This document shows positions 1-64,000 of a stretch of 64,000 nucleotides of DNA, in pieces; position 1 is the first letter of the stretch; each line of letters begins with the position of its first letter. Position numbers and translations under genes: made by a program. The notes under the pieces were generated by a model. That model did no database searches. It had not been told where the DNA came from and saw nothing but the letters and a program-made list of their open reading frames with translations. Source of the stretch: Planctomycetota bacterium (GTDB lineage Bacteria; Planctomycetota; PLA2); the NCBI GenBank assembly GCA_021776785.1, contig JAJFFF010000004.1:248001-312000 (forward strand). Direction: 5' to 3'.

Positions 1-974
1 TTGAGGGTCAACGAGACCATCTCTTCGCCACGCTTGACTTGGAGCGGGATCGTCCCGCCGTCATCGGGCGCATTGTGCAACACCCATTGAAAATCGGCGA
101 CCGACAACAGGGGCTGGCCGCGAAACGAAACGATGTCGTCATCGACTCGTAAGCCTGCGACGGACGCGGCGGAATCTGGCGCCACCCTCGTCACACGACT
201 GGAGTGCAACTTGCTCAACGTGACTCCCACCACAGCCGGATGCGGATACATCCAGAGCATCCGATCCGGAAGCGGCTTGTTCGTCATGAAGTACGAGTCG
301 ATCGCTGTGCGCTGCACTTCATGGCAATGGAGGCAGCTCTCGACGTGTTGCCCCTTCACGCGCTTGAGCCGACCGTACTTGCGCGCGGCCGGCGTCTTCT
401 CAGCGAATCGCCACAGCGGCTTCGCGCCGGTCTTGCCGGCGAGTCGCGGCCGCCACGTGGCGGGGTCATCGGCGTAGCTCTTGTGCACGGCCAGTGCTTG
501 TCGCATCGCCGCCTTCAGCCCCGCGACCGTATGGTTACGGTTGGAGTCGAGGCGGTCGCGCTTGGCTTGCGGCGACGAAGTTCCGAAGCGGCCGTAAATC
601 GTCTTGTCGCCGTTCATGAAAAACACCGACCACGCCAGGAGCGGGTCAAACTGAAACGTTGCCAGGTCGACACCCGCCATCTGAACGAGGCGGACGCACA
701 CGAATTGGTCTGTTAGTTGTTTGAGTTCTGCGTCGTTTTGAGCGGCCAACTGGCCGTCGATGCCCGCACAACTCAGTCATGGCACGCACCGAAACGAAAC
801 GAGCAGCGGCTTCCCGCTCTTTTGGGCGGCCGCGTAGCCGGCGTCGATGTCCTCGTAGATCCAGCCTTCCGGAACCTTATCGTCGTTGAGGAACGCGCGC
901 AGTTTCGTGTTTCCGTCGGCCCCCGAGAGACCAACCAGCACCAACGTCAAGGCGAGCGCAATCGAAATTCGCAT
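1..974 (-). CDS. Trx7/PDZ-type thioredoxin-fold selenoprotein (3' end cut by window edge)
   Basis: The minus-strand frame from ATG 974-972 stays open for 324 codons to the window edge except for one TGA at 779-777, read here as selenocysteine (Sec66). Residues 1-20 form a signal peptide. A thioredoxin-like strand (GKPLLVSFRCVP) leads into U-L-S-C, a UxxC redox motif (Sec66, Cys69). A CLHCH heme-type motif lies at residues 214-218. From about residue 255 a PDZ domain begins (GLRVDDDIVSFRGQPLLSV). The order thioredoxin, CxxCH, PDZ matches the family called Trx7/PDZ domain-containing (seleno)protein, known mainly from planctomycetes. The start is fixed by GGAGG six bases upstream of the ATG. The protein is probably periplasmic and redox-active. 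It is divergent from the PKS gene. The C-terminus lies outside the window. The alternative, a nonsense mutation, is unlikely because both halves keep family motifs in one frame. Confidence 0.88.
743..756 (-). promoter_or_regulatory. Bacterial SECIS-like stem-loop
   Basis: The transcript folds as CGGCC-AGUU-GGCCG, a perfect 5-bp stem with a 4-base loop. The loop starts 25 bases after the UGA and has G as its second base. Both features fit the published bacterial SECIS model (loop 16-37 bases after UGA, a G in the first two loop bases). The hairpin lies within coding sequence, as bacterial SECIS elements do. Confidence 0.75.
777..779 (-). other. In-frame UGA read as selenocysteine
   Basis: This TGA is the only stop in a 324-codon open frame. 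It sits where thioredoxins have the first Cys of CxxC, giving U-L-S-C. The base after it is C (UGAC). Confidence 0.85.
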
Positions 975-1070
975 GGCAACCTCCGTGTCGAAGACAGTGT
1001 AGCGCAGACGAACCCGAGCCCGCCGCGGCCTTCGAGTCGCGCTTGGATGGCGAACCGGCTAGACTACCGA

Positions 1071-1078
1071 GAGGGAGG
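1071..1078 (+). promoter_or_regulatory. Ribosome binding site that decides a TTG start
   Basis: GAGGGAGG ends seven bases before TTG 1086. This marks TTG 1086, and not ATG 1047 or farther upstream codons, as the start of the PKS. The KS domain motif begins three codons later. Confidence 0.8.
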
Positions 1079-1085
1079 CGGACGG

Positions 1086-4000
1086 TTGAGTGAACCGATT
1101 GCAATTGTCGGTGTGGGGTGCAGGTTTCCGGGATCCGACACGTTGGCGGAGTACTTCCGCAACATCCTGCGCAAACGGTGTTTTATCACCGACATCCCGA
1201 ATTGGGCGGTCGAGCGCGACATCTATCTGTCGAGTGATCCCGACGAGCCGCTCACGAGCGACTCCGGCATCGGCGCGTTCCTCGACAAGCGTCCGCCAAA
1301 CGTAACCGAGTTCAAAATCCCGCCGGTCGCTGCTGCGCAGATGGACCGCACACAAAAACTGGCTCTGGTGTGTGCGCGGGACGCGCTGGCGGATGCCGGC
1401 TACTTGGAACGCTCGTTCGACCGGAGCCGCGCGAGCGTGATGATCGCCAACTCCGTCGGCGGCCGAAAGGTTTTCCGGACGTCGGGAACGCTCGAACTGC
1501 TCCGAGATCGCGCGCGGCTTCGTGCCTTCGCCGATGAGCACGGCACGCGGGACGCTCTCGATGCGCTGCTCGCTCGCTATGCCGAGGCGTACCCACGCGA
1601 AGAGATCAACGCGGACACGTTGCCGGGCGAGTCGGCAAGCCTCATCGCTGGGCGCATCGCCGCACAGTTCGACCTACACGGTCCGCACTTCACGATCGAC
1701 TCAGCATGCGCATCCAGCATGGCAGCCATTTGGAGCGGCATGCTTGCACTCCGAAGCGGCGCGAGCGACATGGTGATTTCGGGCGGAGTCGATACCAAAG
1801 TCGGGCCCGGAAACTTCGTCGCGTTCTCAAAAATGACAGCGCTGTCTGCCACGGGGTGTTTTCCTTTCGATGCCCGCGCCGACGGCACGGTCTTGGGCGA
1901 GGGATGCGCCGTGATGGTCCTCAAGCGGTACGCGGATGCCGTCCGCGATGGCGACTCGATCCACGCGCTCGTTTTGGGCTGCGGCGGTTCCTCCGACGGG
2001 GCGGGCAAAGGAATCACGGCGCCGAATCCGGACGGGCAGCGCATCGCGTTGCGCCACGCGTACGAGGACGCCGGCGTGGACCCGACGCGACTGCACTACG
2101 TCGAATGCCACGGAACCGGTACGACCGTCGGCGACCTTGCAGAAATCGAAAGCGTGAGCTCGCTCACGGACGCTCGCCAACAATCGCTTCCGATCGGTTC
2201 GGCGAAAGCGATGATCGGCCATGCCAAAGCAGCCGCCGGTGCCGCGGGCATCCTCCGCGGATTGCTCGCCGTCAACGGGCGCGTTGTTCCTCCTCAGGTG
2301 AACTTCGAACGCGCCACGCCCGAACTCGGCGACGGCCTGCGCGTACCGACGCGCGCGGAGCCGATCGATGACGAGATCGTGCGCGTGGGCGTCTCGGCAT
2401 ACGGCGTCGGGGGCACGAACTTCCACGTCGTTTTGGGGACGCCATCGCAAAACGCGCGCGCCCCACTCGTGCGCGTCGACGACTATCAACTCCCCACCAT
2501 TCCGCCGCTCGACAACGACACGGCGTTCTTGTTTCCGGGACAGGGATCGCAGTACGTCGGCATGTTTGACGGGTGCAACGACGACCCGGGTGCTCGGGAG
2601 CTCATCGCGCGGGCCGCGACGATTTTCGGTGACCTCACCGGTACGTCATTGTTGGATCGTATCGATCCCGCCACCTCCTCGGAGGCGGCGATGCGTGAAA
2701 CCGTCGTGTCGCAAGCGACGATCTTTCTTCACGCGGCGCTGCGACTGCGCCAATTACGGCGCCTCGATGTCGAACCAGGGTTGGTCATGGGTCACTCACT
2801 CGGAGAGTACGCGGCGCTGCACGCCGCGGGAGCTCTCACGTTCGAAGACGGGCTGCAAGCCGTGACGCAACGCGGCCTCGAAATGGCAAAGTTGGACACC
2901 GACGGCGCGATGGCTTTCGTCGCATCGGATGCCGAACGCGTCGCGGCTCTATGCGCCGAGGTCAACGGCTACGTCGTCGTGGCGAACCTAAACTCGTTTG
3001 AACAATTCGTCGTCTCGGGCGAGACCGATGCGGTTGCCGACGTCGTCGCGCGAGCGCGCGCCCAAAAGATTGCGGCGCGTCGGCTGAACGTCAGCGCCGC
3101 ATTCCACACACGCTTGGTGGCAGGCTGCATCCCCGGCATGGACCGCAAACTCCACGAGCTGACGTGGTCACCGACACGAGTTCCCGTTCCGTCGAACGTA
3201 AGCCGCAAAGTCCATCCGCATGCGTCGATGACCAACGATGACCGCGAGCGCACGATCGGGTTGCTGTTGCAGCAGATCAGCGAACCCGTCGACTTCATCG
3301 CGCAGATTGAGCTTGCGTACGAGTCCGGTATCCGGCGGTTCGTCGAAGTCGGTCCCAAGCAGATCCTGACCGGATTGGTACGTGACATCTTGCGCGGCAA
3401 ACCGTTCTGCGCGCTCGCCGTCGATGGCCGCGATCCGCGCGACGTGCCGGCGGCCCTCGCGAAACCGGTCGGCATGCAGCACACGCCTCTCCGGACGTCG
3501 GAAGTGCGCTACAAAAAAACCGGCTCCGCTATCGACCTCTCTCGCCCAGTCCATCAACAGGTGCGCCAAGTAGTCGCCGACGTGAGTGGATACGAACTCA
3601 CAGAAATCGGCGATGACGACGAGTTCGAGAGCGACCTCGGCATCGACACGCTCAAGATTTTCGAGATCTTCTTTCGTTTGCAAGGAAGTGTTTTCACAAC
3701 CGAATCCGGAAGCTTTCGCAACCTTACGAGCGTAGCCAAACTCGTCGCCGCCACAAAACGTGCGACGCCGCAACGAGAAACCGACGAAGAGGTGATCCAG
3801 TGCTTTCGCTATCGAACCGAGACCACCGGGTCGCTCACGCACTTGCTCCCGATCTCGCCGAAGCGCCGCTACCGGGTCATCACGCCCGATGGATCCGCAT
3901 ACGAGAAGCTGCACGATCCGGCGAGCGACGACACGCTCATCCTAGAGCCGCTGCCGCAGTCCGGCGCGGCATTGGCAAAGGACACCATCCCGGCACTCAC

Positions 4001-5048
4001 GCAACGTCTTGTCGCTTGCGCGATCGCGGCCGCGGATAAGCAGCGACGACCGAACGTACACATCGTCACGGTCTCCGACCCGAGCGCGTTCAACGCGAGC
4101 GCCCACCGCGCCATTGGCGGACTGACCAAGTCGGCACAGTGCGACATCCCGGAATTGGCGATCACCTACGATCACATCGATGCCGCACAACCCGATGAGG
4201 ATTCGCTGCGGCGCCTGCTCGCCGCGGATCCGTGCGTGGGCCGGCGCATCACGGCGGACGGCGCGATTCAACAGGGCTACCTCGAACTCCACGAACCGAG
4301 TTCCGATCGGGTTGATTGGGCCGAGCTCCTCGGACCGGACGACACCGTTCTCGTAACCGGCGGCCTCGGCGGGATCGCCTCGCGCATCATCCGCGGTTTG
4401 CTGCCGCGCGTGCTGGCTCGCTTCAAGATCGCGGGCCGCCGACCGCACGCCGACGCGTGGGTTGCGGACGAAGGCCGTGGTCGCGTGGACTACGTCTCCG
4501 TGGACCTCGCAGACGAAGCAGCGGTGCGCGCCGTCAAGTGGGGACCGATCACGTTGGTCGTGCACGCGGCCGGCGCCGTCGAACAAAGCAATTTAAAGGT
4601 GACGTCGCGCGATCAGATGGATCGCGTCTTCGGGCCCAAGGTGTTGGGGCTCGAACACTTGCTGGCGTGCCTCGATGAATCGTCCCTGCGCGGCGTCGTT
4701 TGTTTTTCATCCATCTCGGGGTTCGTTGGCGCGCACGGCATCGGCGACTACGCGGCCGCCAACGGCTTCCTCGATGGGTTTAAGCGGGACGACCTGCCCG
4801 TCCTATCGATTGGCTGGGGCCCGTGGGCCACCGCCGGCATGGCGGCGACGGATCGGCTCGAAACGCTGCTTCGTTCCGAAGGATGGAACTACGTCCCCAT
4901 GAAACTCGGGATCACGCGGTTCGAGCAGCTCTTGGCTCAGTTCCTGCGAGCGCCCGGGCCCGTTTCGCATCACAACTACGTCGTGTTCGCGCGCACCGGA
5001 GCACTGCGCGACCGCGTGGATCCTCTTTTCCGCAAGCTTGATGGTTGA
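1086..5048 (+). CDS. Type I polyketide synthase, KS-AT-ACP-KR
   Basis: A 1,320-residue modular PKS. The KS (about 1-430) opens with EPIAIVGVGCRFPG and has active-site Cys208 (DSACASS), the HGTGT histidine and the GHAKAAAG histidine. The AT (about 480-790) has FPGQGSQ and GHSLGE (Ser571). Its AFH motif in place of ASH suggests malonyl-CoA. An ACP-like domain (about 820-895) follows, but its attachment motif reads GIDTLK, with Thr855 where serine is expected. The KR (about 1085-1300) has TGGLGGI for NADPH, the FSSISG serine and Tyr1222 in DYAAAN. There is no DH, ER or TE. Overall it resembles the PfaA/HglE-like lineage. TTG start with a strong SD. The next gene starts inside its last codons, so the two proteins are probably made together as one assembly line. 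The product is unknown. Confidence 0.93.
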   Translation: MSEPIAIVGVGCRFPGSDTLAEYFRNILRKRCFITDIPNWAVERDIYLSSDPDEPLTSDSGIGAFLDKRPPNVTEFKIPPVAAAQMDRTQKLALVCARDALADAGYLERSFDRSRASVMIANSVGGRKVFRTSGTLELLRDRARLRAFADEHGTRDALDALLARYAEAYPREEINADTLPGESASLIAGRIAAQFDLHGPHFTIDSACASSMAAIWSGMLALRSGASDMVISGGVDTKVGPGNFVAFSKMTALSATGCFPFDARADGTVLGEGCAVMVLKRYADAVRDGDSIHALVLGCGGSSDGAGKGITAPNPDGQRIALRHAYEDAGVDPTRLHYVECHGTGTTVGDLAEIESVSSLTDARQQSLPIGSAKAMIGHAKAAAGAAGILRGLLAVNGRVVPPQVNFERATPELGDGLRVPTRAEPIDDEIVRVGVSAYGVGGTNFHVVLGTPSQNARAPLVRVDDYQLPTIPPLDNDTAFLFPGQGSQYVGMFDGCNDDPGARELIARAATIFGDLTGTSLLDRIDPATSSEAAMRETVVSQATIFLHAALRLRQLRRLDVEPGLVMGHSLGEYAALHAAGALTFEDGLQAVTQRGLEMAKLDTDGAMAFVASDAERVAALCAEVNGYVVVANLNSFEQFVVSGETDAVADVVARARAQKIAARRLNVSAAFHTRLVAGCIPGMDRKLHELTWSPTRVPVPSNVSRKVHPHASMTNDDRERTIGLLLQQISEPVDFIAQIELAYESGIRRFVEVGPKQILTGLVRDILRGKPFCALAVDGRDPRDVPAALAKPVGMQHTPLRTSEVRYKKTGSAIDLSRPVHQQVRQVVADVSGYELTEIGDDDEFESDLGIDTLKIFEIFFRLQGSVFTTESGSFRNLTSVAKLVAATKRATPQRETDEEVIQCFRYRTETTGSLTHLLPISPKRRYRVITPDGSAYEKLHDPASDDTLILEPLPQSGAALAKDTIPALTQRLVACAIAAADKQRRPNVHIVTVSDPSAFNASAHRAIGGLTKSAQCDIPELAITYDHIDAAQPDEDSLRRLLAADPCVGRRITADGAIQQGYLELHEPSSDRVDWAELLGPDDTVLVTGGLGGIASRIIRGLLPRVLARFKIAGRRPHADAWVADEGRGRVDYVSVDLADEAAVRAVKWGPITLVVHAAGAVEQSNLKVTSRDQMDRVFGPKVLGLEHLLACLDESSLRGVVCFSSISGFVGAHGIGDYAAANGFLDGFKRDDLPVLSIGWGPWATAGMAATDRLETLLRSEGWNYVPMKLGITRFEQLLAQFLRAPGPVSHHNYVVFARTGALRDRVDPLFRKLDG

Positions 5049-8000
5049 TTCCGCCGTACGCGTTCATTTCGCGGTCGCGTTCGACCTGCAAAAGAGCCCG
5101 ATTCATCTCAACGACGCCGACGTTGTGCTGTTTGAAATCGACGAGGCGGCGCGCTATGGCGAAGCGCATTTGGGTCTCTACACGAACGCCGAGCGCAACG
5201 AGATCGCCGGCGTAAAGACGCCCAAACGAAGGTGCGAGAAGTTGGCGGGAAAGCTCGCCGCGAAGGTCTTGGCCCGCGAACTGCTCCGTCAAAACGGCCG
5301 TCAAGATTGCCGCCTCGAAGAGATCGAGGTGATCGCGGACCAACATCCCGTTCGCGTTCGTCACGTGGCGAGGACCGATCTTGATCCGTACTTTTTTTCG
5401 ATCAGCCATACCGACGGACTCGCTTGCGCGGCGGCGTCTGCGTGCAACATCGGACTCGATGTCGAGCGAGTGCGTGAGATCACACCGGAGCTGCACGCTA
5501 CGCTGGTGGCCGAGGTCGGGTCGGACTACGCTTCCGACGACGCCGCGCCGCTCTTCGTGTTCACCCAGAAAGAGGCTGTCCTGAAAGCGGCCGGCATCGG
5601 GCTCGAGCGCGGACTCGACGGCGTCCAGCTCCAACCACTTGGCTCCGAAGCGATCCACGAGGGAAGTCGGTATCAACTGGCGACGGCTTACGACGATCAG
5701 TTCGTGCTGTCCATCGCACGCCTCATCGGCAACCGTCAAGTTCGTCCGTCGCGCGGCCAGGAGGGGATCTGGTTTCTCCATCAGCTGGCCGACCAAGGAG
5801 CTACCTACAACCTCGCGTACGCGCTCGAAATGCGCGGCGCTCTAAAGGAAGGTGACCTGCGGCGAGCGCTCGAGCGCGTCGTACTTCGCCACGAGCCGTT
5901 GCGCACAACCTTTTCCAAGGACCGCTGTCGCGCCTACGTGAGCCCGCCGGCTTCGCTCGTCATGCCGATGGTCGAGGTGACCGCCGAAGAGCTTCCCGTC
6001 AAGGCGCGCCAGTTCGCGCAAACCGCGATCCCGTTGGACGACGCGCCGCTACTCAAGACCACGTTGTTTCGAGTCGATCCACGCCATCATGTTTTGGCGA
6101 TCGTCGTCCACCACATCGCGTTCGATGCGGCCTCGCAACATGTGCTCTTGCACGAGATCGCAAGCCACTACGCCGACGACGCGCCGGCCCTCCCCCCACT
6201 GGAAAAAACGTTCGCGACGATCGCCGCCAGCCAACCGGCTCCCTCCCCCGCATCGCTCGCCTTCTGGAAAAAGCAGCTCGCGCATGTCCCACGCGTCGCG
6301 ACAAGCGCCTCGCCGCGCGGCGGCGTCAAAAGATTCCCGCTCCCCCCGGCGCTGGCGCAACTCAGTCAGGAGGAGGGCGTGACCTTGTTTGCCACGCTCC
6401 TTGCCGCGTTCCAAACTCTCCTCGCGCGCTGGACGGGCGAAACCGACCTCGTGATCGGCGTCCCCTTCCAGGGCCGAGCGGCGGCGGGCGCGAAGGACCT
6501 GATCGGGTACTTCGTCAACACGTTGCCGGTTCGCGTTGACCTCACCGACGACCCGACCTTCGCGGAGCTCCTGCAAACCGTACGCAACGCCGTCTTTGAT
6601 GCCTTCGAGCACCAGCACGTTCCCATCCCGACACTCGTCGAGACGGTGCATACCGCGCGCGGCACCGGCGCCATGCCCTTGTTTCGATTCGTCGCACAAG
6701 CACTGCACACGGGCGTAGGCCGTCGCGGGCCGACCGCGATCGAACTCCCCGGGCTCACGTGTAGGTGTTGGCAAATCGACACGCATTGCGTGCCGTTTGA
6801 TCTTGTCTTAACGCTCGAGAACGATGGCGACGAGTTCATCGGCAAGTTCGAGTATCGACTCGACGCGTTCCCCGGCGAATCCGTCGATCGGATGATCGGG
6901 CACCTCCAACGGTTGTTGGACGGAGCGATCCATGATCGCCATCGGCCGATCTCGATGCTGCCCATCTTGTCCGAGGACGAGCGGCGGTTCCTGGCGGAGA
7001 TCAACTCTACGGAAACAACGTACCCCCGCAACGAGACGGTCGCCGATCGATTCGAACGGTATGCGGCGCAAACCCCGCACGCGATCGCTGTCATCGGTGG
7101 CGAAAAACCACTGACCTATCGCGAGCTAAACGAACGCGCGAATCAGCTCGCGCACGAGCTCCAAGCGCGCGGCGTGCAGACGTCCACGACGGTTGCCTGC
7201 CTCCTGGAGCGCCCGCTCGACATCGTCGTAAGCCTGCTCGGCATCCTCAAAGCGGGTGGCGCGTATCTAGCACTGTCCCCCGGCGATCCTGCGGACCGCG
7301 TACGTCGCATCGCGGAGGACGCAAACGCGCATGTTGTCATCACGTGCGGGTCGGACACCCGTCGCCTGAGCCTCGCCAACGCGGTTTGCCTTGAGGACCT
7401 CGACGTTGCGGCGCGCCCGACGACGAACCCGCGTCGCACGAACGCCGCGACCGATGTCGCGTATGTGACGTACACGTCTGGTTCCACCGGACAGCCCAAA
7501 GGCGTGGCGATTCCCCACCGCGCCATCATGCGCCTCCTCTTCGGCGTGGATTACGCGCCCTTCGGCGCCGGCGAGGTCTTTCTGCAACTCGCCCCGGTTT
7601 CGTTTGACGCAAGTACGTTCGAACTCTGGGGCGCGCTGCTGCATGGGGCCGCTGTGGTCCTCTACGAATCACCGACGATCGACCCGCGGACGCTTGAACA
7701 CGTCGTCACAACGCACGGGGTAACCTGCATGTTTTTGACGACGGCGCTGTTCAACACGATCATGGATGACGCGCCGCAGGCGCTGACCGGTCTACGCTGC
7801 CTGATCTTTGGCGGAGAGCTTGTTTCGGTCCCCCACGTACGCCGCGCCTTGGAGCACCTTCCCAACACGAAACTTGTACACGCCTATGGTCCGACCGAAG
7901 CGACGACCTTTACGTGCTGCTATGCGGTCCCGCGCGAAATCGCGGCCGAGACGACGACGATTCCGATCGGTCGGCCGATCGCCAACACGAGTGTGTACAT

Positions 8001-9483
8001 CCTCGATCGGCATCGATCCATGACCGGAATCGGATGCGTCGGAGAGTTGTACGTCGGTGGCGACGCGTTGGCCTTGGGCTACGTCGGTGCACCCACGCTC
8101 ACGGCCGATCGATTCATCGACAACCCGTTTCGAGACGGGCGGCTGTACCGGACCGGCGATCGCGCTCGCGTTCTGCCCAGCGGCGACATCGAGTTCGTGG
8201 GAAGAGTCGACCAACAGATCAAACTCCGTGGCTTCCGCGTCGAGCCAGGCGAGATCGAAGCCGCGCTCGCCGCACACGGAGGCGTTGGCTCCTGCGCCGT
8301 GCTCGTCTGCGGTTCCGGCGCGCGAAAAACGCTGGTCGCCCATGTTCAGACCCGTGCGACGGAAGACGTGTTGCGACGACATTTGGCGCAGCGGCTTCCG
8401 GCGTACATGATCCCGAAGCGGTTCGTGCGGCACGAAACACTTCCGCTGACAGCGAACGGCAAGATCGATCGGCGCGCCCTCGCAAAAACGAAAACGACGG
8501 AGGATCCGACGCGAACCGACGGCCGCCCGTTGACTCTGCTCGAACGTGTCTTGATCGAAATCTGGGAAGGCGTGCTCGGTGTGGATGATGTCGATCGCCA
8601 TGACGACTTCTTCGAACGCGGCGGACATTCGTTGCTCGCCGTCACTCTCGCCGCTCGGATCGAGCAGCGATTCGGAATTGTCATGCCGCTCGCGAAACTC
8701 TTCGCGGCGCCCACCGTCGCCGCACTCGCGACGGTCATTCACGAACACATCGACGTCAGTCCGGTGACGCAGTTTCGCGCTGGGGACGCCCACCCGCCGC
8801 TCTTCTTGGTGCCCGGGGCCGGCGGCCACTCGTTCAGCCTGCGCGTGCTCGCACGACTGCTCGGCGAAGATCAACCCAGCTATGGCCTTCAGTATCCCGG
8901 CGTCGACGGCAAGCGGGCGCCGTGCGCGCGCGTCGAGACACTGGCCGCAGCCATGGTCGACCAAATCAAGAGCGTGCAGAGCAACGGTCCGTACTTTTTG
9001 GGCGGCTTCTCGTTGGGTGGCATGGTCGCGCAGGAGGCCGCGCGACAACTTGCCGCGGGCGGCGATACCGTGGCCCACGTCGCGCTGCTGGATCCAACAA
9101 ACCTGCACCGCCATCATGGAAGGCCGATGAAACGAAACGTACGCGCGTTTCGACGTCGCTGGTATGCCATGCAGGAACGTCTAAGACGCCGTTTTGCGGG
9201 CGAGAAGGAACCGAGTGTCGCGCGCTTCATCGAACGGGTCGAACTGGCCGCCGGCCGCGCGGAGATGCGGTTTGCGCCGGGACACTATCGCGGGAAGGTC
9301 ACGCTGTTTCGCAGCGGCGCCGAGTCCCCACGTGACTTCTGGGTCAAACAAGCGTGCGACGACGTCGAGGAGATCTTGGTGCCGGGAGCGCACCTGGACA
9401 TCATCCGTGAGCCGCATGTAAACGTGCTGGCGCAACGCCTCCGTGAGTCGTTGCAAGCCGCGCGCGCGAATCTGAATTCGTAA
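5041..9483 (+). CDS. PPTase-NRPS fusion (PPTase-C-A-PCP-TE)
   Basis: A 1,480-residue protein whose ATG overlaps the PKS stop (ATGGTTGA). Residues 1-225 are a 4'-phosphopantetheinyl transferase with GLDVE (Asp140, Glu142) and FTQKEAVLKAAG (Lys177, Glu178), the metal- and CoA-binding motifs. A condensation domain follows with HHIAFDAAS (catalytic His358). The adenylation domain has YTSGSTGQPKG, AYGPTEATTF, YRTGDR and GRVDQQIKLRG. The PCP has GGHSLL with Ser1197. The thioesterase has GFSLGG with Ser1324. The A-domain pocket, aligned by eye to GrsA, reads about D-A-F-F-I-G-A-T-F-K, close to known valine and isoleucine codes. The fused PPTase could activate the line's own PCP. Predicted role: condense the PKS acyl product with a branched-chain amino acid and release it. 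TTG 5038 is an alternative start. Confidence 0.93.
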   Translation: MVDSAVRVHFAVAFDLQKSPIHLNDADVVLFEIDEAARYGEAHLGLYTNAERNEIAGVKTPKRRCEKLAGKLAAKVLARELLRQNGRQDCRLEEIEVIADQHPVRVRHVARTDLDPYFFSISHTDGLACAAASACNIGLDVERVREITPELHATLVAEVGSDYASDDAAPLFVFTQKEAVLKAAGIGLERGLDGVQLQPLGSEAIHEGSRYQLATAYDDQFVLSIARLIGNRQVRPSRGQEGIWFLHQLADQGATYNLAYALEMRGALKEGDLRRALERVVLRHEPLRTTFSKDRCRAYVSPPASLVMPMVEVTAEELPVKARQFAQTAIPLDDAPLLKTTLFRVDPRHHVLAIVVHHIAFDAASQHVLLHEIASHYADDAPALPPLEKTFATIAASQPAPSPASLAFWKKQLAHVPRVATSASPRGGVKRFPLPPALAQLSQEEGVTLFATLLAAFQTLLARWTGETDLVIGVPFQGRAAAGAKDLIGYFVNTLPVRVDLTDDPTFAELLQTVRNAVFDAFEHQHVPIPTLVETVHTARGTGAMPLFRFVAQALHTGVGRRGPTAIELPGLTCRCWQIDTHCVPFDLVLTLENDGDEFIGKFEYRLDAFPGESVDRMIGHLQRLLDGAIHDRHRPISMLPILSEDERRFLAEINSTETTYPRNETVADRFERYAAQTPHAIAVIGGEKPLTYRELNERANQLAHELQARGVQTSTTVACLLERPLDIVVSLLGILKAGGAYLALSPGDPADRVRRIAEDANAHVVITCGSDTRRLSLANAVCLEDLDVAARPTTNPRRTNAATDVAYVTYTSGSTGQPKGVAIPHRAIMRLLFGVDYAPFGAGEVFLQLAPVSFDASTFELWGALLHGAAVVLYESPTIDPRTLEHVVTTHGVTCMFLTTALFNTIMDDAPQALTGLRCLIFGGELVSVPHVRRALEHLPNTKLVHAYGPTEATTFTCCYAVPREIAAETTTIPIGRPIANTSVYILDRHRSMTGIGCVGELYVGGDALALGYVGAPTLTADRFIDNPFRDGRLYRTGDRARVLPSGDIEFVGRVDQQIKLRGFRVEPGEIEAALAAHGGVGSCAVLVCGSGARKTLVAHVQTRATEDVLRRHLAQRLPAYMIPKRFVRHETLPLTANGKIDRRALAKTKTTEDPTRTDGRPLTLLERVLIEIWEGVLGVDDVDRHDDFFERGGHSLLAVTLAARIEQRFGIVMPLAKLFAAPTVAALATVIHEHIDVSPVTQFRAGDAHPPLFLVPGAGGHSFSLRVLARLLGEDQPSYGLQYPGVDGKRAPCARVETLAAAMVDQIKSVQSNGPYFLGGFSLGGMVAQEAARQLAAGGDTVAHVALLDPTNLHRHHGRPMKRNVRAFRRRWYAMQERLRRRFAGEKEPSVARFIERVELAAGRAEMRFAPGHYRGKVTLFRSGAESPRDFWVKQACDDVEEILVPGAHLDIIREPHVNVLAQRLRESLQAARANLNS

Positions 9484-9501
9484 CGACTCCGCTGACGAAC
9501 T

Positions 9502-10056
9502 CTACTCGGGCACGGAAAAGAGCGTGGGATGCCGCTCGCGAAACTCGGTGGCCAGCATGCCGTAGACGCACATGTCGCGCAGCGTTCCGTTATGCATTTC
9601 GTGGCTGCGTAAAACGCCCTCCTCGACGAAGCCGACCGACTTCATGAGGCGCCGGGCGCGATCATTGAAGGCGTACGTCCGCGCGAAGATGCGCGAGAGA
9701 TTGAGCACGCTAAACGCATAGTCGAGCATGATCACGACGGCCGCCGAGCCAACGCCTGCACCCCACCGGCGCTTGTCTCCCAAAAACAAACCCATGCATG
9801 CGCGGCGATTTTCGTAATCAATTTCTGAGAGTTCGATGCGCCCGGTCAGCTCCCCGGCACGCTCGACGGCGAACACGGCCAGATCCGCCGGCGGATTCTC
9901 CAAGAACTCCTTGAACTTCGCTTCGTACGTCGTCTTGCTGCGCCTCGGCCCCCACCCCGAAAAGATCTCGAGCTCGGTGTCGCAATGCCAGGCATACATC
10001 TGGTCTTTGTCCGACCAGTCAACCGGTCGAAGCGAAACTTGATCGCGTGAAAACAT
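9502..10056 (-). CDS. GNAT family N-acetyltransferase (RimJ/RimL type)
   Basis: 184 residues from ATG 10056. The layout is that of RimJ/RimL-like acetyltransferases: VSLRPVDWSDKDQMYAWH at the start, then a beta-strand core, then an acetyl-CoA loop (LGDKRRWGAGVGSAAV), then FNDRARRLMKSVGFVEEG, a typical C-terminal GNAT signature. The substrate is unknown; such enzymes acetylate protein N-termini, amino groups of metabolites or antibiotics. It is convergent with the NRPS gene 18 bases away and might modify its product, but nothing shows this. A farther upstream ATG (10134) adds 26 residues without family character. Confidence 0.82.
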   Translation of the reverse strand: MFSRDQVSLRPVDWSDKDQMYAWHCDTELEIFSGWGPRRSKTTYEAKFKEFLENPPADLAVFAVERAGELTGRIELSEIDYENRRACMGLFLGDKRRWGAGVGSAAVVIMLDYAFSVLNLSRIFARTYAFNDRARRLMKSVGFVEEGVLRSHEMHNGTLRDMCVYGMLATEFRERHPTLFSVPE

Positions 10057-10184
10057 GGCCCTAAGAGTACCCGAGCTCGGCACGACGGTGTGAGTCGCTT
10101 TCGACTCCTCTGCGGACCGCAACGGGCGCCGCATTTCGTGGAGCGCGCCAACTTCCGCTCCGACCTGCCGTATGATCCGACGGC

Positions 10185-10994
10185 ATGAGTCGGAGCAGCC
10201 GTGCGGAACTCGCGCGCGAGACCATCGCGATCATGCGCGCCGGTCGCTACAAGACGCGCGACGGCGCGACCGTGTCTGTGCGCGATGAGATGCGCAACGC
10301 CGTCGCGGGGTCGCGCGTATTCACGCCGGACCAACTCCCCGCTGACACGACACCGCGCACCCCAATCGGCACGCGCACGCCCGTCACCGTAACGCGAGAA
10401 ACAACGCTCGATGCGGCACGCCGCATCGGTGGCGATGTGGCGGTCTTAAACTTCGCGTCGGCGAAGAATCCGGGAGGCGGATTTCAGAACGGGAGTCAAG
10501 CGCAAGAGGAGTCGCTCGCGCGATCGTCGGGACTCTACGAGTGTCTGCTCGCGGGCTCCGCGTATTACGACGCGAATCGCCACGGCCCGCGTGGTTACTA
10601 CACCGACCATGTGATTTATGCGCCGTCCGTGCCCGTGTTTCGCGACGACGAAGGAATGCTGTTGGCAGAGCCATACTTCGTCTCGATGGTGACCGCGCCC
10701 GCGGTGAACGCCGGCGCGCTCGCGACGCCGGATCGGACGCGCATCCGTCAAACGATGGCAACGCGCATCGAGCACGCGCTGTCGGTTTTTCGGCACTACA
10801 AGCACGACCACATCGTGCTCGGCGCATGGGGATGCGGTGTGTTTCGCAACGACCCCGAAATGATCGCCGAGTTATTCGAGCAAGCGTTGCACACGTGGCG
10901 CGCTGAGTTCGCGACGGTTACGTTCGCGATCCCGGGGAAGACCGACGACAGAAACCGGCGCGCGTTTCTTGGGCGCTTCGCGGAGGCGCGGTGA
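10185..10994 (+). CDS. Bacterial-type poly(ADP-ribose) glycohydrolase (TIGR02452 family)
   Basis: 269 residues with the macrodomain-like PARG catalytic core: LNFASAKNPGGGFQNG followed by QAQEESLARSSGLY. This is the GGG-X(6-8)-QEE signature in which the second glutamate is catalytic. The C-terminal part (VLGAWGCGVFRNDPEMIAELF) is also typical of this family, where such proteins usually span 260-290 residues. It would hydrolyse ribose-ribose bonds in poly(ADP-ribose) or related ADP-ribose conjugates in the cytoplasm. The stop overlaps the next start (GTGA), so it is translated with the APH-like kinase. I see no strong SD before the ATG. Confidence 0.9.
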   Translation: MSRSSRAELARETIAIMRAGRYKTRDGATVSVRDEMRNAVAGSRVFTPDQLPADTTPRTPIGTRTPVTVTRETTLDAARRIGGDVAVLNFASAKNPGGGFQNGSQAQEESLARSSGLYECLLAGSAYYDANRHGPRGYYTDHVIYAPSVPVFRDDEGMLLAEPYFVSMVTAPAVNAGALATPDRTRIRQTMATRIEHALSVFRHYKHDHIVLGAWGCGVFRNDPEMIAELFEQALHTWRAEFATVTFAIPGKTDDRNRRAFLGRFAEAR

Positions 10995-11899
10995 CCGTTC
11001 GCCGGATGCACGAGGGCCAACTTGACTCGAGCGCCGAGCTCGTGCGCCGGCTCCTGCGTGAACAGTTTCCCCAATGGGCGCATCTGCCCTTGACGGCGGT
11101 CGCGTCCGACGGGACGGACAACGCGATTTACCGCCTCGGCGACGACATGGCCGTGCGGATGCCGCTCCTGTGCGGGCCGGCCAAGCTCGCCCAAATCGAA
11201 AAAGAACATCGCTGGCTGCCAGCGTTCGCTTCGGTCCTCCCGCTGGCCATTCCGATTCCGCATGCGAAGGGCGAAGCCACGGATGAGTTTCCGTGCGCGT
11301 GGACCGTTTGCGCGTGGCTCGCCGGCGACAACGCCGACTTCGATCGCCTCGCGAATCCCGTCCAAGCGGCTCGGCAACTCGCCGCCTGTATCCACGCGTT
11401 GCAAAAGATCGATCCGACCGACGGACCGGCACCCGGTGAGCACAACTTCATGCGCGGTGTACCGCTCGCGAAGCGGGAGGCATTCACGCAGGCCTCCATC
11501 GCGAAGTCGGAAGGTCTGGTGGACAAGCACGCGGTCGCGACGGCATGGGCCGTGGATCGCGACGCGCCCGTCTGGCGTAAGCCGGGCGTGTGGATTCACG
11601 GCGACCTGGCGCCCGGCAATCTATTGGCGCGCGACGGCCGGCTGTCGGCGATGATCGATTGGGGCGGCCTCGGCGTCGGCGATCCTGCGACCGATCTCCT
11701 CCCCGCGTGGAACCTGTTTACCGGCGAGAGCCGTGCGGCGTTTCGCGAGGCCCTGGCGGTCGACGACGCGACGTGGGCACGCGGACGGGGCCTCGCGCTC
11801 TCGCAAGCGGTGGGCGCCATCTCGTATTACCGCGACACAAACCCCGCGGTCTTGCGATGGGGACTGCGAATGACGCAGGAAATTCTCACTGACTTCTAG
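10991..11899 (+). CDS. Aminoglycoside phosphotransferase (APH) family protein
   Basis: 302 residues with the APH/choline-kinase fold signature. The catalytic loop is WIHGDLAPGNLLARDG (Asp in HGDL, Asn in GNLL) and the metal-binding motif is MIDWGGLGVGDPATDL. The N-lobe includes DGTDNAIYRLGDDMAVRMP. It resembles the chromosomal APH(6)/viomycin-kinase-like branch that phosphorylates small hydroxylated molecules. A resistance function cannot be claimed. It starts with GTG overlapping the PARG stop by four bases, so it is coupled to ADP-ribose turnover; a nucleoside- or ribose-type substrate would fit this context but is only inference. Confidence 0.87.
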   Translation: MTVRRMHEGQLDSSAELVRRLLREQFPQWAHLPLTAVASDGTDNAIYRLGDDMAVRMPLLCGPAKLAQIEKEHRWLPAFASVLPLAIPIPHAKGEATDEFPCAWTVCAWLAGDNADFDRLANPVQAARQLAACIHALQKIDPTDGPAPGEHNFMRGVPLAKREAFTQASIAKSEGLVDKHAVATAWAVDRDAPVWRKPGVWIHGDLAPGNLLARDGRLSAMIDWGGLGVGDPATDLLPAWNLFTGESRAAFREALAVDDATWARGRGLALSQAVGAISYYRDTNPAVLRWGLRMTQEILTDF

Positions 11900-11927
11900 A
11901 CGCGCCGCGATGCGATAGGATCACCCT

Positions 11928-12632
11928 ATGGACGTTCAAAAAACGGCGCTGATTGTTGCGGGCGGCTCGGGAATCGGTGCCGCGTGTGCGCGCGAACTCG
12001 CCGCGCGGGGCTACCGCGTCGGGATCTTGTCGTCGTCGGGTAAGGGCGAAGTTCTCGCCAAAGAACTCGGCGGTCTTGGTTTCACCGGGTCCAATCTCGA
12101 TCCCGACGCGCTGGCGACATTCGTAACGCGGGCCGCGAGCGAGTGGGGTCGGATCGACGCGGTCGTGAACGGCGCGGGGCACGGGCCGAAGGGCGATGTG
12201 CTTGCTCTCTCCGATGACGACTGGTATCGCGGGATGGACGTCTATCTTCTCAACGTCGTGCGCATGTGTCGGCTGGTCACGCCGCACATGCAAGACGCAG
12301 GGCGCGGAGCGATCGTCAACATCTCGACGTTCGCCGCGTTCGAACCCGATCCGCTGTTTCCGACGTCCGCAACATTTCGCGCGGCACTCGCTTCGTTCAC
12401 CAAGCTTTTTGCAAACCGCTACGCCGCGGACAACATCCGGATGAACAACGTCTTGCCCGGTTTCATCGACAGCTTGCCGGAAAAGAAAGAGCGCCGCGCA
12501 CGCATTCCGATGAACCGCTACGGGACCGACACCGAGGTCGCTAAAACCGTGGCCTTCTTACTCGGCGACGACGCCGGATACATCACCGGGCAAAACATTC
12601 GGGTGGACGGAGGCCTCACGCACTCCGTCTAG
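11928..12632 (+). CDS. Short-chain dehydrogenase/reductase with altered active site
   Basis: 234 residues with a Rossmann fold: AGGSGIGAACARELAARG for nucleotide binding, VNGAGHG in place of NNAG, IVNISTFAA with the catalytic-serine strand, and the C-terminal GYITGQNIRVDGGLT. The usual YxxxK is missing: the aligned segment reads FPTSATFRAAL, with no Tyr or Lys at the expected spacing. The protein therefore belongs to a divergent SDR branch that may use other residues or act as a binding protein. It stands 28 bases after the APH-like gene and could share its transcript. Start ATG 11928; the SD is weak. Confidence 0.85.
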   Translation: MDVQKTALIVAGGSGIGAACARELAARGYRVGILSSSGKGEVLAKELGGLGFTGSNLDPDALATFVTRAASEWGRIDAVVNGAGHGPKGDVLALSDDDWYRGMDVYLLNVVRMCRLVTPHMQDAGRGAIVNISTFAAFEPDPLFPTSATFRAALASFTKLFANRYAADNIRMNNVLPGFIDSLPEKKERRARIPMNRYGTDTEVAKTVAFLLGDDAGYITGQNIRVDGGLTHSV

Positions 12633-12708
12633 CAACCTAGGGCGAGGATGCGCGACGAAGATATTCGGATTTGCAGAAACAACGACCCGGCTGTCGTAGC
12701 CCCCCGAG

Positions 12709-12731
12709 GACTTTTTCAACGGGCTGCTAGG
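12709..12731. other. Conserved-looking intergenic motif of unknown role
   Basis: The segment gactttttcaacgggctgct, in the 173-base gap between the SDR and the convergent lipoprotein gene, resembles a motif I have met at intergenic sites in unrelated genomes. It occurs once here as far as I can see. It could be a scar of a mobile element end or part of a terminator. Confidence 0.2.
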
Positions 12732-12805
12732 GAGAACTGGCGCGCGCGTGCGCGAGATCACGACAACCGCCCGGACGTCACGCGCTTGCTTCTCAACCGC
12801 GCGAG

Positions 12806-14215
12806 CTACGGTAGCTCCAACCAACTCCAGCCCGTTGTCGTCGTGGCGCCGCCGGTCTGATACGCGTACTCCCACACGGCTCCGTCGTGCGCGCGACACA
12901 TGACGCTCACACGGCGGTACGCGCCAAACGACAAGACGGCCATGCTGCTCGTACTGACGCTGACTCCCTCTCCGGGCTGGTCGTGACGGGGCCCCCAACC
13001 CCATGTCGTGCCCGTCCTCCCGTACTCGATCAGGCGCGGTCCGTTGTCCGCGATCCCAAAAATCGTGATCTTTTGCGGGCCACCCTGTTCGCGCCACGTC
13101 GCGTGCGCCCGGAGCACGAAAGGAACGCTGCCCGGCACACCCGTCGGACTCCCGACCGCGACCCACTGCGACCAACCGGCATCAACATCGCCGCCGACGT
13201 CATCCCACTGCTTTTCGTAGAGCAGGAAGCGACCCTCGCGCTGACCGTACGCCGTGATGAATACGTGGATGCGCGCGCGCCCGGTCACCGACCTCGTGCT
13301 CGTCACCGCGAGCGGCGTTCCGTAGAGTTGGCCGCGCGTCCGCGCCGGCAATCCCAGATCCGTCCAACGGGCCGGCCCACGCCCTCCGTCCGTCCAAACC
13401 GCGACACGCTCCTCGGGCGCCGGCGGAACGGCCTTCACGACCACAAACGTGAAGGGCGTGGAAGCGCTTCCTTCGCGGACGGGCACGACCACGGCCGCCG
13501 ACGGGCCAACGGCGACGCTGGCCTCGTGCGACTCTCCCTCGACCGTAACGTTGGGTTGGCCAAGATCGGTAAACGCCGTCGCGACGTCGCCGGTAGCGGC
13601 ATTCGTGTTGACCGCCATGCGAACGAGCGGGTTCGCAATACTGGCGCTCGGGTTGATCGAATCGCGTGCCGTTCCAAAACCTACGTAGCCCCGCGCGTTC
13701 GCGACAACCGCGACCGGATGAAAGCGCGGTTCGGCGCCAAGTTCCGCGGGCGGCGGCGATGCGTAGCTGTGCCACGCAAACGACATGGGCTGAGAAGGAC
13801 GCCGCACGAACGGTGCCGCCACGCGCACGGTGCGACCTTCCGCGCCATAGGCGAACATGCCGCCGAACGCGGCCGAGCCGCGCACCGTGAGGGCCGTGAT
13901 CGGAATGTGTCGGCCGAAGGTTCCGGGATCCGGCGGCGTCACCGCACGACCGGCATGGCCCCAAACACTCCAAGCGGTCCACGTCCGCGAGCTCGCGTTG
14001 AACGTGCGTGTCAACATGCCGGCTGGCGCGAGCACCACCGTCGTCATTTCACGCCACGCGTCGTGCGAAACGATGCGCGGATGATGATGACGGTAGGCCG
14101 GCGCGTCGGTTTGCCCACGCGACGGGATCGTCGGATCGGGATCGTCGCCGCCGCCCCCCATCCCCCCGCAAGACACCGCCCCAAACAACAGACCTGACAA
14201 GATGATGCGATTCAT
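12806..14215 (-). CDS. Secreted lipoprotein of unknown function
   Basis: 469 residues from ATG 14215, preceded by a purine-rich SD (GGAAGGGGA). The N-terminus MNRIILSGLLFGAVSC is a lipoprotein signal with Cys16 as the lipidation site, followed by a Gly/Asp-rich linker. The remainder is beta-rich and repetitive, with several Trp-containing motifs (TWTAWSVWG, GWSQWVAVG, TGWSWLELP) suggesting a beta-propeller-like or lectin-like surface. No enzyme motif is recognised. It probably sits on the outer or cytoplasmic membrane. It is monocistronic and convergent with the SDR gene. Confidence 0.75.
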   Translation of the reverse strand: MNRIILSGLLFGAVSCGGMGGGGDDPDPTIPSRGQTDAPAYRHHHPRIVSHDAWREMTTVVLAPAGMLTRTFNASSRTWTAWSVWGHAGRAVTPPDPGTFGRHIPITALTVRGSAAFGGMFAYGAEGRTVRVAAPFVRRPSQPMSFAWHSYASPPPAELGAEPRFHPVAVVANARGYVGFGTARDSINPSASIANPLVRMAVNTNAATGDVATAFTDLGQPNVTVEGESHEASVAVGPSAAVVVPVREGSASTPFTFVVVKAVPPAPEERVAVWTDGGRGPARWTDLGLPARTRGQLYGTPLAVTSTRSVTGRARIHVFITAYGQREGRFLLYEKQWDDVGGDVDAGWSQWVAVGSPTGVPGSVPFVLRAHATWREQGGPQKITIFGIADNGPRLIEYGRTGTTWGWGPRHDQPGEGVSVSTSSMAVLSFGAYRRVSVMCRAHDGAVWEYAYQTGGATTTTGWSWLELP

Positions 14216-14753
14216 CCGTATCCCCTTCCACGACGTCGAATGGCCGGCCCGCAATACCGCGAACCGACTCGCTGCCCATCTAAGCGTATTTGGCGCGGTT
14301 CGTCTGCCGGAATAATTCTGACGCAACCGGACCGCTGTTTCTCAAGGTCTGCGGAGGCGCGCGTGAACTCCCTCCGCGCGTTCGCACGGCAGCAGGCCGG
14401 CGATGCATTCGCGCCGGGCGCGCCGTGTTCCCTGCGCAACGTCTCTCCCGGGGAAAGACCGTTGCTAGCCTCCGATCATGCGTCGCAGGAACTTTCTTTG
14501 GGCCGCGCTGGGCACGGTTACTGCGGCTTGGCCGGTTCGGGTCGTTTTTCGCGGCTCCCCTGCCGCTCAAACGGAATTCTTAGGCGCACTGATCCGACAA
14601 AGAGGATCCCAAGGTCGCGCCGTACTTGGCGGTCAGCTTCATCATCACGCTCGTCGGCTCGTTTCCTTCGCGCAGCTGACGCGAATCAAAACACCGCGCC
14701 CCGAAACCTAACTCAATCCGACGAGTGCAAACTGCACTCGTGAATCAATCGGG
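14216..14753. other. 538-base stretch without an intact gene
   Basis: Lies between two minus-strand genes. The only coding-like signal is a small plus-strand ORF with a twin-arginine-like start (listed separately). No clear promoter, repeat or RNA is seen. Confidence 0.5.
14478..14711 (+). pseudogene. Possible remnant of a Tat-exported protein gene
   Basis: This 77-codon ORF begins MRRRNFLWAALGTVTAAW, which looks like a twin-arginine signal peptide (RRxFL). About 15 codons after the signal the coding character is lost, and a hydrophobic segment (PYLAVSFIITLVGSF) appears in another frame at about 14620-14670. This is consistent with a decayed or frameshifted gene, but chance cannot be excluded. 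No family is recognised. Confidence 0.3.
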
Positions 14754-15869
14754 TCAGTGGGGTTTCTTGTGCTTTGGCGCCGCGACCGCAAGCTGACGGC
14801 GAAACGCACGCTGGTAGATGGGGCGACGCTCCCGGGGTAGCTCATCGACGTAGCCCAGCGAAGCCTGCGCCGTGTCGCGCGTGCCGACCCGACGAAGCGC
14901 GTCGAGCAACGCCCGGCGCACGCGCCGATCCGTCTCCAAGGGCATCCGCGCAAGCAGCTGCGGCGCGGCGGAACGCGATTGCACGGCACGCGCGGCGGCC
15001 ACACGAACCGCGGAACCGGGGTCGGCGAGTGCCCGCACCGCGAGCGGCTGCAGCGACGCGCTGGGTGCGCGCAAAAGCGCTTCGCGGCCGCGCGGCCCGA
15101 TCGAGTCCCAGTCGTCTTGCGCCTCCTTCAAAACGGTCGGGCTAACCTGATTTAACGCGCGCGCCAGGACGGACGCCGATTGGGGGTCGGAGTCGAATCC
15201 GCGGAGCAACTCTTTGGCGCCGGTGGGCGTTTGCAGTTTGCCGAGCGCTAGATAACAAGCGCGGCGCAGGTCGGATCGCGGAGACGACGTCTTCAGCGAC
15301 GCGACCATCGTGCCCTCGTGTTCGGCGACGCCGCACCGTCCCAATCCCGCGATGAGTGCGGCGTGCGTGTGCGGCGGTGCATCCTTTAGAAGTGCGGCCA
15401 GCCGTTGGGCGATCGCCGGGTTCATCCCGCGCTTGCAGACAAGCGCGATGGCGCCGTAACCCTTCGGGGGTAGCGACACAGCGAGCAAGTCGAGCAACGG
15501 CGCCTCGGAATCTTTGCGATGCAACGAGAGGATCGTGTCGACCACCCGGGCGCGCCGCAGAAACGGAGTCCGCCGAAGAATCGCAAGCAGGGCGCCTGTG
15601 TCCGCCACGGAGCCGGCGCGCGCCACCACCCGGAGCAGGTCCGCGGCCGCTGCGTCACTCGGGTTGGCTTGCAGGGTTGGGAGGGCGCGATCAGCCGCCG
15701 CCCGATCGTAGACCGGCTCGCTCTTGACCACGGCCTTGCAAGCCGTGGGGAGTTCGCCCGCATCCGACGGCGCGCGCACGGCGTGGCGCGGCGGACTCGG
15801 ATCCGGCATCGAGAACACGACCGCCAAGGCGCCAACCGCGAGTGCAGCAAAGAGAACAATCCAACGCAT
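14754..15869 (-). CDS. Signal-anchored HEAT-repeat-like protein
   Basis: 371 residues. Residues 1-20 are a hydrophobic signal or anchor (WIVLFAALAVGALAVVFSM). The rest is made of degenerate alpha-helical repeats of the HEAT/PBS-lyase kind, for example LRRACYLALGKLQTPTGAKELL, SLQPLAVRALADPGSAVRVAAARAV and RRVRRALLDALRRVG. Such solenoids are protein-binding scaffolds outside the cytoplasmic membrane in many planctomycetes. Its ATG overlaps the stop of the upstream gene by one base (TAATG), so the two are translationally coupled and probably work together. The partner is unknown. Confidence 0.75.
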   Translation of the reverse strand: MRWIVLFAALAVGALAVVFSMPDPSPPRHAVRAPSDAGELPTACKAVVKSEPVYDRAAADRALPTLQANPSDAAAADLLRVVARAGSVADTGALLAILRRTPFLRRARVVDTILSLHRKDSEAPLLDLLAVSLPPKGYGAIALVCKRGMNPAIAQRLAALLKDAPPHTHAALIAGLGRCGVAEHEGTMVASLKTSSPRSDLRRACYLALGKLQTPTGAKELLRGFDSDPQSASVLARALNQVSPTVLKEAQDDWDSIGPRGREALLRAPSASLQPLAVRALADPGSAVRVAAARAVQSRSAAPQLLARMPLETDRRVRRALLDALRRVGTRDTAQASLGYVDELPRERRPIYQRAFRRQLAVAAPKHKKPH

Positions 15870-16909
15870 TAGGACCCCTTCTTTTTCTTCGCGGCTTTTT
15901 GTGGAACATTCTTGGAGGTGGAACGCAGACGGAGATACGCGTCTTTGTCCACGCGAAACTCATGAGGCGGGAACCCGGTGAACTGCGTGACGATCTTTTT
16001 CGGCGTGCGTCCGACGGGCCACATCGCGTAGCACGTCGTCGGCAGCCGGCCGGCGGGGATCCAACTGGCGGCGGGCCAGGCCCCCTTCATCCCCTGGACG
16101 GAAACCGTCGCGCCGCGAAACGGCGGGATCAAGTAGATGGGTTTGTATTTCCACGTGCCGCCGAGATCGACAGCGATTTCCACCTGCTGGGCCGAACCGA
16201 CTCTCCACGTTTCCTGAACTTTCTTGCGCGATGGCCCCACTCCCATCGGAAGCGAAAACGTCCAGTTGCGCGCGCCATCCAAACCACGACAGGTGACGCG
16301 CCCATCCGCGCCCGTCGACGCGTACTGCAAACTGAAACCCGGTTGCTGATACGCCGGGTCAACCGCGATCGAGGCGCCCGGAATCGGCTGCCCTGTTCGC
16401 GTGCGAACCAACACGTCGATTGAATGGCCGGACGCAGGAACGATTGCAAGGCCTCCCACCGAAAGTTCGGAGAGCGACACCTCCGCCCAACCCGTCCACC
16501 AGATCGGATTCGGCTGATCCGGCACGGTGCACCAGAGGGCGAAATGAAGAAGCCAGCGATCACCGTGTTGCTCAGGCGTGCGCTTCCGGAGCCACGCGCG
16601 CAACGTCAACGCGGCGTTCTTTTGGATCGCGACGACGTTCTGGCCGCGCAGGTAATCCGGACGGTCGTCTTCCACCGGATAAAACGCAGCGGCAGCAACG
16701 CCGTGCACGGTGACGCCGTCCGGCGCAAACCGAATCGTCGCCGCGTCTTCGATGCGGCGCGTCGGCGACAGAACGGGGCCTGGAATGCGAGAGATTTCGA
16801 GCTGGCCCGCGGCCGGCGACGTCGCGTTCGGGACGCGGAAGCGGTAAACCGCCGCGGCCGTAAGCAGGCACAGGGCGGTGAAAAGAAGGATTCGATCGCG
16901 TGTGAACAT
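15869..16909 (-). CDS. Membrane-anchored protein with a carboxypeptidase-regulatory-like domain
   Basis: 346 residues. A single N-terminal transmembrane segment (residues about 8-22) is followed by an extracytoplasmic region. Residues about 165-225 resemble a Cna-B/carboxypeptidase regulatory-like beta sandwich (IDVLVRTRTGQPIPGASIAV, then TGADGRVTCRGL), a fold used for adhesion or scaffolding. The C-terminus ends in a Lys-rich tail (KAAKKKKG). It is first in a two-gene unit with the HEAT-like protein. No enzymatic motif is visible. Confidence 0.7.
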   Translation of the reverse strand: MFTRDRILLFTALCLLTAAAVYRFRVPNATSPAAGQLEISRIPGPVLSPTRRIEDAATIRFAPDGVTVHGVAAAAFYPVEDDRPDYLRGQNVVAIQKNAALTLRAWLRKRTPEQHGDRWLLHFALWCTVPDQPNPIWWTGWAEVSLSELSVGGLAIVPASGHSIDVLVRTRTGQPIPGASIAVDPAYQQPGFSLQYASTGADGRVTCRGLDGARNWTFSLPMGVGPSRKKVQETWRVGSAQQVEIAVDLGGTWKYKPIYLIPPFRGATVSVQGMKGAWPAASWIPAGRLPTTCYAMWPVGRTPKKIVTQFTGFPPHEFRVDKDAYLRLRSTSKNVPQKAAKKKKGS

Positions 16910-16921
16910 AAGGGATTGGGA

Positions 16922-16947
16922 AGGGAGAGGGTGTTGGCCCTCTCCCT
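16922..16947 (-). terminator. 10-bp inverted repeat, probable terminator
   Basis: AGGGAGAGGG and CCCTCTCCCT are perfect arms around a six-base loop, just after the stop of the 16961-17782 gene and before the ATG of the next. The T-run after the stem is short, so it may be a weak intrinsic terminator or an mRNA 3'-end stabiliser. Confidence 0.5.
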
Positions 16948-16960
16948 AAAAGCAAGGTTG

Positions 16961-17782
16961 CTACTGAACTGTGATGTTGGTGGTAACCGCCGGCGCCTGA
17001 GTCGAGGTCACAACTCGGCCGCGCACGATGGCCGTTCGGTTGCCGATCGCACCACTGCCGCCGCTCGTGAAAAAGAGGACGCGGTCGTTTTGGACGATGT
17101 AAGGCGATTGGTAGTGGCGAGATTGGCTGGTCGAGTGCTGGAACGCCGCCGCACCCAGTCCCAAGCCCACGCCGACGCCCACGCCGCCTCCGCTGCTGAT
17201 TTCGAAGTCCCAATCGGGATCATCGACATCGAAGAAGTCCTCGAAGAGGTACGTATCCACACGGACGTCGCGCCGCTGCACGATCATGCCGGCGCCCGAG
17301 ATGGCGTACTGGTCCGCCACGATGAAATCGCCGCTCGTCGTGTCCTCGTCGCGCAGTTCCATAACGATCGACCAGCACCGAGTTACGAGACCGACATCCG
17401 TGCTATGCACGATGTTGTTGAGTTCCTCAATGAAGTCTTCCGGAGTGTGGTTGCGGATGTTGGGGGGCACGGCGCCACCAGGCGCGAGGTACGGTCCCTG
17501 CGGCTGAAACGGGTCCACTCCCTGCACGATGTCGTCTTCGTCCATGAACGAACACACAAGCGTCGCCGGACACGGAGGGCAAACCTCGCCGGAGAATGTG
17601 ACGTCGTCGATCAAGATGGTGCGCGTGTCGGTACCCGTATACGAGAACGACATGCCGGGCGCTAAGACGACGTGGTAGTACTCCGTGGACGACGGACTAG
17701 TGAAGTTGCCCGCGTTCGCGTCGTACGCCAGGAATCCTGCGCACACGAGAATCGCGATAACCAGATAATGAATCCTTCTCAC
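16961..17782 (-). CDS. Secreted protein of unknown function
   Basis: 273 residues from GTG 17782, chosen because AAGGAG lies nine bases upstream; an ATG at 17827 lacks an SD. The signal peptide (IHYLVIAILVCAGFLAYDANA) is followed by an acidic, beta-rich mature part containing CPPCPATLVC, a Gly-Val repeat (about residue 200) and a Thr/Val-rich tail. The segment TRTILIDDVTFSGEVCPPCP could be a disulfide-stabilised loop. I recognise no family. It lies upstream of, and in line with, two other extracytoplasmic proteins, separated from them by a hairpin. Confidence 0.65.
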   Translation of the reverse strand: MRRIHYLVIAILVCAGFLAYDANAGNFTSPSSTEYYHVVLAPGMSFSYTGTDTRTILIDDVTFSGEVCPPCPATLVCSFMDEDDIVQGVDPFQPQGPYLAPGGAVPPNIRNHTPEDFIEELNNIVHSTDVGLVTRCWSIVMELRDEDTTSGDFIVADQYAISGAGMIVQRRDVRVDTYLFEDFFDVDDPDWDFEISSGGGVGVGVGLGLGAAAFQHSTSQSRHYQSPYIVQNDRVLFFTSGGSGAIGNRTAIVRGRVVTSTQAPAVTTNITVQ

Positions 17783-17915
17783 AGTGCTTTTCTCCTTCAA
17801 GCGCAACGCGGCCCTGGGCCTCACCATGAAGCACGCTGCAGCGAAACGCCGTGATTTCTAACTGTTTCAATCGCGCGGCACGGCGAAAGCGAACACTTTT
17901 AAGTTCGAAAATCTG

Positions 17916-17921
17916 TATACT
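17916..17921 (+). promoter_or_regulatory. Candidate -10 element (TATACT)
   Basis: TATACT matches the sigma-70 -10 box in five of six positions. Transcription would begin within a few bases of the ATG at 17931, giving an almost leaderless mRNA. No good -35 box is present. The inverted repeat CGAAC-N8-GTTCG directly upstream could be an operator. Confidence 0.35.
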
Positions 17922-17930
17922 TGCGGCGCG

Positions 17931-18500
17931 ATGCAGGACTGGGCTTTCTCAAGCGCGCTTGCGGCAGCAAAACGCGGCGACCGCGAATCGGCACAGTGGC
18001 TTTACGAACGGTTCCGACTTCAGGTCCATGGCCAGGTGCGAGGTCTTTGCAACTCTTATCTGAGGCGGCACTACGACACACTTGACCTCAGCCAATCCGT
18101 TTTCTCTGAGCTACTGCGCGACATGGACGGGTTGGAAGATCGCGGTGAACATGCCTTCGAAAATCTGCTTCGGATGAAGGTCCGCAACAAGATCCGGACG
18201 AAATATCGCAAGCATCTTGATCGCGACGGAAATCGCCGCGGCGTTCCCCTGACGGCGGATGTACCCCAACCCGCGAGTTGCCCGGTGATGGCGGCTGCCG
18301 ACGCAGAAACGCGCGCAAAGTTCGCGATCGCCTTGGCGCGGCTGGACCCCAAACGCAGGGAGCTCGTGCGCCTCCGCCTTGAGCAGGGCCTCTCCTACAG
18401 CGCGATCGCGCGTCGTCTTGATTATCCCACCGCGGACGCGGCGCGCATGCAGCACGCGCGTGCACTCCTGAGCTTGCAGGGGGCATGGTCGACTCGCTAG
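17931..18500 (+). CDS. ECF-type RNA polymerase sigma factor
   Basis: 189 residues. Region 2 spans about 5-85 (YERFRLQVHGQVRGLCNSYLRR and DTLDLSQSVFSELL) and region 4 about 125-180 (RLDPKRRELVRLRLEQGLSYSAIARRL, a helix-turn-helix that binds the -35 element). It is close to the planctomycete/myxobacterial group of ECF factors encoded next to Ser/Thr kinases. No SD precedes the ATG. The following kinase gene starts 16 bases before its stop, so the two are translated together and the kinase is the probable controller of this factor, in place of an anti-sigma factor. Confidence 0.9.
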   Translation: MQDWAFSSALAAAKRGDRESAQWLYERFRLQVHGQVRGLCNSYLRRHYDTLDLSQSVFSELLRDMDGLEDRGEHAFENLLRMKVRNKIRTKYRKHLDRDGNRRGVPLTADVPQPASCPVMAAADAETRAKFAIALARLDPKRRELVRLRLEQGLSYSAIARRLDYPTADAARMQHARALLSLQGAWSTR

Positions 18501-21500
18501 ACAACGTCCTCGATGGACTTCTCGCGGCCGCCGATGCGGGCGTGCCGATTAACGGCGAGTGGATCCGGGAACGGTTCCCGACGCATGCCACGATGCTCCA
18601 CGGGAGTCTCTTACTCGCCGGTTTGCCGCATCAGGAACCGCCCGTCCCCCGCCTGCTCGGGCCTTGTCGTCTCCTTCATGAGATCGGGCGCGGCGGGATG
18701 GGCATTGTCTTTAGCGCGGAGTTGCTGGAGGCGGCGTGGGGTTTAAATGCCGGAACGCGCGTGGCGGTCAAGGTCTTGTACCCCGGACTCGCGGAGCGGC
18801 ACCGCATGGCTACGGCGCTTGAGGACGAGCGCCGACTCGGCACGACGGTTTGCCATCCCAACGTGGTCCGCGCCTACGGGGCTTCTGTGGAATCGCATCA
18901 GGACCTGACTTGGTTCTGTCTGTTCATGGAGCTCGTCGAAGGAACCGTGCTGGATCGATTCCAACATGGTGAGATGCACGCGACCGAGGCGCTTCTCCGT
19001 CATGTCGGCTTAGGCGTGACGGCGGCGCTCCACGAGATTCACACGCACGACGTCGTCCATCGCGACGTCAAGCCGCACAACATCATCGTGACCAAGGACA
19101 ATGAGGTGCGCCTCATGGACCTCGGCGCGGCGTGCCTGACCAACCTCGACGAATCCCGGTTTGCGGGCTCGTTGCCGTACGCGGCGCCCGAACAGTTCGT
19201 CGCCGACAGCAGAGTCGACGGGCGCGCCGACCTCTACGCCCTCGGCGCGACGATGGCCGAACTCGCGCTGGGCGAACGGCGTCAGCGGAGTGAGGCGCTC
19301 CGCTTGCCCGGACGCTTCTCTCCGTTCATTGAAGCGTTCGTCATGCAATTGCTGGCGCGCGAACCCGCCCACCGGTTTCCAACCGCCGCCGACGCGCATA
19401 TCACGTTGCTTGAAGGGGATCGCTCCGACTGGTGGCGTGCAAGGTCGTCGGCAACTTCGATTCAGAGACCGCCGCTTGGCGGCCACCGGCTCTTGGAAAG
19501 ACAACGGGAACGCGCCGTGTTGTCGCACGCCCTGCACAGCGCCCGCGACGGAGCCGGACAAGCGATCCTGATCCGAGGCGACGCCGGGATTGGAAAGTCC
19601 GCGTTGATAGCGGACCTGATGTCGGAGGCCGGTGACGCGCGACTGGGTCGGTATGACCCCGGCGCGGCGGAGAGTGGAATCGCTGCCATCTTTCGCCAGC
19701 TGCCGGATCTCGCGCGCCACCTCGGCGCGTTGCGCGCCCAGCCGGAACTCGTCACCGCGCTGCGTGACTGGATCAACGGAGCAGCCGCGCGGCACATCCC
19801 GAGCGAAGCGAAGCTCTCGATGTTGCGTGAACTCCTCGCCGCCACGTTGCGTGACGGGCCCCTCGTGCTCGTTATCGAAGACCTGCACTTTGCGCCGGCC
19901 GATGATGTTGCGATCGTCCGCGACCTTGTGGCGCGGCTCCCCCACGGACCGCTCCTCCTCGTCTGCTCAACACGCCCGTTGACAAGCCAACCTTGGAGTG
20001 ACCTGTTCGGACCCGCGCTTCTCGACATTCCGATTCTGAGTAACCCGAGCATCCAAGAGCTTTTGCGCCGCGCCGCGTTCCCGGCGACACTTCGCCGTCC
20101 GGACTTTGAGCGCATGGCGCAAGAAGCCGCCGGCAACCCGCAGGTGGCGCTCTTGCTGCTCGCCGCGGAAGACCGGCCCGACGTACCGCCGCAGACGGAT
20201 GCGGAAGAACCGGGCACGAGCGTGTTGCGCGCGCTCGCGAGGCGTCGAGCCTTCCTCTCGATGAAGGAACGCAGCTTGCTTGAAACCGCCGCGTGCGCCG
20301 GGTTCCAGTTTGACACGCAGACGTTGGCGCGCGCGGCGGGAACGACCCCGGCTGAGCTTCGGCAAGAACTAACGACGCAGCCACGGATGCGAGATTGGTT
20401 CGTCCCGCGCGAGAGTGGCTTCGCGTTCGATCACCATCTGACCCACGCGGGACTGCTTGACCTCATCGCACCGCAACGGCGTGCGGAGTGCCACACAGCG
20501 CTCGCCTTGGCGCTTGAGTCCGGAGGGGATCAACGCCGCTTGGCCGAGCTTGTTACGCATGCCGTCCGGGGGGGTTGCGCGGACCTGACGCGCAAGCACC
20601 TCCATGGAGCGGCAACCCAACTGCTCGGGCGCGGCCAACCGCATGCCGCGCGCACGCTTCTTCACGAGGCACTCGGCACTACGCTCATCCAGGACACGCG
20701 AGAGCGCTTCGATTTCCTCCGCCTTCACGCCGATCTCTTGATGAACCTTGAACGCGGCCCGGAGGCTGGCGAACAACTTCGGGAGTGCGCGATCCTGGCC
20801 CGGCAACTCGACGCCGAGGCCCGCGCCACGGTTCTTGTGGACCAAGCGGATCTAGCTCGTTTGGTGATCGACATTGAGCGGTCAGAGCGATGCGCGCGCC
20901 GCGCCTTGACGGCCTTGGACGAGGCGAAGATCGACAACGCCGAGTTGCGCGGTGCGATCTATCACGCCCTGATGAGTGCCGCTGACCACCAGCAGCGCTG
21001 GAACGACGTGACCGTTTGGACGCGGCGCCTGAGACGCTTAAGAGTACCGCTCGCACGGCTGGTATCCCTGCAAAGCGGCGGCAAACAGCGGCTCGACTTT
21101 GGGCGTCGGCAGTCCGCGGCGCGAGCATTGCGCGGTGCGGTAGCGGTGGCCGAAGCGCAAGGCAACGAACCGTGGTTGATGCACACGCTTGTGCTCCTCG
21201 GCATCGCCGATCAGATGCGCGGCCTGCATCGCGCGGCGCAACTGCACTTCCGACGCGCGTTACGGCTCGCCAACCGACATCACATCCGTGGCACGGCCGC
21301 GATCGCGCTCGGAAGAATCGGCGCGGTCGCGTTCGCGCGCGGACGACCGGGCCGCGCGCTGGCATTGACCAACGAAAGCATCACGCGGCTTGAAAGCACG
21401 TCCCAACTCCCGATGCTGGTTTCGACGCTGGTTGCAAAGGCCAACATGCTCCTTTCCCTTGGCGACGCCACGGGAGCGCGCGCCGCCGCCGAACGCGCGC

Positions 21501-22105
21501 ATACCGAAGGGAGCGACCTGGCCGCAACTCGCTTCAAGGGGTTGGCGCTGGCGTCGTTGGCCCGCATCGAGTGGCTCTCGGACGATCGAGCGCGCGCCGG
21601 CCAGTTGTTCGAGGAGGCGCGTGGAATCTTTCATCGCGCCGGTTGGATCTGGGCCGAAGTGGAAACGTCGTTGGAGTGGGCTCAGGTGCTCTGGCTCGAT
21701 CGCCGCTTCGACCAGGCGGCGTCGTTGATTCAATCGACCAAGGGTCTCATGAGACCGAGCGATGGCCCGGATGCCGCGTTGCTGAGCGTGGCGTGGGCGG
21801 CCATGGCGGGACAAGAAAATCCGACGCGCGGCGAAGCACTCCTCAGGCAACATGCGAATCAGCTCAGCGTGCACACGAGGATGCGGATCTGCTACTTGCT
21901 TTGGAGTTGCGGCTGCGGAGATGAATACGTCGAAGCCGCCCGCCAAGACCTCGACCGCCTGGTTCGCTTCGCACAGCCGCGCTACCGGTCGTCGATGAGC
22001 CATGACGTCATCCTCCACCGATTCGTACGCACCGGCGTCCGGCTGTGGCGCCCGCAAGTAAACGGACTCGGAGCGAAGCCGGTGACACGCGGCAGCCGCT
22101 CGTAA
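18485..22105 (+). CDS. Ser/Thr protein kinase fused to AAA-type ATPase and TPR-like repeats
   Basis: 1,206 residues. The kinase domain (about 58-315) has IGRGGMGIVF, VAVKVL with the lysine, HRDVKPHN and LMDLGAA (DLG instead of DFG), then PYAAPEQF. From about 340 a STAND-like ATPase follows with Walker A GDAGIGKSA and Walker B LVLVIEDLH. The C-terminal half (about 650-1,190) is a helical repeat array of TPR character. The layout is like PknK and other kinase-MalT/AAA proteins, where the repeats sense a ligand or partner. No transmembrane segment is evident, so it is cytoplasmic. ATG 18485 lies inside the sigma gene, indicating a sigma-kinase regulatory pair. Confidence 0.9.
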   Translation: MVDSLDNVLDGLLAAADAGVPINGEWIRERFPTHATMLHGSLLLAGLPHQEPPVPRLLGPCRLLHEIGRGGMGIVFSAELLEAAWGLNAGTRVAVKVLYPGLAERHRMATALEDERRLGTTVCHPNVVRAYGASVESHQDLTWFCLFMELVEGTVLDRFQHGEMHATEALLRHVGLGVTAALHEIHTHDVVHRDVKPHNIIVTKDNEVRLMDLGAACLTNLDESRFAGSLPYAAPEQFVADSRVDGRADLYALGATMAELALGERRQRSEALRLPGRFSPFIEAFVMQLLAREPAHRFPTAADAHITLLEGDRSDWWRARSSATSIQRPPLGGHRLLERQRERAVLSHALHSARDGAGQAILIRGDAGIGKSALIADLMSEAGDARLGRYDPGAAESGIAAIFRQLPDLARHLGALRAQPELVTALRDWINGAAARHIPSEAKLSMLRELLAATLRDGPLVLVIEDLHFAPADDVAIVRDLVARLPHGPLLLVCSTRPLTSQPWSDLFGPALLDIPILSNPSIQELLRRAAFPATLRRPDFERMAQEAAGNPQVALLLLAAEDRPDVPPQTDAEEPGTSVLRALARRRAFLSMKERSLLETAACAGFQFDTQTLARAAGTTPAELRQELTTQPRMRDWFVPRESGFAFDHHLTHAGLLDLIAPQRRAECHTALALALESGGDQRRLAELVTHAVRGGCADLTRKHLHGAATQLLGRGQPHAARTLLHEALGTTLIQDTRERFDFLRLHADLLMNLERGPEAGEQLRECAILARQLDAEARATVLVDQADLARLVIDIERSERCARRALTALDEAKIDNAELRGAIYHALMSAADHQQRWNDVTVWTRRLRRLRVPLARLVSLQSGGKQRLDFGRRQSAARALRGAVAVAEAQGNEPWLMHTLVLLGIADQMRGLHRAAQLHFRRALRLANRHHIRGTAAIALGRIGAVAFARGRPGRALALTNESITRLESTSQLPMLVSTLVAKANMLLSLGDATGARAAAERAHTEGSDLAATRFKGLALASLARIEWLSDDRARAGQLFEEARGIFHRAGWIWAEVETSLEWAQVLWLDRRFDQAASLIQSTKGLMRPSDGPDAALLSVAWAAMAGQENPTRGEALLRQHANQLSVHTRMRICYLLWSCGCGDEYVEAARQDLDRLVRFAQPRYRSSMSHDVILHRFVRTGVRLWRPQVNGLGAKPVTRGSRS

Positions 22106-22242
22106 CTGCGCGGACGAATCGAACGCATACGCGCGCCGCACTGACACTCGGATCGGCATCGAGCGGATCGACGCGCCGCACAATCCACGATCCACCACGA
22201 CGCGTCGGTCGATCCGAGCAAACTCCCCACCATCGGGAGGAC

Positions 22243-22283
22243 TTGACGGCCGTACATACTTGGTATACATATTGAGTATGTAC
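22243..22283 (+). promoter_or_regulatory. PadR operon promoter with palindromic operator
   Basis: GTACATACT (22252-22260) and AGTATGTAC (22275-22283) are perfect 9-bp arms separated by 14 bases. TTGACG at 22243-22248 can serve as the -35 box, and TATACA at 22264-22269, inside the palindrome, as the -10 box. The site sits 16 bases before the padR start. Binding here would block transcription, so autorepression by PadR is predicted. PadR operators typically contain ATGT...ACAT-type dyads. Confidence 0.75.
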
Positions 22284-22299
22284 CTATGGGAGGCTGGTT

Positions 22300-22812
22300 T
22301 TGTCGATCCGCCACGCGATTTTGGGGCTGCTTGCCAACGGGCCGCGGCACGGCTACGACCTCCGGGCGACCTACCAAGACGACCTCGTTCGCGCCGGAAA
22401 ACTCAATATCGGGCAGGTCTACACGACGCTCGATCGCTTGGAGCGCGACGGTTTCGTCGAGCACGAACGCGTGGTCGGCGCCGAGGGCCGCGACAAGAAG
22501 GTGTATGCGCTCACGGCGCACGGGCGCGCCGAGCTCGATCGGTGGATCGCGGGGCCGTCCCCCATGCCGCTCGATCTGCGCAACGAAGTGTTTTTAAAGA
22601 TCGCGATTGCACGACGGATCGAGGGCGTCGATCCGCAAGACGTGATCGAGCGCGAACGGCGCGCGTGTTTCGAACGACTGCACGAAGTCACGCAGGCGCG
22701 CGCTCGGGCGCAAGGCGTCGCGGTTGAGGACGAGTTACTTCTCGACCTGGCCGTGTTGCGGCTGAAAGCGTTTTTGAAATGGCTGGACCACTGCGAGGAG
22801 AAGTTGTCATGA
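22300..22812 (+). CDS. PadR family transcriptional repressor
   Basis: 170 residues from TTG 22300, with GGGAGG seven bases upstream. The N-terminal winged helix is classic PadR: IRHAILGLLANGPRHGYDL, then NIGQVYTTLDRLERDGFV and the wing DKKVYALTAHGRAEL. The C-terminal helical part (about 90-170) is the dimerisation and effector region. The gene heads an operon with an ABC ATPase and permease (ATGA overlaps at both junctions). This suggests a drug- or peptide-responsive exporter that is derepressed when a substrate binds PadR. Confidence 0.92.
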   Translation: MSIRHAILGLLANGPRHGYDLRATYQDDLVRAGKLNIGQVYTTLDRLERDGFVEHERVVGAEGRDKKVYALTAHGRAELDRWIAGPSPMPLDLRNEVFLKIAIARRIEGVDPQDVIERERRACFERLHEVTQARARAQGVAVEDELLLDLAVLRLKAFLKWLDHCEEKLS

Positions 22813-23552
22813 ACGTAGCGAAAGGCGTGGCGGTCGAGGTCACGGGACTCACCAAAGTCTTCGGCGAGGGCGATACGCGTGTCGAAGCTCTGCGCGGAAT
22901 CGACCTAGTCGTTGCGCCGGGCGAGTTTGTCGCCGTGATGGGCGCGTCCGGGTCGGGAAAGAGCACGCTGCTCCACACGATCGGCGCTCTGGAGCCGCCG
23001 ACAAAGGGGGACGTGCGCATCGGAGGTCGTTCACTCGGCACGCTCGACGACGACGCGTTGACCGTACTCCGTCGTCGGCAAATCGGGTTCGTGTTTCAAG
23101 CGTTCAACCTCGTGCAGGTACTCACGGCTGAAGAGAACGTCGCGTTGCCGCTTGTCATTGACGGGCTGCCCGAGCGCGAGGCCAACGCGCGCGCGGCCGA
23201 AGCGTTGGCGCTCGTTTCACTTACGCCGCGTCGCGCGCACCTCCCTGGCGAGCTATCCGGAGGCGAGCAGCAGCGTGTCGCGATCGCACGCGCTCTGGTT
23301 ACAAACCCCGTGTTGCTCTTGGTAGACGAGCCCACGGGCAACCTCGACAGCCGCGCGGGCGAGATGGTGATGGCGCTACTCCGTTCGCTTGCCGATGAAC
23401 AGGACCACACCATCGTGATGGTGACCCACGACGCCGGCGACGCCGCGATGGCCGACCGCCTCGTGCGATTGCGCGACGGCATTGTTCTTGATGACCAGAC
23501 GCTGCCACGGGGGCGCGCCGCCGCCGAACTTCTAAGCGAGGATCCGTCATGA
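22809..23552 (+). CDS. ABC transporter ATP-binding protein, MacB/LolD type
   Basis: 247 residues from ATG 22809, overlapping the PadR stop (ATGA). All ATPase motifs are present: Walker A GASGSGKST, Q-loop VFQAFNLV, signature LSGGEQQR, Walker B LLLVDEPTG with catalytic Glu, and the switch His in VTHD. The sequence class is that of MacB, LolD and FtsE exporters and lipoprotein-release systems. It works with the permease encoded next, with which it also overlaps by four bases. Confidence 0.95.
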   Translation: MNVAKGVAVEVTGLTKVFGEGDTRVEALRGIDLVVAPGEFVAVMGASGSGKSTLLHTIGALEPPTKGDVRIGGRSLGTLDDDALTVLRRRQIGFVFQAFNLVQVLTAEENVALPLVIDGLPEREANARAAEALALVSLTPRRAHLPGELSGGEQQRVAIARALVTNPVLLLVDEPTGNLDSRAGEMVMALLRSLADEQDHTIVMVTHDAGDAAMADRLVRLRDGIVLDDQTLPRGRAAAELLSEDPS

Positions 23553-26047
23553 GGCTCCTCCGCTTCAGTACGCGCGAGTGGAAACGACGCCCCGGACGCA
23601 CCGTGTTGACACTCCTGGGCATCGTCATCGGAGTCGGTTCGTTCGTTTCGATCGGACTCACCGTCCGAACCGCTCGCCATTCGACGCGGGCGATGTTTGA
23701 CGCACTCGCAGGCAAAGCGGATCTCGAGGTCGTGGCCGGAAGCGGCGCGGGTTTCGACGCGCAAGCCGCAAGCAAGGTCGCGCGCACGACCGGTGTCCGC
23801 GCCGCCGTCCCTGTCGCCTTGGCGCCGGTCGCGTTGGCGGGACCCAACGGCCCCGTGACGCTGCTCGCACTCGGCATCGATCCCGCGCTCGATCACGCCG
23901 CGCGCGATCTTCGCTTGCGCGCGGGCAAGCCCCTCGACGCAACCGACGGGGCCCTGCTTCTTGCCAGTTTTGCCGATAGTGCGGGACTCGCGCTTGGCGA
24001 TCCATGCACACTTGTGACACCCGCGGGCATGAGCCATGTGACGATCACCGGACTCCTCGAGCCCGGCGGCGCGGCGTCGTTTAACGGCGGGTCCGTTGTC
24101 GTGGTTCGTTTGGCGCGCGCCCAAGCACTCCTCGGACTAAAAAACCAAATCAACGCGCTCCAACTTGTGCTCGAAGAGGGGGCAGACATCGATGCCGTCG
24201 CGGCATCGGTCCGCGCGCAACTGCCGACTGGACTCTCGGTCCGGCGACCGGTCGCGAGGGCCGCCATTGCGGATCACACGGTGCGCAACATCCAACAGCC
24301 TCTGGACGCGATCAGCGTGATGTCGCTGGTGGCGGGGGCTTTCATTATCCTGAACACGTTTCTCATGAGCATCGGAGAGCGCCGTCGACAACTCGCGTTG
24401 CTACGCGCCTTGGGCACAACACGGTCTCAGCTCTCAGGACTTCTCTTGCGCGAGTCGTTGCTACTCGCAGGGATCGGGACGCTACTCGGTGTCGCGCTTG
24501 GCGTCGCTGCTGCACACGGAATGCTTGCGGGCATCGAAGCGTTCCTTGGCCTCACGCTGCCGGGCGTTCAGTACGACGCCGGCGTGCTGCTTCTCGGCCT
24601 CGCGCTCGGCCCGGGGCTCGCCGCGCTCGCGACCTGGATCCCCGCGCGCCGCGCCGGACGCCGCCCCGTCTTGGAAGGCCTCTTCCCGGCACGCACCGCG
24701 GGCGGAGATCGCGTGCCGCGTTGGTGGAAGCCCATTGCCGCCGCGCTCGTCCTGCTCATGGTCGCGGTCGCGCTCGGATTTGTGGCCGGACATCTAAGCG
24801 GCGAGCTGATCGCGCCGGCGATGGGTTTTGTTCTCATCACGTGCACGCTCAGCGTTCCGGTCGTTGTGCCTTCCTTGCTTCGTCTCGCGCACAAAGGCCT
24901 GCGAGGCGCGTTGGGCATGACCGGAAATCTCGCGTTTCGCCAACTGGCGCGCTGGCCGTTGCGGACAAGCCTGACGTCGGGTGTGCTCGCACTCGCCGTC
25001 ATCTCCGGCATCGGCATGGGCAACGCGACCATGGGCAACGTGCACGACATCGAAGACTGGTACGAGCGCACGGTCATGACCGACTACCTCATTCGTGCGG
25101 CGATGCCCGCGAATGCAACGATGACCTCACCCAGCATGGCGAGCGGCATCGGAGCGGAATTCGCAAACGTGCCGGGCGTGGAGCGCGTGCGACCGTTGCG
25201 TTTTCTTCCGGTGGAGATCGAAAGCGAAACGGCGATTCTTATGGCGCGCCGTTTCGAGCCGGGCCTTCCGCTGGAGCTGGATCTTGTATCCGGCGACGCG
25301 GGCGGCGTCGTGGATGCACTCGTCCGCGGCGAGGTGGTGCTGTCGTCGGTGCTGGCGCAGCGTCTCGGACGCAACGTGGGCGACAAGATCGCACTCACGA
25401 CGCCGAACGGGCCGGTGTCGGTGACCGTCGCCGGCCTCATCACGGAATACACCGCAGCCGGCGCGGCGCTCTACATGGACTGGAAGGCCGCGGACGCGAT
25501 GTACAACATGCGCGGCGTCGATGTGTACCTGGTGGACGCGCCGCAGTCGACCGAACCGCAACTGCGCCGACTGGCTGCGCAACACGGACTCATGTTTCAG
25601 ACCAACGCCGACCTCCGCAAGTTCATCGACGAAATCATCAGCGGCACGATCGGCATGTTTTGGGCGATCCTAGCGCTCGTGCTTGTCGTGGCGTGCCTTG
25701 GCGTGGTGAACACGCTGTCGATGCACGTGCTTGAGCAAAAAAGAGAGATCGGTCTTCTACGCGCCATCGGCATGACGCGCAAACAGGTCAAGCGCTTCGT
25801 CGGCGTGCAGGCGCTCGCACTCGCCGCGGTGAGCTTGGTCCCCGGCGCGCTCGGCGGAGTGGCGATGGCGTATGCGATGTACGCGTCCGCCTACGCCGTG
25901 ACCGGCGTGCATCTCGACTTCCATCTCGATCTCGGCCTGACGATCGGCGCGCTCGCCCTCGCAGCACTTGCGGCATGGCTGGCCGCCTGGCTCCCGGCAA
26001 GGCACGCGGCAGACACACGAATCGCCGACGCGTTGGCGTATGAGTAG
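23549..26047 (+). CDS. ABC transporter permease, duplicated FtsX/MacB-type
   Basis: 832 residues. Two halves each have an extracytoplasmic MacB-like domain and an FtsX-type three-helix unit. The first unit lies at about 250-370 (MSIGERRRQLALLRALG) and the second at about 700-825 (VLEQKREIGLLRAIGMTRKQ). Additional helices join them (about 395-450), giving about ten transmembrane segments. Such ten-helix permeases export lipoproteins, peptides or drugs by a mechanotransmission mechanism. Located in the cytoplasmic membrane with the preceding ATPase. No partner membrane-fusion protein or TolC is encoded nearby. Confidence 0.92.
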   Translation: MRLLRFSTREWKRRPGRTVLTLLGIVIGVGSFVSIGLTVRTARHSTRAMFDALAGKADLEVVAGSGAGFDAQAASKVARTTGVRAAVPVALAPVALAGPNGPVTLLALGIDPALDHAARDLRLRAGKPLDATDGALLLASFADSAGLALGDPCTLVTPAGMSHVTITGLLEPGGAASFNGGSVVVVRLARAQALLGLKNQINALQLVLEEGADIDAVAASVRAQLPTGLSVRRPVARAAIADHTVRNIQQPLDAISVMSLVAGAFIILNTFLMSIGERRRQLALLRALGTTRSQLSGLLLRESLLLAGIGTLLGVALGVAAAHGMLAGIEAFLGLTLPGVQYDAGVLLLGLALGPGLAALATWIPARRAGRRPVLEGLFPARTAGGDRVPRWWKPIAAALVLLMVAVALGFVAGHLSGELIAPAMGFVLITCTLSVPVVVPSLLRLAHKGLRGALGMTGNLAFRQLARWPLRTSLTSGVLALAVISGIGMGNATMGNVHDIEDWYERTVMTDYLIRAAMPANATMTSPSMASGIGAEFANVPGVERVRPLRFLPVEIESETAILMARRFEPGLPLELDLVSGDAGGVVDALVRGEVVLSSVLAQRLGRNVGDKIALTTPNGPVSVTVAGLITEYTAAGAALYMDWKAADAMYNMRGVDVYLVDAPQSTEPQLRRLAAQHGLMFQTNADLRKFIDEIISGTIGMFWAILALVLVVACLGVVNTLSMHVLEQKREIGLLRAIGMTRKQVKRFVGVQALALAAVSLVPGALGGVAMAYAMYASAYAVTGVHLDFHLDLGLTIGALALAALAAWLAAWLPARHAADTRIADALAYE

Positions 26048-26084
26048 CGAATCTAACGTCTTGATCTCAGTTAAAAGACCGACA

Positions 26085-26513
26085 TCACGAGTCGTCGTCC
26101 GATCGGACGCGCGGGAGGGCCGGACTCACTCTTGCGAGCAACCAATGGGTCAAATATGCCAGCGGCCAAAACAAGAACAGGAAGTTCGTAAGTCCATAAA
26201 AACACATGAACACACCCTCCACGACCGCTTCCAACCGGCCTGTGCTCAACCAGCCGCTGAAGCCAATGCCGATGCCGAACATCGCTGCGGCAACGTAGAG
26301 CGAAACCAACGCGATACCGATGCGAAGAAGAAGAGGGCGGAGGCGCCAGCGCTTTGTACCAGCTCCAATCGCATAGCCGATGATGGGAGAAGCGATGAGG
26401 CCTCCCGGAACCCAGCCACTCGGAATCCAGGGAAGGAACATTCCGGTGACAAAAAGTCCCCACAGCGTGCCGGAGACCATGCAAAGATCCATGTTCCGAT
26501 CGTTTGAATTCAT
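26085..26513 (-). CDS. Small integral membrane protein
   Basis: 142 residues with four predicted transmembrane helices (about 12-30, 37-50, 61-85 and 95-125) separated by short loops, and a basic/acidic C-terminal tail (RVRSDDDS). Hydrophobicity and a clean start at ATG 26513 support it as a real gene. It belongs to no family I recognise. It is convergent with the ABC permease gene. Confidence 0.6.
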   Translation of the reverse strand: MNSNDRNMDLCMVSGTLWGLFVTGMFLPWIPSGWVPGGLIASPIIGYAIGAGTKRWRLRPLLLRIGIALVSLYVAAAMFGIGIGFSGWLSTGRLEAVVEGVFMCFYGLTNFLFLFWPLAYLTHWLLARVSPALPRVRSDDDS

Positions 26514-26721
26514 CGCTCAGCCTCGCTATTGCGCCGTTGTCTTGGCCGCCCCATGGCTTTGTTGGGCTTGCTCCACGATTCATACAATTCTACGGTCCGC
26601 GCCAACGCTTTCGCCGTTCGTATCAATTGTACCGTGAGCGCCGTTAGAGTCCTGTAAGGGACGATGCGCGGATCGAGACACGCGCAACTCGGAAATGAGA
26701 TAGGTCGGGAGGACGGGCTGT

Positions 26722-27963
26722 ATGAGGCAAGCTATGGAGCAACTGCTAGCGAAACGACGGGCGTGGCTGCTGGCGCTTTGCTGCCTTCTGATAGTCGGCC
26801 ACGCCGTTGCCAAACCGCTTTACAAGTCGTCCGTTGTCGGTACCGACTACGACTTCATTACCGATGCCGACCCCAGTGCGTTCAAACGTCTGGAGTACAA
26901 GGGACTGGGGCTCGCCGAGATGCCCGACAAGCGCAACCACGATTGGCCGCTGCGCAAGAAAGCTCATCTCTTCATCGCTTCGTTCACCGACAATACGCAT
27001 GTACAGATCTCTGTCCATGCGGGCCTGGGCGACAAGGAGGCTGCGCGTGCCGACGCGATGCGCTACGCCCCGCGTCTCGGCAAACTCCCCACGTCCTTGC
27101 GCCAAGGCCTGAGGCGAATCGTGGTTCAGCCGGGCGGGGAGGACACGACGGCGTTCGCCGATAACGGTGTGTTTGTTTTGTACTCCGCCAATGCGACCAA
27201 GCGCATCCAAACGCACGACCTCGAAGAGACGATCTTTCACGAATCGGTTCACGCCTCGTGGGACACGCTACACCGCGACTCGGGCGCATGGAAGCAGGCC
27301 CAAGCTGCCGACGGGCAGTTCCTTACGCGGTACGCAGAGCGCCATCCCGAGACCGAAGACTTAGCCGAATCCGCCCTGTTTGCGTACACGGTGCTCCACC
27401 ATTCACAGCGGTTTCCCGCAAAGGACCGCGCCGCTATTCGCAAAGCGATCCCCGCCCGCATCGCGTTCGTAAAAAAACTGCTCCCGGTCGGCAAGGCGAT
27501 CCACTACCGCGTGGCGTCAAACTTAGATTCGGTCTTGCGGAGCGTGGCTTCCGATCAGCAGCGCCTTGCAAAAGCCCCAAACACGCCGATCCACCAGGGT
27601 TGGCGCACAGCGGACGCGGGCCCCGAGAAGCCCGCGCCGAACGCTCCCAAGGTGTGTGAGGTAGCTCTCGACAACCCCGGAGTCTTGTCGGACATCTTGT
27701 CCAACGCGCTGGTCCGCGGGCTTCATCAAAAAGAAAAGGAAGTCGCTACGTTCTTACGCGGACCCAAGAGTGCGAACGTAAAGCGCACGTCGCCGGTGCT
27801 GCTAAGAGCAACCGCCAAAACGTTTGGCGTCAAAACGTCCGACCTTCTCGCGGAGGTCCGCACATTCCTGCACTGCAACTGCAAGCACGTGAAGCTGGGT
27901 CGCGACGTCGACGACCAGAAGATAAACGTCCTCTTAGATAGCCTAAAACGCGACGGAAAGTGA
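26722..27963 (+). CDS. Secreted protein with HExxH motif, possible zinc metallopeptidase
   Basis: 413 residues. ATG 26722 is preceded by GGAGG at nine bases. The signal peptide covers residues about 1-31 (AWLLALCCLLIVGHAVA). The mature protein has IFHESVHASWD, an HExxH zinc motif, and about 40 residues later TEDLAESALFAY, which could give the third ligand (Glu) as in gluzincins. A conserved-looking RIVVQPGG segment precedes it. The C-terminal third (about 300-413) is Lys-rich with CNCKH near the end. No close family is recognised, so the peptidase call is inference from the motif. The convergent neighbour is a sigma-fusion gene seven bases away. Confidence 0.6.
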   Translation: MRQAMEQLLAKRRAWLLALCCLLIVGHAVAKPLYKSSVVGTDYDFITDADPSAFKRLEYKGLGLAEMPDKRNHDWPLRKKAHLFIASFTDNTHVQISVHAGLGDKEAARADAMRYAPRLGKLPTSLRQGLRRIVVQPGGEDTTAFADNGVFVLYSANATKRIQTHDLEETIFHESVHASWDTLHRDSGAWKQAQAADGQFLTRYAERHPETEDLAESALFAYTVLHHSQRFPAKDRAAIRKAIPARIAFVKKLLPVGKAIHYRVASNLDSVLRSVASDQQRLAKAPNTPIHQGWRTADAGPEKPAPNAPKVCEVALDNPGVLSDILSNALVRGLHQKEKEVATFLRGPKSANVKRTSPVLLRATAKTFGVKTSDLLAEVRTFLHCNCKHVKLGRDVDDQKINVLLDSLKRDGK

Positions 27964-27969
27964 CGTCTT

Positions 27970-30900
27970 CTACTTCTTCACGATGCGGACAAGCGCTCGC
28001 GCATCGCTGACCTCCTCGACCTGCGACCAGTACATGCCGGTGGACGCGCGATAAACCACACGCACCGTGTACGGCCCGGACGCACCGCGCGGAACGAGTA
28101 AGACGAAGCGGCCCTTGTCGTCAGGACGCGCGCTGTGTATTTGATGGTCGCCCGCAAATACGTGCACGATCTTGACGGCGTCAAACCCTTCCAGCTGGCC
28201 CGACAACTCGACGGCGTCGCGAAGCCGTAGCTCGACCGTTTGTCCGGACGGCACGACTTCGGCGACGACGGGACCTACCCAACGGCGCTCAAACCAATCA
28301 TCACCAGATGCCAGTGCAATCTTTACGGACGTCGAGGCGAGGTCACGAAACACGGCTTGGCCCGCAACATCGGTCCGAACTTTCGCCGTCGCCACAACCA
28401 CTTCGACGCCCGCGAGCGGCTGCCCGGCGGGTGAAACCACGCGTACGGTCAGCGTGCGATCCGTCACAATCTGCTCCGCTTTCAACTCGACGTCCGTCGT
28501 GCCCGGCGTCACCGCGCGCGCCGAACCCGTCATCACGGCGCCGGTCAGCCGCAGATCGACGGTCTGTCCCGGCGGCACAAGCAGGGAGAACTTCCCGTCG
28601 ACAACCCGGCCGCGAAACTCGCGCTTGCCGGAGACGGCGATGATTCCAACGCGGCCCACGAACGGGCGACCGTTGTGCAGCACACGACCGGCGACGACGG
28701 CACCGGTTTTGAGCGTGAACACGAACTCGCGTTGCCCCTGCGGTGCGGGCTGATGCTCCGGAAGCAGATACGGCGCAGGCACCCAGCGGACTCCGACGAA
28801 GTTCGCTCGTCCGGCAAGCGGAAGACGCGCTTCGCCACGTTCGTCTGTGTGGAGCTCCACACGCTTACCGCCAGCCCACGGGTGCACCCAAACGGGGACG
28901 CGTGCGACAGCGTTCCCGGCTGGGTCGCGCACGGAAACGACATAGTGCGTCGCGTCGGAGAACTGCAGATCCGTCTTCGTATGCCGCGTGCCTTCGTGTA
29001 CCTGAACCAACGCCGTCGCCACTTGCCCGTCCGCGCGTCGAGCGCTAAGGCGGTGCATGCCGTCCGGTTGATCGAGAAAACGAAAGCGGCCCAGGTCGTC
29101 TGTGATTCGCATTTCGACAGTGCCGAATTCGGCTCCCGCCGCGTCGGTGCGCCGTCCGAGGCGATCCCGCCCGTAGCCCGATCCGACGAGCCGCACGACG
29201 ATGCCCGCCGCCGGTTCGCCGCTCGCAGCCAGGACGCGCCCCTCGACGACACCGGGCTCACCAAGCTCGAGATCGCCAAGATCGCCGGGCACAAAATCGA
29301 TCAGCGTCCGCGGACGGCCGGGCTTCATCACGACGAGCGTGTGCCACGCGCCGTCGGTCAGCCCCGCCAACTCGAAACGACCGTCCGGGTAAGAAACCGT
29401 CGAGCGACTGACGTGGGGATGCCGAACGGCAACAACCCGCGCACCGCCGACCGGTGCGCCGTCAACTGCGAGAACGCGACCGCGCGTCTGTACCCCGCGA
29501 CTCAGCGCGATATCGTCTCCAAGCGCGGCGTGCCCGACGGCGTAACCGGGCGCGGTCGCGGTAACGCCGGCGCGCCAGCCATTGAGATGAATCGCAAGTT
29601 CGTAACGACCCTCGCCGTCGGTTGTCACATGCCCCACTCGAGTCCGCGCCAGCCTCACCTTTGCGTCGGGTACGGGTTGGTTCGTTGTCGCGTCGAGGAC
29701 GCGCCCCACAAACGTCTGAGCCGGATCAAGCGAGATCTTAAGTGTCTTGGTTCCTTCCGCGGGCATCTGCACGGTGTATGCCGAGGGCGCCACGAGCAGC
29801 TGCACGAAGACAATTCCGGTCAGCCCCTCGAACTCGACACGCCCCTCGGAATCGGTTGTTCCGTGTTGCTCGTCGCCGTACGCCCACGGATATCCCCCCC
29901 GCTCGAACACGCGCACGCCGATGCCGGAGTGCGATGACTCAACAACGAGTTTCGCCCCGCCGTCGAGAACAATGCGTACGCGCTCGCCCGCACTCACCTG
30001 AGCGAGTTCGCGCACGGCAAACCCTTTCGCCGACACGCGCAACGCGACCGCTTGCCCCCAAGCAAGGCGGATCGAAAACGAGCCGTCGGACGCGCTCTTT
30101 GTTCGCGGACCAGAAACGGCGTCATCGACTCGATCCCAACTCCCCGTGAACACGCGGCGCCACGGGTACGTAACGGCTTCGATGCGCGCGCCGGCGACCG
30201 GAAGACCGCTACGTCGCACGACGACGCCATGCACATCAAGATTGCGATCGCATGCTTGAAGATCGATCGCGGCGACCGGCTCCGGAACCACTTCCGGTTT
30301 GCGAATCGGGTCGCGCTCGGTTTGCGCAGGCAGATCGGATGCGGCACGCGTCCGCGCCTTTCGCTCCGGCTTCTCGCGGGTCATGCCGATGGCGACGAGC
30401 GTGCCGACGACCAAAAGCGTGGCCGCGACGAGCGCGGTTTTCGTGGTTGCAGCGGCCATCAGTCCCCCCATCCAAAACGAGCGCGGGCGGGCAGCCCACG
30501 GCAATGCTAACGCGCACCAGGCGCGCCGGCCTCCTCGATGCGAACGATCCATGTCCACTCGCAAGCGTGCGAGGGCACGTTGCAATCGAGTCTTGACGGT
30601 GGCCACCGGCATGTCGAGCCGCCGCGCAATCTCCGCCGGTTTCAGTCCGTCGAAATAGCGCATGACGACGACGGAACGCGCAGCTTCAGGTAACCGGCGC
30701 ACGCGCTCAACCAGCAGATGATGCAGCTCAAGACGGGCGGCGGCGTTCGCCGTCGACTCCGTGCGCTCGCGACGAGCCACCGCCTGCTCGCGCCGGCGCC
30801 GCCGCCCACGTTCGCGACGAAGTTTGGCGGCCACGCGCCGAGCGACGACGGTGAGCCATGCCGCGGGAGATCCGTCCAGCGCCCGCGGATGCCGCATCGC

Positions 30901-31029
30901 CTGGAGATACACCTCCTGCTCGACGTCGGCCGCCTCGTGCTCGTCCCGCACGAGATCGCGGACAAGCGCACGCACGAACCCAGCGCGTGCCAACAACGCA
31001 TCGGGAGCGGGCACACCATCGTTCGCCAT
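27970..31029 (-). CDS. ECF sigma factor fused through a TM segment to carboxypeptidase-regulatory-like repeats (fusion 1)
   Basis: 1,019 residues. Sigma region 2 is at about 15-80 (HEAADVEQEVYLQAMRHP) and region 4 at about 105-155 (GLKPAEIARRLDMPVATVKTRL). A linker RGGRRAWCALALPW follows, then a transmembrane helix (about 198-216). The remaining 800 residues are extracytoplasmic beta-sandwich repeats of the CarboxypepD_reg/Cna-B type, about six to eight copies, for example GRVLDATTNQPVPDAKVRL and GRVLAVDGAPVGGARVVAV. The sigma part would be cytoplasmic and tethered, and the tail could sense the envelope. Release by proteolysis is inference. It is one of three such genes in 14 kb. Confidence 0.85.
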   Translation of the reverse strand: MANDGVPAPDALLARAGFVRALVRDLVRDEHEAADVEQEVYLQAMRHPRALDGSPAAWLTVVARRVAAKLRRERGRRRRREQAVARRERTESTANAAARLELHHLLVERVRRLPEAARSVVVMRYFDGLKPAEIARRLDMPVATVKTRLQRALARLRVDMDRSHRGGRRAWCALALPWAARPRSFWMGGLMAAATTKTALVAATLLVVGTLVAIGMTREKPERKARTRAASDLPAQTERDPIRKPEVVPEPVAAIDLQACDRNLDVHGVVVRRSGLPVAGARIEAVTYPWRRVFTGSWDRVDDAVSGPRTKSASDGSFSIRLAWGQAVALRVSAKGFAVRELAQVSAGERVRIVLDGGAKLVVESSHSGIGVRVFERGGYPWAYGDEQHGTTDSEGRVEFEGLTGIVFVQLLVAPSAYTVQMPAEGTKTLKISLDPAQTFVGRVLDATTNQPVPDAKVRLARTRVGHVTTDGEGRYELAIHLNGWRAGVTATAPGYAVGHAALGDDIALSRGVQTRGRVLAVDGAPVGGARVVAVRHPHVSRSTVSYPDGRFELAGLTDGAWHTLVVMKPGRPRTLIDFVPGDLGDLELGEPGVVEGRVLAASGEPAAGIVVRLVGSGYGRDRLGRRTDAAGAEFGTVEMRITDDLGRFRFLDQPDGMHRLSARRADGQVATALVQVHEGTRHTKTDLQFSDATHYVVSVRDPAGNAVARVPVWVHPWAGGKRVELHTDERGEARLPLAGRANFVGVRWVPAPYLLPEHQPAPQGQREFVFTLKTGAVVAGRVLHNGRPFVGRVGIIAVSGKREFRGRVVDGKFSLLVPPGQTVDLRLTGAVMTGSARAVTPGTTDVELKAEQIVTDRTLTVRVVSPAGQPLAGVEVVVATAKVRTDVAGQAVFRDLASTSVKIALASGDDWFERRWVGPVVAEVVPSGQTVELRLRDAVELSGQLEGFDAVKIVHVFAGDHQIHSARPDDKGRFVLLVPRGASGPYTVRVVYRASTGMYWSQVEEVSDARALVRIVKK

Positions 31030-31068
31030 CTAAAGAGATCTTCCCAACACACAGCGAACGGACTCAAG

Positions 31069-31086
31069 AATCTCCAAAAAGAGATT
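31069..31086 (-). terminator. Short hairpin between two minus-strand genes
   Basis: AATCTC-CAAAAA-GAGATT is a perfect 6-bp dyad in the 68-base gap after the sialidase-like gene and before the sigma fusion. No T-run follows, so it is either a weak terminator or an operator for the fusion gene. Confidence 0.3.
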
Positions 31087-31097
31087 TGGCGGAAGTT

Positions 31098-33155
31098 TTA
31101 TCGCAGGCGCAACAGGCGCAGCTGATGAGCGTGGGCCGCGACCGGTTGCGGCAGCGGTCCGGTCAACCCTTCGTGCAGCGTCGGCGGGGTTGCCGGCTCG
31201 AACGGTGCATCGCCTCGCGCACCGATGAACACCGGGTTCTGGCCTGCCGGAACATCGACGATGCCCAGCGACAAGACGCGGAGGTCGCGATGCTCATCGA
31301 CGATCACATGCAGCTCGTCACCGGCGCGCGCGACGTCGTATCCGAAGTTGCCGATTTGCGTCGTATCCGCTTCGAGGATCAAGAAGTTTCCATTGGAGAT
31401 GGACGTCGCTCCCCCCGGTGACAGCTTGGTCTTGTACTCGCGGATGTCTTTTCGGACGGCCGTCGTGAGTCGGTAGGTTTGTGCTGAACCGTTTTCGAAG
31501 TCGCGCCACTGCTCAAGCATGAGCTCGGTTCCGTTGGAGCCGGTTGCGAGATAGAACAGATCCACGCGCGAACCGCGCGCGATGACGGTCGGCATGTAAG
31601 CGTTCGACGGTCCGTGACGCGTCGGTTCCGAAAACGTCTGTCCGCCGTTTCGGCTCGCGGAGAGCATCACGCCGTCGCGGCTTTCGTAGGCATAGAGGAT
31701 GCGCAAGTCGGGATAGCTGCCGACCGCCGACACGCTGGGATCGCGCGAGATGATCTGCGTCTCCCAATCCACCAACGTGTCGTCCCACGTGCCACTGTTC
31801 CAAGGGAGAACCGCGCAACGAAAGATTGATTGCGACTCGATCGGGCGCACGCTGATCTGGGGATTGATGATCGTCACAACGAAGCGCGTGTAGCCGTACC
31901 CCACGACGAGGTCGCCGCCGTCGGACCAAGCCAAACCGGTGATCAGCGGAATGACGCGCGAGTCTTGTAAGTGAATCGACTCGGGCGCAGAAAACTCGAA
32001 CCGCGTCGGCGAGCCGTCGGGTGCCGTTTCGCTAGGCACGCCTCGCACGACCACCAGTTCACTGCCGCCGTCAAACGTCGGGCGCCAATAACTCACGGCT
32101 AAGGAGTAGTCCGCGGCCATCGCGATCGACGCGAGCCGTGCGCTACCCCGGAGCGATGCCGTCGGAAAGCTCTCGGTTTGTGTAAACGTCGCGCCACGAT
32201 CGAACGAGATGCGCAGCTCGACATCATCGCTGCCGGCCTGCACCACAGCGAGCACGTTGAAAAGCGCCGCGACGTCATGGTCGCGCCAGTTGCCGCTGTC
32301 CGCACTCGTTTCTTGCTGCGCGCCACCCGTGACGGCACCGGTCGCATGATCCAATTGCAGGCGCAGCTCGAAACGCCCGCCCGCGCCGCTCCCGCGATCC
32401 CCTTCGTACGCGATCACGCTCGTGCGATCCCCGGAAACCGCGGCGACCGGCAAACCGAACGCGGGCGACGGGCTGCTGTACAGCGTGCGAACTTCGAGCA
32501 GGTCGGGGTAGTCGCTGCCCGTGGATTCCGGCAAAGCGATGGCGGACGCGGCGCCCGGACGCACGCACACAAGTGCCTCGGTAACCCCTTGATTGCTCTC
32601 CACGCGTACGGCGTAAATCTGATCGGTCTGGATGCGGCCGTGGAACGTGGCGCGAGCGAAACCGTCGCCCTCCATGCGGAACCACGTCCCGTCAAAAGAC
32701 TGACCCGGGCCGGAAAGGATCACGCCCGCCCGCAAGACGCTGGCAACGTCGGGGTCCGGCTTGTTCGCGCCATCCCCGAGGTGGGTGACCCACACGCTCA
32801 CCGGGCCGGACAGGTCGTTGCCCTGCGACACGATGTCGAACTCAAACGGCGATCCCGTCGGCGCCGTCAACTCATACACAGTGGTCGGCGCATCGATCCC
32901 GACACGCTCGTAATCGAGATCGATCGGCGCCAAGCGATCGGCCGGATCCAGCTGTTGCATGCCCGCCACGACCGCCAGCGGCGTGGCCTCGACTCCCTCC
33001 GGTAAATCCGGAACCGCCGCGACCCGAGCGTCCGTAGGCACGGCGCCACCGCCGCCACAGGCAAGAGGGAGTGCCAGAAAAAGTGCGAACGTGATACGGA
33101 CCGCGAGGTAACGAACGCTACCGTCACGTGACGAGTATTGGCGGATTGAGCACAT
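31098..33155 (-). CDS. Large lipoprotein with BNR/Asp-box-like repeats
   Basis: 685 residues from ATG 33155 (an ATG at 33191 adds 12). The signal ends ALFLALPLAC, with Cys33 as the lipidation site, followed by poly-Gly. The mature protein is all-beta, with sialidase-type Asp-box motifs such as SFDRGATF and SRNGGQTF. This indicates a beta-propeller like that in exo-alpha-sialidases or carbohydrate-binding surface proteins. The catalytic arginine triad of sialidases is not evident, so no enzymatic activity is claimed. It lies upstream of sigma fusion 1 on the same strand and could be its target or partner. Confidence 0.72.
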   Translation of the reverse strand: MCSIRQYSSRDGSVRYLAVRITFALFLALPLACGGGGAVPTDARVAAVPDLPEGVEATPLAVVAGMQQLDPADRLAPIDLDYERVGIDAPTTVYELTAPTGSPFEFDIVSQGNDLSGPVSVWVTHLGDGANKPDPDVASVLRAGVILSGPGQSFDGTWFRMEGDGFARATFHGRIQTDQIYAVRVESNQGVTEALVCVRPGAASAIALPESTGSDYPDLLEVRTLYSSPSPAFGLPVAAVSGDRTSVIAYEGDRGSGAGGRFELRLQLDHATGAVTGGAQQETSADSGNWRDHDVAALFNVLAVVQAGSDDVELRISFDRGATFTQTESFPTASLRGSARLASIAMAADYSLAVSYWRPTFDGGSELVVVRGVPSETAPDGSPTRFEFSAPESIHLQDSRVIPLITGLAWSDGGDLVVGYGYTRFVVTIINPQISVRPIESQSIFRCAVLPWNSGTWDDTLVDWETQIISRDPSVSAVGSYPDLRILYAYESRDGVMLSASRNGGQTFSEPTRHGPSNAYMPTVIARGSRVDLFYLATGSNGTELMLEQWRDFENGSAQTYRLTTAVRKDIREYKTKLSPGGATSISNGNFLILEADTTQIGNFGYDVARAGDELHVIVDEHRDLRVLSLGIVDVPAGQNPVFIGARGDAPFEPATPPTLHEGLTGPLPQPVAAHAHQLRLLRLR

Positions 33156-33294
33156 TGCCAAGGAGCTTCGCACGCGCCGTGCCGCTGGCATTCGGTGTCG
33201 GATTCTCTCGAAACGAAGCTCCCAAAAAGCGCAGAATAGTCACCAAGACTTGAATCCGATGCAACGCACAGGACACGACGGGAACTTCGTCAGT

Positions 33295-36200
33295 ATGAAG
33301 GGAGATGGTTCCCGTCCCGACGAGAGTCTGCCGGAGCTGGCTGGGCACCGCGGTTTTGTCGAGGCATTGGCGCGACGGCTGGTGTTTGACCAGCACCTCG
33401 CCGAAGACCTCGTGCAAGAGACGCTGCTCGCCGCGATGCAAAATCCGCCGCGTGAGAAACGCGCACTGCGCGCGTGGCTGGCCCGAGTCGTTCGCAATCT
33501 TGCGTACCGCACGCTGCGCACACGCGCGCGTCGCGATCGGCGCGAGAAACTCGCCGCTCGACCGGAAGCGACGCCGCCGACCGGCGACTTGGTCGCGCGC
33601 CTGGCTTGGCACCGCATCGTCGTCGATACGGTGTTGACGCTTCCGAACGACATGCGCGAGACGCTGATCCTTCGTTTTTACGAGGATCTCACGCCGAAAG
33701 AGATCGCGGAGCGCCAAGGCATCCCGTCGGCAACCGTTCGCTCGCGACTCAAGCGCGGACTCGCTCTGATGCGCGAGCGCCTCGATGACACGCGTGGCGG
33801 ACGCAAAGCGTGGACGCTGGGACTGATCCCGCTTCTTTTCCCGAGCCAACCGGCCGCTGCGGCGACGGGCGGCGCACTGTTGGGGGTTGCGGCGATGAGC
33901 GCGCAGAAAAAGACCGTGATGGCGGCAGCTGTTGTCTTGGCGTTGGTGGGGGCATTTGTCGCCGGACGATTCGCGTTGCGCAGCGACGCGGACCGGACCG
34001 AACGGACGACGCGCAGCGTGACGTCGATTCCGCAGCACAAGGAGAAGACGGCCCCCGTCACGCCGTCGGTCCCGATCGATCCGACAGCACCGACACTCGA
34101 CGTGTTTGTGCGCGACCGATTCGATCAGCCGCTGACCGGAGCGACCGTCGAGGTCTTGCTCGGTGTCCCTTACCCCGAGCGTGGCCCCTGGTATCCGAGC
34201 GATTGGGCCATGCGGCGCTGGTTGCAGCGATCAAAAAAAGGCACGGTCTTAGGCGCGTTTACGACGGATGCCGATGGGCGCGCGACGCTGCGCGGTGTTC
34301 CCGTCCATGCGATCGACGTGCGCGCGTCGTCGGAGGGGTACGCATCGACGACCCAGTGGGTCTGGCATGTCACCGGCGCGATCACGTTGACGCTGGGGCC
34401 CGGTGCGCCGCTCCGCGGTCAGGTCATCGACCAAGACGACAATCCGGTCCCCGGGGCCGTGGTGTTGGCCGGTCCCGTCCGTCCCCGGGGCAACCTGGGC
34501 GCGAATCCGCGCCCCATCCTCGTCGTGGCGGACGCGGCAGGACGATACGCATTCCCGTCCTTGCCGACGGCCGACCGCTCCGTGTGGGCCGCGTTTCCGG
34601 GTGGAGCTGCGGTGTACATCGCATCGCTTCGTTTTCCCGGAGTCGACACGTTCGACATCCGCCTGCGCCGAGGCGGCACTCTGGTCGGTCACGTGACCGA
34701 CATAACGACCGGTGCACCGATCGCGGGCGTTGAAGTCGTAGCCAGCGAACGCGGTCTTCCGGTCGGTTTCTATGGGCGCGCGATTACGGACAACGCCGGA
34801 CGCTATCGGATTGCAACCATGCCGGCGGGGCATGTCGGCGCGATCGTGCTGACGAAACCGGGTTGGGCACAAGTTTTTGAGACGATCCTGAACGTCGAAT
34901 TGCGCGCCGGCGAGACCGCGACGCTTGACGCGAAGATGCACGTGGGTGCAACCGTGCGCGGACGTGTGATGAGTCCCGACGGACCAGTGGCCGGCGCCGG
35001 TGTGGCGAGCATGCATCAGCCATCTGTCGGCGGCGTCGTCGTACGCAACGCGACAACAGACGAGAACGGCCGCTATGAGCTCCGCGACTTACCGGCAGGC
35101 AACCACGTGCTGGGCGTGGACAAACCCGGATACCAAGACGGTCTGAAGCCGGGCGACATGTTTGGACTCAAAGACAACACAAAACATCCGTCCGTCGTGG
35201 TCGCAAAACCCGGCGCGGAAATCGAGCGCGACCTACATGTGACGGCTGGGAAAATCACGATCGAAGGCGTTGTGATCGGGCCGGACGGAAAGGGGTTTTC
35301 CGGCGCCGCGATTGGAGCTCCAGGGGCGCGCACCAAAACCGATAAGAACGGCGCGTTTTCGCTCGACGGTGTACAGCGACAAAAACAAGGGCGGACGTTT
35401 ATCTGGGTCAGCGTCAAAGGCCACAACATTCGCGGCGCACAGCCTTTCGTACCGGTCGATGTCGAAGCGATGCAAAACGTCCGGATCGAGCTCAAAGTAG
35501 CCGAAGCGCGACCGATGCTGACCGGCACGGTGCGCGATACGACCGGTGCGCTATCAAAGAGTGTTTCGGTCTTGCTCGCACGACCCGTCGGAGTGAGTGC
35601 GCGCAGCCCGACGCGCCATCGCGTGCAGGCTCAACTTTGGAAACAAGCGTTTCGCGCGAAGATCGATGCCGACGGGCGTTACCGGATGCCGCTGCCGCCG
35701 GGGAAGAGCTTTCTACTGCGCGCGGCGGCGCCGGATCGAGCGCCCATGAACCCCGTCAAAATCACGGTCGAACCCGGGCGCGTAGCGTATGTTGTTGACC
35801 TGGTGTTGGAGGGTGGACACACGCTGACGGGTAAAGCACCACCGGGAGCGCACATCACGGCAACGTACGGCATCACCGGGATGCAAAAGTACTACGCGTC
35901 GATGGCCGGGGATCCGCCGCCGCCAATTTCTGCGGTTGCGGACGCGGCCGGCGCATTTTCAATTCGGCACTTGAACGAAGGCCGCTGGGACGTCGAAGCG
36001 GTCGTATCCGGGTTCGCGAAGGCGACGCAGCAAGTTGACCTACCGCAATCGCGCCCTGTTCATCTCGTGCCGCAGCGTTTGGTATCGATCGGCGGTGTCG
36101 TCGTTTACGAAGACGGGGCGCCCGCGGTGGGCGCGCGGATCAACATTTGGGAAGTCGACAACAAAGGCAAGATGACGATCGGCCAAGCGGTGAACTACGG

Positions 36201-37395
36201 TCTCGTCACCGACGATCGCGGACGCTGGCGCAAGGACGGCCTGAGTCCGACGCGGTTCCGGGTCGACGTCAAAGGGACGGCGGCTGCGAATCTTATCGAG
36301 CTCTCCGACAACACAGTGCGCGGCGGCCAGACGTCGTTACGACTGGTCGCGCAACGGGCCATGGTTGTTCGCGGCGCGGTCGTTGACGCGAACGGAACAG
36401 GCGTCGGCGGAGTCCGGCTACTGATCCAGCGTCGATCCGAAAACACACTGGTGTTGGTGGCGCAAGGCGACAGCGCGGCCGACGGAACGTTTGAACTGAT
36501 CGGCGTGCCGCCGGGCATCCACAGCCTCAGCCTCGTCCACGGTGACAAGAGGTATCGATTGGACGGAGTGAAAGCCGGTTCGCAAAATTTGAGAGTCACA
36601 TTCGATCCGACGCGCGACGACTTGGGACGAAGCGATGTGCTCACGCTGTCGGGCGTTGTGATCGACGAAGGCGGGAAGCCGATGGCGAAGCGTAAGTTGT
36701 TCTTATCGCGCGTTGACGGCGGCCTGCTCGTCGGCCGGTCGGCAACAAAGACAGACGCGGCCGGCCGCTTTGCCTGCGTCGTAGCAAGCGCACGCTACCG
36801 CGTGAAAATGGAGCGCGTGCGAGCCCTCGACGCCATCCAGCATGTCCCGCTGCTCGGCGAAGTTAACGCCCGCGCGGGGCTCACGCTCGTCGCCAAGCGC
36901 GGCTTGTCGATTCGCGGCGTCGTAAAAGACGCCGTCGGGAAACCCGTGTCGAATGTGTACGTACGCGCCACCGTGAACCCGGCCAACGGAGTCACTGCGC
37001 AAACTGATCAGTTCGGCCGTTTCGAGCTCGGTGGCTTTGCCAAGGGCGCAGCGTGCGAGGTCATCGTCTGGCGTCAGGACTTTGTTACGGATGTGCGCCA
37101 CGCGGTACCGGCCGGGAGCCGCGACGTCGAACTCGTTTTGCGCCGCGGCCTGGAAGCGACCGGTGTGATCCACAACAGGGAAGGGCTGCCGTTGATGAAA
37201 CGGCCGGTACGCTTCATTTGGATCGAAGACGAGACGCGGCGCGTGTACGGAAAGACCGACAAGGTCGGCCGGTTCCACGTGAAAGGCCTGATTCCGGGTC
37301 GGTATCGCGTCATGGCGCACGATCCGGAACGCGACTATCAAAGTTGCGGCGAAATCGAAGCGGGCGCGAGCAGCGTGAGGCTGACCACGCGTTAG
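33295..37395 (+). CDS. ECF sigma factor fused through a TM segment to carboxypeptidase-regulatory-like repeats (fusion 2)
   Basis: 1,366 residues from ATG 33295, chosen because it places region 2 at the same distance from the N-terminus as in the sister proteins; TTG 33250 and ATG 33259 are possible. Region 2 lies at about 18-80 (FDQHLAEDLVQETLLAAM) and region 4 at about 110-160 (DLTPKEIAERQGIPSATVRSRL). The linker RGGRKAWTLGLIPLLF leads to a transmembrane helix (about 207-225). At least ten extracytoplasmic beta-sandwich repeats follow (for example GQVIDQDDNPVPGAVVLAG, GRVMSPDGPVAGAGV, GVVVYEDGAPAVGARINIW), separated by IR-PPG-type loops. It is divergent from the sialidase-like lipoprotein gene. 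Confidence 0.85.
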   Translation: MKGDGSRPDESLPELAGHRGFVEALARRLVFDQHLAEDLVQETLLAAMQNPPREKRALRAWLARVVRNLAYRTLRTRARRDRREKLAARPEATPPTGDLVARLAWHRIVVDTVLTLPNDMRETLILRFYEDLTPKEIAERQGIPSATVRSRLKRGLALMRERLDDTRGGRKAWTLGLIPLLFPSQPAAAATGGALLGVAAMSAQKKTVMAAAVVLALVGAFVAGRFALRSDADRTERTTRSVTSIPQHKEKTAPVTPSVPIDPTAPTLDVFVRDRFDQPLTGATVEVLLGVPYPERGPWYPSDWAMRRWLQRSKKGTVLGAFTTDADGRATLRGVPVHAIDVRASSEGYASTTQWVWHVTGAITLTLGPGAPLRGQVIDQDDNPVPGAVVLAGPVRPRGNLGANPRPILVVADAAGRYAFPSLPTADRSVWAAFPGGAAVYIASLRFPGVDTFDIRLRRGGTLVGHVTDITTGAPIAGVEVVASERGLPVGFYGRAITDNAGRYRIATMPAGHVGAIVLTKPGWAQVFETILNVELRAGETATLDAKMHVGATVRGRVMSPDGPVAGAGVASMHQPSVGGVVVRNATTDENGRYELRDLPAGNHVLGVDKPGYQDGLKPGDMFGLKDNTKHPSVVVAKPGAEIERDLHVTAGKITIEGVVIGPDGKGFSGAAIGAPGARTKTDKNGAFSLDGVQRQKQGRTFIWVSVKGHNIRGAQPFVPVDVEAMQNVRIELKVAEARPMLTGTVRDTTGALSKSVSVLLARPVGVSARSPTRHRVQAQLWKQAFRAKIDADGRYRMPLPPGKSFLLRAAAPDRAPMNPVKITVEPGRVAYVVDLVLEGGHTLTGKAPPGAHITATYGITGMQKYYASMAGDPPPPISAVADAAGAFSIRHLNEGRWDVEAVVSGFAKATQQVDLPQSRPVHLVPQRLVSIGGVVVYEDGAPAVGARINIWEVDNKGKMTIGQAVNYGLVTDDRGRWRKDGLSPTRFRVDVKGTAAANLIELSDNTVRGGQTSLRLVAQRAMVVRGAVVDANGTGVGGVRLLIQRRSENTLVLVAQGDSAADGTFELIGVPPGIHSLSLVHGDKRYRLDGVKAGSQNLRVTFDPTRDDLGRSDVLTLSGVVIDEGGKPMAKRKLFLSRVDGGLLVGRSATKTDAAGRFACVVASARYRVKMERVRALDAIQHVPLLGEVNARAGLTLVAKRGLSIRGVVKDAVGKPVSNVYVRATVNPANGVTAQTDQFGRFELGGFAKGAACEVIVWRQDFVTDVRHAVPAGSRDVELVLRRGLEATGVIHNREGLPLMKRPVRFIWIEDETRRVYGKTDKVGRFHVKGLIPGRYRVMAHDPERDYQSCGEIEAGASSVRLTTR

Positions 37396-37560
37396 GAACG
37401 AGTGCGGCGCGTTACTGGTCCTCGCAGGTCAGCGCGACCTCGTCGTGCAAACGAGTCATAAAACCTAGCGGGGAATTCCATCATGGAAGTGCCTCCTCAG
37501 CAGAACGCATCGTGCCCTCGGTTGCGGAAAACATGCCCGCGCCGCTAGGATGACGCGTCC

Positions 37561-38832
37561 ATGTCGGACTTGAGTTCGCGCGAACGCGTGCCGCCGCGCG
37601 TACTGCCGCTCGCGTACTTTCTCTTCGCCCACTTGAGCCTGATCCTGGCGTGCTTGATCCCCACGATCCACCCCGACGCGATGTTGTTTTTTCTTTCGGC
37701 GCGCTTTGTCGGCGCCGTGCACTTCGTAACGCTCGGATGGATCACGCTGACGATATTTGGCGCGCTCTATCTCGTCGCGCCGCTCGCGCTTCGCACGACC
37801 ATGCGCGCCCGTGCCGTGGACTGGTGGATTCTTGCGATCACGCTGACCGGTGCGTCCGGCATCGTGAGCCACTTCTGGATCGATGAGTTCCACGGGATGG
37901 CTTGGTCCGGCCTCACGTTGCTGCTGGCTGTGGCGATGTTGTTCGGGCGCCTCTTCGGCCCGCTCGTGCGGAGCCCCGCCCCGCTCGCTGTGCGATTACA
38001 CATCGCGTTCGCTTTTTTGAATCTGCTGGCGGCCGGCGTGCTTGGCACCGTCCTCGCGACACGGCATAAGTCGCGTGGCCTGAACGACGTGTTCGCACAC
38101 GCGCATCTTGCGCTCGGTGGATGGACCTTGATGCTGACGATCGGCGTGGCGTATCGTCTGCTCCCCATGTTTTTGCCGGCCCGACCTCCTGGCCGCGTAA
38201 CGCCGTGGGTCTCGTTGGTCGCGATTCAAGTGAGCGTGTTCGATCTCGCGGCCGCGCTCTGGTTCGGTGAGCGCACGCCCCACGTCGCAGCACTCGGCCT
38301 TACCGTCGGAGTCGGCGCGTTCCTCTCTGCCGTCGCGCGCATGCTCGTCCGACGCCTTCCCGCCCCGAAGAAACTCATTCGACCCGACGTTGGGATGCTG
38401 CACGCCATCCAGGCGCTCCTCTATCTCACCGCGTCCGCCGCGATGGGTCTCGTGTTGGTGTTCTCCGACACACTCGATCTCCAACTCGTTTCGTACTACG
38501 GCGCCGCCGTGCTGCTCGGATTCTTAGCGCAGATCGTCCTCGGCGTCGGCATGCGTTTGATCCCGATGTTTGTGTGGCTTCGTGCGTGGGTGCAGAGCGG
38601 ATACAAGGAACGACCGCCGTCGCCCCACGTCATGCCCGTGCGCGCACTCCTCTGGATCGCGTTCGCCGGCTGGACAGTCGGCGTGCCGGTGCTCGCACAC
38701 GGTCTCGCCAACACAAACGAGGCGACGATTCGCGCGGGCGGCGCCATGCTCCTCACGACCGCAGTCGCGGCGTTCGTAAACGCGATCGTCGTTGCCCGCC
38801 ACGCCCTGCGCGGTCGTCCCCACACAAGGTAG
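37561..38832 (+). CDS. Polytopic membrane protein of the heme-copper-oxidase/NnrS-like superfamily
   Basis: 423 residues with about 11-12 transmembrane helices. Conserved motifs match a group of oxidase-subunit-I-like proteins: VGAVHFVTLGWITLTIFGALY and HAHLALGGWTLMLTIGVAYRLLPMF carry histidines in helices that could bind heme, as in cbb3 oxidase subunit I, NorB or NnrS. The third motif, LGVGMRLIPMFVW, is also typical. It lacks neighbours for a full oxidase, so it may be an orphan heme-binding or NO/copper-related protein. An SD (AGGA) lies about 11 bases before ATG 37561. Confidence 0.7.
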   Translation: MSDLSSRERVPPRVLPLAYFLFAHLSLILACLIPTIHPDAMLFFLSARFVGAVHFVTLGWITLTIFGALYLVAPLALRTTMRARAVDWWILAITLTGASGIVSHFWIDEFHGMAWSGLTLLLAVAMLFGRLFGPLVRSPAPLAVRLHIAFAFLNLLAAGVLGTVLATRHKSRGLNDVFAHAHLALGGWTLMLTIGVAYRLLPMFLPARPPGRVTPWVSLVAIQVSVFDLAAALWFGERTPHVAALGLTVGVGAFLSAVARMLVRRLPAPKKLIRPDVGMLHAIQALLYLTASAAMGLVLVFSDTLDLQLVSYYGAAVLLGFLAQIVLGVGMRLIPMFVWLRAWVQSGYKERPPSPHVMPVRALLWIAFAGWTVGVPVLAHGLANTNEATIRAGGAMLLTTAVAAFVNAIVVARHALRGRPHTR

Positions 38833-38885
38833 TCGCGTGGCAAACGGCCGCTTGCGCAACCGCGATACGCAACCGACGCGACGGA

Positions 38886-39527
38886 CTACGCCCGGTCGGA
38901 GTGCGCGTGCTCGCGCGGTGACTTCGACCGCGAACGCAAACGATGCGCAAACCGCTCGCGACGGGCGATGACCGAGTTGGAGTGTGGCGCGTCGGTTTTT
39001 GACGCGTGAGGCGTTGCCAAAAACAACTCGGCCACGCCGAGAACGAAGAGGCAAAGCGCAGCCCACCACGCGTTGCGTACACCGCTGGCTGAAAACCACC
39101 AAGAGGCAACAAGCCCCGACCCCAACACGGCGACCATGCCGACAAACCAACGGATGCCCATACGCCGCAACGCGCGGTCGGCGTCGGTGTCGAGCAACGC
39201 GCCCGCGTACATGGCCAGCATGAGGGTCAGTCCCGTGACGACGCCGATCCACCCGCCCTGGTCGTACGAACCCTTGCCGGTAAAGAGCAATAACACGCCA
39301 CCAAGCACAGACCACCGCAGCAGCCGACCCGCGCGCGTCTGCGGTCGCGCGCGAATGGGTCCGATGACGAGCGGGAACAGCAAGACGATCTGGATCTCGA
39401 AGAGGAGCGCGGCCTCGATCTCGGTCCGCGGTCGCACGCGCATCGCGAACAACACGCCAAGCACAAACAGCGGCAAGGCGGTGACGAAACTGCGCACGGA
39501 AACGCGAGACCGAAGCCAACGGATCAT
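38886..39527 (-). CDS. Integral membrane protein of unknown function
   Basis: 213 residues from ATG 39527; the in-frame extension to 39689 has no membrane or family character and is left out. Six transmembrane helices are seen (about 13-27, 37-52, 66-78, 87-105, 122-140 and 148-165), followed by a basic, Ser-rich cytoplasmic tail (from about 180). The loop between helices 3 and 4 contains GKGSYDQGGW. I recognise no family. Convergent with the oxidase-like gene. Confidence 0.6.
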   Translation of the reverse strand: MIRWLRSRVSVRSFVTALPLFVLGVLFAMRVRPRTEIEAALLFEIQIVLLFPLVIGPIRARPQTRAGRLLRWSVLGGVLLLFTGKGSYDQGGWIGVVTGLTLMLAMYAGALLDTDADRALRRMGIRWFVGMVAVLGSGLVASWWFSASGVRNAWWAALCLFVLGVAELFLATPHASKTDAPHSNSVIARRERFAHRLRSRSKSPREHAHSDRA

Positions 39528-39722
39528 GGTTTGTTTATCGGTCCGACGAACTCGGCACCTAAGAGACGCATAAGAGACACCTAAAAGACCTCGACGCGGA
39601 GGCGTCGTGCCGCCCGGATCCGCCCAGATCATTTGCGCAAAACATCGTCGAGCGGGAGCGACCGAGTGCGTCGCGGTCGGCTCGCACAACCCGGACGATG
39701 CGCGCTCGCGCCGCGTTCCACG

Positions 39723-42233
39723 TTAGCGGCGCTCGAGCGGCACCTGCACGTCCGTGGTGTTGCCGGACTTCACTTCGAACTCGACCGTCCGTTCGGCCAG
39801 CGCGTCGCCGGCGGGGACGACGCGCACGCGATAGTGGCCCGCCGGAATCGGGTCGCTCACATATACGGGACCGCCGAGCCCCGGCAAGCGATCGGACGTC
39901 GCTGTGGATGACTTTCCTCGTCGCTGCATGACAGACAAACGGACGTGCTTGCCGGCGCGCGTCGAGAACTCGAGCGTGCCCTTGAGCTTGGTTTGGCCGT
40001 CGGGATCGTGCACGTGCAACACGACGCGACCGCCGATGTCGGGACGAAGCGTCACGTTGGAGTGCACACCGCCGACCAAGTCTACGCGCTCTTCGGCGGA
40101 CATGAGGAAACCGCCTTCCCGCGGATCGCCCGGGATGAACTGGAGGCGATACGAACCCGGCTTGATGTTGCGCAACAGGTATCCATCCGCGCTCGCACGG
40201 GCGTGGATGAACTCTGTGTTTCTGCCTGCCACCGGCGTCAACGTAAACAGACATCGGACTGGCAACGGGCCGGCTCGGGGCGCGTGCAACTGCACGACGA
40301 GCGTGGCCTTTTGCGTCGCGGGTTCGAGCCCGACCGAAACTTGCTGCCGCTGCCCTGCATTCACGGAAGTGAAGCGGTGTTCCTTTTTCTCGTACCTTTT
40401 CGCCGAGATCTCCAGTACGTACGACGCCTCTGCCCCGACCATAAAGACCGAGCGTCCGTCGGCGTCGGTCGTCACACTCGACGCGAACGTTGCTCCGCCC
40501 CGATGCTCGGTCACAAACACCGTTGCGCCATCGACGGGTTGACCCTCTCCCGCCACCAGCAGTTCGATCGCTACGACCGGAACTTCGAAGTCAACGCCCT
40601 CGGCCGGCGCGGTCACGACCCGGCGATAACGCGCGCCGCCGTCTGCTTGAAACGTACCGAAGTGGGCCGACGGCACCGATGCCACCTCGATCTGATACTC
40701 GCCCGCCGTCAGGCCAGCGATTTCGTAGCGGCCCTCGGCGTCAGCTTTCGCGTTGGTGACGCTCAACTCAATCCGGTCGGGAGCCCAGAGCAACTCGTCT
40801 TTCGCGTCCGGGATGCTGAGCTTGTGTCCTGGCGCGCGCCGCCGCGCTAAAACGTCCGCGCCGGCGTGGCCTCGCGCATCGACACCGGTCACGCGTCCGC
40901 GGACGCGCTCGCCTAACGCGAGATCGACGGCCGGCGCTTCGGTCCGCAGACCCCGGACGCGAACCGTGCGCATTGCGGGCCGAACGCGCCTCTTGTGCAA
41001 CACGACGAGGTAGTCCCCTTCGTCCTCGAATGCAAGCGCGTAGTGACCATCAGCATGGACGGTCGCCGTCGCGATCGCTGTCTCTTCGGGGACTCCGTTG
41101 CGCAACCGGAAGCCAGCGACGAAAAGACCGGCCTCTTCGCCGCGCGGGCCGCGCGCGACACCGACGACAACGCGCGCACGGCGCAGCGTCACTTCAAACC
41201 GCGGCAACGACGGCCGTTCGTCGCGCTGCTGAACCGTCAGACGACGCTTCGCGACGACGTAGCCGTCCGCTACCGCGCTGACCGAAACTTCGGTAGGCGG
41301 ATCGGATTCGAAGAGCGAGCCGACGTCCACGGTCTCTTGCCGGCCCACGACGATGGGCGCCTCGACTTGATTCGCGCCAGCCGCGACCGTCAACGTCACG
41401 GGCACCGCTGCGCCTTCCTCCAAGTGGACGACGACAAATAGACCGACATGCGGCGCTCGCGTTTCGTCGGGCGGCGTTGTTTTCTCTTCGGGCGCCGGCG
41501 TGTGTGCCGCGCGCTCGCGCACAGGCGGCGCATCCGAGTCCGCGGGCACGGCCCCGCGCGTGCGCGGACTCGACTTCACACCGTCGTCCCAGAGAAGGTA
41601 TCCAAGCCCCGCGATCAGCAACGCGACCACACCCCAAAGTACTTTCGACTTCACAAAAAACGCTCCTGTCATGAGGACCGGCGTCGCGGCGGCCGCGTGC
41701 GCCGGGACCACCCACGGCAACAACGCAAGGCACCACGCACGGCGATTCCCGTGCGTTTGATCGAGATGTCCACGAAGCTCTAAGAGGCCGCGCTGCAGGC
41801 GCGACCGCACGGTCGATCCCGACACGCCAAGTTGGCGCGCGATCTCACGCGGCGGCAAGTCGTCGTAGAAGCGAAGTAGGAGTGCGGTGCGATACGGCTC
41901 GCGCAAGGCGAGCACGCCTCGCACCACCTCCCGCCGGGCGGATTCCGCGGCGACGATGTCGGCCGTCGGCCGCACATAGTCCGCCGCCGCGACCCGCGCT
42001 TCCCGCTTGGAACGCCGTCCTTCGGTGCGCCGCACTTTGCGCGCGAGATTGGAAACGACACGGGCCAGCCACGGCCGCAACGCGGACGGTTCCGTCGGCC
42101 CGCCGCGCAAAGCCGCGAGGTAGGCCTCCTGCACGACATCGTCCGCATGACCCGGGTCGTGCAAAAGCGCAAGCGCGAGACCACGCAAAAAGGGGCCGTG
42201 CTGAAGAAGAAGTTCGGTAGACACTCGATTCAT
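39723..42233 (-). CDS. ECF sigma factor fused through a TM segment to carboxypeptidase-regulatory-like repeats (fusion 3)
   Basis: 836 residues. Region 2 lies at about 10-75 (HADDVVQEAYLAALRGG) and region 4 at about 105-155 (DLPPREIARQLGVSGSTVRSRL). The linker HGNRRAWCLALLPW leads into a transmembrane helix (about 198-214) and an acidic/Pro-rich stalk. The extracytoplasmic part has about four to five beta-sandwich repeats (GRVTGVDARGHAGADVLA, DADGRSVFMVG). It shares its domain order and linker motif with the proteins at 27970 and 33295, though its repeat region is shorter. Divergent from the tandem-UGA selenoprotein gene across a 180-base gap. Confidence 0.85.
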   Translation of the reverse strand: MNRVSTELLLQHGPFLRGLALALLHDPGHADDVVQEAYLAALRGGPTEPSALRPWLARVVSNLARKVRRTEGRRSKREARVAAADYVRPTADIVAAESARREVVRGVLALREPYRTALLLRFYDDLPPREIARQLGVSGSTVRSRLQRGLLELRGHLDQTHGNRRAWCLALLPWVVPAHAAAATPVLMTGAFFVKSKVLWGVVALLIAGLGYLLWDDGVKSSPRTRGAVPADSDAPPVRERAAHTPAPEEKTTPPDETRAPHVGLFVVVHLEEGAAVPVTLTVAAGANQVEAPIVVGRQETVDVGSLFESDPPTEVSVSAVADGYVVAKRRLTVQQRDERPSLPRFEVTLRRARVVVGVARGPRGEEAGLFVAGFRLRNGVPEETAIATATVHADGHYALAFEDEGDYLVVLHKRRVRPAMRTVRVRGLRTEAPAVDLALGERVRGRVTGVDARGHAGADVLARRRAPGHKLSIPDAKDELLWAPDRIELSVTNAKADAEGRYEIAGLTAGEYQIEVASVPSAHFGTFQADGGARYRRVVTAPAEGVDFEVPVVAIELLVAGEGQPVDGATVFVTEHRGGATFASSVTTDADGRSVFMVGAEASYVLEISAKRYEKKEHRFTSVNAGQRQQVSVGLEPATQKATLVVQLHAPRAGPLPVRCLFTLTPVAGRNTEFIHARASADGYLLRNIKPGSYRLQFIPGDPREGGFLMSAEERVDLVGGVHSNVTLRPDIGGRVVLHVHDPDGQTKLKGTLEFSTRAGKHVRLSVMQRRGKSSTATSDRLPGLGGPVYVSDPIPAGHYRVRVVPAGDALAERTVEFEVKSGNTTDVQVPLERR

Positions 42234-42413
42234 GACCCGTCAGGAAGACATTCCCGAGGGCCCTCGTATTGTCCCCGGATTTTGAAACAAACTCCTCATC
42301 AAGAATGTGTGGTCGAGGTGAGTCTGACGATCTCGGGCCGCCAAGCGGTGCGCGACGGCTCGGTTCCATCGAACGCCTCCCCAAGGGGCGCATTTCGCGC
42401 GTATCATGACGCG

Positions 42414-43481
42414 ATGAGAACAGCCCTCCTCCTCGCGTTCGCGGCTGTCTTGCCGGGAACCGCGTTCGCCGCCAACGGCGAATTGCAATGGAACTACGAC
42501 GGACACGCGCAACTCCCGGACGCCGCTACGGACGCGAAGCGATCCGGCAAGCGACTGCTGGTCGGACTTGCCGGCTCTCCGTCGTGATGAGGCTTCATCC
42601 AGTTCGGGAGCGGTCCGCTCGCGAAACTCCTCAACGATAAAAAAGTAGTTACGGCCGCACAGGCCTACATAACGATCCGCGTGCGCGTCCCGGAGGCGTA
42701 CCTCCTTCTCAAGCAGTACGAAACAACGCGCCCCGGTCTTCTTGTTCTCGACGCGGATGGGCGACGCGTGGATTCGATTCCGCTCCCCGGCATGGGTTCG
42801 CCGCGCATCGCGCCCCGAGAGATTGCGCGCCGCCTCGACGTTGCTAAGAAATCACCGGCGATCGAGCACTGGCGTTTTACAGCCAACGGGTCCGACGAAG
42901 CGCTTCAACAGCTACGCGCCACGCTGTCGCAACACGACGGCGTGCAAGCCGTATCCATGGACGCAACGACGTTTCGCGTCAAGGTAAAGGCGACCGCGCT
43001 GGCGCCGGACAAGCTCACGGCCTACGCCAAGACCGGCAAGGTGGCGATCACGATCCAGGAGCCTGTCGTCGTGCAGTTCGCGACCGCCGATAGCGCCTCG
43101 GAGGACAGCGTCACGAAAGACAACACCACCGAGGCCGTAGACGCCGTGCGCGCTCTCGCGGGCACATGGCATACGAGCACCAAGCCGCATCTCCGCGCGT
43201 ACGTAACCGGTCTCTTTTTGCAACCGGCGGCGTTGCACAAGGCCGCGGGCCCCTGCGACGTCGAAGAACGCACGTTCGACCTTCCCGAAATCCCGAAGGG
43301 GGGCCCGGGTAGCCGCGTGGCGATGGCGCCGCTGGCGGTCCCCGGCGTGCTCTCAATTCACACCGACATTTTCAACGAGAGACAAACCGTCATCGGTCGG
43401 CGCGGCCACGTCGCGTGGAAAGCGGTCATCGAGTCATTCGAAAAAGCCGGCTGCAAGGCCAAAGCGCGCCCGGAGCGGTAG
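42414..43481 (+). CDS. Secreted thioredoxin-fold protein with tandem UGA codons (candidate double selenoprotein)
   Basis: The frame from ATG 42414 has a signal peptide (residues 1-19, LLLAFAAVLPGTAFA) and KRLLVGLAGSPS, then TGA-TGA at 42585-42590, then runs open to 43481 in the same frame. Read through, it is 355 residues with Sec58-Sec59. After the UGA pair come a helix (GFIQFGSGPLAKLLNDKKVV) and RPGLLVLDADG, the cis-proline strand of a thioredoxin fold. Residues about 150-225 resemble a heavy-metal-associated (ferredoxin-like) domain without its CxxC. The downstream part alone has no SD and no signal peptide, so a separate gene is unlikely. A stem-loop follows the UGAs. The SD is weak. Pseudogenisation remains the alternative. 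Confidence 0.7.
42585..42590 (+). other. Tandem UGA-UGA, candidate vicinal selenocysteines
   Basis: Two adjacent in-frame TGA codons fall at the position where thioredoxin-like proteins have their redox cysteines, after strand beta1. The coding frame is otherwise open for 300 codons downstream. Confidence 0.65.
42603..42625 (+). promoter_or_regulatory. Bacterial SECIS-like stem-loop after tandem UGA
   Basis: The transcript can fold as UUCG-g-GAGCG-GUC-CGCUC-g-CGAA: nine base pairs with one G-G mismatch. It starts 12 bases after the second UGA. The top, GAGC-GGUCC-GCUC, closely resembles the apical GGUC loop of the E. coli fdhF SECIS. The apical loop lies about 21 bases after the second UGA, within the bacterial SECIS range. 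Confidence 0.72.
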
Positions 43482-44009
43482 GACCCGGCGGGGCGCGCGT
43501 CGCAGAGCGCGACGTGTGGATGGCCCCCGCACTGAGCGCTCGTTCTAGCCCCGCATCCGCGACGACGCTAGCTCCGTGATCGTCTCCGGCTACTCGCCGC
43601 TATTGCGTAGTGCGCTTCGTCAGCACACTCCGGCTGGATCAAAGCCGGAGGCGGCACGTCGACCGAGATTCACGCACGATTGACACAGCACGCCATCGCT
43701 GGGTACCGTGAGACGAAGCGTGGATGTGTAGATTCCCTTGGAAGTACATCCGAGAGTAGCGCAGTCTTCATCCGGCCCTTCGTGCCAGATTTCGCGCGTC
43801 ATCGAGCTCAACGTCGAAGTCCTTTATCAAAGATTCCACGCCCTCGCGGAGCGTGACTTTAGGACCCACCGGCGTGTTGAGCGCTTGGCCTAGGATCGAT
43901 TCAATCCGTCCCGCGAATCAAACGCAGGCACCACGTCTGCATGCGATCCGATCGCGTTCCTCCGATCGCGTGCTGCTTCGCCCGCTCGGTTTCGGTCTAA
44001 GATGCGGGC
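43482..44009. other. 528-base stretch with little coding
   Basis: Contains a CGTCGC-AGAGC-GCGACG hairpin at 43498-43514 that may end the selenoprotein transcript, and one small Cys-rich ORF (listed separately). Nothing else is supported. Confidence 0.45.
43620..43802 (-). CDS. Possible small Cys-rich protein
   Basis: A 60-codon ORF from ATG 43802 (TTG 43811 upstream). It has two cysteine pairs, CATLGC and LCQSC, spaced like a small zinc-ribbon, and a plausible composition (EGPDEDC, RLTVPSDGVLC). There is no SD and no recognised family. It may be a short metal-binding protein or chance. Confidence 0.33.
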   Translation of the reverse strand: MTREIWHEGPDEDCATLGCTSKGIYTSTLRLTVPSDGVLCQSCVNLGRRAASGFDPAGVC

Positions 44010-44012
44010 GTG

Positions 44013-44498
44013 ATGTCACAACGGCCGCCCGAACTCGCACCGCTCATCGACGCGCTTTACGCGACGTTTCGTGTCTACCCGCCGTTTGGGGCGGTGTGTT
44101 TGACGTGTTTCGATAACAACGAGCGCGCCTATTTTCGCGAAACCCCGCTCGCAAAGTTGACGGCGCAAGACGGGGTGCAGCTCCTTCAGGAATCGTATCC
44201 CCACATGTGGGACACGCCGGATCAGTACCGGTATCACCTGCCGCGGATCTTGGAGTGTTTGGCGCCGCCGGAACGCGCCGATGATTTGTATCCGCTACAT
44301 CTCGCGGAAACGATGCACCGAGCTGGATTTCCAACGTGGCCCGACGCCGAACGCGAAGCGGTGTTGACCTACCTCGAAGCGGTCACGCCGCATCTCGGAT
44401 TTGAACCCACACAAGATCTGCCCGAGTGGGAGGCCGGCATGCGAGCGTTGCGCGAGGGCGTAGCGCCGCCGACCGAGGAGTTTTATCCGGGCGTGTAA
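44013..44498 (+). CDS. Conserved-looking hypothetical protein
   Basis: 161 residues from ATG 44013 (GTG 44010 is possible). It is soluble, acidic and rich in aromatic residues (PPFGAVCLTCFDN, SYPHMWDTPDQYRYHLPRIL, GFPTWPDAEREAVLTYLEAV). Codon use and domain-like hydrophobic spacing support coding. No signal peptide, membrane segment or catalytic motif. I do not recognise the family. Tail-to-tail with the GIDE-LemA gene. Confidence 0.65.
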   Translation: MSQRPPELAPLIDALYATFRVYPPFGAVCLTCFDNNERAYFRETPLAKLTAQDGVQLLQESYPHMWDTPDQYRYHLPRILECLAPPERADDLYPLHLAETMHRAGFPTWPDAEREAVLTYLEAVTPHLGFEPTQDLPEWEAGMRALREGVAPPTEEFYPGV

Positions 44499-44589
44499 TC
44501 AAACGAGAAACGGCGAACGGTACCTACGCGAGGAAGAGGGGTGCCGTTCTCTGCGCGGCGTCCGCGCCACGATGCATCGATCGACTTCG

Positions 44590-45855
44590 TCACGAGTCTT
44601 GCGCATCACCGAGCACGTCGGGGTTGATCGGATCGAGTTCGACGCGCACTGCGGTGCGCTCAAAACTTTCGGCCGTGAACAGCCGGCCGGGCTTGAACCG
44701 GGTCAGACCGGCGATCAACGCGTCGGGCAACGTTTCGATGCGATTGTTCAGTGTCGTGACGGTTTTGTTGTGAAACTCGCGGGCGAGGGCGATGCGGTCC
44801 TCGGCGTCGATGAGCTCGTCGTGAAGCTGGCGGAAGTTCGGCGACGACTTCAAGTCGGGGTACGCCTCCACAAGCGCGAACATCGATCGGAGCGCTTGGG
44901 TCTGACTCGCCGCATCGCTGGCACGCGCGGCGGCGACATCGGACTGGACGGTCTTTTCGTAATGGGCCGCCGCGCGCACGACTTCGGCGAGTTGCGGGAT
45001 GAGCACGTGACGACGACGCAGCTGCACATCGATCAAACTCCTCGCCATCGCGGCGCGTTCGCGAACCGATACCAGGCTGCTGTGCACCAGGACGCCATAC
45101 GCGGCGAGCACCGATGCTGCGAATCCAGCCATCACCCCGAGCACGACGTTTGGGCCGCTCTTCGCAACCGTCGCCCAGGCTGCCAATCCGCTCATGATTA
45201 ACGAGATGACAGCGGTCCAACCGTACCGGCGCGCGATCTGGTCTTCACTGCGTGTGGAGATCAGAAACACATCGTCGTCGTACTTGTCGCTCGCGGCGAT
45301 TTCGGCGGCGACGATGTCTTCGCGCTGGCGCGCCGTGCCGAACACGTAGACGCGCTCGCCGACTTGGATCGCCTCTTCGGTGAAGCGGCGCCGGTGATCG
45401 GAGTCCGCAACGGCTTCGGCGGGTCCCTTGCTGTAGTAGAGAGGATCGAACATACCCACGGTCTCGTCGAACACGGTTGTGCCGTGGACGTCGGCGCCGT
45501 CCGGATCGATGCGTAGTTCGCCCGTGCGATCCCGAAGTAGGAAGGACGGCGCCGCCCCGCCGCGCGAAACCGTTGACCAGCCCGACTCGGTGGACGTCGT
45601 GGTCTTCCCTTCTTGGTCGCGTGTGGTCACGAGGCGGCTCCACAGCTCCTCGACTCGGTAGCGGAAGTAAACGCACGAAGTTTGCGCGAGGTAGCTGCGC
45701 ATCGGGTCGAGCGCGACCGCGCGTCCCTTCACCTCCACCTGCCCCAAAAACACGCCCCTTATCTTCGACGTGGGCACGTTCTCAAGCAGCCGTTTGCGCG
45801 ACGCCGCGTGATACCAAAGCCAGAGCAGAACAAGACTCGCCAGACCCATCGCCAC
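44590..45855 (-). CDS. GIDE-domain/LemA-domain fusion membrane protein
   Basis: 421 residues from GTG 45855, chosen because GGAG lies six bases upstream; ATG 45861 is only one base from that SD. An N-terminal transmembrane helix (about 4-17) precedes a GIDE-like domain (about 25-190) related to the mitochondrial ligase MUL1 (KGRAVALDPMRSYLAQTSCVYFRYRVE, GERVYVFGTA), without the RING. Two transmembrane helices (about 210-260) separate it from a LemA domain (about 270-400): helical hairpin with LIPQLAEVV, YPDLKSSPNFRQLHDELIDAEDRIALAREFHN and TLPDALIAGL. LemA proteins are membrane-anchored helical bundles of unclear function. A role in envelope signalling or quality control is inference. Confidence 0.85.
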   Translation of the reverse strand: MAMGLASLVLLWLWYHAASRKRLLENVPTSKIRGVFLGQVEVKGRAVALDPMRSYLAQTSCVYFRYRVEELWSRLVTTRDQEGKTTTSTESGWSTVSRGGAAPSFLLRDRTGELRIDPDGADVHGTTVFDETVGMFDPLYYSKGPAEAVADSDHRRRFTEEAIQVGERVYVFGTARQREDIVAAEIAASDKYDDDVFLISTRSEDQIARRYGWTAVISLIMSGLAAWATVAKSGPNVVLGVMAGFAASVLAAYGVLVHSSLVSVRERAAMARSLIDVQLRRRHVLIPQLAEVVRAAAHYEKTVQSDVAAARASDAASQTQALRSMFALVEAYPDLKSSPNFRQLHDELIDAEDRIALAREFHNKTVTTLNNRIETLPDALIAGLTRFKPGRLFTAESFERTAVRVELDPINPDVLGDAQDS

Positions 45856-46115
45856 GTGCATCTCCAGAAAGGTTAAACCAGGCCGAACTGATGGGCGCGA
45901 CGTCGCTGCTCCATCGCCCCAGCGTCATAGGTCCGCAGCGCTGGACCGACGCTACGCGTAGGTCCGATCGCTTTGCACGCGCAACTCTCCCGAGCGCCAA
46001 CGACGTCGACGAGGCGCGCGCTCCCCACCATGGGGACCGATGGACCGGCCCTCGCGTATCGGTAAATCCGATTAAACGCATCGAGCACTCCAATCTATAA
46101 TGAGGGAGTTGGCGC

Positions 46116-47099
46116 ATGGCGCTGGCGCTCTACCCCATGCTCAGTTTCCGACTCCTCGACCCAAAGACCTTCGCGGATGGGCTCGCCTCGTTTGACGGCG
46201 TGTTGCTCGAGGCGCAGTTTGCTTCGATCGATCACCCGCCGCGCGACCGCCGCCCGCTGCATGTTCCGGGAGCGATTCGGCTCCACCCGTCCTATCTCGA
46301 GGCGGGCACCGATCGCGCGCGCTACTACCCCCAATACGCAAGCCCCGGCGACGGCAATCTGCTGCCGGACCGCGAGCTCACACGCGCGATCGAGCGACTC
46401 GGCATCGCGCCCGACACCACCGTCGTTGTCTACGGACGCGAGCCGGAAGCAACCATGGCAGCCGCGCGCGTCGTATGGGGCCTGTTGTACGCCGGCGTGC
46501 ATGACGTCCGACTCTTAGACGGCGGACTCGACGGGTGGCTCGAAACCGGCGGCGCCACCGTCGCCAACATCCCGACGGCGTGCGCGCCGGAGTGGAAGGG
46601 TCGCGCGATCGCGGGCCCGGCGCGTTCATGGCGTGTGCGCACGCACCTGCGCGCGACGACCGACGAAGTGCGTGCGGCCGCTGCAACGGGCGGCGCCGGC
46701 CGCCTTGTCGACGTGCGCGCGCGCGGCGAGTGGGACGGAACCGACATCGACCGCTATCCGTTTTTCTCGGCGGCGGGTCACATCCCGACGGCGGTTCACC
46801 AAGGCGATTGGGACACGCTGCTCGACCCGGCCACAAAACGCCTCGGCCCAAACATCCACAACGTCGCGCACCGTTGGCGCGAACAGGGCATTCTCGATGC
46901 GTGTGTCGAAGCGGGCGAGAAGCCGCTCATCTTTTATTGCGGCACGGGATGGCGTTCGAGCATCGCGTTCCTCGTGGCGTGCCTGCTCGGACTGCCGGCC
47001 AAGAACTACGAGGACGGGTTCTACGGATGGTCGGACGGCGAAGCCAACGAGATCGCGGTCGCGCGCGAAGACCCACGGCAACGCACCATCCAACCGTAG
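46116..47099 (+). CDS. Tandem-rhodanese sulfurtransferase
   Basis: 327 residues from ATG 46116, with GAGGGAG eight bases upstream. Two rhodanese domains: domain 1 (about 5-150) includes HVPGAIRLHPSYLEAG and a degenerate active loop (VVVYGREPEATMAA, no Cys), as usual for the inactive N-terminal domain. Domain 2 (about 180-315) has the catalytic loop FYCGTGWRSS with the persulfide-forming Cys. Overall organisation is that of thiosulfate/3-mercaptopyruvate sulfurtransferases. The loop CGTGWR does not match either textbook loop exactly, so the donor is uncertain. Probably cytoplasmic. Confidence 0.9.
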   Translation: MALALYPMLSFRLLDPKTFADGLASFDGVLLEAQFASIDHPPRDRRPLHVPGAIRLHPSYLEAGTDRARYYPQYASPGDGNLLPDRELTRAIERLGIAPDTTVVVYGREPEATMAAARVVWGLLYAGVHDVRLLDGGLDGWLETGGATVANIPTACAPEWKGRAIAGPARSWRVRTHLRATTDEVRAAAATGGAGRLVDVRARGEWDGTDIDRYPFFSAAGHIPTAVHQGDWDTLLDPATKRLGPNIHNVAHRWREQGILDACVEAGEKPLIFYCGTGWRSSIAFLVACLLGLPAKNYEDGFYGWSDGEANEIAVAREDPRQRTIQP

Positions 47100-47566
47100 C
47101 GAGCAAAGCAGCGGCGCAACGCTCGGCGTGAAGAGTGCGTCACGTTCACACGGGACCGCAAGGAGTGCGCTCGCGGAGGTCTTTGGTCCATCCCGGCCCA
47201 TGCTCCGTGAGGAGCCATCAGCCGCGCGCGCGTTCTACCCACCGACACTCGCGCGAGCGCCGGACCGAGACTGGCAGTGAAGCGTGCTTGTTTCTGCGTG
47301 GACCGGCTGGCGTTCGCGCGGGCACGCGATGGGCAAGGTCGTCATCAAAGATTGAAGTCGAGTACTCCGCGGCGAGTCCGTCGGTGGCTCGAACAACTCA
47401 CACCGAGCGCGGAGTCGGACAGGCCGCCTGGATGCGTGTACGTTGAGCGTTCCGTGTATCGCTCGACGCAACGACCGGAGTAGCAGACCCGGTCGATCTT
47501 GACGCAAGCAGCATGCACGTTCACCGGACGTGGCAGGACACGCGCTGCGCGCGCGGCTGGCGGTGT
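47100..47566. other. 467-base stretch with no supported gene
   Basis: Lies between the sulfurtransferase and the convergent PEP-CTERM gene. The short ORFs in it have Arg/Ser-rich shadow composition. No clear terminator, repeat or RNA is seen. Confidence 0.5.
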
Positions 47567-48310
47567 CTACGCCTTTCGCCGACGACGGCACATCCACGCG
47601 CCGCCGATGAGGGCGAGTAACGCGAACGTTCCGGGCTCCGGCACCGGGGCGCTGCTCACCTGCTTGGCATCACGAAACGCGTAAAATCCTTGCAGGGTCG
47701 TCCCGTCTTCGAGGATGAGCGGCATGTGACCGGGACCGAAAATCGAGCTGAAGAAACCAAACCCGGCGATGCCGGGGCTACCGAACCGCGTCGGCGTGGT
47801 GCGCTTGACGTAGTCCAGCTTCCCTGCCTCGATGACGTTGGGGTCTCCGACGCTGCCGTCGGGACCTTCGATGTCCGCGCTCGAAAAATCAGGCGCGATT
47901 GCGCCGCTGATGCCCGACTGAAAGTCCACCACCTCGGTGTAGTAGATGAAGTTCGTCGCCTTTACGTCGACCAATCCGAGCCCGGTGTTGCTCACCCATA
48001 TCGATGTCGTCGCAAACACTCCGTAGTTTTCGTGGGCAAAAATCGGTCGCCGTTCCTGCGACGGATCGTTGTACAGGTCCGGATTCGAAGTGTCCGTCAG
48101 GATCTTAAAGACCCAATCACCCGTTACTTTCATCCACGCACCGTTCACAAACATCTCGCCCGGTGCCCCCTGCTCAAAACTAGGGGCAAAAATGGCCTGA
48201 TCGGTCTGGTTCGAATACGTCTGGGTGATCACGATCGGCTCCGCGAATGCAGTTCCGGCCAGCAAAGCCACGCATGCCACGACGGCGATCGACACTCTCA
48301 AAATACTCAT
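47567..48310 (-). CDS. PEP-CTERM sorting-domain protein
   Basis: 247 residues from ATG 48310, with GGAG six bases upstream. A signal peptide (about 1-23, VSIAVVACVALLAGTAFA) precedes a beta-rich mature domain of about 200 residues. The C-terminus carries the sorting signal: VPEPGTFALLALIGGAWMCRRRR, that is, a PEP motif, a transmembrane helix and an Arg cluster. Such proteins are processed by an exosortase and displayed or exported with exopolysaccharide. No exosortase gene is in the window. Substrate or ligand is unknown. Confidence 0.85.
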   Translation of the reverse strand: MSILRVSIAVVACVALLAGTAFAEPIVITQTYSNQTDQAIFAPSFEQGAPGEMFVNGAWMKVTGDWVFKILTDTSNPDLYNDPSQERRPIFAHENYGVFATTSIWVSNTGLGLVDVKATNFIYYTEVVDFQSGISGAIAPDFSSADIEGPDGSVGDPNVIEAGKLDYVKRTTPTRFGSPGIAGFGFFSSIFGPGHMPLILEDGTTLQGFYAFRDAKQVSSAPVPEPGTFALLALIGGAWMCRRRRKA

Positions 48311-48582
48311 CACGATCTCCGCGCGCGACGATGCGCGGGAGGAAGGCTAGCAGCTTTAGAGGATCAACCGTTCGGCCATCGCGACGCAGCGCGGATTCAT
48401 GTGTCGATCTAGATGGACAACGCGTGCCCGCGCAAAGAACGGCGCTGCAGACGCCGCGTCGCGAGCGACGGCATGGATGCGTAGTGGCAACCAGAATCGC
48501 GCACGTCATTCAGATTTCAGATTTTTTTTGAACGAAACCGGCGCCGTCCGGGGACTGGGGGCAAGCAAGGAGGACTATTTAG

Positions 48583-51500
48583 ATGAGACCGATCTTCACC
48601 ATAGTGATTGGGGTGCTCGTCGCCGCCTGTTCCGGCAGCGGCGCGGACGCCCCGCAATTGACGGCCCAGGATCCCGCAGCCGTGGCCACGATCCAGGGCA
48701 AGCTCACCGACCAGCTCGGAGCGCCGGTTGTTGGCGCGCGCGTGAGCCTTCATATTTTGGCCACTAGCACGTTGTCTGGTGCGCCCGTTGCGACGTTTGT
48801 GTCACTCCTCGACGGGTCGTTTCTCGTCCAAGCGCCTGCGGGTAACTACCAGCTGTGCGTGACGGTGGAGCGCTCCGAAGATGGCGTCGTGCAAGACGTC
48901 ACGGTGCATCAACAGATCGTGCAAGCGGCGGCCGACGAAGAGATCAACCTTGATACGATCGAGGTGCAGGCGATCGTCGATACGGACCTAGACGGAATCG
49001 CGAATGGGCTCGAGTCATCGGGTTGGTCGATCCTCGTCGACGAGGACGGCGTGGGTCGCCGCGTGACGCGACTCGTATCAAGTGATCCCAATCTCGATGA
49101 CACCGACTTCGACGGCATTCCGGACGCGGAGGAGTTCGCAGCTCGCAGCGACCCGCGCCGCGCCGACACCGATGGCGATCTCTTGAGCGACTTCGACGAG
49201 ATCCGCGTCTACAAGAGTCAGCCGAACAGTGTCGATACCGACGGCGATGCGTTTCCTGCGGGCGCGCTTCTGCCGAACCCGGCGCTGTTCGACGGATTGG
49301 AACTCATGTTGTCAGGCACTTCGCCGACGCTGGCGGACACGGACGGCGACGGCCAGACCGACTACGAGGAAATCATCGGCGGCGGTTTCAACCCGCTCGT
49401 CGCGGAGGTGCCGCGTCTCGACCTCGAGGTGACCGGCGACCCCGCGATCGCGCTTAACGTCGCGCAAACCGAGGACGAGACGATTTCCATCAACACGCTG
49501 CGCCGCGATCAGTCGGAGCAGAGCCGGACCGACACGGAACTAAGCCGTGAGACGCTCTCGTTCCGCGAGTTTCTCGGAGTCGAAACCTCGGCCAGCGTCG
49601 ATATCAGCCCGGTTGGCATTCCCAAGGGCGGCAGCGTCAGCGTCAAAACGAATGTCGAGTTCGAGGCGAAGCAGGAGTTCGTCGAAGAGACTTCCACGTC
49701 CTTCACGCGGGCGTCCGCGCGAGAGACCCAACGAGCGATCGACGATGCGCGGACGACGGGAAAGTCGTTCTCGGACGGCAGCCTCGCGATCGCCCTCAAC
49801 GTCCGCAACACCTCGGACCGCACGGTCGAGGTGACCGATCTCTCGGTGATCGCCTTTCGACGTCTGCCGAGCCGTGCGCGTTCCGCCTCGCGGACGTTCG
49901 CGCTCGTCGCGTTGCTGGAGCCCGGGAGCGCCTTTGAGGCGGTCGTGCTTCCGCCCGGCGGCGAGTTTTCGTTCGTGGCGGAAAACAAGAACATCGCTCT
50001 CGGGCTGATCCTGCCGCTGCTCGACGATCCCTCGAGCCTGTTTTTCGAGGTCGCGAACTTCACGCTCAAGGAGGTCGATGCGTTCGGCGTCGGCGCGGAG
50101 GACTTCGCGGCCACCGGGGAGCGCGTCGCGGAGCGCTGCGGCATGGTCGCGATCGACTTCGGCGACGGCGAGGTCAAGCGCGAGATGGTCGCGACGAATG
50201 TCCGACGCAGTCCGGACGGCAAGGGCATCGGCCTTCCGTTGGTCGAGATCCTCGGCGACGTCATCGGCCAGGACTTCGAGACGACAGTCGTTAGCCTGCT
50301 CGACGAAGACCGCAATCCGATTCCCGGCGAGACCGTCGAGATCCTGACTCGCATCGGCGACAAGGACACATTTAAGAACGCCGACGGTTCGACCGGATTC
50401 TGGGCCGTGAGCGGCACCGGGCCGCAATTCGACGGGCAAAACCGCGTGAATTTCTCCGCGATCGCCCTGATGCCGGGCTCGCGGATCAATCTGATCTACC
50501 TGCAGGATCGCGACGGCGACGGGCTCTTCGACCGCGAGGAGTTTTACTTCGGCACCGATCGCGAAAATCCAGACTCTGATTCCGACGGCCTGACCGACGG
50601 GCTCGAGGCGCGCACAGGCTGGGATGTGTTCTTCTTCGAGGAGACGGACACCGGCGCACGCGTGCTCTATTCGCCGGCGACGCGACGAGTTTTCTCCGAC
50701 CCGCTACGGCAGGACTCGGACGGCGACTTCCTGAGCGATAAGGCGGAGTTTGAGGGCGCAGAAACTATCGTGATCGGGCTCGAAACGTTCACCTGTTCGA
50801 CCGACCCAAACGACTTTGACACCGACGACGACTTCCGTTTCGACAACGTCGACGACTTCCCATGCGATCGTCCGGACCCGCTGCTCGTACCAACCAACGG
50901 ACTGCTGGTGCACTACTCGTTCTCCGAGTTCGGCGACCCCGCGACCAGTGCACGCAGCAACGTCCTCGACGGGAGCGACCAAAACAACCCGGGCGTAGCG
51001 AACCGGGCGTTTTTCGGCTTCGGGGTCTCGGGCGACTTCGCCGAGGACTTCGGCGTCTTCCGGTACACCGACCGCTTCGGCCTGGATCGTGGCGCCGGCC
51101 TGGTCGTGCAAAAGAACCTCCTTGGCGGAGCGCAGAGCACGAACGATTTCGCCCGCATCGAGACCGACGAGGACAAAAAAATCGAGATCGCCCGGGGCGC
51201 GACGCCGGAGCTGCGCGGATTCACGATCGCGACTTGGGTGCGCGTCCACCGTGCCCCCGAGCTGAATGTCGAAGCGCCGATCGCGGCGTTTACGACGGAA
51301 GTCTCGGGAGGCGACGACAAGCTTTGGGGCGGATTGATCCTCAAGGAAACCGGCGGCCTCTCGCCCAAGTCCGAGGTCCGCTTCGACGTGCCCCTTCCCG
51401 GCGGTGGCAAGCTGACCGTACCGGCCGCCGGCAGTCCGTTTCAGCTCGAGCCTGACAAGTGGTACCTAGTCGTTGGCACTGTCGCGTTGGAAGGTACGAC

Positions 51501-51768
51501 GGGCGAAGTAATCGCACGTCTTTACGTCACCGAGTTTGGTGCGCTGGAGCCCGTTGAGATCGGCAACGCGGTGGACGGGTTCTCGTTCGATACGTTCGAG
51601 GGGCCGGAAGGGGGCATGGTGCTGAAGATGGCCGGGTTCATCCCGGAAGACTCGGTCAACGCTCTTGAAACGGCACACGTGAGCATCGCGCTCGACGAGG
51701 TCCGTATCTACCGCCGCCCGCTCGATCCGGACGACATCGAGTCGCTCTTCCGCGAGTTGCCGCGCTAG
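48583..51768 (+). CDS. Large lipoprotein with calcium-binding Asp-rich repeats and LamG-like domain
   Basis: 1,061 residues. Lipobox GVLVAAC (Cys16). Residues about 37-110 look like a carboxypeptidase regulatory-like domain. Two clusters of thrombospondin-3/EF-hand-like motifs follow: DTDLDGIANGLE, DTDFDGIPDAEE, DTDGDGQTDYEE near residues 130-270, and DRDGDGLFDREE, DSDSDGLTDGLE, DSDGDFLSDKAE near 640-770. Each cluster is interrupted by a NGLESSGW/DGLEARTGW segment as in binary-toxin calcium-binding domains. Between them is a Ser/Thr-rich beta region. Residues about 800-1,055 form a LamG/concanavalin-like domain (RGFTIATWVRVH, HVSIALDEVRIYRRPL). Surface adhesion or matrix role is inferred. Twelve bases before the next lipoprotein gene. 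Confidence 0.8.
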   Translation: MRPIFTIVIGVLVAACSGSGADAPQLTAQDPAAVATIQGKLTDQLGAPVVGARVSLHILATSTLSGAPVATFVSLLDGSFLVQAPAGNYQLCVTVERSEDGVVQDVTVHQQIVQAAADEEINLDTIEVQAIVDTDLDGIANGLESSGWSILVDEDGVGRRVTRLVSSDPNLDDTDFDGIPDAEEFAARSDPRRADTDGDLLSDFDEIRVYKSQPNSVDTDGDAFPAGALLPNPALFDGLELMLSGTSPTLADTDGDGQTDYEEIIGGGFNPLVAEVPRLDLEVTGDPAIALNVAQTEDETISINTLRRDQSEQSRTDTELSRETLSFREFLGVETSASVDISPVGIPKGGSVSVKTNVEFEAKQEFVEETSTSFTRASARETQRAIDDARTTGKSFSDGSLAIALNVRNTSDRTVEVTDLSVIAFRRLPSRARSASRTFALVALLEPGSAFEAVVLPPGGEFSFVAENKNIALGLILPLLDDPSSLFFEVANFTLKEVDAFGVGAEDFAATGERVAERCGMVAIDFGDGEVKREMVATNVRRSPDGKGIGLPLVEILGDVIGQDFETTVVSLLDEDRNPIPGETVEILTRIGDKDTFKNADGSTGFWAVSGTGPQFDGQNRVNFSAIALMPGSRINLIYLQDRDGDGLFDREEFYFGTDRENPDSDSDGLTDGLEARTGWDVFFFEETDTGARVLYSPATRRVFSDPLRQDSDGDFLSDKAEFEGAETIVIGLETFTCSTDPNDFDTDDDFRFDNVDDFPCDRPDPLLVPTNGLLVHYSFSEFGDPATSARSNVLDGSDQNNPGVANRAFFGFGVSGDFAEDFGVFRYTDRFGLDRGAGLVVQKNLLGGAQSTNDFARIETDEDKKIEIARGATPELRGFTIATWVRVHRAPELNVEAPIAAFTTEVSGGDDKLWGGLILKETGGLSPKSEVRFDVPLPGGGKLTVPAAGSPFQLEPDKWYLVVGTVALEGTTGEVIARLYVTEFGALEPVEIGNAVDGFSFDTFEGPEGGMVLKMAGFIPEDSVNALETAHVSIALDEVRIYRRPLDPDDIESLFRELPR

Positions 51769-51779
51769 GAGTCACGGGA

Positions 51780-53276
51780 ATGGGAATGCTTAACATCATC
51801 CGGGCCGCCGCACTCGCGGCGGCCCTTTTTCTTCCCGCTTGCGGGGGCGGCGGCGGACGGGGCGCGCCGATCGATCCTCCGGAGGATCCCGGGGACCCAC
51901 TTGTTGAGACGTTCTCGCCGGAGTTTCTCCCCGAGCCGACGAAACTCGATGTCGGTCAGCAGGCTCCTGTCGACGCGCCCGTGGCTGTGTTGGCACAAGC
52001 ATCGGCCCCGCGCGAAGGCGACTCGGTTGGCGCGCGCATCTGTCGGGCGGGCGAGGACATCTACGTTGCTTGGGCCGACGATTACGCGCTCGAATGGCAG
52101 ATCCTCTTTAATCACTCGACCGACCGCGGCGCCACTTGGCAAGAGGTTCCGTATCGTCTCGATCGCAAACCGTTTGGTCGCGGTGACGCGCAACGGCCGA
52201 CGCTCGCGTGTGCCGGGAACTCCGTCTACGTGGCCTGGGAGGACAATCGCTCGGGAACCCCTGAGATTCGATTCACGCGGTCGGCGGATCGCGGCGCGAG
52301 CTGGAGTGGCGACGATGTGTCGCTCAGTCAACCGCTCCCCGGTGCGGCGTCGCGCCCCGTGCTCGGTGCATTCGGGGATCGCGTCTGCGTCGCGTGGCTC
52401 CAGGGCGAACTCGACGGCGTCGCAACGATTCGCCTTCGCTTGTCACTCGATGGAGGCCGTTCGTGGCTCGCGACGCAGCGCCTCGACGCCCCGCCGCACG
52501 CCGTGGGCGCGGCCGGGCCGCCGCTGCTCTCCGTCGCCAGCGATCAGATTGCAGCCGCTTGGGCCGACCGTCGCCATGGCGCGGCGGACATTTTCGCCAA
52601 TGTTTCTGTGGACGGTGGCCTCACGTGGCGAGCCGGCGGAGTCCGCGTCGAGCGCGACGCGCCGGGCGTGCACGAGTCGGTGCTCGGGCAGGTGCACGGC
52701 ACGGGCACGGAGATCTTTTGCGCCTGGCACGACAACCGCGCCGGTGAAAACGATACGTACTTCGCGCGCTCGCTCAACGCCGGCGCTGCGTGGTTGGAGC
52801 AGCGGCTCAGTGCCGGCGGCGCGCTGGCGACGAGTCCTCGGATCGCGCGTTCCGGAGACCGCGTGTACACCGTCTGGACCGAGGCCCGTCGCGGCGCCTC
52901 GGACATCGTCGTGGCGCGTTCGGCAAACCGCGGTGCCACATTCGTCGCCGTTCCCGTCAGCCGGTTCCCGGCCGGAGCCGCACCGGCGCTCGGCCCGCGC
53001 ATCGCTGTCCGCGGCGACGAGGTGTTCGTTGTCTGGGAGCAGGCGCGTTTCGGGCCGCTCGACCTCTACTTCACGTTCAGCGACACCGGCAGCGTCGCGT
53101 GGCCGGATCTGGACCTGCGCCTCGACAATGACAGGGCCAACCCGATCCCGTTTGACGACGTTCCGACGCAGCGCTTGCGCCCGCGCCTGGCGCTCGGAGC
53201 AACGGATGTTTATGTCGTGTGGACCGACGACCGCGCAGGGATGCGCGACATCTACTTCACCCGCAACGTGAGATGA
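51780..53276 (+). CDS. Sialidase-like beta-propeller lipoprotein
   Basis: 498 residues. Lipobox AALFLPAC (Cys21) followed by poly-Gly. The mature part is a beta-propeller with at least five Asp-box motifs (STDRGATW, SADRGASW, SLDGGRSW, SVDGGLTW, SANRGATF), each followed by a YVAWEDNRSG-type or VVWTDDRAG-type strand. No catalytic triad was identified, so binding is likelier than hydrolysis. It sits in a co-directional block: 11 bases after the calcium-binding lipoprotein, and its stop overlaps the start of the ECF sigma gene (ATGA). This suggests the lipoprotein is co-expressed with, and may be the signal input for, the sigma-kinase pair. Confidence 0.82.
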   Translation: MGMLNIIRAAALAAALFLPACGGGGGRGAPIDPPEDPGDPLVETFSPEFLPEPTKLDVGQQAPVDAPVAVLAQASAPREGDSVGARICRAGEDIYVAWADDYALEWQILFNHSTDRGATWQEVPYRLDRKPFGRGDAQRPTLACAGNSVYVAWEDNRSGTPEIRFTRSADRGASWSGDDVSLSQPLPGAASRPVLGAFGDRVCVAWLQGELDGVATIRLRLSLDGGRSWLATQRLDAPPHAVGAAGPPLLSVASDQIAAAWADRRHGAADIFANVSVDGGLTWRAGGVRVERDAPGVHESVLGQVHGTGTEIFCAWHDNRAGENDTYFARSLNAGAAWLEQRLSAGGALATSPRIARSGDRVYTVWTEARRGASDIVVARSANRGATFVAVPVSRFPAGAAPALGPRIAVRGDEVFVVWEQARFGPLDLYFTFSDTGSVAWPDLDLRLDNDRANPIPFDDVPTQRLRPRLALGATDVYVVWTDDRAGMRDIYFTRNVR

Positions 53277-54013
53277 GTGGGCCCGCGTCGCTCGAATCGC
53301 CGGGACGCGGAGCTTGGAATTCGGCACAATGGCGCGTCGTGGGATCCTCGCCGAGCACGTGCTGGACGGTGGTTCGCGGCGCCGCGGACGGAAACGCCGC
53401 GGACCGCGCCGAGTTCGCGCGCTTTTACGCGCCCGTTCTGCGCGCCTACTTCGGCGCGCGCTGGCGCGGTACACCTTTGCGAGCTGACATCGAGGACGCG
53501 GTCCAGGAGGCATTTCTCGACTTCTTCAAAGAAGGCGGGGCGCTGGACAGACTCGAGCCCGGTAAGGGCGGAAGTTTCAAAGCGTTCCTCTATGGGGTAG
53601 CGCGAACGATCGGGCTGCGCCGTGAGACTCAGCGCGCGCGGCGTCGCGAACGGGCCGCCGGCAGCACGCTCGAATGCGTATCGGATGAGGAGACTCTGTC
53701 CCATGCATTCGATCGCGCGTGGGCCCTGCGGGTCGTGCGGCGCGCCGGCGAACTTCATGCGCGCACGGCGGTGGCGAAGGGCAACGACGCTGCTCGTCGC
53801 GTGGAGCTCTTGAGGCTTCGGTTCCACGAGGGGCTGCCGATTCGTGAGATCGCGCACAATTGGAGTGAGGACGCAGCAAAGCTCCACCGCGAGTACCGAA
53901 AGGCCCGACAAGAGTTTCGCGCAGCGTTGCGGGAGACCGTACGGTTCCACGCACCCGATGCGGAAAGCGCTGCCATCGATCGTCAGTGCGAGTCGATCCT
54001 CGACTTCTTTTGA
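53273..54013 (+). CDS. ECF-type RNA polymerase sigma factor
   Basis: 246 residues from ATG 53273, which overlaps the lipoprotein stop by four bases. An N-terminal stretch of about 35 residues precedes region 2 (about 50-115, FARFYAPVLRAYFGARWRG and ADIEDAVQEAFLDFF). Region 4 (about 180-235) reads RVELLRLRFHEGLPIREIAHNW, then DAAKLHREYRKARQEF, the helix-turn-helix. The long N-terminus and lack of an anti-sigma gene, plus the kinase right behind it, put it in the planctomycete class of kinase-linked ECF factors. TTG or ATG codons farther upstream (53219) lie inside the lipoprotein gene and are not used. Confidence 0.88.
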   Translation: MSGPASLESPGRGAWNSAQWRVVGSSPSTCWTVVRGAADGNAADRAEFARFYAPVLRAYFGARWRGTPLRADIEDAVQEAFLDFFKEGGALDRLEPGKGGSFKAFLYGVARTIGLRRETQRARRRERAAGSTLECVSDEETLSHAFDRAWALRVVRRAGELHARTAVAKGNDAARRVELLRLRFHEGLPIREIAHNWSEDAAKLHREYRKARQEFRAALRETVRFHAPDAESAAIDRQCESILDFF

Positions 54014-54027
54014 GGAGGCGCACTGGC

Positions 54028-56928
54028 GTGGCGGAACACGAATCTGATCGGCTGGACAGCGCGATGCGCGCTGCGTTCGGACCGCGTCCGCCTGAGGACT
54101 CCCGCCTTCTCCTCCGCGCTCTCGCCTCTACCGACGATCCGCTCGTGCGCCTTGCCACGGGGAGCGAGCGCATCGGCTCGTCGCGCTATGAATTGATCGG
54201 CGAGATCGCGCGCGGCGGCGTCGGCATCGTCTACAAGGCACACGACCGAGAACTCGGCCGCGACGTCGCGCTCAAGGTGCTTCGTCCGGATTTCGCCGCG
54301 GACCCATCCATTCGCGACCGGTTTCTCGAAGAGGCACAGGTTGGTGGGCAGTTGCAGCACCCGGGGATCGTGCCCGTGTACGAAATCGGCCTCCAAGCAG
54401 ACGATCGACCGTTTATTTCCATGAAGCTTGTGCGCGGTCGCACGCTTGGTTCGCTGCTCGCCGAACGGGACACGGCGGAACCGGATCGCGCGCGATTCTT
54501 GTCGTTGTTTGAGCAGGTGTGTCGCACCGTCGCCTACGCGCACGCGCGCGGCGTCATCCATCGCGATCTCAAACCCGCGAACGTCATGGTTGGAAAGTTC
54601 GGCGAGGTTCAGGTCGTGGACTGGGGGTTCGCCAAAGTGCTGAAGGCGAGCGATGGCACAGACGAGCGACCTCTCTCCACGCGACGCACGGAGTCGGGCA
54701 GCGACGAATCGGTCGCGGGGTCGGTGCTTGGGACACCCGCGTACATGCCGCCGGAGCAAGCAGCCGGGCATGTCGACGCGCTCGATGAGCGGGCCGATGT
54801 CTTCGCGCTCGGCGCCATGCTTTGCGAGATTTTGACGGGCTCCCCCCCGTACCGGCCCGAGAAGTTGCTCGCCGTCGGTGAGGCCGAGCTCGCCCAAGCA
54901 GTACGCAGCATCGAAGAGAGCGGTTCGCCCGCCGCGTTGGTCAACTGCGCCCGGCAGTGCCTCGCGTACGATCCGGAAATCCGTCCGCGCGACGCCGAAG
55001 CGATCGCCGACGCCGTAGCGGCGTATTCCGCTTCGGTTGTCGAGCGCGCACGTCAGGCTGAGTTGGATGCCGCGGAAGCGCAGGCCCGCGCCGCATCCGA
55101 ACGGCGGACGCGCTTTGCGATGGCGCTCGCCGCGCTTTTTTTGGTCGGCATTGCCGCCGTGTGGTTCACCTATGACAGCCGCGAGGCGCGCCGCCGTGAC
55201 CGCATGGCCCAACGAATCAGCGTGGAGCTCGATGAGACCCGAAGGCGACATGGGATCGCGCTCGCGGCGAGTCCGGGGGACCTCCGCCCGTGGCGCGAGG
55301 CCCGATCCGCAGCCGCTCGGCTGACTTCGATCGCCGCCCATGAACAAACGGCGGCGGCGTTCGCGGCGAAAGTCGAGCGGCACGCGTTGCTCGTCGAGAC
55401 GCTGGACAAGATTCGGCTTCCGCTCGACCAGACCGCGCGAGGCTACGCTCCGGCCCGTCGGCGCGAATCGGCGTGGCGGGCGAGCGAGTATACGCGCGTG
55501 TTACACGAGAACGGGTTTGACCCTGCGAGCAAAGATCTGGGCGCGCGTATCGCCCGATCGCCTCTGGGTCCCCTGCTCAGTTCGGCGCTGGACCGGCTCG
55601 CGCTTGCCCGGCGGTACGCGGGCGCAGGAGACGTAGCGACGCTGTTTGCCGCAGCCAGCGCCGCGGATCCATCCGCGTCGTCGCGCAGAGTGCGAGACGC
55701 AATCGTCGCCGACGATCCCGCCCTGCTCGACGCTCTGGCGAAGTCTCCCGATCTGTTAAACCGGTCCGCCGACTCCATAGCGTTGCTTGGGTTCGTGCTC
55801 GCCGAGGAAGACCGTCTCGACGCGTCGATCGCCGTCTATCTCGCCGGGCAGCAGCGCTATCCGCACGATTTCATCTTGAACTTCGAGTTGGGGACGCGCA
55901 TCGCCCAGCGCGACTGGGCCGCCAGCGCCGCCGCGATACCGTATCTGCAGGCTGCGCTAGCGCTGCGCCCCGACAGCATCGAAGTTCGCAGGCGGCTGGC
56001 AACGGCGCTGAAGACCGAACGGCGTCATGTCGAGGCGCTCGCCGTCGTGCGCGAGGCGCTTCGCCTGGAGCCGCAGACCGCGGATCTGCACGCGCGACAG
56101 TCGATCCTTTTGCGTTACACCGATGTTGCTGCGGCGGAGAAGGCCGCGCGTACCGCTCTACAACTCGATCCGAGTGAGGCGCTTGCGCATACGGCCGCGG
56201 GCCTTGTCGCCAGCGAGCGCGAAAACGAAGACGCGGCGGTCGCGGCGTTTCGTCGCGCGATTCAGTGTGATCCCGACCATCTCCTTGGTTATCTGAATCT
56301 GTATTTGATTTACATCGATCGCGGCGCGTACGAGCAGGCACAAGCCATGGCGCAACGCGCCCACGAGATTGGCTCTGGGCGCGCGGGTTGGCCGTATCCG
56401 ACGGCGCACTGGGTCACATGGTCAAAAAACCTCGCCCGCGCAAAGTTGATCCTGCCGGCACTCCTGCGCGGAGAGTCGATGCCGACCGACGAGCGGATCT
56501 GGTTCGACCTCGCACACGTAGCGGAGCAGCAACGTCGTCACGGTGTGGCAGCCCGTTGCTGGCGGGAGTACTGGAACGCTGCCCCGACCGATTTCCATGA
56601 TCATCGCGGCATTCGAGTGCTGCGCTGCGCGGAGAACGCCGCGTTGGCCGGGCTTGGGGTGGGAGCTGACGCGAAGCGATGGAATCGCGCGGCAAGAACG
56701 GACTGGCGCCAACAGGCTCTCGCCTGGTTACGCAAAGACCTCGCGTGGGTGAAGCAGCAGATTCTCATCGCGAGCGCCGCCGAGACGATGCAGCTGCGTC
56801 GCCGATTGCGAATGTGGGGCGAGTCCGCCCGATTGCGCGCGTATCGCGACGGCGACCCGCGCCTGCCCGCCGATGAGAAAAACGCATGGCGCGCCTTGTT
56901 TGCCGAAGCAGCGGCGGTCGCGCGATAG
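54028..56928 (+). CDS. Membrane-anchored Ser/Thr protein kinase with TPR region
   Basis: 966 residues from GTG 54028, chosen because GAGGAGG (54012-54018) lies nine bases upstream. The kinase domain (about 52-330) has IARGGVGIVYKAH, VALKVL, HRDLKPANV, VVDWGFAKVL (DWG for DFG, common in this kinase class) and GTPAYMPPEQ. A transmembrane helix (about 364-383) leads to an extracytoplasmic part of about 580 residues with TPR-like repeats (ALRPDSIEVRRRLATAL, ALRLEPQTADLHARQSIL, AIQCDPDHLLGYLNL). It probably senses envelope signals and phosphorylates the sigma factor encoded just before it. Last gene of the block. Confidence 0.9.
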   Translation: MAEHESDRLDSAMRAAFGPRPPEDSRLLLRALASTDDPLVRLATGSERIGSSRYELIGEIARGGVGIVYKAHDRELGRDVALKVLRPDFAADPSIRDRFLEEAQVGGQLQHPGIVPVYEIGLQADDRPFISMKLVRGRTLGSLLAERDTAEPDRARFLSLFEQVCRTVAYAHARGVIHRDLKPANVMVGKFGEVQVVDWGFAKVLKASDGTDERPLSTRRTESGSDESVAGSVLGTPAYMPPEQAAGHVDALDERADVFALGAMLCEILTGSPPYRPEKLLAVGEAELAQAVRSIEESGSPAALVNCARQCLAYDPEIRPRDAEAIADAVAAYSASVVERARQAELDAAEAQARAASERRTRFAMALAALFLVGIAAVWFTYDSREARRRDRMAQRISVELDETRRRHGIALAASPGDLRPWREARSAAARLTSIAAHEQTAAAFAAKVERHALLVETLDKIRLPLDQTARGYAPARRRESAWRASEYTRVLHENGFDPASKDLGARIARSPLGPLLSSALDRLALARRYAGAGDVATLFAAASAADPSASSRRVRDAIVADDPALLDALAKSPDLLNRSADSIALLGFVLAEEDRLDASIAVYLAGQQRYPHDFILNFELGTRIAQRDWAASAAAIPYLQAALALRPDSIEVRRRLATALKTERRHVEALAVVREALRLEPQTADLHARQSILLRYTDVAAAEKAARTALQLDPSEALAHTAAGLVASERENEDAAVAAFRRAIQCDPDHLLGYLNLYLIYIDRGAYEQAQAMAQRAHEIGSGRAGWPYPTAHWVTWSKNLARAKLILPALLRGESMPTDERIWFDLAHVAEQQRRHGVAARCWREYWNAAPTDFHDHRGIRVLRCAENAALAGLGVGADAKRWNRAARTDWRQQALAWLRKDLAWVKQQILIASAAETMQLRRRLRMWGESARLRAYRDGDPRLPADEKNAWRALFAEAAAVAR

Positions 56929-56978
56929 TCGCGCAGCGTGTCGCAAGGCCGTGCAACTTAGCGTCCACCGTCCGCGTC

Positions 56979-57419
56979 TCAGGGGTCCGCTCGCGGGTCG
57001 TTTGCCTGCCGCCCCGTCGACGCGTCGTAGTTTCTCCGAACCATCGCGCTTAAACGCCGCAACCCCAGCCTTTCGTAGAACGGTTGCACGTCGGGATCAC
57101 AAACCAGATCAACCATGTAGAGGTCAGACAAGATGCCGAGCATGCGACGGACGAGCTCGGAGCCGATGCCGCGCCCGCGAAACTCCGGCAGCACTTCCAA
57201 ATGCGAGATGTAGCTGGACAGGACGCCGTCGGAGAGCGCCGCAACGAATCCGACCACGCGCGACGTCCCGGGCGCGACCGCGACAAAGAAATGAGAGCTC
57301 GCGCCCAACAGCTTTCGATGGACAGCCGGCGCAGGCGGATCCGGCCATCCGCGAAAGAACCCGACGAGATCCTCGACGCGAATGCGCGAAAGGTCGTTGT
57401 GGTATTCCACGCCGCGCAC
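56979..57419 (-). CDS. GNAT family N-acetyltransferase
   Basis: 146 residues from GTG 57419 (GTG 57410 is also possible). The frame extends to ATG 57584, but that start lies three bases from the divergent gene and the extra 55 residues lack fold character. The core is a full GNAT: SHFFVAVAPGTSRVVGFVAAL, then SYISHLEVLPEFRGRGIGSELVRRML, the acetyl-CoA-binding R/Q-x-x-G-x-G/A motif, then VDLVCDPDVQPFYERLGL. Substrate unknown. The only neighbours are the kinase gene (convergent) and the TMEM14-like gene (divergent). Confidence 0.82.
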   Translation of the reverse strand: MRGVEYHNDLSRIRVEDLVGFFRGWPDPPAPAVHRKLLGASSHFFVAVAPGTSRVVGFVAALSDGVLSSYISHLEVLPEFRGRGIGSELVRRMLGILSDLYMVDLVCDPDVQPFYERLGLRRLSAMVRRNYDASTGRQANDPRADP

Positions 57420-57587
57420 TAAACCGACGCGGCGCCCGATGCGCCAGCCAAATCTCCATAATCGCGATGTGGGCCGTAGCTCGGGGCGGTGACTCGGTGA
57501 CCCGGCGGCGCGGCGGGCGAAGCGACCCAAGTCCGCGGGCGTCCGGAGTTCGCCGCCATCGCGGCGTGAAGTAAACTCGAACACATC

Positions 57588-57971
57588 ATGAAAAAACCCG
57601 CGACCGCCCTAATCGGATACGGCGCGTTCCTCATTCTGATGGGCCTGGCCGGCTATCTGTCGAATCCGGAGAAAGCCAAGACCGCGCTCCTATCCGGGGG
57701 AACCTTCGGCCTTCTCAATATCGGGCTTGGGTACCTCGCGCTGCGAGGCTGGCGCAAGGCGTTGCCGGCCGCACGGGCGCTGGTCGTGTTGCTCGGAGCC
57801 GTCTTTTTGTGGCGCGCCATCGTGACGTGGAGCGCGTACGCATCGGGAAACAAGGACAAGCTTGTCGCGGGCGCACTCATCACGTCGATGCTGATTGCGA
57901 GTGCCGCGATGGCCGTCTACCTGTCCCGTACGCTCCGTCGCGGCACAGCGGGCAGCGCAGCCGCACGCTAG
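57588..57971 (+). CDS. TMEM14/UPF0136-like small membrane protein
   Basis: 127 residues with four transmembrane helices (about 8-22, 33-50, 62-75 and 92-110). The N-terminal half, GYGAFLILMGLAGYLSNPEK and LLSGGTFGLLNIGLGYLALRG, matches the TMEM14 family pattern (Gly-rich helices with a SxxSG/LLxG motif), known from eukaryotes and bacteria. The C-terminus is basic (RTLRRG). Function in bacteria is unknown. Start ATG 57588; upstream sequence is an SD-poor region. Confidence 0.72.
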   Translation: MKKPATALIGYGAFLILMGLAGYLSNPEKAKTALLSGGTFGLLNIGLGYLALRGWRKALPAARALVVLLGAVFLWRAIVTWSAYASGNKDKLVAGALITSMLIASAAMAVYLSRTLRRGTAGSAAAR

Positions 57972-58204
57972 CAGCGCTCGCGCGGTTCGTCCGGCAGGAC
58001 GAAGAAATCCTGCCCGCGCACGGCCGTTCCGGTTCCTGCATCGGGCGCCTTCGGCGAGCTCGTCACGGTGGCATCCCACCAACACAGCGCTGCGCCGCTG
58101 GATCGACGATCGATCCCACACGGGTGGACTGAGGCTTCGAGTTTCGGATTCAGATTTCTCTGTTCGGTGTTGGCTGTTCGCGCAACTACGGGAAGGAGAG
58201 GAAT

Positions 58205-61200
58205 ATGCACATGCGTTACCGATATCTGACACTCGTTCTCACGACTCTTGTCTTCATCGCCGGCTGCCGAAACGGCGGCGGCGGCGACGCAGAGCCGGAG
58301 GCGGCGACCCTGAATCTGACTCGAATCGCGTTGGCTCCGGCCAAGCTCTGGGCGGCCTGGAGCACGCTGGATCACGACTGCTTTTTGGTTCATCTGCGCA
58401 CGTTGCAGGTGTTTCACACCCGACAGCTCCTCTTGGTTCCGGGCGGTGCGTATCCCCTACCGGTGTCGTTCGGGCTCTATCCCGACCTCGACTACGACGG
58501 ACCGTACGGGCAGCGCTGGCGCTCGTCGCTCGATGCCCGCCTCGACATGCAGGTGAACGGCGATGTGGTCTACACCGACTACCACGGCGTCCCGCACACG
58601 TTTGCATCGGACGGAGAAGGCGGCTTCACAACGCCACTCGGCTGCTGCTCCCTCTTGGAGGAAGTCGACGACACGTACCGGCTGACCGATGCCGATCGCT
58701 GGGTGAAGATCTTCGACCTGAACGGTCTCTGGACGGGACTCCAACGGCCGGATTGCCAGGTGATCCAGTTCACGCGCGAGCCCGACCATCGCCTGACGCG
58801 TATCGACACGCCGGAGGGGCGTACGTACATGTTCGCGTACGCGACCCACTTGCGACTCGAAACGATCACCGACTTCGCCGGGCGCGAGCACCGCTTCTCA
58901 TACGACGGCGCGGGCCGTCTGACGACGATCCGGCGACCGCAACGCGACGGGGACGGTACGCCGCCGGCGTTCCGCTACACCTATGACGCGGCCCACCGGC
59001 TGCGGTCCGTCCTCAACAGCGCCGGACAGACCTACGGAACAGCCTCCTACAACGCGGCGGGCGAGGTGACCGCCATCGCCACACCGAACGGTACGGCGAC
59101 ATACGCCCGCGTCGGGGCGTCCGTGCAAGCGACGGGACGCGACGGGAGTGCGTGGGAGTTTTTCCTTACCGCCACCGGCCAGATCGACCGCATCTTGAAT
59201 CCGGCCGGCGGTACCAGGCAGTACGCGTACGACGGATCCGGGCGGCGCACGGGTGTCACCGAGCCGTCGGGCCGAAGCGTCACATCCATGTACTCCGCCG
59301 CCGTGGATCCGCGCGAGTTCTGCAACCGGATCACGAGCCGAACCGAACCCGCGAACTTTCCGGAGTCGCCGGCGCTTGTGTCCAACTACGAGTTCCTTGC
59401 CGGCACGAACCTGTGGACGGCGCAGATCAAGCCGGATGGGTCCCGTACCGACTGGACCTACAACGCGAAGGGCCAACTCAGCACAACGACCATGCCTGCC
59501 ACGCGTACAACCGAGGGTCCTGAACGCGGCGTTTGGCAGTATCGCTACGACGAGCTCGGACGCCTGACCGAGCAGGAGACGCCGACCGGTTCCGTGACGA
59601 CGTACGAGTACGGCGACGGCGCGGCCGTCTCGACCGACCTGCTCGTTCGTGAGATACGCGATGCCGGGATCGGAGACGATCCCAAGACCGGTCGCCCGCG
59701 TCGCAACGAGACGATCACCTACACCTACGACGCCGCCGGCCTGCGTACCCGCGTCACGAACGCCGACGGTACGTTTCAAACGCTGACCTACGACGCGTGG
59801 GACAACTTCACGTCCATCACGGACGAAGCGGGCATCACAAGCATGTTCACCTATGACGGCGAAGGCCGGCTCGTCCGTACCGAGCGCCCGCACTGCGACC
59901 ATGAGGATGCACCGATCGGTTCAGGGACCATCTCCCGCACGTTCACGTTCGACGTGTTCGGCCAGCCGCTGTCGATCGCGATCGACGACGCGTTCACGAC
60001 CCGGACGAAGACGTTTGTGTATGGCAACGGCCAATACCGTCCGTCGCGGGTCGTGGAGCCGGGCGGGCGCACGACCGACTACACGTACGACTTCAACGGA
60101 CGGCGAACGCTCGAAACTTCGGCGCCCGGCACGGCCGGCGCGTCCTCGACGAGCTGGAGCTACGTCAACAACAAGCTGATGGTCCGCACAGACCCACTCG
60201 GCAACGAAACGACGTTTGCGTACGACGGCTACGGCCGCCGCATCTCCGAGACCGACGCCAAAGGCAACGTACGACGGTTCACATTCGACGCGTGCGGGCG
60301 CACAATCTCGTCGGTACGAGAGGACAGCACCAGCAAAGTACTCGAGCGGTCGCGCCTGGAATATGACGGGCTCGGCAACGTCACGGCGGTCGAGATCGAT
60401 CAACTCACTCCGGATACAACCGAGCGCATCGACAAGTTCTATGACCGGCGCGGCTTTCTTGTGGAGGAGCGCTTGCCAGGCGGCGGCGTGCGCCTCACGT
60501 GTGCCGATGCCCTCGGCCTCATCGTTCGCGAGGAGGAGCAACCGCTCGACCGCGTGTTCGAGTATGACTACGACGCGCGCCGACAGCTCACCGAGAAGCG
60601 TGTGATCCGCGGCGCATCGACGCCCGCGGCGGCGACCGCCACGACCACGCTGACCTACGACGTCGCCGGTCAACTGCTCGGCACAGTCGATCCGCTCAAC
60701 CGCACAACGATGTTCTTGTACGACTGCAACGGCAACATCAGCCGGATGGCCACGCCGGACGGAAAGACCGCGAACTACACCTGGGACGGCCGCGGTGAGC
60801 TGCGCAACGAATCGCACACGGATGGCCAGGACACGCTCGGCGGTACGTATACCTACAATGCCGCAGGCCGCTTCGCGTCACGCAGCGTCAACGGCGTCAC
60901 GACGGCCTACGCGTACGACAACCAGGGACGTCTGGCAACCGTTTCGGTCGGCGGCCAGCAGGTCAAGTCCTACTCCTATGACCGGGCCCATCGCATCCTC
61001 AATACGATCGATCCCGGCGGGACGATCTCCTATAGCTACGATGCCGTCGGCAACGTCGTCGCGAAGAGCGCGGGCAACCAGCGTCAGTCGTTTGTCTACG
61101 ACGGTCTCAACCGAATCGTCAGCGCGGTCGATCGAGCGGAGAACGGCACGGAAGTCGCGATCGCACGCACGTACGACGGGTTCGGCAACGTCTTGTCCGA

Positions 61201-63295
61201 CACGCAAAACGGCATGGGCGTGCAAAAGACCTATGCCAGTGTGAACCAGCCGGACTCGCTGCGTACACCGAACATGAACTACTCCTACGAGTACGACAGC
61301 GCGAACCGCATCGCTTCCGTTGACCGCGGCGGCCAGCGCTACTTCGACTACACGTACGCGCCGGGTACGCGCAAGATCGCCACGCGTGCCCACACGGACT
61401 CGGGGCTCACATCGACCTTCGAGTACGACCTCGCCGGGAAGACGAGGCGCGCCGCCACGACCACGCCGGGCGGCGGCGCCGACACGGACTTCTCGGTCGC
61501 GCGCAACAACGCCGGCCTCGTGACGGAGCAATCTCGCCAGGACGGCTCGCTTACCGAGCGATTCGCTTACGACGCACTCGGACGCATGAAGTCTCAGACG
61601 CATGTGGTCGGGGGCGGCGCCGATCGCACCACCACGTATCGGTTCCTCCAAGACAGCGACAAGCTCGCGTCGATCGCCAACACGCGCGACGGAAGTGACG
61701 CGGCCGTCAGCTACGACGCGCTCGGACGCATGACGCAAGTCGGCGACTCGGTTCTGACGTACGGCGCCGACCTTCATGCCAGCAACATGTTCGACGATCG
61801 GCCGGCATACCAGCCGCAACTTTCCGGTCGGACGGCGCCGCGCGTGGAATACACGATCGTCCACGATCGCTGGGGCCGCGTGAGCGAGGTTCGCAGCAAG
61901 GCCGACAACGAGCTCGTCGCATGCTTTTACTACGACGTGCTCAACCGGCCGATCGTGGCGCAAGAGCTGGAGTTCACCGGCAATGGGTTGCTCACACGCC
62001 ACCGCGTCTTCGACGGCTGCAAGCTCGTGTACGAGTTCTCGCCGGTCGGGTTCGCCGGTTTCGATCTGTTCTACGCACCCGATCCGGCCAGCGACGGCCA
62101 CCTGGCGAGCGGATTCGACGACTCGTTTTTTTCGGAGAACCTCTTTCAGGTCGACGCCCAGTGGGTGCCGCGCCAGCTCTTCAACCTCGACCAGAGCCGC
62201 GTCCAGGAACGCTACGACGACTTCAGCGCTTTGGGCACGCCGCACTTCGAGTTTCCCGACATCGGCGATCCCTTCCGCGGTGCACCGAGCCTTCAATCCC
62301 TCGCCAACCCGCCTGGCTACGCAAGCTCGTATGCGAGCGGTTTGATGTTCACGTGGGCTGGCCCGCTCGATGATCCGTTCCTGCCGCGTCCGTTGCCGTA
62401 CGTGCCGGGTGGTCTTCCGTTGCGCGACGGGCAGCCGCGCGTCGGACCCGTCAACCCGCCGGGCCCCGGACCGTTCGCGCCGCCGGTGCCTCCGGCGGAG
62501 GAAAACCAGCGCGACTGCACGGAGGCGCGCGACCGCGTTCAAGCCGCGGTGAACAAAATGGATGCGATCTGCCAAGCGCTGCAGAGCAACGATCGCGACA
62601 TCAACGACGCCCAAGACCGCCTGGATGAGGCGAACGACCGCGTCAACACGGCCCTGCGCAACGCCAGGGACATCCTCGAGGACATCGCGGAGTTCAACAA
62701 AGCGAAGGGCCGGATCAAGTTCGCTCAGGATCTCGACACCGCGATCTCGCTGGCAACGGGGATCGGCGGCATCGTCAAACAGGGCGCGAAGGTGGCCAAG
62801 AATGTCAACCGCGTGACCAAGCGCTTTGCGGGACCCGGCTCCCGCGTCCTCGCACGCCGCGTGGCCAAGAGCGCGCAGACGTTTGTCAACAACACGTTCG
62901 TAAGCGACACGTCGATGGCGGTCATCAAGGCTGCACTGAAGTCAGGCCTCAAAAACGGACTCGAGATCGACGTTTCGATCAGCGGCTATCTCCTCGCGTA
63001 CGGCCAACTTCTGATGGGCGTCGAAGTCGACGGCGTACAGGCGGAGCTCAAGGCTCAGGCGTATCGTTTCTTCGTCGATCTAGAGCTCGCGCAAAACGCA
63101 CGCGGCCGCGCCGAAAAACATCTCAACGGACTTCTCGACGAGAGAGAGAACTTACTCGGCCAGGCCGCCGACTCGATCGGCTGCCTTGAGGACGCGCTCA
63201 AGGGAGCGGAACCGTGGCGCGAGGAAATCTGGGACCTAGTCAAGAACGGAACCGAGATCAAACAGTGCTTCGCCACGTACGCGGCGGGCCGCTAG
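58205..63295 (+). CDS. RHS/YD-repeat lipoprotein with novel C-terminal region
   Basis: 1,696 residues. AAGGAGAGG precedes ATG 58205. Lipobox VFIAGC (Cys21). From about 90 to 1,280 there are some 25 YD/RHS repeats (TYDAAGLRTRV, SYDAVGNVVAKSAG, YDGLNRIVSAVD, EYDSANRIASVDRGG), which form a hollow beta cage in related proteins. The canonical RHS core end (DPxGLxxxxNxYxY) is absent; the chain passes through a Pro-rich linker (about 1,390-1,440, NPPGPGPFAPPVPPAEEN) to a helical C-terminus (about 1,445-1,696) with a coiled-coil and a Gly-rich hydrophobic stretch. No nuclease, ADP-ribosyltransferase or protease motif is seen and no immunity gene follows, so a toxin call is not made. Surface display likely. 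Confidence 0.88.
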   Translation: MHMRYRYLTLVLTTLVFIAGCRNGGGGDAEPEAATLNLTRIALAPAKLWAAWSTLDHDCFLVHLRTLQVFHTRQLLLVPGGAYPLPVSFGLYPDLDYDGPYGQRWRSSLDARLDMQVNGDVVYTDYHGVPHTFASDGEGGFTTPLGCCSLLEEVDDTYRLTDADRWVKIFDLNGLWTGLQRPDCQVIQFTREPDHRLTRIDTPEGRTYMFAYATHLRLETITDFAGREHRFSYDGAGRLTTIRRPQRDGDGTPPAFRYTYDAAHRLRSVLNSAGQTYGTASYNAAGEVTAIATPNGTATYARVGASVQATGRDGSAWEFFLTATGQIDRILNPAGGTRQYAYDGSGRRTGVTEPSGRSVTSMYSAAVDPREFCNRITSRTEPANFPESPALVSNYEFLAGTNLWTAQIKPDGSRTDWTYNAKGQLSTTTMPATRTTEGPERGVWQYRYDELGRLTEQETPTGSVTTYEYGDGAAVSTDLLVREIRDAGIGDDPKTGRPRRNETITYTYDAAGLRTRVTNADGTFQTLTYDAWDNFTSITDEAGITSMFTYDGEGRLVRTERPHCDHEDAPIGSGTISRTFTFDVFGQPLSIAIDDAFTTRTKTFVYGNGQYRPSRVVEPGGRTTDYTYDFNGRRTLETSAPGTAGASSTSWSYVNNKLMVRTDPLGNETTFAYDGYGRRISETDAKGNVRRFTFDACGRTISSVREDSTSKVLERSRLEYDGLGNVTAVEIDQLTPDTTERIDKFYDRRGFLVEERLPGGGVRLTCADALGLIVREEEQPLDRVFEYDYDARRQLTEKRVIRGASTPAAATATTTLTYDVAGQLLGTVDPLNRTTMFLYDCNGNISRMATPDGKTANYTWDGRGELRNESHTDGQDTLGGTYTYNAAGRFASRSVNGVTTAYAYDNQGRLATVSVGGQQVKSYSYDRAHRILNTIDPGGTISYSYDAVGNVVAKSAGNQRQSFVYDGLNRIVSAVDRAENGTEVAIARTYDGFGNVLSDTQNGMGVQKTYASVNQPDSLRTPNMNYSYEYDSANRIASVDRGGQRYFDYTYAPGTRKIATRAHTDSGLTSTFEYDLAGKTRRAATTTPGGGADTDFSVARNNAGLVTEQSRQDGSLTERFAYDALGRMKSQTHVVGGGADRTTTYRFLQDSDKLASIANTRDGSDAAVSYDALGRMTQVGDSVLTYGADLHASNMFDDRPAYQPQLSGRTAPRVEYTIVHDRWGRVSEVRSKADNELVACFYYDVLNRPIVAQELEFTGNGLLTRHRVFDGCKLVYEFSPVGFAGFDLFYAPDPASDGHLASGFDDSFFSENLFQVDAQWVPRQLFNLDQSRVQERYDDFSALGTPHFEFPDIGDPFRGAPSLQSLANPPGYASSYASGLMFTWAGPLDDPFLPRPLPYVPGGLPLRDGQPRVGPVNPPGPGPFAPPVPPAEENQRDCTEARDRVQAAVNKMDAICQALQSNDRDINDAQDRLDEANDRVNTALRNARDILEDIAEFNKAKGRIKFAQDLDTAISLATGIGGIVKQGAKVAKNVNRVTKRFAGPGSRVLARRVAKSAQTFVNNTFVSDTSMAVIKAALKSGLKNGLEIDVSISGYLLAYGQLLMGVEVDGVQAELKAQAYRFFVDLELAQNARGRAEKHLNGLLDERENLLGQAADSIGCLEDALKGAEPWREEIWDLVKNGTEIKQCFATYAAGR

Positions 63296-63521
63296 CCGTG
63301 GAATCGAAGTAGGTTCTAGACACCCGGGCCCTTCCGAGTTTGGGGAGTTTGAAGACACCCAAACCGGAGGGAGCCCGAGGTGAAGCAACTCTTACTGCGA
63401 CACGATCCCGGCGCGCGGCCCAAACGGCATCCGATTGGGTTGCGAATTGCGTCTACAACCGGGCAGAAGCCTCGGGCTACCTCACGGCAGTCCTGCTCCA
63501 CCATCCGCGACTAGACGAAAC

Positions 63522-63595
63522 TACCCCCGGCAGGACTCGAACCTGCGACATCTGATTTAGGAAACCAGTGCTCTGTCCAGCTGAGCTACGGGGGC
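63522..63595 (-). tRNA. tRNA-Arg (anticodon CCU)
   Basis: 74-base cloverleaf on the minus strand. It starts GCCCCCGTAGCTCAG (acceptor and D stem), has anticodon loop TTCCTAA with CCT at 63561-63559, and T arm GCAGGTTCGAGTCCTGC. The acceptor stem is GCCCCCG/CGGGGGT (a G-U pair at the end), with discriminator A. No CCA is encoded. It reads AGG codons. Confidence 0.95.
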
Positions 63596-63720
63596 GTGTA
63601 GCTGCAGATCCTATTGCATCGTGTCACGCTATGAGCTAGTGCTAGTTCAGATCAAGAACGGAGCCGTGCACAAAGGGATTCCGGCGAGTGCCGACTAGGC
63701 CTTGACGGAAAACGACCTGG

Positions 63721-64000
63721 GTGCCCCAGCGGCGAGTGAGTCGGACTAAGAAAAAACCAATCGTGCGCACAAGGGCTTTCGGTTTCGCTTTTGCGGCTAT
63801 CGCACTTGTCGCACTCGGATGCAGCGAGGACGACAACAAGGCCGTTCGACTGGCCGAGCGACTGCAGAAGCGAGCCGAGGGCCTGTCACACCGCCGGCTG
63901 CCACCTCCGCACCGTGCACGAGAGCTCGGGGCGAGCGATGGAGGCCGTCGTAGCCCCTTAGCGGCAGAAATAGCGCCGCTAAAGGGCGATCAGGGAGTTG
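63721..64000 (+). CDS. Putative small lipoprotein gene running off the window
   Basis: From GTG 63721 (in-frame GTGs at 63736 and 63763 are equally possible) the frame reads a basic N-terminus, then FGFAFAAIALVALGCSEDDN, a good lipoprotein signal with lipobox VALGC. The frame stays open to the window edge, but after about residue 60 its composition becomes Arg/Pro-rich and shadow-like, while another frame (CHTAGCHLRTVHESSG) ends at TAG 63958-63960 just at a hairpin. A frameshift in a short lipoprotein gene is possible. Confidence 0.4.
   Translation, partial: MPQRRVSRTKKKPIVRTRAFGFAFAAIALVALGCSEDDNKAVRLAERLQKRAEGLSHRRLPPPHRARELGASDGGRRSPLAAEIAPLKGDQGV
63955..63986. terminator. Imperfect inverted repeat near the right edge
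   Basis: CCCTTAGCGGC and GCCGCTAAAGGG are arms of 11 pairs with one bulged base around a nine-base loop. It follows the TAG of the alternate lipoprotein frame, so it may be that gene's terminator. No T-run follows. Confidence 0.35.

Follow-up and report, generated by a model that had tools for sequence, protein, structure and literature searches.

A conserved tandem UGA-UGA in a thioredoxin-fold gene of Planctomycetota, very probably decoded as two neighboring selenocysteines

A gene in the stretch of planctomycete DNA analyzed here (64,000 nucleotides, hereafter the window) contains two adjacent in-frame UGA codons, which are very likely decoded as two neighboring selenocysteines (Sec, U). 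This reading is supported by computed evidence of several kinds, namely the conservation of UGA-UGA among relatives, a Cys-Sec variant, a codon constraint of the SECIS type, the presence of the selenocysteine machinery, the fold of the encoded domain and, in relatives, a link to a second selenoprotein gene. Sec insertion itself is inferred, as there are no protein or selenium data.

The window belongs to contig C24 of a 5.0-Mb genome (57 contigs, estimated completeness 92.6%). The gene lies at positions 42414-43481 on the forward strand and, when TGA is translated as U, encodes 355 aa from ATG to TAG, with U58 and U59 at the first (42585-42587) and second (42588-42590) UGA and no further stop until the terminal TAG. 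An initial annotation had described tandem in-frame TGAs at 42585-42590 in a 355-codon frame, and this was confirmed by the translation. It had also placed a signal peptide before the pair, which we judged likely by eye, without a predictor, for the segment MRTALLLAFAAVLPGTAFA (42414-42470, forward strand); residues 1-21 had a pLDDT below 50 in the model. Finally, it had stated that the downstream part has no start signal of its own, and the first in-frame start listed after the pair, GTG at 42681, opens a 266-aa ORF that begins inside the thioredoxin domain, at residue 90. The calculated size of the read-through product is ~38 kDa for the precursor and ~36 kDa for the mature protein, and its only Cys or Sec residues are at positions 58, 59, 281, and 347. 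When the gene was compared with that of its nearest relative (G002) over 56 codons, from +14 to +70 after the pair, 39 of the 60 base differences fell at third positions, so the frame downstream of the pair looks as expected under protein selection. By eye, two long ORFs elsewhere in the window, at 33250-37395 (forward strand) and 39723-42233 (reverse strand), have starts resembling ECF sigma factors, followed by long repeat-like regions.

The pair is conserved wherever close relatives were found, with a single variant. When 59 genomes were searched at the protein level, eight, the window genome included, contained a match, and all eight genes had two TGAs, adjacent in every case. A profile of these eight sequences, in which Cys replaced Sec, was then used to search 392 genomes from the phylum, with at most 11 candidates scored per genome. 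Some match at E<=0.001 was obtained in 56 genomes, and the scores showed a clear gap: at least 88.8 bits was reached at 17 places, in 15 genomes with 11 family labels, and the next place reached 32.6 bits. Eight of the 17 are the profile rows themselves and nine are new. At the homologous place, 16 of the 17 have TGATGA and one, on contig G215:C236, has TGC-TGA (Cys-Sec); no Cys-Cys form was seen among these 17 matches from 392 genomes, though a Cys-bearing profile should favor it. Homologs that end at the pair, or that continue in an unrelated way, would have refuted the initial annotation, and the opposite was found, with in-frame continuation throughout. The Cys-bearing profile also served as the search that it had proposed for homologs with CC, CU, UC, or UU at this site (UU, 16; CU, one; CC, none). 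The gene is nevertheless rare, being present in only 15 of the 392 genomes sampled, and the named contigs bearing relatives are Planctomycetota MAGs.

A DNA pattern consisting of TGATGA plus the hairpin described below was also run over genome contigs of 84,980 species, a set from which the window genome is possibly absent. Of the 25 loci obtained, 14 (with 15 sites) showed the family frame and 11 did not; the titles of the 14 are all Planctomycetota, Planctomycetales, or Brocadiia. Thirteen were already among the contigs of the profile search, and one, from PNC 10 (locus L063), was new, bringing the total to 18 members. Because it demands TGATGA and a strict hairpin, this pattern is blind to the CU form, to distant forms, and to the member in G141, which has a 3-nt insertion. 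Across the 18 members, the first codon is TGA in 17 and TGC in one, and the second is TGA in all. The pair together with the residues before it reads GAETUU in nine of the 18; the window protein has GSPSUUGF. The relatives come in two builds, a UU thioredoxin domain with or without a C-terminal extension, and a PDZ domain followed by a UU thioredoxin domain. The sole CU member found lies at L053:4736-5512 (reverse strand), and its contig also carries the first part of selA (17866-18489).

Sixteen weaker rows of the profile search were fetched, including all 13 listed with one TGA. Ten of these 13 are thioredoxin-like proteins of the UxxC type (L096, L098-L104, L107, and L108; UGPC, ULAC, UMLC, UGWC, and others), in which the nucleophile codon is TGA and position +3 is Cys, and the other three have UPPS, UGLE, and UNNG.

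Downstream of the pair, the initial annotation had noted a 9-bp stem-loop at SECIS distance. The hairpin TTCGGGAGCGGTCCGCTCGCGAA (42603-42625, forward strand) was indeed found, with its loop starting 22 nt after the second UGA and 25 nt after the first, but its nine pairs (4 bp and 5 bp, with a GUC loop and -12.3 kcal/mol) require one G.G mismatch between them. Published criteria for bacterial SECIS elements (PMC13188914) ask for a loop of 3-9 nt with G in its first two places, an upper stem of 4-16 bp, a distance of 16-37 nt from the UGA, and an energy <= -7.5 kcal/mol. The check for a bacterial SECIS that had been called for was made with these criteria. Without mismatches they were satisfied for both UGAs in 16 of the 18 members; the exceptions were one member in G126 (G126b, -6.5 kcal/mol) and the window copy, which fails because its mismatch-free core has only 5 bp and -4.9 kcal/mol. 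Shuffled sequences satisfied them in 128 of 1800 cases, with loop starts restricted to 16-34 nt after the second UGA.

The codons over the hairpin hardly vary. Among pairs of members sharing a residue, codon identity from +6 to +13 after the pair was 0.95 (seven columns, 0.85-1.0), compared with a mean of 0.45 (range 0.25-1.0) in 86 other columns (Mann-Whitney p 9e-6, the sequences not being independent). The loop G and U are invariant in all 18 members, and in G141 an insertion of three bases in the 5' arm has its counterpart in the 3' arm, so that the stem there has 7 bp. In the family alignment, 89.6% of the cells of the proposed hairpin were paired, and sliding the structure along the alignment gave no more than 61.1%; the shuffle mean, however, was 87.2%, and the observed value was reached by nine of 500 shuffles. 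Covariation was also weak: only two pairs changed on both sides, since the stem hardly varies, and this was equaled by 52 of 500 shuffles. Because these covariation statistics are weak, the case for the hairpin rests on codon conservation. Rfam called no SECIS in positions 42500-42720, where it gave one sub-threshold snoRNA match, and a search with RF00031 (SECIS_1) found no match in the window genome; as it found none in any control genome either, this negative carries no information.

The machinery for Sec insertion was detected in the window genome. It has a tRNA-Sec (70.8 bits) and a cluster of selB, selA, and selD at C27:129483-133766 (starts 129483, 131479, and 132840), scoring 286.8, 495.4, and 365 bits, respectively; SelD itself has a UGA, in the motif GGUAAK. 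The absence of selA, selB, and selC, which would have counted against the initial annotation, is thus the opposite of what was found. In the 15 family genomes, tRNA-Sec exceeded its cut-off in every case and selA was present in 14; SelA was not found in G036, an 80% complete genome. SelB matched above its cut-off in 234 of the 392 genomes, and the best SelB E value was below 1e-80 in 13 of the 15 family genomes, being weak (E ~1e-59) in G141 and G155.

The pair is predicted to be the active site of a thioredoxin-fold domain. This domain (residues 23-145; 42480-42848, forward strand) was modeled by AF2 from an 8-row alignment with a mean pLDDT of 93.4, and the PDB structures near the model include DsbH, DsbD-gamma, and AGR2, among others (best E 3e-5). 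When the weaker relatives are aligned with the family, the first Sec (U1) falls on the nucleophilic Sec or Cys of their UxxC or CxxC motif and the second (U2) beside it, and the resolving Cys at nucleophile+3 is absent from all 18 members. At the loop that plays the cis-Pro role in the thioredoxin fold, Pro is found in 17 of the 18 and Thr in one (G215a). Both marks of the fold, a nucleophile ahead of the first helix of the active site and a loop for the cis-Pro, are present in the predicted model, and the earlier claim of a thioredoxin fold around the pair held on the strength of the model, the PDB matches, and the loop Pro.

The C-terminal part of the window protein is predicted to consist of HMA-like folds. 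A full-length model (pLDDT 87.7, six rows) showed alpha/beta repeats after the thioredoxin domain: a first HMA-like ferredoxin fold at residues 150-216 (42861-43061, forward strand), delimited by the order of helices and strands, and one or more further repeats of similar order at residues 218-344 (43065-43445, forward strand), in keeping with the tandem-domain entries 2rml, 2rop, and 2ew9 among the structural matches. With Foldseek, this part of the model matched the tandem HMA domains of CopA (E 5e-6) and ATP7B and individual HMA domains, MerP among them (1osd, TM 0.87 by target over 71 columns), and also other ferredoxin-like folds (RRM, NirDL). Pfam HMA (PF00403) gave 16.4 bits over residues 168-200, below its cut-off of 24.8, and the positions of Cys and Sec leave no CxxC metal site in this part.

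Relatives provide a further connection with HMA domains. In several of them, a partner gene encodes an HMA domain that appears to be exported and in which UxxU replaces CxxC, followed by a thioredoxin domain. The partner adjoins the UU gene in G155, G126 (where it lies between two UU genes), G204, and G015, and in PNC 10 it is ~1.9 kb away on the opposite strand; its thioredoxin motif is UxxC in G155 and G126 and CxxC in G204, G015, and PNC 10. These genes, with two or three UGAs each, are at L047:4677-5342, L049:3592-4257, and L054:1925-2719 (forward strand), L057:7656-8372 (reverse strand) and, in PNC 10, L063:1595-2386 (reverse strand). In G166, a single 478-codon frame with four UGAs (L051:4339-5772, reverse strand) encodes a fused PDZ-Trx(UU)-HMA(UxxU)-Trx(CxxC) protein, the last motif being CAAC. 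Pfam HMA exceeded its cut-off in two of three partners given (L049 and L054), with L051 just under it (24.1 of 24.8). Two neighborhoods were inspected by eye, with rough gene-picking by GC content of codon places: a MerR-like regulator lies near the UU gene of PNC 10 (L063:6944-7354, reverse strand), and a mercuric-reductase-like flavoprotein and a TVP38-like membrane protein lie near that of G035 (L058:7025-9350, forward strand).

A profile of six partners was run over the 392 genomes and found 35 places above 120 bits in 31 of them, 34 with two to four TGAs; at the remaining one (G231), the match covered the thioredoxin half only, its HMA half being a separate row with two TGAs. A regular expression for HMA-UxxU matched 28 of 30 fetched partner loci, the exceptions being L122 and L130. 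The partner occurs in 10 of the 15 UU genomes against 21 of the 377 others (Fisher p 5e-9). Without the five genomes that supplied rows to the profile, the counts were five of 10 against 21 of 377 (p 2e-4), neither figure being corrected for phylogeny, and when the background for this reduced set was cut to the number of SelB genomes, p was 2e-3. No partner was found by this profile in the window genome at E<=1e-12, and full-length matches were absent from G002, G052, G094, and G215. The hint in the initial annotation of an HMA-like domain without CxxC was thus strengthened by the model and by the HMA(UxxU) neighbors of relatives, although not within the window genome. As this genome has no partner and the HMA-like part of the window protein no CxxC, the metal link remains indirect for the window protein.

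Other readings of the two TGAs were considered. Two stops in one frame of a MAG assembly could indicate a pseudogene or sequencing errors, with only the N-terminal 57 residues being made, but TGATGA is shared across 15 genomes with 11 family labels, change downstream of the pair is biased to third positions, and the codons over the hairpin are frozen; this reading is very improbable and was rejected. The same verdict applies to two cistrons, the first ending at the UGA(UGA) and the second translated by a coupled restart. TGATG is typically seen where a stop and a start overlap, UGAUG here does overlap an AUG, and the in-frame GTG at 42681 opens an ORF. The overlapping ATG (42587), however, is in another frame, whereas conservation shortly after the pair is in frame 0, restart at the GTG would cut the thioredoxin domain, and in the CU member the first of the two codons is a sense codon. 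A general reassignment of UGA to Trp or Gly in the lineage, which two UGA codons within a frame might suggest, can be practically ruled out and was rejected: two family genes (L010 and L011) and six partner genes terminate at TGA, tRNA-Sec and selA, selB, and selD are present, SelD has its UGA in GGUAAK, and one homolog has TGC at the first place.

The main remaining rival to a metal-linked reading is an ordinary Sec-containing thioredoxin-like reductase without a metal role, in which only one Sec matters and UU is tolerated. The existence of a CU member speaks for it, as do the UxxC proteins among the weaker TGA-bearing matches (10 of 13), the lack of CxxC in the HMA-like part, and the missing partner in the window genome. 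Against it, TGA occupies the second place in 18 of 18 members and the first in 17 with no C-C member, Cys at +3 is missing from all, and relatives show the HMA(UxxU) association. We consider this rival unlikely.

In the reading that we prefer, both Secs would be inserted by the ordinary bacterial SelA, SelB, SelD, and tRNA-Sec under one hairpin, whose loop lies 22-25 nt downstream. U1 would be the thioredoxin nucleophile and U2 would replace the missing resolving Cys of CxxC; with U2 in that role, the pair could alternate between a form with two selenols and a vicinal diselenide form, or hold a soft metal ion in a clamp. The partner domains would be of the HMA type, namely the protein's own C-terminal part in the window protein and the adjacent HMA(UxxU)-thioredoxin selenoprotein in relatives. 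The window protein would then be an exported Sec-Sec thioredoxin handling redox state or soft-metal exchange with HMA domains, and its most likely role would be to keep selenol ligands reduced or to exchange a soft metal such as Cu(I), Hg(II), or Ag(I) in the envelope. That two Secs are actually inserted is inferred, as are the export of the protein, its diselenide chemistry, the identity of the metal, and the reaction with the partner; for the metal link the balance of evidence is only slightly favorable.

A bolder reading, towards which we lean without much assurance, is that some Planctomycetota have an envelope selenium-metal relay, composed of a Sec-Sec thioredoxin made from tandem UGA-UGA under one SECIS and an HMA(UxxU) protein. 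If so, we know of no earlier bacterial active site of the Sec-Sec kind, and the system would allow a direct study of how a single hairpin lets SelB decode one UGA after another. Two UGA codons in a row, conserved in nature and governed by a single bacterial SECIS, make it possible to ask whether SelB stays tethered between the two insertions and what two chances of termination cost, in a process that in E. coli recodes 30-40% of UGA (PMC4513850). The finding would also present a thioredoxin fold in which the second redox residue, again a selenium, has shifted to the position beside the nucleophile, and it ties selenium to HMA metal proteins. Because UGA is normally called as a stop, ordinary annotation has probably split or truncated the UU genes.

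Several known systems resemble parts of this one. Mammalian thioredoxin reductase ends in Gly-Cys-Sec-Gly, a vicinal Cys-Sec redox pair; it recalls the CU member (G215b), but is the C-terminal tail of a flavoenzyme of unrelated fold, with one Sec. The UxxC selenoproteins similar to thioredoxin-7 and DsbD-gamma (L096, L104, and L107) come from the same phylum and share an alignable domain with U at the nucleophile, but have the resolving Cys at +3 and no adjacent Sec, and score 20-33 bits against the UU profile. NF041199 (trx7_PDZ_seleno), listed as CxxU (PMC13188914), unites thioredoxin-7 and PDZ in one selenoprotein, as do the PDZ-type relatives. Membership was rejected, as the window protein and L058 gave no match and four of the five PDZ-type relatives scored 20-40 bits, through PDZ only, against a cut-off of 300. 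NF041115 (UxxU_metal_bind) is an HMA domain with UxxU, like that of the partner protein, and membership concerns the partner alone; it was likewise rejected, with 18-57 bits against a cut-off of 95 and no match for L057, and the partners of UU genes differ in being fused to a thioredoxin domain.

A 2026 prokaryotic inventory (PMC13188914) comprises 119 families or subfamilies, its rows taking in those of Haft and Tolstoy 2025 (PMC12013261), with motifs that include CU, UxxU, and UxxxxU. The UU motif was absent from its table, in which some rows, two-Sec ones among them, have no motif. No bacterial UU family was found in the open-licence literature searched, including PMC13188914, PMC9312934, PMC2398784, PMC12013277, and PMC7539508; within that literature, a bacterial Sec-Sec thioredoxin active site was not found described. 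Consecutive Secs themselves are known, which qualifies the earlier claim that no UU family had been described: the algal PDI_e, with the motif GUGUU, was reported as the first case of consecutive Secs in a selenoprotein, and no bacterial homolog was reported for it (PMC7539508). Like the window family, PDI_e is thioredoxin-like and has two consecutive Secs, but it is confined to single-celled eukaryotic algae (PMC7539508) and has three Secs in all, in a GUGUU motif that the window family does not share. The window family, by comparison, is encoded by a bacterial gene with the hairpin inside the coding region, just after both UGAs.
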